The translations under genes and the position numbers were made by a program. Below are positions 1-44,902 of a DNA stretch of 44,902 bases, piece after piece. The notes beneath the pieces are model-generated. The model worked only from the letters and a program-made list of their open reading frames with translations. It had not been told where the DNA came from and ran no database searches. Positions within the stretch are counted from its first letter, which is position 1. Every line of letters starts with the position of its first letter. This stretch comes from an uncultured Acidimicrobiaceae bacterium (GTDB lineage Bacteria; Actinomycetota; Acidimicrobiia; Acidimicrobiales; Poriferisodalaceae), in contig CAJWBN010000003.1 of NCBI GenBank assembly GCA_913020735.1, forward strand, positions 1-44,902, written 5' to 3'.

Positions 1-231
1 CGCTACGGCTTCTGTGGTTGGGGCAACATCGGTTTGCTGATTGGTGTTTTGGTCAGACGGTTTTGGTTTGGTCGTCGTAGAGGTCATTGCCTGCTGATCT
101 GATGGTTGGGCTCGCACAGGAGTCGTTTCACGGGCCACAAAGATGGCTTTCTCAGCTTCAGGCCCCGCGCACGCGACAGTTAGAGTCAGCAGAAAAGCGA
201 CATTGGCAACAAAAATGTAACGGCGGTACAC
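1..231 (-). CDS. Putative secreted lipoprotein, truncated at window start
   Basis: Reverse strand reads in frame VYRRYIFVANVAFLLTLTVACAGPEAEKAIFVARETTPVRAQPSDQQAMTSTTTKPKPSDQNTNQQTDVAPTTEAVA from a GTG at 231 to position 1; hydrophobic signal plus lipobox (TVAC) then Thr/Pro/Gln-rich linker. Absent from the ORF track because it is open at the edge. Confidence 0.5.
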   Translation of the reverse strand, partial: MYRRYIFVANVAFLLTLTVACAGPEAEKAIFVARETTPVRAQPSDQQAMTSTTTKPKPSDQNTNQQTDVAPTTEAVA

Positions 232-268
232 GGCGGCTGAGTCTACGTTGCCGACTAGCGTGCAACTG

Positions 269-1012
269 ATGTACAGCTTCGTTCGCGAACCTAAATGGAT
301 AGCTGGACACGTCTTAACATTGATGCTGCTGATTGCTTTCGTGTGTGCAGGTGTTTGGCAGTTCGGACGACACCAGGAACGAAGTGAACGTAACGACACC
401 GTTTTGGATCGATCTAACGATGAAGTTCTTGCCGAAGATGATCTTTTCGTGTCCAACAGCGATATCGAGTTTCGGCTGGTGCAGTTGAAGGGTCGCTGGT
501 CCAGCGACGACGCGGTACTGATACGCAATAGAAGCCACCAAGAAGTAGCCGGTTGTCATTTAGCTGTTCCATTAGTTCGCGATGTTTCGCGTGCAATTCT
601 TGTGACCGTTGGATGGCTTCCTCAAAGTTCATGCAATGTCGAAGAATTTGAGCTTCCGACGGAACAAGTTTCGGTTACTGGCCGTGTACGACTCAGTCAA
701 AAACGCGGCGCAATTGGGGCACGGGACGCTTCGACCGGTGTCCTTAACTCCTTAGCTCGAACTGATGTTGGTCGAATAGATCAACAGGTTCCTTACTTAC
801 TGGCACCTGTTTATGTGGAATTAATTAGCAGTCAGCCTTCAGTGGTTGATGCCTTCCCGGTGGAGCCTCCGCCCACTCATCTTGGGCCTCATTTGGGCTA
901 CGCGGTTCAGTGGTTTCTATTTTTCGCAGTCGGGATAGTCGGTTATCCGCTCGTTTTGCGTCGACACGCCCGCAAGGGAGCGGCTGAGAACTTGGGACCT
1001 GTTGACGATTAA
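269..1012 (+). CDS. SURF1 family cytochrome oxidase assembly protein
   Basis: N-terminal TM then VWQFGRHQER; C-terminal HLGPHLGYAVQWFLFFAVGIVGYPLVLRR is typical of SURF1. Track ORF starts at 248; ATG 269 is more plausible. Confidence 0.85.
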   Translation: MYSFVREPKWIAGHVLTLMLLIAFVCAGVWQFGRHQERSERNDTVLDRSNDEVLAEDDLFVSNSDIEFRLVQLKGRWSSDDAVLIRNRSHQEVAGCHLAVPLVRDVSRAILVTVGWLPQSSCNVEEFELPTEQVSVTGRVRLSQKRGAIGARDASTGVLNSLARTDVGRIDQQVPYLLAPVYVELISSQPSVVDAFPVEPPPTHLGPHLGYAVQWFLFFAVGIVGYPLVLRRHARKGAAENLGPVDD

Positions 1013-2157
1013 ACGGCGGAAGCCATCCGTTCGACGATCATGGTGAGCATCTCGGGAGAGGTCGCAAAATTCAGCCGAACATAGCCAGTTCCTTCAATTC
1101 CGAAATCCAATCCGGAGTTGAGCGCAACTTTGCCTCGTGACATAAAGATCTCTGCAGGGTCATCTCCAAGGCCCAATTCGCGGCAGTCCAGCCAAGAGAG
1201 ATAGGTGGCTTGTGGGGGTCGATATCGAATCTGCGGGAGATGTTCCGTCAGCAACTCAGCTAATAGGTGGCGATTGTGATCAAGTCCTTCAACGAGGTCG
1301 GCTATCCAAGCATCTCCCTCTTCCCACCCGGCGACAGTAGCGACTTGTCCTAGCCCATTGATGCCGCCGATCATTCGCGGACGAATTTCCTTTAGTTGAG
1401 GTGAATACTGTCGCGATGAACTGTGTATGAAGGCCATTCTCAGGCCAGCCATGTTGAATGTTTTAGTTGCAGCCGTCAGGGTGACGGTTCGTTGCGCAGC
1501 AAGTTCGCTTATTGACGCGGTTGGAACATGCCGGTGAGGCGAATACACCAAGTCGCAATGAATTTCGTCGGAGATGACTAGGAGATTATTTCGTTCAGCT
1601 ATTTCGATGATCTGAGCTAAGTCGGCAGCGGTCATGACATATCCGCATGGATTATGGGGGTGGCATAGCAACAAAGCTGAGACGTTATCTCGCGCTGCCA
1701 CCTCATCTAAATGGTCAAAGTCCAATGCCCATCCGTCTTCGTTTTCCAACAAAGGATTTGCTACCCAGCCCCGCCCAGTGCCTTCAACGCTGGAATAGAA
1801 GGGGGGATAGACCGGTGTTTGCACCACTATCTCCGAACCTGGTGGCGTCAGGGTATGCAGAACCCATTCCAAACCTTGTATGACATCGTGGACTCTCATC
1901 ACATCTTCTGTGTCGACATTCCAACCAAAGGCAGTGTCCATTCGAGATTTGAATGCTTCTAACACAGGGATCGGCTCGTCGTAGAAGCCGTAGCCAAGTC
2001 CCCCTACCTCGATTCTTTCTATAACCGCTTCTTTAATGAAGTCAGGGACTTCCACATCCATATCGGCAACCCACGCAGACAAGACATCGTTGCCGTGGCG
2101 TTCCCATTTAATTCCAGGCCGGTTGCGCACCCGATCGAGGTTTAGATCAAAGATCAC
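1009..2157 (-). CDS. MalY/PatB-type PLP-dependent aminotransferase / cystathionine beta-lyase
   Basis: Fold-type I aminotransferase; CHPHNPCG, ISDEIHCDLVY, TAATKTFNMAGLR (PLP Lys) motifs. Confidence 0.88.
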   Translation of the reverse strand: MIFDLNLDRVRNRPGIKWERHGNDVLSAWVADMDVEVPDFIKEAVIERIEVGGLGYGFYDEPIPVLEAFKSRMDTAFGWNVDTEDVMRVHDVIQGLEWVLHTLTPPGSEIVVQTPVYPPFYSSVEGTGRGWVANPLLENEDGWALDFDHLDEVAARDNVSALLLCHPHNPCGYVMTAADLAQIIEIAERNNLLVISDEIHCDLVYSPHRHVPTASISELAAQRTVTLTAATKTFNMAGLRMAFIHSSSRQYSPQLKEIRPRMIGGINGLGQVATVAGWEEGDAWIADLVEGLDHNRHLLAELLTEHLPQIRYRPPQATYLSWLDCRELGLGDDPAEIFMSRGKVALNSGLDFGIEGTGYVRLNFATSPEMLTMIVERMASAV

Positions 2158-2180
2158 GACGGAATGCTACGTCGTGGCGA

Positions 2181-2930
2181 TCAATAAAGTCCGATCATTC
2201 GACCGGCAAGAGCGACAACAGCTGCGACGAGGACCGGTCGAATTATTTTTTCGCCTCCTCGTACCGCAATCCGCGCACCGATCCATCCACCTATTGCGAA
2301 ACCAACAGCTAGCACCACGGCGAAGCCCCAATCAACTTGACCTCTCACAATAAAGACAGGCAGCGCTATCGCCGTGAGGATGAAGATCACAACTACTTTG
2401 ACTGCGTTTGCGTTTACTAAATCCAGACCAGACTTTGATAAGGCAACGACGATGAGTAGGCCAACGCCGGCCTGAAAGGCACCTCCATATAGCCCGATCG
2501 CGAAAAAGATTGCGGCTGTTAGAGCTGGGTGCCAGTTGATTTGAGATCCAGAAGTCTTAGGGGGTCGCAAGCTAACTAATAACAGCGGAACCATCAGAAT
2601 GCCGAAAATTCGTTCAAAGGTTTCGTCTGTGACACTTGAAACAAGCAACGAACCGACCAACGACCCAATAGTCACCGGGAAAATGAGCCCTATAGCTCTC
2701 TTGAAGCCGCGGACACCTTCTTTGCGATAGCTAACGACGGATGAAGCGTTTTGTATCAGCACACCGAATCTGTTTGTCCCATTAGCTACTAATCCAGGTA
2801 AGCCAACAAACACGTTGAGAAGCGCGACCGTTAGAAGAGACCCGCCACCTGCCATGGCGTTGACTACTCCTGCCGCCACTCCGGCGGCTGCTACCAGCAC
2901 CGCGTCAATCAGTTCCATTACTGCAATCAT
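2181..2930 (-). CDS. TauE/SafE family sulfite exporter-like permease
   Basis: Multi-TM protein with AAGVVNAMAGGGSLLTVALL N-terminus typical of TauE/SafE. Confidence 0.85.
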   Translation of the reverse strand: MIAVMELIDAVLVAAAGVAAGVVNAMAGGGSLLTVALLNVFVGLPGLVANGTNRFGVLIQNASSVVSYRKEGVRGFKRAIGLIFPVTIGSLVGSLLVSSVTDETFERIFGILMVPLLLVSLRPPKTSGSQINWHPALTAAIFFAIGLYGGAFQAGVGLLIVVALSKSGLDLVNANAVKVVVIFILTAIALPVFIVRGQVDWGFAVVLAVGFAIGGWIGARIAVRGGEKIIRPVLVAAVVALAGRMIGLY

Positions 2931-3010
2931 TGCCTGTATTCACTCTGTAAATAGCACTACTTCAAAAATCTCTTCGTGAGTTAGGCCTCGAAACCTCTAC
3001 TCTCGGTGAT

Positions 3011-4099
3011 ATGACCGGTAACACCTTTGGTGAACAATTCCGTATTACTACTTTTGGTGAGTCCCATGGAGGGGGCGTCGGAGTCGTGATTGATGGATGC
3101 CCTCCCCGTCTTCAACTCGACGCGAGTGATATCCAGGTCGAACTTGATCGCCGGCGACCGGGTCAAAGTCGTCTCGTGACCCAACGAAATGAAGATGATC
3201 AAGTGGAAATCTTCAGCGGTTTGTTCGAAGGTCGTACATTGGGTTCCTCTATAGGGATGCTTGTGCGAAATGAAGATGCACGGTCCGGTGCTTACGAAGA
3301 AATGAAAGCTACCTATAGGCCAAGCCACGCTGACTGGACCACTGAAGCAAAGTATGGAATCAGAAATTGGCAGGGAGGCGGTCGAGCATCAGCTCGCGAA
3401 ACCATTGGTCGTGTTGCGGGTGGAGCGGTGGCACGCAAAGTCATCCAGGTAGTGGCTGGAATCGAAGTTGTTGGTTGGGTGAGCTCGGTCCAGAGCATCG
3501 AGGCCCAAGTTGATGACAGTGCGGTTTGTCGTGATGATGTTGAAGCCGACGCTACAAGGTGCCCTGATCCAGCCGCGGCTGCGTTGATGACTGAAGCAAT
3601 CGAGGCGGCGCGAAGGGACGGAAACTCGTTAGGAGGTGTCGTGACCTGCGTAGCCAGAAATATGGCTGTTGGGCTGGGGGAACCTGTTTTCGACAAGCTT
3701 GACGCTGACTTGGCTAAAGCTTTGATGTCACTTCCAGCGGCGAAGGGCTTTGAAATAGGCAGCGGGTTTGCTGGGACTTTGATGACTGGCCGCGAGCACA
3801 ACGACCCCTTCGTACCGGGATCAGATGGTCGTCCAGCTACGTCAACCAATAACAGCGGCGGAGTGCAGGGAGGCATCAGTAACGGGGAAGATCTCGTACT
3901 CAGGGTTGCCTTCAAGCCCACGGCCACAATTGCTTCCCCTCAACAAACCGTGAACCAAGACAATGAGCCTGTCACCTTGGCAGCTAAGGGCAGGCATGAC
4001 CCGTGCGTTCTCCCTCGAGCAGTTCCGATGGTTGAGGCAATGGTGTGTTTGGTATTGGCTGACCAGTTATTACGTCAAGAAGCTAACAAGGTCATGTGA
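3011..4099 (+). CDS. aroC: Chorismate synthase
   Basis: [67 protein letters not shown]. Confidence 0.97.
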
Positions 4100-4112
4100 T
4101 GCGATCTGCCGT

Positions 4113-4982
4113 CTATTCGTCTCGTTCTTCGCGCAAGAACTTTTGAAATTCGGCGGCAAGGTCATCGCCTGATGGCAAGTCTGTTTCATCTGCCCGGTCG
4201 GCTTCTTCTTCTAGCTGTCTGACGTATCCGATAATTTCAGAATCTTGTTCAACAGCGTCGCTAACCCGTTGCTCCCATTCCAAGACACTGGCATCCAAAT
4301 CGGTGTATCCGGTCGGAACGCCCGTAACTTTTTCGAATTCGGCAAGAAGAGCCCTTGTCCCCTTCGGGTTCGGAGGACCTGCCACGTAATGAGGCACTCC
4401 TACTCGGAGCGAAATGACTGGGAGGTCAGCGCTGTCTAATGCATCATGCAACGTGCCGATTATGCCGGTTGGGCCCTGGTAGCTCGGCCTATCGAGCCCA
4501 AGTCTCCGGGCAAGGTCAGCGCTGGCCGCGCTGCCTTTGACCGCTGACGGGCGTGAATGCGGGATCCCTGCAACCATAGCGCCGAGGGTGACAACCATTT
4601 CGCATCTTGTATCTTGAGCGATTTCAACTACTGAGTCACAGAATGTTCGCCAACGCATGCGGGGTTCAAGCCCTGAAAGAAGTACTAAATCATGAGGGAA
4701 GTCATTTTCGATCACGTGCGCATCTAGAGATGGCCATTTGATGCGTCGTTCTCCATCTTCCGCAATTTCGACGTGTGGTCGATTCTCTTGAAAATCGAAG
4801 AACTCTTCTGGGTCTATTCGCGCGACTCTCCTAGCCGCGTAGTGATCGACTATCCATTGAATGGCGCCGGTCGCGCATTCGCCAGCATCGAACCAACCTT
4901 CAAAAGCGACAACTAACAGTGGGCTTTGCAGACTGGGGGCCTCGTCCCATATGACTTCGGTCATGACACCACTATTGCGCAC
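4113..4982 (-). CDS. PAC2 family protein
   Basis: VIWDEAPSLQSPLLVVAFEGWFDAGECATGA and full-length similarity to the actinobacterial PAC2 family. Confidence 0.85.
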   Translation of the reverse strand: MRNSGVMTEVIWDEAPSLQSPLLVVAFEGWFDAGECATGAIQWIVDHYAARRVARIDPEEFFDFQENRPHVEIAEDGERRIKWPSLDAHVIENDFPHDLVLLSGLEPRMRWRTFCDSVVEIAQDTRCEMVVTLGAMVAGIPHSRPSAVKGSAASADLARRLGLDRPSYQGPTGIIGTLHDALDSADLPVISLRVGVPHYVAGPPNPKGTRALLAEFEKVTGVPTGYTDLDASVLEWEQRVSDAVEQDSEIIGYVRQLEEEADRADETDLPSGDDLAAEFQKFLREERDE

Positions 4983-5064
4983 GCGGGCACTTCATGGATA
5001 GCTAAGTGCGATTGAGCGACTGATTTGTTTTTCGAGCCAGACACGGCGTGACGTTGATAACAGA

Positions 5065-7113
5065 TCAAAAGGCAAGGAAAGACAGTGGTTTCATAGTCTT
5101 GAGGTCACTGCTCAGCACTCCTAGCGAGGACAGGGTGTGAAGTTGATCATCTATAACGAGCGACCGTTGAATCGTTCCTCGCCAGTCGTACTCAGACCAA
5201 CAATGTTGCCTTTCGACTTCTGTTTCGTTTTCGCGTTCTTCAATCCATCGTTGACATGTCACTTTGGGGTCGGACTTTAAATGAGTAATACGGCCACGTT
5301 CATCCAATGCTCGACCATTGAGTTCTAAAGCCACCGCTCCTGCGAACGCCTTCCCATCGGGGTTCGGTATCTGGTGCGTTACAACAGGCAACACGAAAAG
5401 ATCTTCAGCTGGCCAATGTAAGAAGGCTCGCGCGTTGTATTCAGTTTCGCTACTCCCGCCAGGTAGCTGCCATTGATCAATTCGGACTGGTTGTGAAAGA
5501 TCACTGATGTCGAACAATGAGACTTGAGTTCCTATAGTTCGCCCAGTCTCCAGGGCGTCTTGCCCAACCCCTATTAGGAGTTTGTCCGTTATGGGGTGGA
5601 GATACGCCGAATAGCCCATGATCTTGAGCTCTCCTAGGACTTTCGGAGACTGCGGTTGGGACAGGTCAACGGTGTACAGCGGATCGGTTTGGCGGAAAGT
5701 CACAACTGTTGCTAAATCCCCAAGAAACCGGACGGCATAAATTCTTTCACCTTTGCCAAGGTTGCCCACTCGGCCTATCTCAGTGAGTCCATCGTCGGTT
5801 TCTTGAAGGACGGTCACGTAGCTTTGGCTCGTGACTTCTTGTTCTGACGTCCACCATCCATGATCGGTGGTGGCTACACGCAGGTTGTCTTCAAATTCCG
5901 ACATCGAGTATTGGTTAAGGACGGTTCCTATTACCTGACCAGAACTCCGATACACCGTCCGGGTGGGGTCACTGATGTCGAACTTGTGAATTCGGGTACT
6001 TACTTTCGGTGGTTCCGAACTTATTGTCCCTTCTGTTCGCAGGTCTCGTTCGTCAACCCATTCAGTTGTAGCTACATACATGTTCTCTCTTGATGAATAA
6101 ACCGTTTGGCCGTCAGCAAGAACTGAGGTGCTGGCAATCTGCTCTTCAAATAGTTCTTCGTCGAGATCAACGGTGACGATGTTCAACATTTGTAGCCCAC
6201 TGTTTGAAGATGGGTGATAGACGCGTTCGCAGGACGTGAGCGTTCCTTCTTGGAGCAGTGCCCCGTCGCTGGTCTCCAAAACGAACCATGGAACCCAGTT
6301 ATCAACTGTGGACTCTTTGATTAGTTGACGATTCTTTTCTTCGGCTTCTCTCTCAGCTCTTAACCCTGATCCTTCTGGGTAAAACCATTCGAGGCCTGTT
6401 GGGCTGCTTTGAATGACGATTCGCGCAGAGTTATCTACTAGTCGACTGCTTATATAGCTTCCATCGATGTGAAGACGCCTAGTGACCTGAGGGGTGGGTT
6501 TGCTTATATCAACGCTAATTAGGGTTGTGATCGGGCTATACCAACCTGGTACACGGCTCACGGAACGTTTATGTGCTGTTGTTGTTTCGTGCATTTGACC
6601 GAATACCACGACTCGATCACCTGACAGGAACATATCTTGGGCCCAAAAGTTGTCGAACTGAAGTTCACCTGATTGGCGAAGCTGTTCACCGGTTGCATCT
6701 AGGACGCGGAGTTTGTTTTCAACTAGGGCAACGATTCTTTGCCCGTCGGTTTTTATGATGTCGGGTTCATCAACACCAGCTTCTTGAATGTTGGTGGTGC
6801 TGTATTGAGTTTTGGGGGCCGCTGTTGACTCGTCAGCTATTGCTTCCGCAGTGTCGCGCATCATTTCGGCTTCCATCGTTATTGGGAAGTACCCACCACC
6901 GACACCCCAAGGCCCGACCATGTCAAGAGCATTGGCTTTGACGTGGCGAAGGAAGGGGTCACATGATTCGAATGACGTCAAGGCAGAAGTAAGTTGAATT
7001 TGCGACGGCGACAGTGGAATTGATTGGTCCTGGCCCAACGCGTTGTCCCGACTATCCGCACCGCATGCACTTAGCGATAGCGAACATAACAACGCAATAA
7101 TCATTTTTTTCAC
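5065..7113 (-). CDS. Secreted beta-propeller domain lipoprotein (PF09826-like)
   Basis: Lipobox MIIALLCSLSLSAC; hallmark TTNIQEAGVDEPDIIKTDGQRIVALVENKLRVLDA. GTG start near 7113 preferred over the longer track ORF start at 7317. Confidence 0.82.
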   Translation of the reverse strand: MKKMIIALLCSLSLSACGADSRDNALGQDQSIPLSPSQIQLTSALTSFESCDPFLRHVKANALDMVGPWGVGGGYFPITMEAEMMRDTAEAIADESTAAPKTQYSTTNIQEAGVDEPDIIKTDGQRIVALVENKLRVLDATGEQLRQSGELQFDNFWAQDMFLSGDRVVVFGQMHETTTAHKRSVSRVPGWYSPITTLISVDISKPTPQVTRRLHIDGSYISSRLVDNSARIVIQSSPTGLEWFYPEGSGLRAEREAEEKNRQLIKESTVDNWVPWFVLETSDGALLQEGTLTSCERVYHPSSNSGLQMLNIVTVDLDEELFEEQIASTSVLADGQTVYSSRENMYVATTEWVDERDLRTEGTISSEPPKVSTRIHKFDISDPTRTVYRSSGQVIGTVLNQYSMSEFEDNLRVATTDHGWWTSEQEVTSQSYVTVLQETDDGLTEIGRVGNLGKGERIYAVRFLGDLATVVTFRQTDPLYTVDLSQPQSPKVLGELKIMGYSAYLHPITDKLLIGVGQDALETGRTIGTQVSLFDISDLSQPVRIDQWQLPGGSSETEYNARAFLHWPAEDLFVLPVVTHQIPNPDGKAFAGAVALELNGRALDERGRITHLKSDPKVTCQRWIEERENETEVERQHCWSEYDWRGTIQRSLVIDDQLHTLSSLGVLSSDLKTMKPLSFLAF

Positions 7114-7174
7114 GGAAGCTCCCACGTCACAGTGATTTCCCTTATAACGACCGGCAACCCCCGTTAGTTCCCTT

Positions 7175-7705
7175 TTAGAAGTTACGAAACAGTGACAAGT
7201 GGCAAGGTTCATTTCCCAAAGCTGTTTCCATTGACCAATCAATCCACCTACCCACAAGAGTGAATCCGGCTTGGCGGGCTGATTCATCAAGAATGTCGAC
7301 AGCGATCGGCTGAACATTGACGGTCAAGGTTTCGCCGTCAATGAACTCAATTCGTCGGTATTCAATGCCGTCAGCGCTAAGAATCACTGCTCTGTCAGTT
7401 TCCACCGCGAGGGCATGCACACCTCGTTCCACGGGGAGACAACCTTCAATCAGGAGTTCACATGACGACGAGCAGTAAGGCCATGGTGCTGAATTTCCTA
7501 TTTCGTCATCTAACCACATCACCAAGTCAGAGGGTTCTTCAGTAACTCCAAGACCAACATCAGCTATCGCCTCCCGTAGATGAGGCCGCCGAGTCCGGAG
7601 GACCACATCTTCATGTTCTCTATCTAGACACCACTGAGCGATATCTGAAACATCGGACATGTTCACCAAGTTAGCGAGAACATCAGGTCCTCGGACTGGC
7701 ATCAT
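7175..7705 (-). CDS. Conserved hypothetical protein
   Basis: 176-aa ORF in a coding-density gap; C-terminus (AVDILDESARQAGFTLVGRWIDWS...) vaguely methyltransferase-tail like. Confidence 0.55.
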   Translation of the reverse strand: MMPVRGPDVLANLVNMSDVSDIAQWCLDREHEDVVLRTRRPHLREAIADVGLGVTEEPSDLVMWLDDEIGNSAPWPYCSSSCELLIEGCLPVERGVHALAVETDRAVILSADGIEYRRIEFIDGETLTVNVQPIAVDILDESARQAGFTLVGRWIDWSMETALGNEPCHLSLFRNF

Positions 7706-7711
7706 CTATCC

Positions 7712-8392
7712 GTGAGACAAATACCTCATGGCACTTCGTTACGGACCGGGGAAGCGTGGGCCATCGCGTTCACATACTTCACCGTGGCTATCACCGTGTC
7801 GTTGGTCCACAGCACCGCTGGCACTCCTACCTGGGTGATCATCGCTGCAACTCTGCTTGTGAACTCGGCGACGGCAACTTTGGCTTACGCTGCGGTGACC
7901 GCGGCTGGGGGAAGTGTCGTTGCAGGTATCGCCGGGGGTTGGTTGACCTCAACGAGGTTTGGGGTACTTGCCGCTGCGTTAGCACCCCGATTGTGGCCGC
8001 AACGATGGAAACGCTCACTCGCCGCATTCTCTGCATTCGACCCGAACATCGCTTTAGCTAACCGAGAAGAAGAAGATGAAAATGTTCGCAGAGTCTACGT
8101 GGCAATGTCGCTTTGGTTGGTTCTTCCTTGGTGGCTTGGTGCTTCAATCGGGGCGGTCTTAGGAGACCTAGTGTCAGATCCCAAAGCTTTGGGTATGGAC
8201 GCTATGTTCCCTGCCTTGTTCATTGCGATTATCCGACCTCAATTAATAACTCAACGTGCCCGACTAATAGCCTTTTCGGGGGCAGCTATCGCGCTGGGAC
8301 TAGTTGAAATCTTGCCAGGCGGGTTACCTTTTCTTGTAGCAGCATTACCAGCCCTATTAGCTCTACGGGGCAGCGAAAGCGAGAACAGCTAA
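7712..8392 (+). CDS. azlC: AzlC-family branched-chain amino acid permease subunit
   Basis: Multi-TM protein with AFSAFDPNIALAN-type motif, followed in overlap by an AzlD-like protein. Confidence 0.75.
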   Translation: MRQIPHGTSLRTGEAWAIAFTYFTVAITVSLVHSTAGTPTWVIIAATLLVNSATATLAYAAVTAAGGSVVAGIAGGWLTSTRFGVLAAALAPRLWPQRWKRSLAAFSAFDPNIALANREEEDENVRRVYVAMSLWLVLPWWLGASIGAVLGDLVSDPKALGMDAMFPALFIAIIRPQLITQRARLIAFSGAAIALGLVEILPGGLPFLVAALPALLALRGSESENS

Positions 8393-8694
8393 TGCTGACT
8401 TGGGGCGTCGTCGCTGTCTTAGCTGTTGGTGTTTACGGCCAGCGAGCACTGGGAATGGCGCTTATCAATCCGGCGCGAATAAGCCATCGGAGTCGCCAAG
8501 TGTTGGCAATGGTGCCGCTATCTATTCTGTGCGCCGTGACGGCGTTACAGACATTTAGCACTCAAGGAGCATTAGTCCTGGATGCTCGGGTGGCAGGGAT
8601 TGCTGCAGCAGCAGCGCTGACTTGGAAACGAACGCCAATGTTTGTCGTGGTCATAGTGGCTGCAACAGTTACCGCTGCTATCCGACTCATTTAG
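8392..8694 (+). CDS. azlD: AzlD-domain protein
   Basis: ~100-aa, multi-TM, start overlaps azlC stop (taATG). Confidence 0.72.
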   Translation: MLTWGVVAVLAVGVYGQRALGMALINPARISHRSRQVLAMVPLSILCAVTALQTFSTQGALVLDARVAGIAAAAALTWKRTPMFVVVIVAATVTAAIRLI

Positions 8695-8722
8695 TGACTA
8701 CGTTTAATGATCTGAAGCCCTT

Positions 8723-9118
8723 ATGACTATTCAACCTCGGCATCCTCATTTACTGAAACTGGTTGACCCGCCGATCCTCGTGGGTCATAGGTGTATTACC
8801 TGTGAACGGATCGCTTTCCCCCCGGATCCCTACGGATGCGAAAAATGTGGCTCGCCTGCATCAAATTTCGAAAAATGGGATTTGCAGGCACGGGGATCTG
8901 TTCAGGCAGTAGCGACCGTGCATCGCCATCATCGACCTACACCGCCGACACCATTCACAGTTGGTGTTATTGAGTTGGTTGAGGGTCCAGTCGTGAAGGC
9001 AATCGTGGAAGGTGATGGCGTTGTTGTCGGCAGTTCAGTTGAAGGTTTCTTGGCACCGGAGGAACCAGATGACGCCGGCAATGTCATCGTGGATCTCCGT
9101 TTTCGGGTTACCCGATGA
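8723..9118 (+). CDS. Zn-ribbon/OB-fold (DUF35) protein
   Basis: CITCERIAFPPDPYGCEKCGS Zn ribbon followed by OB-fold; overlaps downstream thiolase (ATGA). Confidence 0.88.
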   Translation: MTIQPRHPHLLKLVDPPILVGHRCITCERIAFPPDPYGCEKCGSPASNFEKWDLQARGSVQAVATVHRHHRPTPPTPFTVGVIELVEGPVVKAIVEGDGVVVGSSVEGFLAPEEPDDAGNVIVDLRFRVTR

Positions 9119-10266
9119 ACGCGTCCAGCTTGCTGTCTACGCGGCCTGTTTTCGTTGTCGGAATAGGTTTACATCGATATCAGCGACGTAGCGATGAAAC
9201 ATACGTTTCATTGGGTTTGGCCGCTGTTCGTGAGGCCTTAAGCGACGCTGACGTGAGTTGGGCGGACGTTGATGCCGCATACACGGGGACTGCTTTGCTC
9301 GGAATGGGTGCGAGCAGAATAATGCTGAGCAAACTCGGCGCTACGGGCATCCCTATGACTCAGGTCGAAAACGCGTCAGCCTCGGGCTCCTCATCAGTAG
9401 CCCAGGCATGTTTGGAAGTTGCTTCAGGCCGATCCGATGTCGTAGTCGCGTTAGGTGTCGATAAACCTCGAGGTGGTTTAGGGGCTGCTCCTGGTGAAGC
9501 TGGCATCGCAAATCTCGAAGCTGGCTCTGTAGTGCCGTTCACTCATTTCGCTTTGCTCGCTTCGGAGTACATGAACTTGCATGGGGTATCAGATGAGCAG
9601 GTAGCGAAAGTCGCTGTAAAGAACCATAGGAACGGTTCTCAAAACCCTTTTGCTCAAAGGCAGAAGGTTCGAAGTCTTGAAGAAGTCCTGACCGAACCAA
9701 TCTCTGGGTCGTTGACGAGGTTGCAATGTTGTCCCGTGGGTGAGGGGGCAGCGGCGGTCATTATTGCTTCCGAAGAGGGAATTGAGCGGCTACGAATTGA
9801 TCGCTCTCGAGCGATGCAAGTTGTTGCTTCGGCAACAAAAACCGAAGGACTTTACGCTGAGGGCGTTGGCATCGATGCTGCTTTGACAGCCGAAACTGGC
9901 GCAGCTGCGTTCGAGGAAGCGGGCCTTGGGCCAACGGACCTCGACGTACTTGAGGTGCACGACGCCTTCGCTATCGAAGAGTTGTTGTATGCCGAAGCAT
10001 TGGGGCTTTGTCAGCCTGGCGAAGCTGCAGCACGTGTCGAGTCAGGTGATTTTGATATTGGTGGCAGTTGTGCGTTTAGTCCTTCGGGAGGATTGCTAGC
10101 GATGGGCCATCCGATCGGCCCTACTGGAGTTGGACAGGTCGCAGAGGTAGTGCGACAGTTACGAGGTGAAGCTGGCTCTCGGCAACAACCGAACGCCCGC
10201 GTTGGTATGGCTCATATGGTCGGAGTCGGTGCGGTTTGCGTGGTGCACATACTCCGCAAGCCGTAG
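9115..10266 (+). CDS. Thiolase-fold protein (SCP2/Ltp-like), nucleophile Cys replaced by Ser
   Basis: Thiolase fold with MGHPIGPTGVGQ His motif; ENASASGSS where ENACASGSS is expected. Confidence 0.88.
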   Translation: MNASSLLSTRPVFVVGIGLHRYQRRSDETYVSLGLAAVREALSDADVSWADVDAAYTGTALLGMGASRIMLSKLGATGIPMTQVENASASGSSSVAQACLEVASGRSDVVVALGVDKPRGGLGAAPGEAGIANLEAGSVVPFTHFALLASEYMNLHGVSDEQVAKVAVKNHRNGSQNPFAQRQKVRSLEEVLTEPISGSLTRLQCCPVGEGAAAVIIASEEGIERLRIDRSRAMQVVASATKTEGLYAEGVGIDAALTAETGAAAFEEAGLGPTDLDVLEVHDAFAIEELLYAEALGLCQPGEAAARVESGDFDIGGSCAFSPSGGLLAMGHPIGPTGVGQVAEVVRQLRGEAGSRQQPNARVGMAHMVGVGAVCVVHILRKP

Positions 10267-10274
10267 CTGGATTC

Positions 10275-11762
10275 TTAGCTGTTTTGGGGAAATCCCAGGT
10301 CTATTTGGCTTGAAGCTGGATCGGGCCATCGAGCGGTTATCGCCTTAGCCCGGGTGTAGAAACGGACCCCTTCCGGTCCATACATATGGGTATCGCCAAA
10401 CAAAGATGCTTTCCACCCTCCAAATGAGTGGTACGCAACGGGAACGGGTATTGGAACGTTAATGCCGACCATTCCTACTTGAACCTCGTGTTGGAACTGA
10501 CGTGCCGCTCCTCCGTCACGTGTGAAGATGGCGGTGCCGTTTCCGAACGGGTTCGAGTTGATGAGATCCATCGCTTCTTGGAAGCTATCTACCCGTACGA
10601 CGCTGAGAACAGGCCCAAAAATTTCATCCTGATAGCACTCCATGTCAGCGGTTACTTCATCTAGGAGAGTCGGCCCGTAGAAAAATCCGTCAGCAGGGAG
10701 ATCTGCGCTGCTGCCATCAACAACTGCAACCGCTCCTGCTTGCTGAGCTCTCTCGACATAACCAGCAACGCGGTCACGATGTTCTGCAGTGATGAGTGGT
10801 CCCATTTCTGCATCAGGTTCGGTTCCCACTCCAACCTTGACTTCTGGGATTCTTCTTGAGATTGCCGCTACAAGTTCATCACCGGCTGATCCCACAGCTA
10901 CCAAGGCACTTACAGCCATGCATCGTTCGCCAGCAGATCCATATGCTGCGCTTACGGCAGCATCTGCAGCCATCTCTATATCGGCGTCAGGTAGAACCAA
11001 CATGTGGTTCTTAGCTCCGCCGAGTGCTTGCACTCTCTTACCCGCAGAGGTCGCGCGTTCATATACATAGCTGGCTATTGGGGTTGATCCAACGAAACTG
11101 ATAGCAGCGACGTCCTCATGGTCGATTAGGGCATCAACAGCTTGCTTGTCGCCGTTAACTACAGAGAACACTCCAGGGGGGAGCCCCGCTTCAATAAACC
11201 ATTCAGCGATCAACATTGATGCCGAAGGGTCTCTCTCAGATGGTTTGCAAATGAAGGCGTTTCCGCAGGCAATAGCAGTTGCGAACATCCAAGCTGGGAC
11301 CATCGCAGGAAAGTTGAACGGCGTGATACCAGCGACAACACCGAGTGGTTGGCGGAGGCTGTATACCTCAATCCCAGCGGATACTTGCTCGTTAATTTCG
11401 CCTTTAAGATGGTGCGCTATTCCGCAGGCAAACTCGACATTTTCGAGCCCCCGTGCCACCTCGCCAGCGGCGTCTGATACGACCTTGCCGTGTTCACTGC
11501 TAATGACTCTTGCAAGTTCATCGGTGCGGTCGGAAAGCAACTCGCGGAAACGGAACATGATTTGTGTTCGTTGTGTGAGAGAACTTTCTGCCCATTCTTC
11601 TGATGCTTTACGTGCGGACGCGACAGCTTCGCCCACTTCGGCTACTGAAGCTAAGTCGACTTGGGCTTGTACTTGCCCGGTAGCTGGGTTGTACACATCG
11701 CCGGATCTTCCGCTGGTTCCGGCTTGGTGTTGACCGTTAATAAAATGTTGGATACGTCGCAC
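10275..11762 (-). CDS. mmsA: CoA-acylating methylmalonate-semialdehyde dehydrogenase
   Basis: GVVAGITPFNFPAMVPAWMFATAIACGNAFICKPSERDPS, GSAGERCMAVSALVAVG catalytic Cys. Confidence 0.92.
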   Translation of the reverse strand: MRRIQHFINGQHQAGTSGRSGDVYNPATGQVQAQVDLASVAEVGEAVASARKASEEWAESSLTQRTQIMFRFRELLSDRTDELARVISSEHGKVVSDAAGEVARGLENVEFACGIAHHLKGEINEQVSAGIEVYSLRQPLGVVAGITPFNFPAMVPAWMFATAIACGNAFICKPSERDPSASMLIAEWFIEAGLPPGVFSVVNGDKQAVDALIDHEDVAAISFVGSTPIASYVYERATSAGKRVQALGGAKNHMLVLPDADIEMAADAAVSAAYGSAGERCMAVSALVAVGSAGDELVAAISRRIPEVKVGVGTEPDAEMGPLITAEHRDRVAGYVERAQQAGAVAVVDGSSADLPADGFFYGPTLLDEVTADMECYQDEIFGPVLSVVRVDSFQEAMDLINSNPFGNGTAIFTRDGGAARQFQHEVQVGMVGINVPIPVPVAYHSFGGWKASLFGDTHMYGPEGVRFYTRAKAITARWPDPASSQIDLGFPQNS

Positions 11763-11810
11763 CGCGTCACTTTAATCCCCAGGAGCTGAGGCCTCTACAG
11801 TGATAGCTGG

Positions 11811-12986
11811 TTACTTGTCGTTATATAGGTCGTACCGGCCTAAGCGGTCTAGGCACACCTCGACGCTCCATGGCAGCATCGTTGCTCCACATCGGGCGTC
11901 CCGGTAGTGCTGTTCGAGCTTGTTGGGTCGAAGCATGGATCGTCCCCCACAGACTCGTATGGCAAGAGAAGCCATTTCAGGCGCGCCTTCCATAACAGCA
12001 ACCATGGTGCTCCATGCGCGTCGCAAAGCGGGTTTAGTTGGGTCGACCGAGGCTTCACTCAACACTCGGTACATCAAAGATTGGGCTTTGTCGTAGATCA
12101 TCTGCATTTCTGCCCATCCGGCTTGTTTGACATGGTTGTCTCGCCGTGACGCAACTCCGTGTTCCCCCCTCAGGTATTCGCCTGTGAGATCCAGAATCGC
12201 TCGCATCAATCCGAGGTAGGTGAAGCTCAACGTCATATAGAAGTAGGGGAATCGGGAAACCATGGCATCGAAAACGCCTGGGGGTAGAACCTCGTTGTCT
12301 TCGGGGACAAAAGCATCGACAAGAACTAAATCTCGGGAGTCGGTTCCGCGCATCCCAAGAGGGTCCCATTCGCCTTGAATTTCGACGCCGTCGCTGTCTG
12401 CAGGAACTCCTAGCAAACGAACTCGAGGGTCGTCTTCCACGAGAGCTACGACATTGTGGACGTCAGCTATACCGCTGAGTGATGCGAAAATCTTTTTGCC
12501 AGTGACTCTGAATCCGCCATCTACGGGGACAGCAGTAGTACCGATTGGTTGGCCACTTCCTGGAGTTCGCCCTTCAGAAAAAGGTTGGCTATGAATCGTG
12601 TGCTGGTGGCACATGCCGGCCCATAGTTGCGGTCGGACACGGTCGAGATGAGCTTGTTGTTCGTCATCCATGCCCAGTTGGTCTGCTATCCATCCCGCTA
12701 GCAACGCAGTGGCTGTGTGCATGTTGAAAGTAAGAGCTGTGGTCGGGCAGTGTCGCCCAAGCTCCTCGCTTACAAGGGCATATGCAACGAAGTCGCCACC
12801 AAGACCACCGGCCTCAACGGGCGCACAAAGCCCAAGGAAGCCATTGTTTGCGAGTTCTTTCCAATTCTCTGTTGGGAAGCTGGCTTCATGGTCGTATTGG
12901 GCTGCTCGTTGCGAAAATCGCGGTGCGATCGCCGCAATTTGTTCGACGAGTTCCATTCGTGCCGTCGTTTGAATTGGGTCTACCAC
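11811..12986 (-). CDS. Acyl-CoA dehydrogenase family protein
   Basis: ELANNGFLGLCAPVEAGGLGGDF, FRVTGKKIFASLSG, LEQHYRDARCGATMLPWS. Confidence 0.88.
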   Translation of the reverse strand: MVDPIQTTARMELVEQIAAIAPRFSQRAAQYDHEASFPTENWKELANNGFLGLCAPVEAGGLGGDFVAYALVSEELGRHCPTTALTFNMHTATALLAGWIADQLGMDDEQQAHLDRVRPQLWAGMCHQHTIHSQPFSEGRTPGSGQPIGTTAVPVDGGFRVTGKKIFASLSGIADVHNVVALVEDDPRVRLLGVPADSDGVEIQGEWDPLGMRGTDSRDLVLVDAFVPEDNEVLPPGVFDAMVSRFPYFYMTLSFTYLGLMRAILDLTGEYLRGEHGVASRRDNHVKQAGWAEMQMIYDKAQSLMYRVLSEASVDPTKPALRRAWSTMVAVMEGAPEMASLAIRVCGGRSMLRPNKLEQHYRDARCGATMLPWSVEVCLDRLGRYDLYNDK

Positions 12987-12995
12987 GGGGATTCC

Positions 12996-13916
12996 TTATT
13001 CATGGGATACCGGCCAGAGTACGGGGAATAAATCGGGACGCATCACGTCACCTGATTGAAGCCCTAGGTCGTTGAGCGGTGGCGACGTTTCACCTTGGCG
13101 TTCAAGGTAGCGGACATCGTCGCCTAACCATCGTGTTGAGAATGCGCGACGTCGTTTTTCTATTGGGGCTGAAGTTGTGCCATGAAGAGTTCGGAAGTCG
13201 AAACAAAGCGCGTCGCCGGGCTCTACTGCTTCTATAAAAATATTTTCTGAGTGGTCGTCTATATCGGGAACTGAGACAAGCGAATTATCGGCATTCTCAT
13301 ATTCGGCACCTGACGCGAAATCTCGAGGTCGATAGGTCTCACCGCCGCGATGCGAACCCTTTAAAAATCTGACTCCAGTTTCGATTGGTGTGTTGTCAAG
13401 CGCCACGTATATGGAGACTGTCTGGGTCCCTGCAATGCAGTAATACGGTAAATCGTGATGCCACGGCGTGGCCTTAGAAGTTCCCTGTTCCTTAGAGAAT
13501 GCGTGATCGTGGAACAGTTGGGCTGTGTCGCTCACCATAAGTTGCGCTGCTATTGCGGCTGCTGGTGAAGTGAGGACAAATCGGAGATACTCGGGGATTA
13601 ACTGCCAGTTGCAGTAGCTGTCAAAAAACCTGCCAGCTTCATCTTCGCTGATGCTTTCGCACGGAAATGCGAATGCTTGGGGGTTTTCGAGATTTCGATC
13701 GAGCCCCACACTTAGGGGCTCAACCCATTCTGTGAATGCTTGTCGCAATACGACCACACCATCGTTTTGGAATTTTTGGACAGTCTCGGTTGGTAACTCA
13801 GTCCAGGGACGAACCGTTGAGGCTACGAGTTCCTCCAGATTTTGTATTGAGCGCCATTGTGCCGCCGGGTTGTTACCTACCGCCATCTCTACATTGTCGC
13901 CGCTGTGAATGGTCAA
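12996..13916 (-). CDS. Phytanoyl-CoA dioxygenase (PhyH) family protein
   Basis: Fe(II)/2OG ligands: TPWHHDLPYY (HxD), DFRTLHGTTS distal His, RRRAFSTRW. Confidence 0.88.
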   Translation of the reverse strand: MTIHSGDNVEMAVGNNPAAQWRSIQNLEELVASTVRPWTELPTETVQKFQNDGVVVLRQAFTEWVEPLSVGLDRNLENPQAFAFPCESISEDEAGRFFDSYCNWQLIPEYLRFVLTSPAAAIAAQLMVSDTAQLFHDHAFSKEQGTSKATPWHHDLPYYCIAGTQTVSIYVALDNTPIETGVRFLKGSHRGGETYRPRDFASGAEYENADNSLVSVPDIDDHSENIFIEAVEPGDALCFDFRTLHGTTSAPIEKRRRAFSTRWLGDDVRYLERQGETSPPLNDLGLQSGDVMRPDLFPVLWPVSHE

Positions 13917-13934
13917 TCGTTACAGTCTTTTCCG

Positions 13935-14810
13935 ATGAAGGTGCAATTGAACGAACGAAACGGCTCGCTGGTCGTGTTTTTGACGGGCACTTGGTTCAGC
14001 TTTAGCCCGTTGTTGTTTCGTTGGACTTCGGGTGAAGGTTCGGAATGGCTATTTCTTTTGTGGCGTTCAATTGGAATTCTCATTGCGGCTGTAATCGCAT
14101 TATCTATAAGTTCGGGTGTGCGGGTCATGACTGCGCTCACGAACGGCTTGGCTAAGAATTTGCTTGCTGGCGCCTTGCTGGCTGGTATGTCGACTTCATT
14201 CATTATTTCTATTGCTCGAATTGATGCTGCGACCACTTTGTTATTGCAAAGTTTGGCGCCGTTTTCCGCCGCTTTGCTGGGCTGGTTGTTGTTACGAGAA
14301 AAAGTGGATGGCCACACATGGGCAGCAATGGCTACTGCTGTTGTTGGGGTCGCAATTATGGGGTCGACATGGGATAGCAGCAGCGCGGTGGGCATTTCAG
14401 TCGCCTGTTGTATTCCTCTGATGCTTGGTGTTTACACAGTTTTGTTAAGAGATTCTCAGCAGCGTGATCCACGAGCCCAGGTTTTCTTTACAGGCGTGAT
14501 CGGGATCGTGATCGGTCTCGTCGCCAGCGCTGCAACCGGAGGTTTTGCTTTGCCGCTTCGTGACGTTTGTCTTGGCTTAGTCAGCGGCGGCGTCCTATTA
14601 GGTGTGGGCCTTCCGATTTTTAATGCCGCTGGACGTCATGTTCCTGCAGCTCGCACAAGTTTGTTATTGCTCAGCGAGATCGTGTTGGCTCCGATTTGGG
14701 TGTGGTTAGTAGTGAATGAGGTTCCTGCGGGAAGAACCGTTGCCGGCGGGGCAGTGATTCTTTTAGCGCTGGTGTGGGTTACAACTCACCCGAGAGTTCA
14801 TTCTGTCTAA
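13935..14810 (+). CDS. EamA-domain DMT-family transporter
   Basis: Ten-TM EamA repeat protein; ATG 13935 preferred over track start 13857 which overlaps the divergent PhyH gene. Confidence 0.82.
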   Translation: MKVQLNERNGSLVVFLTGTWFSFSPLLFRWTSGEGSEWLFLLWRSIGILIAAVIALSISSGVRVMTALTNGLAKNLLAGALLAGMSTSFIISIARIDAATTLLLQSLAPFSAALLGWLLLREKVDGHTWAAMATAVVGVAIMGSTWDSSSAVGISVACCIPLMLGVYTVLLRDSQQRDPRAQVFFTGVIGIVIGLVASAATGGFALPLRDVCLGLVSGGVLLGVGLPIFNAAGRHVPAARTSLLLLSEIVLAPIWVWLVVNEVPAGRTVAGGAVILLALVWVTTHPRVHSV

Positions 14811-14823
14811 CAGACACTTCGGT

Positions 14824-15765
14824 TTATAAGAGAGCGATGGGGTTAGCGGGTGAACCTGTCCCTCCTTCAACTCGGAGAGGCGCGACGGTGAACAGGAAGC
14901 TCCACTTGGAATGTTCGACACATGAAGCAGCGAGTCGGTCTAAACGCAGATTGTCTAGAAGGTGCACGCCCATAGCGACAATGACTGTTTGGTGGATTGG
15001 CATAATCCAGTCATTTGGATGGTTGCCTGGCAAAACGTCACTGACACCATCACAACCAAGAACTGAAATATCTCGTTCGTGAAGCCATTCGATGCAATCT
15101 GGGTGAAGTCCTGCCATGCCCACCTGGAACGGGTGCCAAGGCCCTAATTCGGCTCTGCGTTCGTCTCGTCCGGTCCCAACTAGCAAGATGTCGCCTTGGC
15201 CTACGCGCACATTCTCGGCTTTTTCGCAGGCTTCCAGTTCTTCAGCGGTAACCGCATCACCGGGTTCGAGCCATTTGACTCCCCGTAGGCGAGGGATATC
15301 AAGAAAGACTCCACGCCCAACGACACCTTCACTGGCGACCATGATGCTGCATCGCGTCGCACCGGTACTTTTGACTGTTTCGGCGGCGTAACCGTTGTAC
15401 ATCTGCTTGTTGACAAAAACGTGGCATAGAGCGTCAATGTGCGACGTTGCCATCCCGTGGAACGCCACTCCGACAAAATCTCCGGTCGATTCCATATTGA
15501 TATTTGGTGAGACACAGTCATCGCCACCTCTGACCATCATGTGGAGCGCTGGGTGCCGGTTCTCTGCGTTTGGTTCAACTGGAAGTTCTCTCGCGCAGCT
15601 GACAGCCCTGCCATGGACGACTTCGTTCGCAGCGGCGGCTCGCAATTCTGGGGTTATGAGATTGAGTGCACCTGCCTCATCATCGGGTCCCCAGCGGTCC
15701 CAGTTCTTGACTCGTTCGAAAAGTTCTCCGTGTTGTTCGGACGTCATCCATGGTTCATTTGTCAC
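14824..15765 (-). CDS. Cyclase (kynurenine formamidase-like) family hydrolase
   Basis: AFHGMATSHIDALCHVF metal-binding motif, GDILLVGTGRDE, WLHERDISVLGCDGVSD. Start uncertain (15747-15834). Confidence 0.85.
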   Translation of the reverse strand: MTNEPWMTSEQHGELFERVKNWDRWGPDDEAGALNLITPELRAAAANEVVHGRAVSCARELPVEPNAENRHPALHMMVRGGDDCVSPNINMESTGDFVGVAFHGMATSHIDALCHVFVNKQMYNGYAAETVKSTGATRCSIMVASEGVVGRGVFLDIPRLRGVKWLEPGDAVTAEELEACEKAENVRVGQGDILLVGTGRDERRAELGPWHPFQVGMAGLHPDCIEWLHERDISVLGCDGVSDVLPGNHPNDWIMPIHQTVIVAMGVHLLDNLRLDRLAASCVEHSKWSFLFTVAPLRVEGGTGSPANPIALL

Positions 15766-15832
15766 AGCAATTCCCCCGGTCAGTTGTTGGTGACACCTAC
15801 TTCCTAATTCAATCTTCTCTATGGTGTGTCCC

Positions 15833-16132
15833 ATGGCTGCTTATCTGGTCGGAATTCAGACGATTGTTAACAACGATGCTTTGAACCGTTACATCAAGGC
15901 TGCTCTTCCTTCTATGAGCGAGTTCGGTGCCAAGCCGTTGGCAGTTGATCTGGGCGCGGAGGTCTTGGAGGGAACCCAGAAACCTCCCGGTTCTAGGGTG
16001 GTTATTGTCGAGTTCGAGTCCAAAGAGAAGTTATTGGATTGGTATAACAGCGATGGCTATCAGACCGCTATGCGAGAACGAGTTGGGGCACTCGATGGTT
16101 TCGCTCTCGTAGCCGAAGGTTTACCGAACTAG
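15833..16132 (+). CDS. DUF1330 family protein
   Basis: MAAYLVGIQTIVNNDALNRYIKAA...RVVIVEFESKEKLLDWYNSDGYQ. Confidence 0.88.
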   Translation: MAAYLVGIQTIVNNDALNRYIKAALPSMSEFGAKPLAVDLGAEVLEGTQKPPGSRVVIVEFESKEKLLDWYNSDGYQTAMRERVGALDGFALVAEGLPN

Positions 16133-16135
16133 CGG

Positions 16136-19100
16136 TTAGTTCCTTTGAGGTACGCCGAATCCTCCACCACCGGGGGTTTCAATCTCGAAGCAGTCAGCTG
16201 GTTCGACTTCCACCCGGGTGCTGCCGGGCAGCTCTTTGGTCGTCCCATCAGCTCTCAAGAGACGGTTGACTCCTACCAGCCCGCTCTGTCCTCCGTCGAC
16301 GCCGTAAGGTGCGACTTTGCGGCGCGACGACAAGACGTTAACGGTCATGGGTTCCAGGAATTGGAGCCGACGTACAACGCCATCGCCCCCTCGTTGCGCT
16401 CCCAGTCCGCCAGAATTTCGTCGAACTTTGAAGTGTTGGACTCTTACCGGGTGACGCCATTCCAGAATTTCGGGGTCGGTCAGGCGAGTATTTGTCATAT
16501 GCGTGTGGACGGCACTTGCGCCGTCCGCTGATGGTGTTGCTCCAGCTCCTCCACAAATTGTTTCGTAATACTGGTGTTCGTCGTTACCCCAAATGAAGTT
16601 GTTCATGGTTCCTTGGGAGCCAGCTATTACACCTAGCGCCCCAAAGAGGGTGTCGACTAGCAGTTGGCTAGTTTCGACGTTGCCTGCAATGACTGCCGCG
16701 GGCGAATGAGGACTAATCATCGACGGGTCAGGAATACGGATATCTAATGGAACTAGGCAACCTGCGTTGAGTGGAATCGCGTCGTTGACCATGCATCGGA
16801 AGACGTAGAGAACTGCGGACCGGCAGACGGCCTTGGGTGCATTGAAATTGCCGGGGTGTTGGTCACTTGTTCCTGCGAAGTCGATGACTGCTGAGCGCTC
16901 AGCGAGATCGACTTTGATCGACACCGCTATTTGATTTCCGTCGTCCATTTCTCCGACGAATTCACAGTCGTTGAGCGCGGCAATTACTCGTCTGACCGAT
17001 TCTTCGGCGTTTTCCATCACATGTCCCATGTATGCGTGGACTACATCAAGGCCGTAGTGGTCAATGACATTGTGCAATTCGGTGGCGCCTCTCTCGCATG
17101 CTGCGACCTGCGCCTTAAGATCAGCAACATTTTGGTCAGGGTTTCTGGCGGGCCATGGTCCTGCTGTAAGTAGGTTTCTAATTTCTTGTTCTAAAAATCG
17201 GCCGCCTTGTACCAACAGAACATTGTCAAGGACTAGGCCTTCTTCATCAATAGTTGTCGAATCAGCTGGTGCCGACCCCGGGACGATGCCGCCTATGTCG
17301 GAGTGATGGCCGCGTGAAGCGACATAGAAGATTCGTTCTCCGGTGGTTTCGTCGAAGATGGGTTTAACGACAGTGATGTCTGGTAGGTGGGTTCCGCCGT
17401 TGTAAGGGGCGTTGAGTACGTATACGTCACCTGGTTCCATTTGAGGATTGTTGGCGATCACTGACTTGATGGCTTCACTCATTGATCCCAGATGAATAGG
17501 TAGGTGTGGAGCGTTGGCGATGAGTTCTCCGTCGGGGTCGAAGATGGCGCAACTAAAATCAAGACGCTCTTTTATGTTCACTGAGACTGCGGTGTTTTCT
17601 AAAACAACTCCCATCTGTTCGGCGATGTTCATGAAGAGGTTGTTGAAGATCTCAAGCTGAACAGGGTTGACGTTCGTCCCGACCGCAGGTCGCTGATTTT
17701 GAGGAGCAATTCGTTCAATAAACAGATCACCGTCCGCGTTTACATGGCCTTGCCAGTTCGGTTCTATGACTGTCGTTGCGTTGGGTTCGACAAGAACCGC
17801 CGGACCGGTTATTGGCGTATCGGGCGACATGTTCTGTCTGTCTAAAAATGGAGTGTCAATGGTTTTGTCGCCCATTGTTGTTGGGAAAATCCCCAGCAAT
17901 GGATCTCCGTGTTGCGAGTTTGTTTCGTTGACTGACAGCGGTTCCGCGAGTCCAACTGCTTCTAGCTGCAGAGACTCAATGATTATTGGTGTTTGTGGTG
18001 AGATAAACCCAAATCGCGCAGTGTGGTGGGTTTCGAATGCTGTTCTGACCTCATCGATTGTGCTTGCCGGTACGAGTAATGCCGTGTCCGAGCCTTGATA
18101 TCGAAGTGAGAGGCGTCGCCGTAGTTCTTGGGCGGTGCCTTCGATGCCCTGATTTTGCAGATATTCGGTTCCTTTGAGTTCTAGTTCGCGCCATCGCGGG
18201 TCTAATTGTTGGAGGTTGTCATGGTCCAGGGTTTGTTCGACTGTTTCGTCTCGGATTTGGCGTACGTCGGCTAGCCCGATTCCGACAGCGGATAAGACTC
18301 CTGCGTGGGGGTGCACATATATGTTTTCTATTCCTAGGCGGTCGGCGACCATGCACGCATGTTGACCTCCCGCCCCTCCGAAACAGACCAGTGCGTAGTC
18401 GGTGACGTCGTGGCCCCGTTCGATACTGATTTTCTTGATCGCGTTGGCCATGTTGTCAGCTGCAATATCTAAATAGCCTTGCGCGATGCTGGTTTCTGTT
18501 TGCTGTATTCCAGTGGCTTCTGTGATTTGTTCGGCTAATACGCCGAATGCTTTGGTTGTGGCCGCGATGTCGAGGGCTTGATTTCCGTCAGCACCGAAAA
18601 CAGCTGGGAAGAATTCTGGACGGAGTTTGCCAAGCACCACGTTGCAGTCAGTGATGGCGAGAGGGCCGTTGTTGCCGTAACAAGTTGGACCGGGGTCAGC
18701 TCCCGCGGAGTCTGGGCCTACTCGTAGTCGGCTTCCATCGAAATGAAGGATCGATCCTCCCCCGGCGGCGACTGTATTGATATCCATCATTGGGGATCGA
18801 ACTCGAATGCCGGCTACTTCGGTTTCGTATGCGCGTTCGAATTCGCCGGCGTAGTGGCTCACATCGGTTGAGGTGCCGCCCATGTCGAAACCGATGAGTT
18901 TGTGCAGGTTGGCGTTTTCCGCTGTGCGAGCCATCCCAACAACGCCTCCAGCTGGTCCTGAAAGCAGGGCGTCTTTTCCTTGGAATGCGTATGCGTCGGT
19001 GAGGCCTCCGTTTGATTGCATAAACATGAGTCTTGGACTGATTTGGTTGTGTCGGAGTTGTTCATCTACCTGAGCGACGTACTGCCTCAAGACTGGTGAT

Positions 19101-19744
19101 AGATACGCATCTACGACGGTGGTATCGCCTCTGGGCACGAGTTTCATGAGGGCGCTCACCTCATGGCTAACCGAAACTTGTTCAAATCCGAGTTCGCGTG
19201 CGATAGCTGCCAGCCGGGCTTCATGGGTTGTGTAGCGGTACCCATGGAGAAGAACGATTGCAACGGAGTTAAGTCCTTGTGAACGCGCTTGTTGAAGCCC
19301 TGCTCGAGCTGCCTTTTCGTCAAGTTGGATCAGTGTTTCCCCATCGGCACTCATTCGCTCTTCCACTTCGAGTACCTCGGTGTAAAGCATTTCGGGGAGT
19401 TTTATGTCAAGAGCGAATAGGTCTGGGCGTGTTTGGTAGCCAATTCGGAGAATGTCAGCGAAACCTTCAGTTGTGACGAGCAGTGTTGGTTCGCCTTGAC
19501 GTTCAAGTAGAGCGTTGGTGGCGACGGTTGTCCCCATTTTGACTGTTTCGATTTTGTCGAGCGGTATGGCTTCGTCTGCGTCGAGTTCCAAAAGGTCTCT
19601 GATGCCCTGGACTGCTGCGTCGCTGTATCGACGCGGATTATCTGAAAGTAATTTGTGGGTGGTTAGGTGCCCGTTAGGAGCGCGGCCGACTATGTCGGTG
19701 AACGTGCCGCCTCTATCAATCCAAAAATTCCAGCAGTCAGTCAT
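16136..19744 (-). CDS. Fused HyuA-HyuB hydantoinase / 5-oxoprolinase (1202 aa)
   Basis: [32 protein letters not shown]-terminal HyuA; second half [20 protein letters not shown]...TPGGGGFG HyuB. Confidence 0.93.
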
Positions 19745-19782
19745 GTTTTTGTTTGGGACCGTATGTGTCTAATCATCTGATT

Positions 19783-20610
19783 TTATCCACGAGCAATTAA
19801 TCCGATTCCTGTTACTACAAGGCCAATACCAACAATTTGCCACCACCGGAGTGAATCATTGTCAAATGTGGCTGCAAGTACAGCCGTAGGTATCGGAAAC
19901 ACCGATGCAGCGACTGCAACGGCCGTTACTGAGCCGCGTTGAAAGCCTGCTGTGTAACAGAGCACGCCAACAGATCCGAGGATGCCAGCAGCGGCTGAAA
20001 AGCGGAGTGCATGTCCTCGGACTAGTCGAGGTAAACCTCGAACGGTGCAGAAGCCGATAAGAATGATGAAAGCTGTCGATCTTTGTCCGACTACTGGCCA
20101 TAGTCCCCCTTCGACTGTGGTTTGGGCCATGAAGACAAGACCGATACCGAAGCAGAGGCCTGATGCAAAACCGAGGATGACTCCTTGCTTAACACGGTCA
20201 CCTAATGCCGGATCAAAAGTGGTGACCAATAATCCGAACAAGGCGACAAGAACCCCGCTGAGAACCCCAGCGGTGAGTGATGTGCCGGTGATGACTTCCC
20301 AAAACATTGGGATTGCGCCGAGCAGGACTGCAACTATCGGCGACACCACTGCAACAGATGACACTGCTAGGCCTCTATATAGAAGCCCTAGTGCACATCC
20401 GCTTGCCACTCCTGATGCGCAACCAAAAAGATAGTCAGCTCCCAGAAATCTTCCCGGCCCGAAGCTTGCTACGAGAACAGCTGCTGAAGTTGCGAATATG
20501 AGCCCTGTTGCCGCGGTTGTTGCGGCGTGATTTCGGCGAGCGACATACCTAGCAAAGAAGTCTGAGGTGCCGATTACTAGCGAACCTAGTAACCCTAGGA
20601 AGATCGGCAT
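19783..20610 (-). CDS. EamA-domain DMT-family transporter
   Basis: Ten-TM EamA protein (IGTSDFFARYVARR..., internal duplication). Confidence 0.8.
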   Translation of the reverse strand: MPIFLGLLGSLVIGTSDFFARYVARRNHAATTAATGLIFATSAAVLVASFGPGRFLGADYLFGCASGVASGCALGLLYRGLAVSSVAVVSPIVAVLLGAIPMFWEVITGTSLTAGVLSGVLVALFGLLVTTFDPALGDRVKQGVILGFASGLCFGIGLVFMAQTTVEGGLWPVVGQRSTAFIILIGFCTVRGLPRLVRGHALRFSAAAGILGSVGVLCYTAGFQRGSVTAVAVAASVFPIPTAVLAATFDNDSLRWWQIVGIGLVVTGIGLIARG

Positions 20611-20652
20611 AATGACCTCCGTTGGTGCACCGAACCGTCAACGCTACCGCTG

Positions 20653-21480
20653 TTGGCTACTCTCGGCGCAGTGACAAGTGATCTTCAGATCGGCCAACTT
20701 AGGGTTTCGGGTATCGACGTAGAAGTCGCGGGCGAAGTCGGCGACCTCTATTTTGATCAGTGCGCGGAGCAAGGAACAATTTTTGAACCCGCCGTTCGGG
20801 TTGCTGATCTGTTGCTCGGAGACAGTCCCGTCCTCTTCGATATCGGTGCTTCCATCGGTGCGGTCACAGCGGCATTGGCCCAACGTTTCCCCATTGGTCA
20901 TGTCGTCGCGTTCGAAGCGGCTCCTTCTGTTCACCGTTCATTACGTGAAACGATTCGTCGCAGCACTGGAGCGACAGTTTCTCTTCAGGAAAGCGGGGTA
21001 GGAGCACAACTAGGAACCATGCGTTTTCATGAAGATGGCAACGGCAGTGGTTGGGGCTTTTTGTCCGAAGAGCTGGGGGGCATCGATGTTCCGGTGACCA
21101 CTGTTGATGAAACGGTTAATTCCTTAGAGCTCGACCATGTGAATTTCATCAAAATCGACGTTGAAGGTGGCGAACTGGGAGTGTTGCAGGGTGCCACCAA
21201 CACATTGCAACGTGATCGTCCATTGTTGGTGTTCGAAGTGAACGTCTTTTGTCTGTGGCGTTACGGGCGAACGCTGCCTCAGGATTTGTTTGCGTGGGTT
21301 CGGGAACGCTATCCGTACACCGCTGTTATCGACAGCAATGCTGAGATAACTCACATCGAAGGCGACGCAACCGTGAATCACGTACTAAATCTTTTGGGAG
21401 CAGGTGGCAGCGTTATCGATGTCGTGGCTAGTCACGATCCGATTGATGTCACCACCGACGATCTCCAGTCGGCACTGTAA
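20653..21480 (+). CDS. FkbM family methyltransferase
   Basis: LFDIGASIGAVTAALAQRFPIGHVVAFEAAPSVHRSLRETI and HVNFIKIDVEGGELGVLQGA. Start codon uncertain (TTG 20653 or GTG 20671). Confidence 0.87.
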   Translation: MATLGAVTSDLQIGQLRVSGIDVEVAGEVGDLYFDQCAEQGTIFEPAVRVADLLLGDSPVLFDIGASIGAVTAALAQRFPIGHVVAFEAAPSVHRSLRETIRRSTGATVSLQESGVGAQLGTMRFHEDGNGSGWGFLSEELGGIDVPVTTVDETVNSLELDHVNFIKIDVEGGELGVLQGATNTLQRDRPLLVFEVNVFCLWRYGRTLPQDLFAWVRERYPYTAVIDSNAEITHIEGDATVNHVLNLLGAGGSVIDVVASHDPIDVTTDDLQSAL

Positions 21481-21557
21481 AACCTGAGGACCACAACTTT
21501 TGATCACGAAGCGTGCGTCGAACGAGGACTAGCTTTAGCTCAAATAAAGGGGACGAC

Positions 21558-21983
21558 ATGACAGCTGAACTGTTAGCGATGAATGCAAAGGTCATTGAGG
21601 AATTTCGGGCCAACGACGGCAAGTGCGGGCCTCCTTTCGATCAGGTTCCTATGGCGTTGGTCACGATGGTTGGCGCGAAATCCGGGCGTGAGCTTTGTTC
21701 ACCGTTGGCCTACTCGACAGACGGAGAGGATGTTGTTGTCATTGCCTCAGCTGCTGGCCGGCCTTCACATCCAAGCTGGTATCACAATTTGGTCGCCAAC
21801 CCAGATGTTCTGTTGGAAGTCGGGTCCGAGCAATACGAAGCGACTGCGGTGCTAACCGAAGGCGAGGAACGTGAACGGTTATATGCCGCTCAGGCCGAGG
21901 AACTTTCGGTGTTCAATGAATACGCCGAGAAGGCAGCCCCAAGAGTGATCCCGGTGTTTCGGCTCGTAAGAGTCACCGAATAG
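21558..21983 (+). CDS. Deazaflavin (F420)-dependent nitroreductase / DUF385 family
   Basis: VTMVGAKSGRELCSPLAYSTDGEDVVVIASAAGRPSHPSWYHNLVANPDV. ATG 21558 preferred. Confidence 0.87.
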   Translation: MTAELLAMNAKVIEEFRANDGKCGPPFDQVPMALVTMVGAKSGRELCSPLAYSTDGEDVVVIASAAGRPSHPSWYHNLVANPDVLLEVGSEQYEATAVLTEGEERERLYAAQAEELSVFNEYAEKAAPRVIPVFRLVRVTE

Positions 21984-21992
21984 AAGCCTTTT

Positions 21993-23051
21993 ATGAAATT
22001 TGGGGTAACTGTCAGCCGGTTCGATGAAATCGATTTAGCGGTCGAAGCTGAACGTTCTGGTTACGACTTTTGTTGGGTGTGGGATAGTCCGCTATTGCGT
22101 TCAAATCTTTGGGTGATGATGGCTTTGGTCGCGGAACGAACTCAGCGAATCAGCGTTGGTTCAGGAGTCGCGATCCCTGGTCTACGAGTGGCTCCTGTTA
22201 CCGCTAACGCGATCGCGACGATAAATCGGATGGCCCCCGGTCGAACATTTCTCGGAGTGGGCACTGGCAATACCGCTATGAGGAACATGGGTCAATTACC
22301 TATGAAGGTGGCCGACTACGCGGAGGATCTGCGGGTTATTCGAGCACTGTTGAACGGTGAGACGGTTGATTACAGAGCGAACGGCCTGACACACCCGGTG
22401 AATTTCCAAAGTTTGGAACTTGACTACATCGACATCGAGAATCCCATTCCAATCCACGTAGGAGGTTTCGGGCCACGATCACAAAGCCTTGCCGGCGAAT
22501 TAGGTGACGGACTGATAACCGGCATTCCACGAGGCGGCAGCATTCCTGACGCTCTATCAAACGTCCAACAAGGGGCTAGCCAAGCGGGCCGGGACCTTGA
22601 TGGTTTTGAAACCACAGCTCTGGTCAACATGTTGATGTTGAATTCTGATGAGAGTTTGTCGTCGCCTCGAGTATTGGAAGAGGTCGGATCGTCAGTGATG
22701 GTCAACGTTCATTATCTCTACGATCGTTTTCTCGAAGCCGATGCTGAGCCGCCTCAATTTGTTGAATCAATTTGGGACCAGTACGTGGCATTTCGCCAAG
22801 AACGAGACGCCAACAGATCTCTTTCTGACATTCATTCTTCTCATTACGGACATCTCGACGAAGAAGAAGCTCGATTTGTTACTCCTGAACTCATCCGTGA
22901 ATGTGCGATCGTTGGACAACCAGGAGACATCGTCGAACAACTCACCGAGCTTGAACGGCAGGGCCTCGACGGGATTAATTTCATTCCCCCGGTTGATCAG
23001 CAATACGAAATTTATTCCAGGTTCGCGTCCGAGGTAATCCAACGAATGTGA
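21993..23051 (+). CDS. LLM-class (F420-dependent) oxidoreductase
   Basis: Luciferase-like TIM barrel: AERSGYDFCWVWDSPLL, TFLGVGTGNTA, IPIHVGGFGPRSQSLAGELGDGLI. Confidence 0.9.
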   Translation: MKFGVTVSRFDEIDLAVEAERSGYDFCWVWDSPLLRSNLWVMMALVAERTQRISVGSGVAIPGLRVAPVTANAIATINRMAPGRTFLGVGTGNTAMRNMGQLPMKVADYAEDLRVIRALLNGETVDYRANGLTHPVNFQSLELDYIDIENPIPIHVGGFGPRSQSLAGELGDGLITGIPRGGSIPDALSNVQQGASQAGRDLDGFETTALVNMLMLNSDESLSSPRVLEEVGSSVMVNVHYLYDRFLEADAEPPQFVESIWDQYVAFRQERDANRSLSDIHSSHYGHLDEEEARFVTPELIRECAIVGQPGDIVEQLTELERQGLDGINFIPPVDQQYEIYSRFASEVIQRM

Positions 23052-23137
23052 GATCTGAACCGTCCGATTGGATCACTTAACCAATCGCGAGGAATACTTC
23101 TCTAGGTCTTTACACCGCAGAGGGGGCGCGTAAATCT

Positions 23138-25570
23138 ATGACCATGCTTGGGGACTATCGGGTAATTGAGTTAGCAGACGAACGCGGACAACTAGCTGGA
23201 AGCGTATTGGCGTCGCTGGGTGCTGAAGTTATTACGGTTGAACCTCCCGGTGGTTCCCACTCGCGGTCAGTTGGACCATTCGCAGGAGACATCGTGTCGC
23301 CCGACACTTCGCTGTGGCATTGGTCATATAACAGAGGCAAGAAATCAATAGTTCTTGATCTCGAAACATCTGAAGGCCGTGACGAATTACTTCGTTTAAC
23401 CGATGGCGCCGACATTGTTATTGAAGCCTTCGGACCTGGCGTATTAGATGAGTTAGGGATCGGTTACAACGTGATGGCCGACAGAAACCCTGCATTGATT
23501 CATCTATCCATCTCTGCGTTCGGCGGCACCGGTCCCAAGGCCAAATGGCCAGCAACTGATCTGACGATTATGGCGTCAGGCGGGCAGATGGTGTTAACCG
23601 GGGACTCAGACCGTTCTCCTATTCGAATCCCACTACCCCAGGCATATGCTCACGCAGCCGCCGAATGTTCTAGCGCCGCGTTGATCGCCTTGTATGAAAG
23701 AGAAAACAACTCGGGGTTAGGTCAACACATTGACCTTTCAGCTCAAGCATCAACATTGCAGGCAAGCCAGACCTACATGGTCGCCCTAGCCATCAACGCA
23801 CCAGAATCCAATCGAGAAGCTGGCGGGGTGACCGTCGCAGGAATCTATATACAACTGATGTGGCCATGCGCCGATGGTCACGCATCAGTCACAGTTCTAT
23901 TTGGAACCGCGTTAGGTCCATACACCCGTCGACTCATGGAATGGATCCACGAAGAAGGTTTTTGCGATGAGGAGACTCTGAACAAAGACTGGTTGAACTA
24001 TGCCGACTTACTGTTTTCTGGCAGCGAGCCGGTCGAAGAGTACGACAGAGTCAAGCAATGCGTTACCGACTTTTGCATGACTAAAACAAAGAAAGAGTTA
24101 TTCGACGCCGCTTTCGAACGGCGGCTACTTATAGCTCCAGTCACAACTGCTGAAGATGTGTACAACAACCCTCACCTACAGGCACGCGACCTATGGGAGG
24201 ACTTGGTAGTTGAGGGCCGAGAAGTCAAATTCCCCGGCAGGATGGCCATTTTCTCCGAGACGCCGCAAGTTCCACTTCCACCTCCACCATCAATCGGTGA
24301 ACACACAACACAAGTTCTTTCCGAGCCGCCAAGAAAGCCGAGCGTTTCGATTCCGGCAATCCCAGATCGTCAAGGGAAAGCCCTCGAAGGTTTGAAGGTG
24401 CTTGATTTCATGTGGGTCATGGCTGGTCCCGCAGGAAGTCGGGTATTAGCCGACTACGGGGCAAACATCGTTCGAATAGATTCCGAAGCTCGAATGGACA
24501 CCGCGAGAACCTTGTTCCCATTTCATGATGATGAAGGGCTGCCAGATAACTCGGCGCTCTACAGCAATATGAATGCAAACAAACGCGGGCTGTCGCTTGA
24601 TCTGAATAAACCCGAAGCAATCGAAGTAGTCCACGATTTAGTGCAATGGGCTGATGTTGTTCTCGAATCTTTCTCACCGAAAGGGATGCGTGGCTTCGGT
24701 CTGAGCTACGAGTCGTTGCGCAAAATCAAACCTGATCTAGTGATGGCTTCTAGCTGCATCATGGGACAAACAGGCCCTTACACAGAACTAGCTGGCTACG
24801 GGACAATGGCCGCTGCTATTTCAGGGTTCTTCGAACCGACGGGGTGGCCCGATCGTGGTCCATCGGGGCCTTTTGGTGCTTACACCGACTACATATCAAG
24901 CCGTTACTTAGTGGCATGCGTCATGGCGGCTGTCGAGCATCATCGAGCGACCGGTCAAGGTCAGTATCTCGATTTCAGTCAAGGAGAAGCGTCGATGCAG
25001 CAACTCGCACCATTGCTTCTTGATTGGTCAGTGAATAGCCGCATGTGGGAACGGCGTGGGAACAGAGATGACGTTTTCGCTCCCCATGGGGTGTTCCCAT
25101 CGACTGGTGATGACGAATGGGTAGCGATCGCTGTCTGCGATGACGATCAGTGGCAGGCATTGTGTGATCTGATGGGCACTTCCGGCGTGAGTGGCCTGAC
25201 CGTGGAGGAGCGACAAACCCGTCAAGACGAACTCGAACAGCTCATTAGTGACTGGACGTCTTCACGCTCAAATGGCGAAGTCATGGAACTGTGTGTAGCT
25301 GCTGGTATTCCCGCTCATCAGGTTCAAAACAGTCGGCACACTCTCGTCGACCCCCAGTTGAAACACCGGAACCATTTCATCGAAGTGGGCCATCCAACTC
25401 AGGGCACAACAACGATCGAGAATTCTCGGTTCGTGATGTCGCGCACTCCTGCTGTGGTTACCTACGGCGGTCCCAGCTGGGGAGAACACAATTGGGAAAT
25501 TTTGAGTGAAGAACTTGGATATGACCCAGATCGGATTGCCGATCTGGCGATCGCTGAAGTTCTTGGTTGA
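23138..25570 (+). CDS. Tandem-domain CaiB/BaiF family III CoA-transferase
   Basis: Two full CaiB/BaiF repeats: domain 1 (YRVIELADERGQLAG...LGAEVITVEPPGG), domain 2 (LKVLDFMWVMAGPAGSRVLADYGANIVRIDS). Confidence 0.92.
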   Translation: MTMLGDYRVIELADERGQLAGSVLASLGAEVITVEPPGGSHSRSVGPFAGDIVSPDTSLWHWSYNRGKKSIVLDLETSEGRDELLRLTDGADIVIEAFGPGVLDELGIGYNVMADRNPALIHLSISAFGGTGPKAKWPATDLTIMASGGQMVLTGDSDRSPIRIPLPQAYAHAAAECSSAALIALYERENNSGLGQHIDLSAQASTLQASQTYMVALAINAPESNREAGGVTVAGIYIQLMWPCADGHASVTVLFGTALGPYTRRLMEWIHEEGFCDEETLNKDWLNYADLLFSGSEPVEEYDRVKQCVTDFCMTKTKKELFDAAFERRLLIAPVTTAEDVYNNPHLQARDLWEDLVVEGREVKFPGRMAIFSETPQVPLPPPPSIGEHTTQVLSEPPRKPSVSIPAIPDRQGKALEGLKVLDFMWVMAGPAGSRVLADYGANIVRIDSEARMDTARTLFPFHDDEGLPDNSALYSNMNANKRGLSLDLNKPEAIEVVHDLVQWADVVLESFSPKGMRGFGLSYESLRKIKPDLVMASSCIMGQTGPYTELAGYGTMAAAISGFFEPTGWPDRGPSGPFGAYTDYISSRYLVACVMAAVEHHRATGQGQYLDFSQGEASMQQLAPLLLDWSVNSRMWERRGNRDDVFAPHGVFPSTGDDEWVAIAVCDDDQWQALCDLMGTSGVSGLTVEERQTRQDELEQLISDWTSSRSNGEVMELCVAAGIPAHQVQNSRHTLVDPQLKHRNHFIEVGHPTQGTTTIENSRFVMSRTPAVVTYGGPSWGEHNWEILSEELGYDPDRIADLAIAEVLG

Positions 25571-25573
25571 CGC

Positions 25574-26440
25574 TTACTTCTGATTGAACGAGGCGTCCAA
25601 CTGCTGTTCACCGAATCCGGCGGGGGTCTGGCCAGTCGTCACATACAAGTAGAGGGCGGTTTGGAAGATGCCGTTCAATGCGGCTGCCACGACCATTGCG
25701 AACATCACCGCCAGCACCCCGATAGCTATCAACGCGAAAAGGCCGGTTGAAGAACCAAGCGCAATAAGGATAATTCCCGGTATGGCCATGGCGACTGTGA
25801 GTAGTCCGAAGCCGACTTGGGCGGTGAGATTTTCACCCCAGGATGTTCTGAGGAGCTGTCCGGATCTTTTGAGTCCTGCGATTGGTCCGAGATCATCGAA
25901 CATGACGACGGGAACGATGAGAAATGTGATGACGCCCCAGGCCATGTCGAACATGCCCCGTGCGATGCGTCCCATCTGACCGCCTTGTCGTTCGACTATC
26001 GACATGATGATGCCGACCGTTGTGGCCATCAGGGCCCATGGCAGTAACCGGTGAAGGCGACTTGCGGCTCCAGATATCGATGAACCAATTGTGGGGTCAC
26101 CGCCTGTGAAACGTTCATGAGCTCCCGATACCAGTGCTCCTTTGAAGAATGTGTTGATGACGTTCATCCCGAGAAGTCCCAAGACTGCGATGGCAATCAC
26201 GCCGCCTCCGCCACTATCGGAATTGCCCGAGAAGTCGGCTCCGAGACCTGAAGCAACAATCCACAACAGCAACCCAAAAACAACTGCGGCGACTGCGTTC
26301 AAGACCGGGAGTACAAGTAATTCTCGGTCGAGTCGGATTACCGTCATTGATGATTTTGCTAAACCCCATGTCCGTTTAAACACGACATTCCTCTCGGTTA
26401 CAAGCCAGCGGTAGTCAAGACTAGGTTGTGTAGACCACAA
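25574..26440 (-). CDS. DUF6159-like membrane protein
   Basis: Multi-TM protein, ALMATTVGIIMSIVERQGG, WGVITFLIVPVVMFDDLGPIAGLKRSGQLLRTSWGENL. Confidence 0.75.
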   Translation of the reverse strand: MWSTQPSLDYRWLVTERNVVFKRTWGLAKSSMTVIRLDRELLVLPVLNAVAAVVFGLLLWIVASGLGADFSGNSDSGGGGVIAIAVLGLLGMNVINTFFKGALVSGAHERFTGGDPTIGSSISGAASRLHRLLPWALMATTVGIIMSIVERQGGQMGRIARGMFDMAWGVITFLIVPVVMFDDLGPIAGLKRSGQLLRTSWGENLTAQVGFGLLTVAMAIPGIILIALGSSTGLFALIAIGVLAVMFAMVVAAALNGIFQTALYLYVTTGQTPAGFGEQQLDASFNQK

Positions 26441-26484
26441 CAGCCACTACAACATGGGCAATGTGGTGACTTCCGGGGGTAGGG

Positions 26485-27027
26485 GTGAGAGAAGAAAAGA
26501 TTCCGGCATTTCGACTTCATCACCATGCCTATGTGGTTGATGACCAAGAAACGACACGTGTCTTCTACGAAGATCTTTTGGGCTTTCCTCTTGTCGCTAC
26601 TTGGTGCGAGGTGGAGACCGTTCGAGGGAAAGAACGGACGTATTGTCATACGTTTTTCGAACTTGAAGATGGTTCAGCTTTAGCGTTCTTCCAATTCTTA
26701 GATCCCGATGATCAAGCCGAGATGAAGCTTGATTCGCGTAGCTCACTCAACCATGTTGCACTGTCGAGCACATTGGAAGATCAGGAACGGCTGCGAGGCG
26801 CTCTTGATTCGGCAGGATTGGCTCATAGAACAACTGACCATGGTTACTGCGTCTCTCTGTACGTGACTGACCCGGACGGGTTAACCGTTGAATTCACAAC
26901 AGACCCCGAAAATGTCGCCGACATTAACGTCTGGCAGAGATCAAATGCCCACAGCGAACTTGAGCGTTGGCTGTCAGGTGATCACTCTCCTAACAACAAG
27001 CTCCGAACCACCACACAGACTCATTAA
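26485..27027 (+). CDS. VOC/glyoxalase-fold dioxygenase-like protein
   Basis: FRLHHHAYVVDDQETTRVFYEDLLGFPLV and LYVTDPDGLTVEFTTDPENV. Confidence 0.87.
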   Translation: MREEKIPAFRLHHHAYVVDDQETTRVFYEDLLGFPLVATWCEVETVRGKERTYCHTFFELEDGSALAFFQFLDPDDQAEMKLDSRSSLNHVALSSTLEDQERLRGALDSAGLAHRTTDHGYCVSLYVTDPDGLTVEFTTDPENVADINVWQRSNAHSELERWLSGDHSPNNKLRTTTQTH

Positions 27028-27096
27028 TTATCTACTTAATAAATATTGTTAGATATATATATTATTAGCTTGATATTTAATAGTATCTTTTTGGAG
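27028..27096. promoter_or_regulatory. Extremely AT-rich leader upstream of NrtR-like gene
   Basis: attatctacttaataaatattgttagatatatatattattagcttgatatttaatagtatc; contains TAAATAT (27040-27046) / ATATTTA (27073-27079) inverted repeat. Confidence 0.4.
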
Positions 27097-27097
27097 T

Positions 27098-27841
27098 ATG
27101 GAGCTCGGTGGTGTCTCTGAAACCCATGAAGAACAACAGAATTTAGGTCTACCTGTTGTTACGTGCCATAGCGCGATTTTCTCAATCGCTGACAACCAAC
27201 TCATGTTGTTACTCGCTGAGCGCAACGAGGGTCCGTTTCGTTTCCAATGGGAACTCCCAGGGATCATCCCAGCACTCACTGAAGAATTATCAGCCTCAGC
27301 GATCCGAGCATCTACTCCCCCATTAGCTCCATCAGTAGTCGACGATCTACAACAACTTGGTGTCTACGGCGAACCGACACGAGATCCCCGGCATAGGTCA
27401 ATTGCCCTCGTTTACTGGGGAGTCACCCACCACTCAAACATCGACACTGCCTCTTCCGAACTTGCACTGATTCCCGTAAGTGAGTGGCAAGCTGATGATT
27501 TCCGATTCGCATTTGATCACCTTCAAATAGCGACCGACGCTTTAAAAGCACTCCGCAGATCATTGAACTCAACCTCCCTCGCTACGCGGCTGTGTGGATC
27601 TACTTTCACTATCAGCGACCTGCAACACGTCTATGAGCTCACATTTGATACTGAAGTTCTTGCCGGGAACTTTCACCGGAAGGTCCAATCGACACCAGGC
27701 TTCGTGACATCAGCTCAGGATCAGACCCAAGAGCCGAAAAGAAAAGGGCGCCCTGCTCAACGTTTCGAATCCTCCACCATCGTTGAGGTTTCACCACCTT
27801 TTCAATTCCAAGCGGAACCAACACATCATCGAACTAACTAA
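27098..27841 (+). CDS. NrtR-like protein: degenerate Nudix domain + C-terminal winged helix
   Basis: GPFRFQWELPGIIPALTEE...QQLGVYGEPTRDPRHRSIALVYWG; C-terminal FTISDLQHVYELTFDTEVLAGNFHRKVQSTPG...KGRPAQRF typical of the NrtR DNA-binding domain. Start may be GTG 27113. Confidence 0.8.
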   Translation: MELGGVSETHEEQQNLGLPVVTCHSAIFSIADNQLMLLLAERNEGPFRFQWELPGIIPALTEELSASAIRASTPPLAPSVVDDLQQLGVYGEPTRDPRHRSIALVYWGVTHHSNIDTASSELALIPVSEWQADDFRFAFDHLQIATDALKALRRSLNSTSLATRLCGSTFTISDLQHVYELTFDTEVLAGNFHRKVQSTPGFVTSAQDQTQEPKRKGRPAQRFESSTIVEVSPPFQFQAEPTHHRTN

Positions 27842-27911
27842 GTTCGAAAGGCTTTTAGGCGAATAGAGCCTCAGGTACCTTCTCTCACATAGGCCAAACG
27901 AAAGAGAACTC

Positions 27912-28535
27912 GTGGAACAGAAACTGCAACGCTACGGACCCCTTGGCGCAATCGCCGGCATCATTTTGGTACTGGTCTCCTTCGGCGTGCATGGCAGGTG
28001 GGCATCTACCGAAGAAAGCCCACAAGAAATCGCAGACCTCTACGTCCAAAACCAGGACCGCGTGTTCATGGGTTCCTGGCTAGCCATCCTCGGAGCACTT
28101 TGCATGCTTGTGTTCGGAATGTGTATGTCGCAACGAGTTCGAGACACCGGCCAACAACTACTTGGCATGTTGGTCGCAGGTGCCACCCTCATCGCCGTTG
28201 CCGGAATGGCAGTCGACTCAACTCTGCGAGCCGGGCTATCGATTCAAGCAGAGAACATGTCCCCCGAAGCAATGAAAACCATGCACGCAATATGGGACGC
28301 CTTCTTCTGGCCGATGCACGCCGGTATGGCGACCCTGGTCTTAGCGATTGGGCTTGCAGCGCTAAGCAGTGGATTACTGCCGAAGTGGTTGGGTTGGATC
28401 GGTGTCGTTGCCTTCGTCGTAGCAATGATCCCCGCGCCAACGATGTTCGCCGGAATCATCCTCTCCTTACTCTTCATGGTCATTACAGCACTCATGATGA
28501 CCTTCGGTAAAAGTTCAACTGCTGCGGCCAGTTAG
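27912..28535 (+). CDS. Membrane protein of unknown function
   Basis: ~6 TM segments; no recognisable catalytic motif. Confidence 0.7.
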   Translation: MEQKLQRYGPLGAIAGIILVLVSFGVHGRWASTEESPQEIADLYVQNQDRVFMGSWLAILGALCMLVFGMCMSQRVRDTGQQLLGMLVAGATLIAVAGMAVDSTLRAGLSIQAENMSPEAMKTMHAIWDAFFWPMHAGMATLVLAIGLAALSSGLLPKWLGWIGVVAFVVAMIPAPTMFAGIILSLLFMVITALMMTFGKSSTAAAS

Positions 28536-28682
28536 CTCGCTAACAACTGAAATACCACAGGCGTCCAACTGCAAATCGATGCGTCAATCTGCACGAATCA
28601 AGCGACATCTCTTTTCCACGGGGATCAAGATGCCGTTTGTGGAGTCCTAGGGAATCACAGTCTTCAGAGAACTTTAGAGTGG

Positions 28683-28724
28683 GTACAAATGAAATTCGAA
28701 ATGCGAATTCGTGACATTTAGTAC
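28683..28724. repeat. Imperfect long palindrome
   Basis: GTACAAATG-A-AATTCG-AAATG-CGAATT-cgtga-CATTT-A-GTAC in the largest intergenic gap. Confidence 0.4.
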
Positions 28725-28815
28725 TTGGGCATCAGCGAAACGCACAAACAAGTCAACTACCTGCAGGACCTAAATAGCGGCTGGTGAAAACTACTCGTTC
28801 ACTATATTTCAGTAG

Positions 28816-28889
28816 CGCGCCCCGAGGGATTCGAACCCCCGACCTTCTGGTCCGTAGCCAGACGCTCTATCCAACTGAGCTAGAGGCGC
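28816..28889 (-). tRNA. tRNA-Arg (ACG)
   Basis: Reverse strand gcgcctctagctcagttggatagagcgtctggctacggaccagaaggtcgggggttcgaatccctcggggcgc; loop CTACGGA. Confidence 0.95.
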
Positions 28890-28950
28890 ATTCGAGGACC
28901 GCAGTGTACGCAGTCCCACCCGATTGTGAAAACCTAATATTCGGGCTTTG

Positions 28951-29039
28951 CGGAGAGGGTGGGATTTGAACCCACGGACCGCGTGAGCAGTCACTTCCTT
29001 AGCAGGGAAGCACATTCGACCAGACTCTGTCACCTCTCC
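28951..29039 (-). tRNA. tRNA-Ser (GCT)
   Basis: Reverse strand ggagaggtgacagagtctggtcgaatgtgcttccctgctaaggaagt...ggttcaaatcccaccctctcc; loop CTGCTAA, long variable arm. Confidence 0.95.
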
Positions 29040-29155
29040 TGGACGGCGAACCGCCACTGGCCCACCCCCACACCTCAAAAGGCACCTGAGTGAACGGACA
29101 TATCCTACGGCTTAGAAGAGTGGATCGGCCACGTCAGCCCGGTACTGTCTTTTGC

Positions 29156-29243
29156 GGAGGGCTGGCAGAGCGGACGATTGCAACGGTCTTGAAAACCGTC
29201 GAGGTGAAAGCCTCCGGGGGTTCGAATCCCCCGCCCTCCGCCA
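29156..29243 (+). tRNA. tRNA-Ser (TGA), CCA encoded
   Basis: ggagggctggcagagcggacgattgcaacggtcttgaaaaccgtcgaggtgaaagcctccgggggttcgaatcccccgccctccgcca; loop CTTGAAA. Confidence 0.95.
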
Positions 29244-29247
29244 TTTC

Positions 29248-30216
29248 TTACTTGGCGATATGACCCCGGAGTTCTTCTACCCAATCGGCTGCATCTCGCC
29301 AGTTGGCGTTGCTATCGCGTCGAACTTGTTCACCATCATGGCCTGCAGCAGGGTATGAACCTAAGAATTTGATATCACCTTGTTTCATCTTCAGATCCCG
29401 TAAACAATCGGCTACAACTTCATCACCAATGTGCCCTTCGAAGTCGAGGAGGAAGCAGTAGTCACCTAACACTCGACGTGTCGGTCTCGATTCGAGACGT
29501 GTTAGGTCTATGTTTCGGGCAGCGAACTCATGCAAAATCGCTAGCAAGCTCCCAGGTTCATTCGCTCGTTGGAACACAACAACGCTGGTCTTGTCGTGGC
29601 CGGTAGCTACTGGGACACCTTCGCGAGCCAACAACAAAAATCGGGTTTGGTTTCCGGTGTGATCTTCAACAGCTTCAGCGACCGCTTCAAGGCCGTAAAG
29701 TTCCGCTGCTAGAGGGTTGGAGATGGTAGCGACGCCTTCGAGGCGTTGTTCTCCTACTTGGCGGGCAGCTTCCGCGGTTGAGGTTGCGGCTTGTATTTCT
29801 GCCTCGGGAAGCTGTTCACGCAAAAAATTGCGACATTGGGCGACTGCTACCGGAAACGAAACAACGGTGTGAATGTCGTTCAATTGTGTTCCTGGTAATG
29901 CCAGCAAATTAAGTTGCACGTCGAGGATGACTTCACGTTGGATGCGTAGATCTAAATCAAATGCCAAAGCGTCCTGGGTGACATTTACTGCGCCTTCTAT
30001 AGCGTTTTCTATCGGCACAAAACCTAGATCGACGTCACTGGTGATCAATCCGTTGAGTACGTCTGGAATTGAATCAAAGGGCTTTGTGTCTGCTGCAGCA
30101 AGGTCTTGTTGGCTTAAAAGAGCTTGTTCGGTGAAGGTGCCGTGGGGACCCATGAAGCCAACCCGCGTCGCGGGTGGCACAACTTGAATGTTCATGGTCG
30201 GCTCATTAATACTCAC
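29248..30216 (-). CDS. pheA: Prephenate dehydratase
   Basis: VGFMGPHGTFTEQAL, IENAIEGAVNVTQDAL, NQTRFLLLAREG, ACT domain GSLLAILHEFAARNIDLTRLESRPTRR. Confidence 0.95.
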   Translation of the reverse strand: MSINEPTMNIQVVPPATRVGFMGPHGTFTEQALLSQQDLAAADTKPFDSIPDVLNGLITSDVDLGFVPIENAIEGAVNVTQDALAFDLDLRIQREVILDVQLNLLALPGTQLNDIHTVVSFPVAVAQCRNFLREQLPEAEIQAATSTAEAARQVGEQRLEGVATISNPLAAELYGLEAVAEAVEDHTGNQTRFLLLAREGVPVATGHDKTSVVVFQRANEPGSLLAILHEFAARNIDLTRLESRPTRRVLGDYCFLLDFEGHIGDEVVADCLRDLKMKQGDIKFLGSYPAAGHDGEQVRRDSNANWRDAADWVEELRGHIAK

Positions 30217-30250
30217 TTCGTGGCAGGATACGCCTGAAGAACCAAAGATT

Positions 30251-31000
30251 ATGAACGAATTAGAGCTTCTAGAACTTCTCGAACAAGTAAAGGCCGGAAC
30301 TATCGGCCCTGACGACGCACTGAATTCTTTGCGGCGACTCCCGTTTGCTGACCTCGGGCACGCAAAAATTGATCATCACCGTAATCTTCGCACCGGCGCC
30401 CCAGAAGCCATTTATGGTCCCAACAAATCGCCTGAACAGTGTGTCTCTATTGTTGGTGAGCTACTTGAGAACGGTTCGGGCCCTGTGTTGTTGACTCGTG
30501 CCACTATCGAACAAATGAATGCAGTCGCAGACGCACACCCTGGTGGCCTAGTTGTCGACTCAACTGTTGTGTGGCGACCAGCTGATAAGCGTTCCAACAA
30601 GATTGTGGTTGCTTCAGCTGGGACAGCTGATCTTCCTGTCGCGGAAGAGGCTTGCGCTGTGCTTCAGGCACACGGAGTTACTGCGACCCGTGTCACAGAT
30701 GTGGGCGTTGCCGGACTCCATCGCCTCCTCGCAAGCCTCGACGAACTGCTTGACGCTGAGGTGATCATCACTATCGCAGGAATGGAAGGCGCATTAGCTA
30801 CCGCTATCGGAGGGTTAGCGTCAGCCCCAGTGATCGCGGTCCCAACCAGCGTCGGGTACGGCGCCGCTCTCGAAGGAGTCACTGCCCTGTTAGCTATGCA
30901 CGCAGCATGCGCCGCTGGAATTACCGTTGTTGGCATCGACAACGGCTTTGGAGCAGCGATGGCAGCAATGCGCATCATCGACAACAGGAACAGTTCATGA
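30251..31000 (+). CDS. larB: Nickel pincer cofactor biosynthesis protein LarB
   Basis: PFADLGHAKIDHHRNLRTGAPEAIYGPNKSPEQ; VASAGTADLPVAEEA; HAACAAGITVVGIDNGFGAAM. ATG 30251. Confidence 0.93.
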   Translation: MNELELLELLEQVKAGTIGPDDALNSLRRLPFADLGHAKIDHHRNLRTGAPEAIYGPNKSPEQCVSIVGELLENGSGPVLLTRATIEQMNAVADAHPGGLVVDSTVVWRPADKRSNKIVVASAGTADLPVAEEACAVLQAHGVTATRVTDVGVAGLHRLLASLDELLDAEVIITIAGMEGALATAIGGLASAPVIAVPTSVGYGAALEGVTALLAMHAACAAGITVVGIDNGFGAAMAAMRIIDNRNSS

Positions 31001-32169
31001 CTCACCGAGTCGCCTGGTTCCACCCGTTCTCTGGGATAGCTGGCGACATGACACTTGGAGCATTACTTGATGCCGGAGCTGACCTCGACTTCGTCGTAAC
31101 GACACTCAACGGCCTCAACATTGACGGCTGGGCATTGTCGACCGAACTAGTAGACCGCAAGGGGATCCATGCCACGCGAGCAATTGTCGATGCACCTGAA
31201 CAACATCACCACCGCCACTGGACAGACATTCGGACTCTACTTGAGCAAGCAGACATCCCTGAGCGGGTGAAAACCCGAAGTCTCACCGTGTTCGAGGTCT
31301 TAGCTATAGCCGAAGGAAAAGTCCATGGCGTGTCTCCCGAACAGGTCCATTTTCATGAAGTTGGGGCACTTGACGCCATTGTCGACATTGTTGGTTCTTG
31401 TGCAGCGTTGGAATCACTTGGCATCGAACAGATTGCGTCCGCACCAGTAGCTGTTGGGATTGGCACAATTTCTGCCGCCCACGGGACACTCCCCAACCCT
31501 CCACCAGCAGTAGTGAATCTCTTAGAAAGCGTCCCGACAATCGGTGTTGACGTGAACTTGGAGCTCACAACACCAACAGGTGCCGCTCTAATCAAGGGCC
31601 TCGCCGAATCGATCGGACCGCTCCCAGACATGACCATCACCGGATCTGGATATGGAGCCGGGACTCGGGATTTACCGGACAGAGCCAACGTCACACAAGT
31701 CATTGTCGGCACAGCAACTCCGACAGGCTCTACCTCAGATCACCCAACAGAAACAATTATTGAGCTAGCCACGAATCTTGATGACATAACGGGCGAACAG
31801 TTAGGTCATTCGATAACCGAACTCATGGAAGCCGGCGCACTCGATGCGTGGGTCACACCAATTGTTATGAAGAAAAACCGGCCGGCTCACACCCTGTCTG
31901 TACTTAGTGCTCCTTCTCACGCAGCTGAATTAGCTGTGTTGGTGATGTCATTGACGGGGAGTTTGGGTGTGCGTACACGTCAGCTTGAACGTGTTGTGGT
32001 GCAGCGACGCACTGTGACGGTTGATGTTGATGGTCACGACATCGATGTGAAAATCAGCGACGTCAGAGTCAAAGCTGAATTTGATCAGGTCACGGTCGTA
32101 GCGAAAGCACTGGGCCTCCCTACGCAAGAAGTTGCGGCTAGAGCTGAAGCGCTCGCCCAAGACCTGTAA
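30997..32169 (+). CDS. larC: Nickel pincer cofactor biosynthesis protein LarC (single uninterrupted ORF)
   Basis: WFHPFSGIAGDMTLGALLDAGAD; VHFHEVGALDAIVDIVG; ETIIELATNLDDITGEQLGH; KKNRPAHTLSVL. ATG overlaps larB stop (ATGA). Confidence 0.93.
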   Translation: MTHRVAWFHPFSGIAGDMTLGALLDAGADLDFVVTTLNGLNIDGWALSTELVDRKGIHATRAIVDAPEQHHHRHWTDIRTLLEQADIPERVKTRSLTVFEVLAIAEGKVHGVSPEQVHFHEVGALDAIVDIVGSCAALESLGIEQIASAPVAVGIGTISAAHGTLPNPPPAVVNLLESVPTIGVDVNLELTTPTGAALIKGLAESIGPLPDMTITGSGYGAGTRDLPDRANVTQVIVGTATPTGSTSDHPTETIIELATNLDDITGEQLGHSITELMEAGALDAWVTPIVMKKNRPAHTLSVLSAPSHAAELAVLVMSLTGSLGVRTRQLERVVVQRRTVTVDVDGHDIDVKISDVRVKAEFDQVTVVAKALGLPTQEVAARAEALAQDL

Positions 32170-32175
32170 ACGAAC

Positions 32176-32904
32176 TTATTTTCTGATGCTCGGCTCTACT
32201 GGTGTGCCTTTGGGTGGGCCAGCTGAAGTGAAGGCGGTGCCGTCGGGGTCCGTTGCCCATGGCGCCTCTTGTTCCCATTGGTCTTCGTACACGATTTCTT
32301 GGATCGGCCGGCGGCGGACTGGACCGTGGCGACCAGCAGGTTTGCCCATCGGGATTGTCGCATGAATGGCTACTTCATCTGGAATGTTCAATATTTCACG
32401 AAGTTCCGGTTCGACATTGGTGTGCCAGCCAGTAATCACACCTCCATATCCCAAGGCTCGTGCCGCAAGCATCAGGTTTTGCACAGCTGGAAAAACTGAT
32501 GACCCTTCGGCATAGTTTTCGGGTCGGTAACGAATGAGGCATGCCAACACAACGACGGGGGTGGCTTCAAAGTGGTCGACGAAATGTTGCATAGTGCGAG
32601 CCATGCGTGCTTTCGGAGAATCATCTGTCTCGCCTGATCCTGCGTCGTACCCGTCGTTCGAACGTTTCTCGTTCCAGCCAGCGCGAAATGATTCACCAAG
32701 CAACGATTTAGCGGCTCGTGCCTTTGGTCCATCGCGAAGCACCAGGAACCTAAATTTTTGACGATTAGACCCTGAAGGAGCGCGTCCGGCATGCCACAGG
32801 ATCGTGTTTAGGTCTTCTTCAGGAATTGGTTCAGGTAGGTAGCGCCTGATAGCTCGAGTCGTAGCCAACCCCTCAAGCAGGCCTAGTTCTTCGCGTTTCG
32901 ACAC
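32176..32904 (-). CDS. Nitroreductase family protein
   Basis: ATTRAIRRYLPEPIPEEDLNTILWHAGRAPSGSNRQKFRFLVL; ALGYGGVITGWH. Confidence 0.9.
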   Translation of the reverse strand: MSKREELGLLEGLATTRAIRRYLPEPIPEEDLNTILWHAGRAPSGSNRQKFRFLVLRDGPKARAAKSLLGESFRAGWNEKRSNDGYDAGSGETDDSPKARMARTMQHFVDHFEATPVVVLACLIRYRPENYAEGSSVFPAVQNLMLAARALGYGGVITGWHTNVEPELREILNIPDEVAIHATIPMGKPAGRHGPVRRRPIQEIVYEDQWEQEAPWATDPDGTAFTSAGPPKGTPVEPSIRK

Positions 32905-32906
32905 AC

Positions 32907-34577
32907 TTACCCCCCTTGTGTTTCGTCAAGCAGTTCAACGACATTAACAATGCTTTGGTCAGTGACGACCCCTACAACTCTTCCAGCGGTATCGACGACT
33001 GGGTAAATATCTGTTCCGGCTTCTTCCATGAGGGCGCTGACTTCTCGCACAGTCCACGACAGCCTGGCCGGCGACAATCCTTGAATCATGATGTCGCTGC
33101 ATTTCGTCTTCGACCACTGGTCTTGGTCGATATCTCCCGCGTCGCTAACTTTCACAATTCCTTGGAATTGGCCGTCTTCGTCGGTAACTACGGCTTCTAG
33201 TTGTTTTCGGGGAAACGCGAACTGCCACACAAAGTCAGCAATCGAATCAGTTCCTGCAACTGTCCGAAATTCTCGTTTCATCGCAGAGGTGATTGGCATT
33301 TGAAATCGTCGTTCCAAATGTCCGACTCGCGTATCGCGCTGATAATCCGACACAGACGAGCCACCTACAACGACTTGACTGACTGCTACGGCTATGAGGC
33401 CAGGAACGACGAAGGCTGGTGCACCTGTGGACTCAGCCACAAACATCACAGCAGCGAGAGGCGTTCGGTATCCAGCAGCAAGGAACGCAGCTACTCCAAT
33501 AAATGGGAAGAAAGCCATGGACTCAAGCCCTACATCAATCCATCCGCCAACGATGCGTCCAATGATCAACCCTAAAACAGCGAGAGGGATGAACACCCCG
33601 CCGACTCCCCCGCTAGCTATCACTGTTGAGGTCGCTACCAATCTGATTGCCAAAAGCATTCCGAGCATCGGTAACGCTTCATCTGGGTTCAATACCCACC
33701 GAAGAACTTGGCCTTCAGCTGTCGGACCCATCGACAGTGGGGCATCAAACAAGACGTCGCTTAAAATCACTAGTCCGCCTGCGATCAAGCTGCCGGCAGT
33801 TGCCATCATCCACCATGGCTGCGATTTTTGGAGTTGTTTCGCGCCTTTGATGGCCCGGCTGAACACCATTGCCGCAAGCCCGCACAAAGCACCAACTATT
33901 GCTGCACCCAACAACTCGCGCTGCCCGAACCCGACTCGTACGAGATCGGTTCGTACTTCAAATGGAAGATCGTCATCCAAACCGCTGACAAGCACGAAGG
34001 TCACGTAACTCGACGCGCTTGATAACAAGGCTGGCAGTAGCGCTCGACGGCCTAAATCACCTTTGTACGGGGACTCCAATGCAAACAACACACCGGTAGC
34101 TGGTGCTTGGAACACTGCACTTACTCCCGCAGCCGCTCCTGCGACGAGAAGAGCCTGGCCATCTTTGTCTCTAAAAAGCCACGACAGATGGCGTTGAATC
34201 GCAGACCCTGTAGTTGCACCAGCGTAAATAGCTGGGCCTTCCAGTCCGGCTGCTCCTCCAAAGCCAACTGTGGCGACACCAGCAAGTAAGCGAAAAGGCA
34301 GGTGGAGGACCTTCAATACGTATGACTTGTTGTGATAGCTCCGGATGTATTCCTCAGAAGTGGAGGGTGACAGCGGGTCACCTGAGTCTGACCATCGCAG
34401 CAACAAAACCGCTATCCAAAGACCCAATGCTGGGGCGCACGCCTGCTGCAAGAGACTGCGATGTAGTACTGCATCGAGCAATACTTTTTCTGCGACTACC
34501 ACGACGCCTGCGACAATCAGCCCAGTGATAACGCCTACCGCTGAGTAGGTGAGGAAACGAAGGATTCGGTTTCTCAT
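32907..34577 (-). CDS. ClC-family chloride channel/antiporter with C-terminal CBS pair
   Basis: FGGAAGLEGPAIYAGATTGS (GxEGP), GGVGGVFIPLAVLG, CBS domains PMTSAMKREFRTVAG... and CSDIMIQGLSP...VVGVVTDQSIVNVV. Confidence 0.9.
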   Translation of the reverse strand: MRNRILRFLTYSAVGVITGLIVAGVVVVAEKVLLDAVLHRSLLQQACAPALGLWIAVLLLRWSDSGDPLSPSTSEEYIRSYHNKSYVLKVLHLPFRLLAGVATVGFGGAAGLEGPAIYAGATTGSAIQRHLSWLFRDKDGQALLVAGAAAGVSAVFQAPATGVLFALESPYKGDLGRRALLPALLSSASSYVTFVLVSGLDDDLPFEVRTDLVRVGFGQRELLGAAIVGALCGLAAMVFSRAIKGAKQLQKSQPWWMMATAGSLIAGGLVILSDVLFDAPLSMGPTAEGQVLRWVLNPDEALPMLGMLLAIRLVATSTVIASGGVGGVFIPLAVLGLIIGRIVGGWIDVGLESMAFFPFIGVAAFLAAGYRTPLAAVMFVAESTGAPAFVVPGLIAVAVSQVVVGGSSVSDYQRDTRVGHLERRFQMPITSAMKREFRTVAGTDSIADFVWQFAFPRKQLEAVVTDEDGQFQGIVKVSDAGDIDQDQWSKTKCSDIMIQGLSPARLSWTVREVSALMEEAGTDIYPVVDTAGRVVGVVTDQSIVNVVELLDETQGG

Positions 34578-34692
34578 CGCAAGTTGATTATCTGAAGGTT
34601 CATTATCACCATGATGCCGCGCGTTAGAAACAAAAATGGTTCGGCAGCCATTGAATCAGCCAGGTTTTCGACGTATCGCTACCCTTAGCTGT

Positions 34693-35409
34693 ATGACCAG
34701 TAACCGGTTCTATTTTCGTCAACTGCTTTCAGGTCGCGATTTTGCGACAGAGGACCCTATGGCTGCCCAAATGGCAAATTTTGTTTACCTCATAGGGGAT
34801 CGAGAAACTCGTGACGCGATAGTTGTAGATCCCGCGTACAACGTAAGTGACATATTAGGAATTCTTGATCAAGACGAGATGAACCTCTCCGGCGTACTGG
34901 CCAGTCACTATCACCCTGATCATGTCGGCGGATCCATGATGGGACACACCATCGAAGGGGTTCGAGAGTTACTGGACATCAAAGGCACAAAGATCCATGT
35001 TCAGGCCGAAGAAGCCGACCTCGTGAAGAAGGTGACCGAGATCGGCGACGGAGACCTCGAAGTGCACGGACCTGGTGACCACATTCTCGTAGGAGATATC
35101 CGAATCGACATGCTGCACACCCCAGGGCATACACCGGGCAGCCAATGCTTTCTCGTAGAAGGAACATTGGTGGCGGGAGACACCCTCTTCTTGGAAGGCT
35201 GCGGACGCACAGATTTACCCGGGAGTGATGCCGCCGCGATGTATCACTCTATTCATCACACCTTGGCCAAGGTCCCAGACGACACTGTCCTTTTCCCTGG
35301 CCACCGCTACTCGTTTCATTCGTCAGCAACTATGGGAATGACTAGAGAAATGAACTACGTGTTTAAACCAGATTCTCAAGAACAATGGATGATGATGTTC
35401 GGCCAATGA
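34693..35409 (+). CDS. MBL-fold metallo-hydrolase (glyoxalase II/persulfide dioxygenase-like)
   Basis: ASHYHPDHVGG (HxHxDH), HTPGHTPGSQCFLV, VAGDTLF, LFPGHRY. Confidence 0.9.
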   Translation: MTSNRFYFRQLLSGRDFATEDPMAAQMANFVYLIGDRETRDAIVVDPAYNVSDILGILDQDEMNLSGVLASHYHPDHVGGSMMGHTIEGVRELLDIKGTKIHVQAEEADLVKKVTEIGDGDLEVHGPGDHILVGDIRIDMLHTPGHTPGSQCFLVEGTLVAGDTLFLEGCGRTDLPGSDAAAMYHSIHHTLAKVPDDTVLFPGHRYSFHSSATMGMTREMNYVFKPDSQEQWMMMFGQ

Positions 35410-36236
35410 ACAATCAATCTCTCCCTCCGATCGTCTCTGCAGAACAACTAACCCACCGTCAGGACGTCGTCTTTTGCGATGTTCGTTGGTATCTCGACCG
35501 TACGCCCGGCCGTCAAAAATACAATGAAGGTCATATTCCTGGAGCAATCTTCGTCGATCTAGATGAACATTTAGCGACGCTCCCAAGGAAGTCAGCAGGA
35601 CGTCATCCGATGCCAGCTGCAGCATCGTTCGCGGCAAGCATGGGGTCGCTTGGGATCAGCCACCAAACTCCAGTTGTGGCCTATGACGACAGTGGAGGCA
35701 TGTCTGCTGGCCGTTTTGTGTGGATGTTGCGAAGCGTCGGTCACGAAGCGGCGTTACTTGACGGCGGACTGCAATCTTGGACTGGAGAGTTAGAAACACT
35801 TCCAGTCATTAGAGAATCAGTTGATCATCCAATCCGTGCATGGCCTCCGGACCTGTTTGCAGACGCTGACGCTGCTGGATTAGCAGGCGAAAAGTCAGAC
35901 GAAACGTTGGTTGATTCTCGAAGTCCAGATCGTTTCTCAGGCGAATACGAACCTGTTGACCCTCGGGCAGGTCACATCCCAGGGGCAACGAATCTTTCAT
36001 TCGCTGGCAACCTGACTAATAACGGGTACTTCCAATCTCCTGAACAACTCCGGGACCGGTTCGAAAGCGCTGGTTGCAGCAGCGGACGATCAACAGTCAT
36101 GTACTGCGGATCGGGGGTCAGCGCGTGCCACAACTTGTTGGCCTTTGAACATGCCGGATTGGGTAAAGCTCGTTTATATGCCGGCTCATGGTCACAGTGG
36201 AGCAACAATGACAGTCGCCCCGTAGCAACGAATTAA
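35406..36236 (+). CDS. Two-domain rhodanese sulfurtransferase
   Basis: YCGSGVSACHNLLAFEHAGL active-site loop; ATG overlaps MBL stop. Confidence 0.92.
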   Translation: MNNQSLPPIVSAEQLTHRQDVVFCDVRWYLDRTPGRQKYNEGHIPGAIFVDLDEHLATLPRKSAGRHPMPAAASFAASMGSLGISHQTPVVAYDDSGGMSAGRFVWMLRSVGHEAALLDGGLQSWTGELETLPVIRESVDHPIRAWPPDLFADADAAGLAGEKSDETLVDSRSPDRFSGEYEPVDPRAGHIPGATNLSFAGNLTNNGYFQSPEQLRDRFESAGCSSGRSTVMYCGSGVSACHNLLAFEHAGLGKARLYAGSWSQWSNNDSRPVATN

Positions 36237-36294
36237 AACAAAAGTCTCACAACGAAATAGCCGCATGGACCGTTCTGCGGACATACTGGCCTGT

Positions 36295-37455
36295 ATGGCA
36301 GACCTTTCTGATTTCTATGGCCTCGACGTCCTCTTGAATGATGACGAACAAATGATTCGCGACACAGTTAAAAAGTTTGTGGACAGCGAATTCAAACCAG
36401 TCGTCGGTGAACACTTCGAAGCAGGGACCTTCCCCATGGAATTGGTTCCGACTATCGCAGATATGGGTTTGTTGGGAATGCACCTTGACGGATACGGCTG
36501 CGCTGGGGCTTCAGCAATGGCATACGGAGTCGCGTGCAGGGAACTCGAAGCGGGCGACAGTGGTCTGAGGAGTTTCGTGTCAGTGCAGGGTTCTTTGTGC
36601 ATGTTCCCAATTTGGAAATACGGATCAGAGGAACAAAAAGAGCAGTGGTTGCCAGGAATGGCAGCAGGCGAGATCATTGGTTGTTTCGGCCTCACTGAAC
36701 CCGACCACGGATCGGATCCTTCTTCTATGGCAACTCGAGCCAAAAGGGACGGCGATCATTGGATACTCAACGGCTCGAAACGATGGATCACTAACGCAGG
36801 CATCGCTGATATCGCGATCGTGTGGGCCAACACAGACGAAGGATTTCGCGGATTCTTAGTTCCAACCGATTCTGAAGGCTTCGAAGCACGAAAAATCCAA
36901 AACAAGCTGTCGCTGCGAGCTTCAGTGACTGGCGAGTTCTACATGGACGACGTCCAGGTTCCTGAATCCATGAGACTTCCTGATGCGGTCAGCATCGGTG
37001 CGCCATTGAGCTGTTTGAGCGAAGCCAGATACGGCATAGCGTTCGGGGCAGTTGGCGTGGCCCGTGACTGTTATGACGCTGCGCTTGACTATCAACAAGA
37101 ACGTCCTCAATTCGGCAAATCGCTATCAAGTTTTCAGATCAACCAAATCAAATTTGCCGACATGTTGACCGAGATGACAAATGCGAATCTTCAAGCCATG
37201 AGTCTTGGCCGCCTCAAAGAGGATCACAGCATCCGTCCGTACCACATTTCAATGGCGAAACGACATAACTGTCGGGTCGCTATCGATGCAGCGCGAACTG
37301 CTAGAGCAATGATGGGTGCAAATGGGGTCAGCACGGAATACAGCCCAATGCGCCATGCCAACAATATGGAGTCAGTCATGACCTATGAAGGCACCGAAGA
37401 AATCCACGGTTTAATACTGGGACAAGAAATCACAGGGATACCGTCGTTCCGATGA
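36295..37455 (+). CDS. Acyl-CoA dehydrogenase (glutaryl-CoA dehydrogenase-like)
   Basis: GCFGLTEPDHGSDPSSMATRAKRDGDHWILNGSKRWITNAGIADI; MTYEGTEEIHGLILGQEITG. Track start 36265. Confidence 0.93.
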   Translation: MADLSDFYGLDVLLNDDEQMIRDTVKKFVDSEFKPVVGEHFEAGTFPMELVPTIADMGLLGMHLDGYGCAGASAMAYGVACRELEAGDSGLRSFVSVQGSLCMFPIWKYGSEEQKEQWLPGMAAGEIIGCFGLTEPDHGSDPSSMATRAKRDGDHWILNGSKRWITNAGIADIAIVWANTDEGFRGFLVPTDSEGFEARKIQNKLSLRASVTGEFYMDDVQVPESMRLPDAVSIGAPLSCLSEARYGIAFGAVGVARDCYDAALDYQQERPQFGKSLSSFQINQIKFADMLTEMTNANLQAMSLGRLKEDHSIRPYHISMAKRHNCRVAIDAARTARAMMGANGVSTEYSPMRHANNMESVMTYEGTEEIHGLILGQEITGIPSFR

Positions 37456-38102
37456 CCGACTTTGATCTGAGCGAAGTAGACCGCCTCCTTACAACAACCA
37501 AACAGGTTCGCAAAAGACTCGATTTAGATCGAGACGTACCGATGGATCTGCTCTTAGATTGCATTGAAGTAGCGGGACACGCCCCCGTTGGCGGAAACCT
37601 AGAACGGAACCGGTGGATCATCGTCACCGACCCTGAACTCAAAGCAGAAATAGCCCATTATTACGCTGAAGTGGGGCGTCCCTATCTGTCGGCAAGTACA
37701 GGTGTTGAGGCCGATGACCGGACAAGTCGGGTTATAGATTCATCAATCCATCTGATTGACCATTTGCATGAAGTGCCTGCATTAGTCATTCCGTTGAGGC
37801 TTGACCGACCACCATCTGGTGAAAATGAAGAGGGTTCAGCCGGCGGTTGGTGGGGATCGGTTCTCCCGGGAGTTTGGAGCTTCCAACTAGCGGCAAGAGC
37901 ACGCGGGCTTGGCTCTACATGGACAACGTTTCATCTCGCTCACGAAGCAAAGATCGCTGAACTTCTCAGCATTCCTGAAACGGTGAGCCAATGCGCGTTA
38001 TTGCCAGTGGCTTTTTACACCGGTGATTCTTTCCACCCCGCACCCAGAAGATCTGTAGACGAAGTGACCTACCTCAATGGTTGGAAACAACCTGTCCGCT
38101 AA
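37452..38102 (+). CDS. Nitroreductase family protein
   Basis: TTTKQVRKRLDLDRDVPMDLLLDCIEVAGHAPVGGNLERNRWIIV; ATGA overlap with upstream gene. Confidence 0.88.
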   Translation: MTDFDLSEVDRLLTTTKQVRKRLDLDRDVPMDLLLDCIEVAGHAPVGGNLERNRWIIVTDPELKAEIAHYYAEVGRPYLSASTGVEADDRTSRVIDSSIHLIDHLHEVPALVIPLRLDRPPSGENEEGSAGGWWGSVLPGVWSFQLAARARGLGSTWTTFHLAHEAKIAELLSIPETVSQCALLPVAFYTGDSFHPAPRRSVDEVTYLNGWKQPVR

Positions 38103-38994
38103 CTCAGAAACCGGACAAGAACTGTTAGTGGAATACGTCCGCCCATATTCGTTTCAGCAGGTCCTTGATCATCTCCGACCGCGACTCACACCAGGTATCG
38201 AACATGTAGAGGACAACATCTATTCACGGGTCACGGTTGAGGATGGGAACACAAAGATTTTCCGAGTTGAAGATGCCAACGACGGTCAACATCTACGAGT
38301 CATAGTGACCTCAGCGAGCGGAGACGATTTCACTGCAGAAATAGAACGTCTTCGATATCTGTTCGCTGTGGACGAGAACCCAGCTCTACCTGTCGCTCAT
38401 CTTTCCCAAGATTCGTTTATTGGCCACTTAGTAGCCGAACGTCCTTGGCTTCGGGTTCCAAGATGCTGGGACCCATTCGAAACATCAGTGCGCATAATTG
38501 TTGGTCAGCAAATCTCCGTAGCAGCAGCTTCGACAATCAGCGGACGCATAGCTACTCAGTTGGGATTGCAGGTACCCGGTGACTGCGGTTTAAACCGAAT
38601 CTTCCCCTCAGCTGAGGTCCTCGCTGAAGCCGACCTAGATGGGCTAGGTCTCACTGAACGTAGAAAAGCGACAATACAAAACTTCAGTCAAGCTGTGGCC
38701 GAGGGGCTTATTGATTTCAAACCATCAGAAAATATTGATGAGTTACAAGAAAGGTGGTCCGTCCTGCCAGGTATCGGTCCATGGACAGCGCAGGTGTCAG
38801 CTATGCGCGTACTTGGACATGATGACGCTTGGCCCTCATCGGACCTTGGGATACTCCGATCCATTAATCGGCTCACAAGTGATGAGCTCAACCCAAAGCA
38901 GCTAGAGGACCGATCTACAATTTGGAAACCGTTTAGATCATGGGTTGCACAGCATCTATGGCAGGCACCTGAAGTTCTTAGGAGTACCCAGTGA
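38077..38994 (+). CDS. DNA-3-methyladenine glycosylase II (AlkA-like, HhH-GPD)
   Basis: DPFETSVRIIVGQQISVAAASTISGRI; LPGIGPWTAQVSAMRVLGHDDAWPSSDLGI (HhH-GPD). Confidence 0.93.
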   Translation: MVGNNLSANSETGQELLVEYVRPYSFQQVLDHLRPRLTPGIEHVEDNIYSRVTVEDGNTKIFRVEDANDGQHLRVIVTSASGDDFTAEIERLRYLFAVDENPALPVAHLSQDSFIGHLVAERPWLRVPRCWDPFETSVRIIVGQQISVAAASTISGRIATQLGLQVPGDCGLNRIFPSAEVLAEADLDGLGLTERRKATIQNFSQAVAEGLIDFKPSENIDELQERWSVLPGIGPWTAQVSAMRVLGHDDAWPSSDLGILRSINRLTSDELNPKQLEDRSTIWKPFRSWVAQHLWQAPEVLRSTQ

Positions 38995-39485
38995 ACGGGG
39001 TCCATCTATTTCAGACATTGCCAACTCCAATAGGCGATCTCACTCTTGTCGCGAACGAGATCGGTCTCCGAGCTGTCTTATGGCCTGACGACGAGGGCCG
39101 AATATCTCTCCCAGCGGAATTAGCAGCTTCAGCTACTGATGATGTACTGACCACAACTGCATTTCAAATAGAGCAGTACTTTGCTAGGGAACGAACCGAT
39201 TTTGACTTACCTCTTGACTTGCACGGCACCGATTTCCAACGAGCTGCTTGGTCGGCGCTTGCAGACATTCGTTACGGTGACACGTGGACCTATAGGCAGC
39301 AAGCAGAGCATCTCGGTCGCCCCAAAGCAATGCGAGCTGTAGGTGCAGCGAACGGGAAAAACCCGATTTCTATAGTGCTTCCTTGCCACCGCGTAATTGG
39401 AGCAAATGGTTCACTCACTGGTTTTGCGGGCGGTTTAGAAGCAAAGAAACATTTGTTATTGCTCGAGGGCGCCATCTCGAATTAA
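38991..39485 (+). CDS. ogt: Methylated-DNA--protein-cysteine S-methyltransferase
   Basis: IVLPCHRVIGANGSLTGFAGGLEAKKHLLLLEG. Confidence 0.95.
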   Translation: MNGVHLFQTLPTPIGDLTLVANEIGLRAVLWPDDEGRISLPAELAASATDDVLTTTAFQIEQYFARERTDFDLPLDLHGTDFQRAAWSALADIRYGDTWTYRQQAEHLGRPKAMRAVGAANGKNPISIVLPCHRVIGANGSLTGFAGGLEAKKHLLLLEGAISN

Positions 39486-39490
39486 ACGAG

Positions 39491-39892
39491 TTAAGCCGTT
39501 TCCTGATCCTCGGTCTTTTCTTCTTGCGCCGGATCATCAGGCAACTCTTCGGCCGTCGTAGCCTCTTCATCTACCTTTTCGACCGTCCGCTCATCACCTG
39601 ATTCGGCAGCATCTGTATTCGGATTGGTTAGGCGAGTCCATTCATCGACCGCTGTTCGGTATTCCTCTTCAAGGGTCGCTCGATCCGCGGCATCTGCATC
39701 GTTGTCCATTATCTCTTTAAGTTTTTGAGCGGCGGAGTCGCGTCGCTTTTCAGCTTTAGCAATAGCTTTTGCTTCTTTGTCCAACTGTCGACTCGCTGTA
39801 ACACCATTGTTGAATTGGGCCAGCGCTGCGGCTAGATCGTCATTGCTTGCAGTTTGAGAGTTCTTCCCGTTCATAAAGTGCGCGCTTTCCAC
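39491..39892 (-). CDS. Hypothetical protein, predicted coiled coil with acidic tail
   Basis: AEKRRDSAAQKLKEIMDNDADAADRATLEEEYRTAVDEW then Asp/Glu-rich C-terminus. Confidence 0.6.
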   Translation of the reverse strand: MESAHFMNGKNSQTASNDDLAAALAQFNNGVTASRQLDKEAKAIAKAEKRRDSAAQKLKEIMDNDADAADRATLEEEYRTAVDEWTRLTNPNTDAAESGDERTVEKVDEEATTAEELPDDPAQEEKTEDQETA

Positions 39893-39938
39893 ATAGTTGA
39901 GGAGCGGCGGTAACTATCGCCAATGATCCTAGGTTGAG

Positions 39939-40022
39939 TGCGCGAGGAGGGACTTGAACCCTCACACCCTTGCGGGCACAGGCACCTGAAGCCTGCGCGT
40001 CTGCCAGTTCCGCCACTCGCGC
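39939..40022 (-). tRNA. tRNA-Leu (CAG)
   Basis: Reverse strand gcgcgagtggcggaactggcagacgcgcaggcttcaggtgcctgtgcccgcaagggtgtgagggttcaagtccctcctcgcgc; loop TTCAGGT. Confidence 0.95.
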
Positions 40023-40105
40023 TGAATGGAAAGCCCAAGGGTAGCTGCCCAACAACTTTCTTCCGCAGAGTCTGATCTACGACCAACCAGAATAAGGTGC
40101 AGCGC

Positions 40106-40381
40106 GTGGATCATCAGTTATCAGCCAATCAGATACAAACGATCTCTGATTTCGTAGATACCTCTAGTTTCGGAGTGCGTCGCCGCCTTCCTGACGATCA
40201 GATTCAGCGCATTTCTCAATATCTGAACATCAGCCCAGACGAAGTGCTCTCGCTGTTGGCTACCAACAGTTCTGTCAAGCAAGACAACACCACTTACGAA
40301 GCCGAACTAGACGAGATCGAAACGAAAATTGCGACAATCAACAATCGTTTAGACGTTCTTTCTAAGGCTTTCCCTGAATAA
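40106..40381 (+). CDS. Small hypothetical protein with C-terminal coiled coil
   Basis: VDHQLSANQIQTISDFVDTSSF...YEAELDEIETKIATINNRLDVLSKAFPE; GTG start likely. Confidence 0.55.
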   Translation: MDHQLSANQIQTISDFVDTSSFGVRRRLPDDQIQRISQYLNISPDEVLSLLATNSSVKQDNTTYEAELDEIETKIATINNRLDVLSKAFPE

Positions 40382-40514
40382 ATTTAGTGACCGTCATCTT
40401 GAACCAGCGAACTCAAACCCCACAGACGATTTAACTAGCCAACCAGTTTTCAGATTTCAGGTTAGAGGTGGGCGACCACTCCACTAGGACGCTCGGTCGT
40501 ACACTCATATCACA

Positions 40515-41156
40515 ATGGGTTTTCCAGGTGTCTCGAGCAGAATAGTCGCGGCTTCTTCGCGCATTTTTCGTACTGCAGTCAGCCCAATGACAGTTGCGCG
40601 AAAGATCAGCCGCCTTCTCCAAAAAGAGCAAACAAATGACACTCACGGTCACCCGATCGTCCCCAATTATTTGATCGTGGCGTTCTCGGCGAAAGACCGG
40701 CAACGATATGGCGGAGCAGAGGAAACGTTACGTCGCCAACTCATCGAGGTAGCTCACAACTACGCCCGCGAAAAAGGGTTGGGATTCACCGGTCCGTTAT
40801 CGATCGACTTTGCTACCAATCCAAGCTTTCGTAACGGGCGCTGCGACATTTCTGGTGAATTCCGGGACGCCCCTATAGGTGATGAAGCCGTTTTAGTCAC
40901 TTCAGACGGACTAAGAGTTTCTATTACGACACCCCAAGTACTTGGGCGTAACGATGACTGTGGTGTCGTACTAGCTGGATCAAACGTAAGCCGTCACCAC
41001 GCTGAAATTCGAGCAGACCAACATGGACTTTTCATCGTTGACCTTGGCTCTACCAATGGCACCATGGTCAATGGCATAGCGATTAACAACCACCGACTGT
41101 TGCATGCCGACATCGTCACAATCGGAGATCACGAGTTGCGAGTTGAGGTTATTTAA
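40515..41156 (+). CDS. fhaA: FhaA-like protein (DUF3662 + FHA)
   Basis: N-terminal DUF3662; FHA LGRNDDCGVVLAGSNVSRHHAEIRADQHGLFIVDLGSTNGTMVNG. Confidence 0.9.
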   Translation: MGFPGVSSRIVAASSRIFRTAVSPMTVARKISRLLQKEQTNDTHGHPIVPNYLIVAFSAKDRQRYGGAEETLRRQLIEVAHNYAREKGLGFTGPLSIDFATNPSFRNGRCDISGEFRDAPIGDEAVLVTSDGLRVSITTPQVLGRNDDCGVVLAGSNVSRHHAEIRADQHGLFIVDLGSTNGTMVNGIAINNHRLLHADIVTIGDHELRVEVI

Positions 41157-41597
41157 ATGTCACCTCAACTTGTACGACTACTAACAATTCTTCTGCTTGT
41201 TCTCATACATCTGTTTCTGTTCAGAGTCATTCGAGCTATTTGGGTGGGCATAAAACCAGCACGAGAAGCTCGGACCCGCGGAAACCGTTTCATTAGGAAC
41301 AACCGACAAGCAAGCGTTCTCATAGTCAGAACTCCTGAAACGTTAAGTGGACAACGGCACGAACTAAATCTCGAGATAACTATCGGGCGAGCAGCGACCT
41401 GCGATGTAACCATTGATGACACCTACGCCAGCCAAATCCATGCCCGAATTTTTCGACGAGAAGGTAACCACGTCTTAGAGGATTTAGGTTCGACCAACGG
41501 CACATATCTAAACCGTCAGAAAGTTTCTTCAGCAACCACCCTCCGCACGGGCGATCACCTCCAAATTGGTTCAACGGTCTTTGAGGTCATGTCATGA
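41157..41597 (+). CDS. fhaB: FhaB-like protein (TM + FHA)
   Basis: N-terminal TM; IGRAATCDVTIDDTYASQIHARIFRREGNHVLEDLGSTNGTYLN. Confidence 0.9.
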   Translation: MSPQLVRLLTILLLVLIHLFLFRVIRAIWVGIKPAREARTRGNRFIRNNRQASVLIVRTPETLSGQRHELNLEITIGRAATCDVTIDDTYASQIHARIFRREGNHVLEDLGSTNGTYLNRQKVSSATTLRTGDHLQIGSTVFEVMS

Positions 41598-42823
41598 ACT
41601 CACCACCGATGCGCAGATTACGCCTCACGTGGGGAGGCGCGACAGATCAAGGCAGAATTCGAGCGAACAACCAAGACGCCATGTATGCGGATTCAGCATT
41701 ATTCGTTGTAGCTGACGGAATGGGAGGTCATCAAGGCGGAGAGGTCGCAGCGAATCTCGCCGTACGTACCGTCGCTAATGCCGATCGTTCTAATAGAGAA
41801 CAACTTCGCGATGCGATAATCGAAGCCAACCGAGTAGTCCACGAAACTGCACTTGAAGAACCCGAACTACACGGGATGGGGACGACGTTGACTGCGCTGG
41901 CGGTGAGCCAAGAGGCTGACAGCCATCAATTCGTCATACTAAATGTTGGTGATTCAAGGGTCTATCGACATCGAGATGGTGAACTTGAACAGCTAACCGA
42001 AGATCACAGTTATGTCGCGGAACTTGTACGCCGCGGCGAACTTGATAACCAAGCTGCAGAAGTCCACCCGTATCGGAACATGTTGACCCGAGCAATCGGA
42101 GTTCACGCCGACGTCGAGGTAGACGAATGGCTACTCGAGCCAGTAGCCGGGGACCGTTTCATGTTATGTAGCGATGGCCTCACCAATGAACTTGCCGACA
42201 CAGAAATAGCCGAACAATTGGGGTTAGGCCAGGACCCAAGCACGAGCGCTAAAGCCTTAGTTGGCCTAGCCAACGAACGCGGGGGAAGAGACAACTCAAC
42301 GGTCTTAATAGTTGACGTCCAAGTAGAAGTGATCGAATCCGAAGAGGCAAATCTGTCTTCAGAGACCACCGACTCTCCAACCTCGGTTATCACTCCACCT
42401 AATGAACCAAATCCCTCCAAAGACCGCTCAAAAGATCTTTCTGATCGAACTGAGCAGACATCAAATATAAAAGAACGAAGTTGGCTATATGACCGCGTTC
42501 ATATAAAGCTAAGCGCTGTCGTAATTGCCTTGGTGCTCTTGCTAACTAGCGCCGCAATGGTCACAACCATTGGTTGGTATGCCCGTTCCAGCTACCACGT
42601 AGGCGTTGTAGCGAATCACGTCGTTATTCAAAAGGGACGTATAGGAGGGCTTCTTTGGTTTGAACCAACACTTGAGCATTGGACAGACATCCAAACCGTT
42701 CAACTGACAGAACAAGACCGACAGCGATTAGTTAATGGCGAGCAGATGTCCGATCTCGACGACGCAAAACTTTTTGTTTCAAATCTCAGGAGTCGTCTAA
42801 TCAAAGGTGCGGACGGTAACTGA
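41594..42823 (+). CDS. pstP: PP2C-family Ser/Thr phosphatase (PstP-like)
   Basis: RANNQDAMYADSALFVVADGMGGHQGGEVAANLAV; FMLCSDGLTNELAD; GGRDNSTVLIVDV; C-terminal TM. Confidence 0.93.
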   Translation: MNSPPMRRLRLTWGGATDQGRIRANNQDAMYADSALFVVADGMGGHQGGEVAANLAVRTVANADRSNREQLRDAIIEANRVVHETALEEPELHGMGTTLTALAVSQEADSHQFVILNVGDSRVYRHRDGELEQLTEDHSYVAELVRRGELDNQAAEVHPYRNMLTRAIGVHADVEVDEWLLEPVAGDRFMLCSDGLTNELADTEIAEQLGLGQDPSTSAKALVGLANERGGRDNSTVLIVDVQVEVIESEEANLSSETTDSPTSVITPPNEPNPSKDRSKDLSDRTEQTSNIKERSWLYDRVHIKLSAVVIALVLLLTSAAMVTTIGWYARSSYHVGVVANHVVIQKGRIGGLLWFEPTLEHWTDIQTVQLTEQDRQRLVNGEQMSDLDDAKLFVSNLRSRLIKGADGN

Positions 42824-44144
42824 AGTGAACAATCAGCGGATAGTTGAACTGACGCTTCTGTTACTTGCTGCCTTCATCACACTGGCCACGGTTGCCATAG
42901 CTGCGGTGGCCGAAAGCACTGATATTGGTTGGGCAGCTATCCCCTACTTGGCCGTCTTACTGTTCTTGTGGGCTATCAGCCATCTATCTCTAAGAAAATG
43001 GGCGCCAACGGCCAACGGTTTACTCTTCCCAATCACCGCATTATTACAGGGTCTTGGGGTCGCGTTTATCTTCAGGGTTAACTCAGATCTCCTACTAAAT
43101 CACTTAAGTTGGAGCGCCTTCGCAACCTTCGGCTTTATCTCAGTAATAGTCGGCGTCCGGGACCTAAAACGGCTACAGAACTTTCAGAAACCGCTTGGAT
43201 TGGCCGGCCTTGCGTTGACTTTAATTCCTGTAATCACGAAAATAAGTGACGGGAAAATAGGTTCACACAGATCATTCCAAATCGGTTCTGTGGCTATCGA
43301 CCCAAGTCATCTAGGCACCCTATGTTTGATCATTTTTTTCGCAGGTTGGCTCGCCAATTACCGTTTACGCAACACTGCTGAATATCTAGGTGAAGCAGAA
43401 CGGCTGGACGGCGACCCTTCTCGGTTCGTTCCTCTCATCGGAGCTTGGCTAGTTGCTTCAATTACGGTGATCTTTCAGAGCGACGTAAGTTCAGCGTTCA
43501 TTCTTGTCGCCATATTTCTTTCAATGTGGTGGGTCGCGGTTGGGCGACCACTTGATTTAGTGCTCTTTTTGGCAGCTATTGCTGGATCAGTTCTTATAGC
43601 TCTAAGTAACGTGCCCGAACTACAAGAGCGCTTCGACGCCTGGGCCGACCCCTGGTCCAATCTGCAATTTGGCGAAGTTATTAACCGCTCCACATTTGCT
43701 CTCGCTGGCGGTGGCCTGACTGGCACAGGTCCCGGGGAAGGCTCTGCCAACTGGGTTGTCGGAGCGACTGATCAATTTGCGTTCGTTCCTATTGCCGAAG
43801 AGCTTGGTTTTATCGGCGGCGCCGCTGTTTTATCAACCTTCTTGTTACTTATAGGTGTCGGGTTACGTTTAGCGACCGCCGCCCGAAGAGAATTCGAAAG
43901 CCTGTCAGCTATCGGAATCACAATCTTCTTCGCTAGCCAAGCATGGGCACCTATCGCTGTGGTTCTTCGGCTTCTGCCTCCTAACGACCTATCGTTACCC
44001 TTTGTTTCCTCTAATGGCGGAGCTCTATTTTCGTGCACCATTGCCTTAGCACTCCTACTGAAAATTTCTGAAACCGCTCCGCTCGCATCAAATCCGACTG
44101 AAGTTCTTCCCCAGATTGCATCTGGGACTGAGAGCACACCATGA
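42807..44144 (+). CDS. rodA: RodA/FtsW/SpoVE (SEDS) family protein, with divergent catalytic motifs
   Basis: ~10 TM; FALAGGGLTGTGPGEG, ATDQFAFVPIAEELGFIGG retained; DPSHLGT replaces QPxExxK and SSNGGA replaces SYGGSS. Start 42807 or GTG 42828. Confidence 0.88.
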   Translation: MRTVTEVNNQRIVELTLLLLAAFITLATVAIAAVAESTDIGWAAIPYLAVLLFLWAISHLSLRKWAPTANGLLFPITALLQGLGVAFIFRVNSDLLLNHLSWSAFATFGFISVIVGVRDLKRLQNFQKPLGLAGLALTLIPVITKISDGKIGSHRSFQIGSVAIDPSHLGTLCLIIFFAGWLANYRLRNTAEYLGEAERLDGDPSRFVPLIGAWLVASITVIFQSDVSSAFILVAIFLSMWWVAVGRPLDLVLFLAAIAGSVLIALSNVPELQERFDAWADPWSNLQFGEVINRSTFALAGGGLTGTGPGEGSANWVVGATDQFAFVPIAEELGFIGGAAVLSTFLLLIGVGLRLATAARREFESLSAIGITIFFASQAWAPIAVVLRLLPPNDLSLPFVSSNGGALFSCTIALALLLKISETAPLASNPTEVLPQIASGTESTP

Positions 44145-44902
44145 GCCGCCGTTTATTTCACGTCGGAATCGCTTTTCTTCTTATCTATGGTCTCTTGTTT
44201 TTCCGACTAGAGATGGTTCAGATTGTGAATGCAAAAAGTCTAAGAAATCACCCTCTAAATACCCGAGAGATCACTTTGGACTTTGATGGTCCGAGGGGCT
44301 CTATCCGAACTGCCGATGGGGAAACCGTTGCCCAAACTGTCGCTGTAAGCGGTTCACGAAATCGTTTACGCCAATACCCTTACGGCTCTCTCTACTCCCA
44401 AGTCGTCGGCTACATTTCGGCCAAGCACGGAGGCAATGGGATAGAGCGAAGCCACAACGACTTCTTGGCCGGCAACGACTTATCCGTGCGTATACAAGAC
44501 GGCCGCGATTTATTCGTTGACCAAGCACGCACAGGGCAGGTCGAATTATCGCTCAGGCACGACGTTCAATTAGTTACCAGAGCCGCTATGGCAGGCCACC
44601 TGGGCACGGCCGTGGTCATGGAACCCAAAACTGGATCAATTTGGGGAATGTGGAGCAACCCAACTTTTGATCCCAATCACCTGTCATCTCACGACTTAGA
44701 CGCAGCAGCAATTGACTTCAAACTATTGAACTCTGATCCAGCTCAGCCGTTAACAAATCGAGCTGAGTACCAAAGCGTCGAGATCGGTTCGCTATTCACC
44801 ATTGTTACCGCCGCTGCGGCCATCGAAAATAACCTCAGTGACTTCAATGTTCCAGCGACTTCGTCATTTCCGGCCAGGTCGAACTTCCCCATTATTACTA
44901 AC
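44141..44902 (+). CDS. pbpA: PbpA-like class B penicillin-binding protein, truncated at window end; SxxK degenerate
   Basis: MSRRLFHVGIAFLLIYGLLFFRLEMVQ...AVVMEPKTGSIWGMWSNPTFDPNHLSSHD...AQPLTNRAEYQSVEIGSLFTIVTAAAAIENN. Not in ORF track (open at end). ATGA overlap with rodA. Confidence 0.9.
   Translation, partial: MSRRLFHVGIAFLLIYGLLFFRLEMVQIVNAKSLRNHPLNTREITLDFDGPRGSIRTADGETVAQTVAVSGSRNRLRQYPYGSLYSQVVGYISAKHGGNGIERSHNDFLAGNDLSVRIQDGRDLFVDQARTGQVELSLRHDVQLVTRAAMAGHLGTAVVMEPKTGSIWGMWSNPTFDPNHLSSHDLDAAAIDFKLLNSDPAQPLTNRAEYQSVEIGSLFTIVTAAAAIENNLSDFNVPATSSFPARSNFPIITN

Follow-up and report, generated by a model that had tools for sequence, protein, structure and literature searches.

SEDS-bPBP pairs are near-universal synthases of the bacterial cell wall and drug targets. 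In actinobacteria, the RodA-PbpA pair is encoded in the pstP-pknB locus, which in mycobacteria is presumably the Rv0017c-Rv0016c type. The locus described here resembles the actinobacterial and mycobacterial one in gene order, in the profiles of RodA (PF01098) and PbpA (PF21922 together with PF00905) and in the adjacent FhaA/FhaB, PstP and PASTA kinase. Unlike in the mycobacterial RodA-PbpA pair, both active sites appear to be lost, conservation in PbpA lies with the pedestal half, and the RodA tail carries an invariant TxxL.

Two further systems come close to what we propose. In the mycobacterial MviN pseudokinase-FhaA complex, FhaA is recruited by a cell-wall membrane protein through a non-catalytic domain that is phosphorylated (Gee et al. 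2012, as cited in PMC11898655). The present locus may share this recruitment of FhaA to a phosphorylated non-catalytic membrane partner, as far as can be proposed from sequence, but what is dead in MviN is the kinase domain of a flippase, and here it is the synthase pair itself. MurJ frames in the order Acidimicrobiales, at 547-716 aa, are hardly long enough to include a pseudokinase domain; mycobacterial MviN is about twice as long. The other system consists of dominant-negative laboratory variants of Escherichia coli FtsW. According to Table 3 of PMC8765783, the W138A, Q147E and D297A variants make no septal peptidoglycan, while localisation, FtsI binding and lipid II binding are retained. 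The same residues are lost in our RodA, and since the variants still bind, such substitutions are compatible with a protein that only binds; the laboratory variants are nonetheless single engineered changes, whereas here many natural changes have accumulated in genes that selection keeps. The locus, its protein families and the recruitment of FhaA to a phosphorylated cell-wall membrane protein (PMC11898655, in excerpt) are thus known already. What would be new is a pseudoenzyme pair derived from RodA-PbpA: among the titles and abstract openings listed by searches of an open-access library, none describes a natural non-catalytic SEDS protein or SEDS-bPBP pair.

Locus architecture and gene order

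The window (the whole stretch of DNA that was analysed, 44,902 nucleotides) is the end of contig C3 in a 2.3 Mb MAG of a marine Acidimicrobiales bacterium. Its last 4.4 kb comprise fhaA, fhaB, pstP, rodA and pbpA up to codon 254. For the last two products we use the names pseudo-RodA and pseudo-PbpA.

40515 to 41156, forward strand: FhaA, with FhaA_N (PF12401) and FHA (PF00498) domains; phospho-binding motifs kept
41157 to 41597, forward strand: FhaB, with a hydrophobic N-terminus and an FHA domain (PF00498, 74.3 bits); motifs kept
41594 to 42823, forward strand: PstP, a PP2C phosphatase (PF13672, 65.2 bits); metal-site motifs kept
42825 to 44144, forward strand: pseudo-RodA of the SEDS family, 439 aa (PF01098, 150.9 bits), with D297 replaced by Q at residue 317
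44067 to 44141, forward strand: C-tail of pseudo-RodA (residues 415-439) with Thr425-x-x-Leu428, a candidate phospho-Thr FHA docking motif
44141 to 44902, forward strand: pseudo-PbpA, first 254 aa (PF21922, 62.8 bits; PF00905, 37.8 bits), ending at the contig end

The original prediction, made from the window, placed rodA and pbpA here as stop/start-overlapping genes. An ATGA overlap is indeed present (rodA stop at 44142-44144, pbpA start at 44141), with the rodA start that is conserved in relatives being a GTG at 42825 rather than the mechanically called 42807. The pbpA fragment spans the TM region, the pedestal and the start of the transpeptidase domain, with SLFT at the SxxK position. Because the contig end cuts the gene at residue 254, that prediction could view no more of the active site than the SxxK region. 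The remaining part of pbpA, whose overlap with C3 begins at the FTIV of SLFT, and pknB, which encodes the PASTA kinase, are both found at the end of contig C4 (L007). Slight differences between C3 and C4 within the overlap place the contig break in a region that varies among strains.

Wherever the stretch retrieved from a related genome is long enough, a single contig carries fhaA-fhaB-pstP-rodA-pbpA-pknB in uninterrupted order, and the kinase, phosphatase and FHA sites are intact. We compared 19 genomes of four genera (g1, g2, g4 and g7, the window's genome included), hereafter the clade. The motifs of FhaA and FhaB are kept in 17 out of 17 readable clade genomes, the exceptions being one SRRHA and one SQIHT variant, and both GGRDN of PstP and DFGIA of PknB occur in 19/19, so that the predicted retention of the fhaA, fhaB and pstP motifs extends across the clade. 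Eight extra loci came from marine Acidimicrobiales MAGs, including MedAcidi-G3, whose RodA is 79% identical to that of the window; several of these are contigs already counted and hence not independent cases.

Active-site residues and intact paralogues

Pseudo-RodA scores well above the SEDS family cut-off (150.9 bits compared to 26.4), and its profile matches solved chains of both FtsW and RodA. Where E. coli FtsW has the catalytic Asp of ECL4, D297, all 19 clade RodAs have Q, L, H or N, while all 40 other best-match RodAs in the same alignment keep the Asp. Likewise, the cavity residues W138, Q147, Y379 and G380 are replaced in 19/19 (one Q147 position reads X). In E. coli FtsW, W138A, Q147E/K, Y379A and G380A are each inactivating, as is mutation of D297 (PMC8765783). 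The loss of W138 weighs less, as this residue is likewise missing from FtsW in the window's genus, and R243 and P196 were not counted among the losses, since they are not kept in canonical cluster RodAs either. Overall, these substitutions indicate that RodA is very probably catalytically dead. One residue ahead of the catalytic position, an Asp aligned with T296 (D316) is invariant in 19/19; it is the one serious argument for a polymerase that still works.

The class B PBP architecture is present in pseudo-PbpA (PBP_dimer_2, PF21922, plus the transpeptidase domain, PF00905, both above cut-off), and the best PDB match of the clade profile is the solved PbpA 3un7 (Penicillin-binding protein A; E 5e-51). 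In an alignment with FtsI, PBP2 and the PbpAs of the order, the window's protein has SLFT for SxxK, RCR for SxN and LLA for KTG. Across the clade, the SxxK Lys and the KTG are absent in 19/19 and the SxN is replaced; the SxxK Ser is retained in 12 of the 19, with Ala or Pro in the rest. PbpA is thus almost certainly catalytically dead, judging by its motifs. AlphaFold2 models built on nine-row alignments had a mean pLDDT of 36.3 for pseudo-RodA and 30.7 for pseudo-PbpA.

The canonical state was mapped in a phylum survey of 149 genomes, of which 133 have a PbpA-type dimer domain and 16 have no PbpA match. Among 130 PbpA loci examined, 127 have an adjoining RodA (no adjacent RodA was found at L267, L299 and L303). 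These control PbpAs carry SxxK in 130/130 and KTG in 128/130 (the remaining two are gaps), and the control RodAs carry D297 in 126/127 (the remaining one is incomplete).

Paralogues were searched in 24 genomes, i.e., the 19 of the clade and five of genera g5 and g6. FtsI motifs are intact in 24/24 and PBP2 motifs in 22/22 readable cases; D297 is kept in 23/23 RodA2 rows and 22/22 readable FtsW rows. The RodA2 of G018, a contig-end fragment, was left out, and the FtsW of G026, which is listed twice, is unreadable at D297. Among the 24 genomes searched, FtsW was not found in G028. MreB is present in 24/24 and shares its contig with RodA2 in, e.g., G001 and G013. The departures from hallmark residues that had been predicted for both proteins therefore hold by alignment and in all 19 genomes, next to the other intact ftsW/ftsI and rodA/PBP2 pairs whose presence was to be checked. 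Chance, sequencing mistakes or one faulty assembly can be rejected as the cause, as 19 genomes of four genera have the same losses and the control loci of the phylum keep these residues.

Selection, order of losses and the RodA tail

Across the 14 closest genome pairs, NG86 dN/dS amounts to 0.119-0.204 for rodA and 0.111-0.199 for pbpA. For comparison, pstP has 0.100-0.244 in these pairs, FtsW 0.049-0.213 and FtsI 0.058-0.360, and RodA2 and PBP2 have 0.023-0.064 and 0.013-0.084, respectively. These pairs share genomes, none includes the window's own, and some genes are missing from some pairs. In genus g5, the five closest pairs for each gene give 0.13-0.27 for rodA and 0.22-0.39 for pbpA. The two genes rodA and pbpA evolve faster than the Rod synthase, yet clearly under purifying selection; the relaxed selection that would have spoken against the original prediction is not seen. 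Those of its proposed checks that were feasible all agree with it.

Within pseudo-PbpA, the constraint is inverted. Pairs at 45-60% identity share on average 68% of residues before SxxK and 44% in the transpeptidase part, and the former is the more conserved one in 88/88 clade pairs. Canonical PbpAs within this range of overall identity show 47% before SxxK versus 51% in the transpeptidase part, with the first value higher in 18% of 1177 pairs. The membrane/pedestal half is conserved while the transpeptidase half drifts, the opposite of normal PbpAs.

The order of losses was read from a tree of the neighbouring fhaB, pstP and pknB, obtained by a quick search. Of 58 loci, four lacked recognisable neighbours; the tree has 55 rows including the window's own. 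G003 gave no match and G022 (best match E 1.7e-17) was left out of the locus set. The 30 rows of the six genera with a dead PbpA group together (SH-aLRT 100), and inside this group the 19 rows with both proteins dead form another (SH-aLRT 99), so that two changes suffice. The tree implies that PbpA lost its catalytic residues at the earlier step, seen in six genera, and RodA at the later one, seen in four. The intermediate stage is represented by g5 and g6, in which PbpA lacks SxxK and RodA keeps D297. The RodA of these two genera lacks R246, G371 and G381, residues that matter in FtsW (PMC8765783), and may therefore be defective for other reasons. Different lineages have different replacement residues, and the loss in PbpA may have occurred more than once.

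The C-tail of pseudo-RodA, on the cytosolic side as deduced from SEDS topology, is variable except for T425 and L428, which are both invariant in 19/19; as these genomes have a common ancestry, the invariance does not amount to 19 independent observations. The tail thus offers a Thr with I/L/V at +3, a motif short enough to occur by chance as well. TxxI/L/V is one of two FHA consensus motifs listed, as pTxx[I/L/V], in the text excerpt of PMC8786283. It is not specific to dead RodAs, as tails of catalytic RodAs contain it in 36 of 127 cases in the phylum, 3 of 24 in the order and 2 of 5 among intact members of the family, the nearest intact relatives being without the same tail motif. It may hence be a regulatory feature that recurs among RodAs and is kept strictly by the dead one. 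A second Thr, T184, is also invariant in the clade and lies in a loop that is likely cytosolic. Thr463 of Mycobacterium bovis BCG RodA is, we assume, located in the C-tail as well. This residue is phosphorylated in vivo, as stated in the excerpt of PMC4389566. The odds that the tail of pseudo-RodA serves FHA docking seem to us about even.

Proposed role and rival explanations

The active-site residues are gone in both partners and selection keeps the pair in an operon-like locus beside kinase and FHA proteins, which suggests a regulatory scaffold rather than an enzyme. We assign a probability of roughly 55% to the reading that RodA-PbpA has lost both enzymatic activities and is kept as a complex, i.e., a membrane scaffold or substrate sensor under kinase/FHA control. 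The Thr-x-x-Leu of the tail, the conserved pedestal half of PbpA, the genomic context and the mycobacterial precedent of RodA phosphorylation lend support to a scaffold. Pseudo-RodA and pseudo-PbpA would still bind each other. PknB would phosphorylate Thr425 in the RodA tail, PstP would strip the phosphate, and FhaA and/or FhaB would dock on phospho-Thr425, making the dead pair a phosphorylation-controlled membrane platform. On the outer side, the pair may still bind lipid II or peptidoglycan, and such binding would report on wall synthesis, either to the kinase pathway or to the active synthases RodA-PBP2 and FtsW-FtsI; making the wall would itself be left to these two intact pairs. SEDS-bPBP pairs are known to be regulated via periplasmic contacts and the pedestal (PMC10257715, in excerpt). 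A more specific version is tentative: the pair would have turned into a signalling complex that reads lipid II or nascent peptidoglycan outside through the old substrate site and the pedestal, passes this on through its phospho-Thr tail to FhaA/FhaB inside and, with PknB, adjusts how active the intact synthases are. Such a complex would be a naturally evolved pseudo-synthase that arose stepwise, losing its transpeptidase first and its polymerase later.

The pair may instead act as a dominant-negative brake or decoy that binds to lipid II or to proteins working with the active synthases (such as MreC or PBP2) and restrains them until the kinase releases them. The part of pseudo-PbpA that is conserved, the pedestal, is what MreC contacts in PBP2 (excerpt of PMC10257715); as this model overlaps with the scaffold and differs from it mainly in the sign of the effect, we deem it rather doubtful. 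Less likely still is that only PbpA is dead and acts as an allosteric activator of a RodA that polymerises through a shifted catalytic Asp. The invariance of D316, the need of SEDS proteins for a bPBP as allosteric partner (PMC10257715, same excerpt) and the g5 and g6 stage, with D297 kept beside a PbpA without SxxK, would fit such a shift. However, four further residues that matter for FtsW activity are replaced along with D297, the D297 position itself varies between genera, and D316 aligns with T296, which, like H295, can be changed in E. coli FtsW and is dispensable there (PMC8765783, in excerpt).

Slow decay of an elongation synthase that RodA-PBP2 has rendered redundant, and that is heading for loss, is very improbable. 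The intact RodA2/PBP2 and FtsW/FtsI, the varying active-site residues, the drifting transpeptidase half and the dN/dS of rodA and pbpA above that of RodA2 and PBP2 would all be expected from it. Yet the frames are open in the examined genomes across four genera, dN/dS (0.11-0.20) is well below 1 at shallow divergence and similar to that of PstP and FtsW in the same genomes, 120 of the 439 RodA positions are invariant in the clade, and the gene order is kept.

With a pair that selection keeps although the active-site residues of both partners are gone, this natural lineage separates the structural and signalling role of RodA-PbpA from catalysis, which is hard to do in mycobacteria, whose RodA and PbpA are still enzymes. 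The conserved pedestal, membrane part and C-tail mark the surfaces that are selected for non-catalytic reasons, and the sister genera, with a dead PbpA next to a RodA that has its Asp, offer an intermediate stage of this transition.

Cluster RodA and PbpA in the sister genera

In genus g5 (fetched loci L071-L079), the alignment leaves all three transpeptidase motifs of the cluster PbpA, SxxK, SxN and KTG, unrecognisable. The g6 proteins (L065, L067) carry PIFS in place of SxxK and K-I-G in place of KTG, with SCN retained. At these same g5 and g6 loci, D297 (E. coli FtsW numbering, as throughout) is present in the cluster RodA according to the residue table, and R246, G371 and G381 are gone.

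FtsW and FtsI

For the genus to which the window belongs, the residue table shows S, T, A or G at the W138 position of FtsW (L001, on contig C42 of the window's own genome, and L136-L141), a protein that is otherwise intact, with D297, Q147, Y379 and G380 all present. W138 is essential in E. coli FtsW (PMC8765783).

FtsI of genus g4 (L178-L182) has a high dN/dS of 0.33-0.36 in the closest g4 pairs; for these pairs the dead PbpA gives lower values.

Other features of the window

39938-40022, minus strand, upstream of the fhaA cluster: tRNA-Leu (cag)
28815-29243: three more tRNAs
16136-19744, minus strand: one open frame of 1202 amino acids

The long frame presumably resembles hydantoinase/oxoprolinase subunits of the A and B types, fused.

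C-terminal tails of catalytic RodAs

At nine loci of the phylum survey (L229, L239, L241, L249, L260, L215, L223, L225 and L272), the end of the RodA C-tail is strikingly conserved and reads T-x-E-I-L-[IV]-G-G-R; in several further surveyed genera the tail ends in T-[EQ]-V-[IV]. Both types of tail are candidate FHA docking tails of catalytic RodAs.

Follow-up and report, generated by a model that had tools for sequence, protein, structure and literature searches.

The window, i.e. the whole stretch of 44,902 nucleotides analysed here, is the entire contig C3 of a 2.3 Mb genome (81% complete) from an apparently marine clade. It ends in the FhaA-FhaB-PstP-RodA-PbpA-PknB cassette (PknB being a kinase with PASTA domains), which is retained; pbpA is cut by the contig end (Table 1). 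The rodA and pbpA genes are adjacent and co-directional, the stop of the former overlapping the start of the latter by 4 bases, and their adjacency is also retained in the relatives. In the lineages whose PbpA has lost its catalytic motifs (see below), PknB adjoins PbpA in every locus that reaches beyond pbpA, and its HRD, DFG and Lys motifs are intact.

Table 1. Features of the cassette in the window (residue numbers refer to PbpA)
Feature	Position	Strand	Remarks
fhaA	40515..41156	+	FhaA_N and FHA protein of the cassette
fhaB	41157..41597	+	FHA-domain protein of the cassette
pstP	41594..42823	+	PP2C protein phosphatase of the cassette
rodA	42807..44144	+	SEDS, PF01098; active-site residues replaced
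pbpA, 5' part	44141..44902	+	ATG at 44141; 254 codons, cut at contig end
Parts of PbpA			TM helix; PF21922 pedestal/dimerisation domain, residues 52-133; start of PF00905, residues 155-234
Stretch 100% identical to G001 (PBMG01000020)	44741..44902	+	probably chimeric contig end
SxxK box	44789..44800	+	S-L-F-T, catalytic Lys replaced by Thr

The window PbpA matches PF21922 (E=3.8e-17), and the protein has the architecture of its family, namely a TM helix (called by eye) followed by PF21922 and PF00905, with the SxxK, SxN and KTG boxes missing. The preliminary description of this DNA had claimed that the active-site box reads S-L-F-T in place of S-T-F-K. The in-frame codons tcg cta ttc acc bear this out, and phmmer pairs GSLFT with the GSTFK of Mycobacterium tuberculosis PbpA (PDB 3UN7). 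The PPG that precedes the box is lost as well (VEIG), as the same description had stated.

The completed pbpA gene and the contig end

A PF00905 search of the same genome found the remaining half of pbpA at the end of contig C4, where it opens with TTC ACC (F-T-I-V-T-A-A-A-A) and is followed by PknB. The preliminary description had pointed to the SxN and KTG motifs beyond the contig end, and both are gone: C4 encodes DRCRSGWATIG at the SxN site (RCR) and GGLLASS at the KTG site (LLAS). Likewise, the complete pbpA (481 codons) of the sister species G001 ('Acidimicrobiaceae bacterium isolate SP219', PBMG01000020) carries SLFT, SSCRSG (SCR at SxN) and GLLASS (LLAS at KTG). This full-length protein matches 3UN7 (E=1.3e-43) and PF00905 (E=2.6e-29, residues 155-455), which argues that the fold is kept. 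AlphaFold2 on a three-sequence alignment gave no usable model of the G001 protein (pLDDT 31.7, pTM 0.21).

At its very end (44741-44902) the window agrees with PBMG01000020 at 162/162 positions, whereas pbpA upstream of this stretch is only about 80% identical. Contig C4 carries a different version of the stretch, in which 22 of the 108 overlapping bases differ from C3. A chimeric end of C3 is therefore the probable explanation, with recombination as the alternative, and the SLFT codons fall inside this end. The conclusion on motif loss holds because C4 and six congener assemblies independently encode F-T at the same site, which also contradicts the presence of a Lys codon in intact sequence, an observation named beforehand as fatal to the claim. 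Hence SLFT as an assembly or sequencing artefact, for which the identity to another species would speak, has a negligible probability and was rejected on the agreement of the independent assemblies.

Loss of catalytic residues in PbpA and RodA

The window's family (f1) includes the genera g1-g7, g9 and g10. The SxxK Lys, the SxN Asn and the KTG are absent from PbpA in 19/19 genomes of g1, g2, g4 and g7, a count that includes the window genome as read across two contigs, and in g4 even the SxxK Ser is replaced by A or P. The 11 genomes of g5 and g6 likewise lack the SxxK Lys. The two g6 genomes have P-I-F-S for S-T-F-K and KIG for KTG while SCN is retained, and the nine g5 genomes read (L050-L057, L065) encode a PbpA of about 420 aa with none of the three motifs, the SxN region being absent and the transpeptidase domain reduced to some 270 residues. 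No conserved replacement motif is apparent across the genera compared, and the PbpA matches from the loss genera contain no internal stops. PbpA of g3, g9 and g10 is canonical, some of the loci being truncated where a contig stops. All three motifs are likewise intact in representatives of 23 further families of the order and in 69/69 loci of a class-wide sample, 4 of which are shared with the first set and in which SxD was scored as an SxN variant. The genus g57 (family f33), with genomes of about 1 Mb, gave no PbpA match at 1e-30 among the genomes listed, and pbpA may have disappeared entirely from this streamlined lineage.

A tree of MrdA places all loss lineages in a single clade (99/99), with the intact genera on the other side, so the loss most simply goes back to before the six genera diverged. 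The simplest reading is a single ancestral loss of the Lys that was followed by different erosion in each lineage, with independent losses as the alternative. The rodA-pbpA pair was present in all the loss-clade genomes searched except one, which is 65% complete and also has no MrdA.

The preliminary description had taken PbpA to be transpeptidase-dead and probably non-reactive with beta-lactams. Both are what the sequence predicts, and the prediction is strengthened by the additional loss of SxN and KTG and by the Ser that is itself not kept. It had missed that the partner RodA is degenerate too, and that the change in PbpA is clade-wide and under selection.

The window RodA matches PF01098, the FTSW_RODA_SPOVE domain (E=5.8e-44). 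Its positions are given in E. coli RodA numbering by alignment, using what we take to be the E. coli sequence together with the residue contexts in published papers. The replacements are W102>S, Q111>D, E114>H, K117>T, G161>S, D262>Q, Y341>S and G342>N, so the SEDS catalytic Asp262 and the cavity residues Trp102, Gln111, Tyr341 and Gly342 are all missing. Trp102, Gln111, Asp159 and Asp262 are of published importance in E. coli RodA (PMC10449877), and the equivalents of Trp102, Gln111, Asp262, Tyr341 and Gly342 are among the important residues of FtsW (PMC8765783). The window RodA is thus very probably a pseudo-SEDS glycosyltransferase.

The active-site loss in RodA, newly found here, occurs in the same four genera as the full motif loss in PbpA. 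Among the tabulated representatives of g1, g2, g4 and g7, W102 has become S/V/A/G, Q111 D/H/E/A/I, D262 Q/L/H/N, Y341 S/F/L/A/V and G342 N. All five residues are present in the sister genera whose PbpA is intact. RodA of g5 and g6 is intermediate, with D262, W102 and Q111 kept and R210, S340 and G343 changed, and hence may still be active.

Selection on the retained pair

Both PbpA and RodA are under purifying selection in the loss clade, as judged from pairwise Nei-Gojobori omega. For the motif-less PbpA, omega is 0.115 (g1), 0.136 (g7) and 0.156 (g4). Intact PbpA gives 0.13-0.14 in g10 and g3, each measured on a single pair, and about 0.03 to 0.26 elsewhere in the class, where some dS values are saturated. 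PbpA omega is 0.20 in g6 and 0.32 in g5, the latter being under weaker constraint. RodA omega is 0.12-0.13 in the genera with degenerate RodA versus 0.08-0.09 in the intact ones, MrdA omega is 0.02-0.04 (g1, g4, g7), and the PknB kinase domain stands at 0.017 (g1). With open frames and an omega of 0.12-0.16 in g1, g4 and g7, PbpA shows neither the broken frame nor the neutral evolution of a pseudogene, and dN/dS rules out free pseudogene decay.

The distribution of constraint along PbpA was compared by a ratio that is free of dS, the dN of residues 1-150 (TM helix and pedestal) over the dN of the remaining protein. This ratio is 0.48, 0.48, 0.46, 0.63 and 0.74 in five loss genera versus 1.31, 1.28, 1.37, 1.23, 1.11, 1.68, 1.20 and 1.08 in eight intact genera; the two sets of pooled values are separate, although in some genera individual pairs overlap. 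Similarly, between genera it is 0.42-0.51 for the motif-less and 0.81-1.05 for the intact PbpA. In known SEDS-bPBP pairs, the TM/pedestal half contacts the SEDS protein (PMC8078798). The ratios thus imply that, relative to the SEDS-contacting membrane and pedestal half, the catalytic domain has lost constraint.

A putative non-catalytic role

Catalytic residues are lost in both proteins, yet the genes are intact, adjacent and under purifying selection, which makes a non-enzymatic job probable. On the sequence evidence, the pair is best read as a pseudo-transpeptidase PbpA and a very probably pseudo-SEDS RodA, which are probably kept as a non-catalytic scaffold or regulator. On the simplest view, the dead pair would have become fixed a single time, in the common ancestor of the six genera of this Acidimicrobiia family, and would have been held by purifying selection thereafter. 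The TM helix and pedestal of PbpA may still dock on RodA, the pedestal by way of ECL4, a contact of which the heavier constraint on the N-terminal half in the loss lineages would be an indirect sign. The resulting complex may serve the FhaA-FhaB-PstP-RodA-PbpA-PknB module without catalysis, as a scaffold in the membrane or as a regulator. The kinase-phosphatase module that encodes the pair would be the most plausible site of such a role. For example, the complex might bind peptidoglycan or lipid II, or might act on the PASTA kinase PknB, or on another synthase, by positioning or tuning it. The stronger proposal, that a doubly dead SEDS-class B PBP complex was converted, within the PknB/PstP cassette, to a module for signalling or scaffolding with a selectable non-catalytic function, is put forward tentatively, as a serious possibility.

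The M. tuberculosis PbpA (PDB 3UN7/3LO7) shares homology over nearly the whole of the sister protein, including PF21922, and its operon FhaA-FhaB-PstP-RodA-PbpA-PknA-PknB likewise sets PbpA beside RodA and a PASTA kinase. However, SxxK, SxN and KTG are lost here and RodA is degenerate too, and the locus L036 has no PknA gene between PbpA and PknB. M. tuberculosis PbpA is described as a substrate of PknB (Dasgupta 2006, as cited in PMC3601408). The catalysis of bPBPs is separable from SEDS activation, and in some cases the bPBP is essential although its TPase activity is dispensable (PMC8078798, PMC12713402). B. subtilis PBP2b, the catalytic mutants of S. aureus PBP1 and C. difficile SpoVD S311A are likewise class B PBPs with a separable non-catalytic role, but these are active enzymes that were mutated in the laboratory or blocked by a drug, and their SEDS partners are active, whereas in the Acidimicrobiia the loss arose naturally, spans a whole clade and extends to the SEDS partner. 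Searches of open-access PMC text found no relevant account of PBPs as pseudoenzymes or of the peptidoglycan and PBPs of Acidimicrobiia, and the papers there that combine pseudoenzymes with peptidoglycan concern, by title and abstract, neither SEDS proteins nor PBPs.

These precedents speak for a different reading, in which the dead PbpA still activates RodA allosterically, as the catalytically inactive PBP2b does in B. subtilis, so that RodA remains an active polymerase and other PBPs do the cross-linking. The stronger constraint on the pedestal half of PbpA is consistent with it, as are the Asp262, Trp102 and Gln111 kept by RodA of g5 and g6. It is nonetheless unlikely, because RodA of g1, g2, g4 and g7, the window genome included, lacks Trp102, Gln111, Asp262 (as aligned), Tyr341 and Gly342, and this active-site loss downgrades a pure activator model.

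It is more doubtful still that the pair is a decaying relic with frames still unbroken. PbpA does evolve fast by comparison with MrdA (omega 0.02) and PknB, and it is most relaxed in g5, where the domain has shrunk. On the other hand, its omega lies far below 1 and is similar to that of intact PbpA, stops are absent from its matches, the pair persists across the clade but for the single incomplete genome, and the loss is most simply older than the split of the six genera.

Activity by means of relocated residues is quite improbable. It would call on an Asp of RodA one position upstream and on an unrecognised nucleophile in PbpA. An Asp does immediately precede the D262 column in every degenerate RodA (ATDQ, VTDH, ATDL, VVDN; usually TDF), and this conservation leaves room for residual polymerase activity. 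However, many other active-site residues of RodA have changed together, and in PbpA the Ser position varies (S/A/P) with no replacement motif seen across the genera.

A scaffold or regulatory role of the pair would bear on whether SEDS-bPBP complexes have functions besides wall synthesis, a question that is hard to address in model organisms, where point mutants of SEDS-bPBP complexes mix the loss of catalysis with dominant-negative effects. As far as can be read from the residues, evolution has here removed both catalytic activities and kept the proteins clade-wide. Such a clade-wide natural loss makes the non-catalytic role testable by comparison of the dead with the intact sister genera, and the dead clade maps the part that selection still sees, i.e. 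the membrane and pedestal half. If the reading is true, the doubly dead pair shows that a SEDS-class B PBP complex has a selectable non-catalytic function. It is also a warning that annotating a RodA/PbpA homologue by default as an enzyme or a beta-lactam target is unsafe.

Polymerisation and cross-linking would be carried out in these bacteria by the intact MrdA-RodA2, FtsI-FtsW and class A PBP. The MrdA-RodA2 of the window genome, on contig C101, is also a SEDS-class B PBP pair, but its motifs are intact (SVFK and KTGT in MrdA; W, Q, E, K, D and GG in RodA2), and this MrdA is 94-95% identical within the genus. An intact MrdA is present in all loss genera, and inspection by eye showed FtsI and a single class A PBP to be intact in the window genome, so a capacity for cross-linking exists without PbpA. 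Three SEDS proteins per genome are typical. Within the family f1, PF00905 matches number four or five per genome in the loss genera versus 6-8 in the intact ones, which indicates that the size of the PBP set differs between the two groups.
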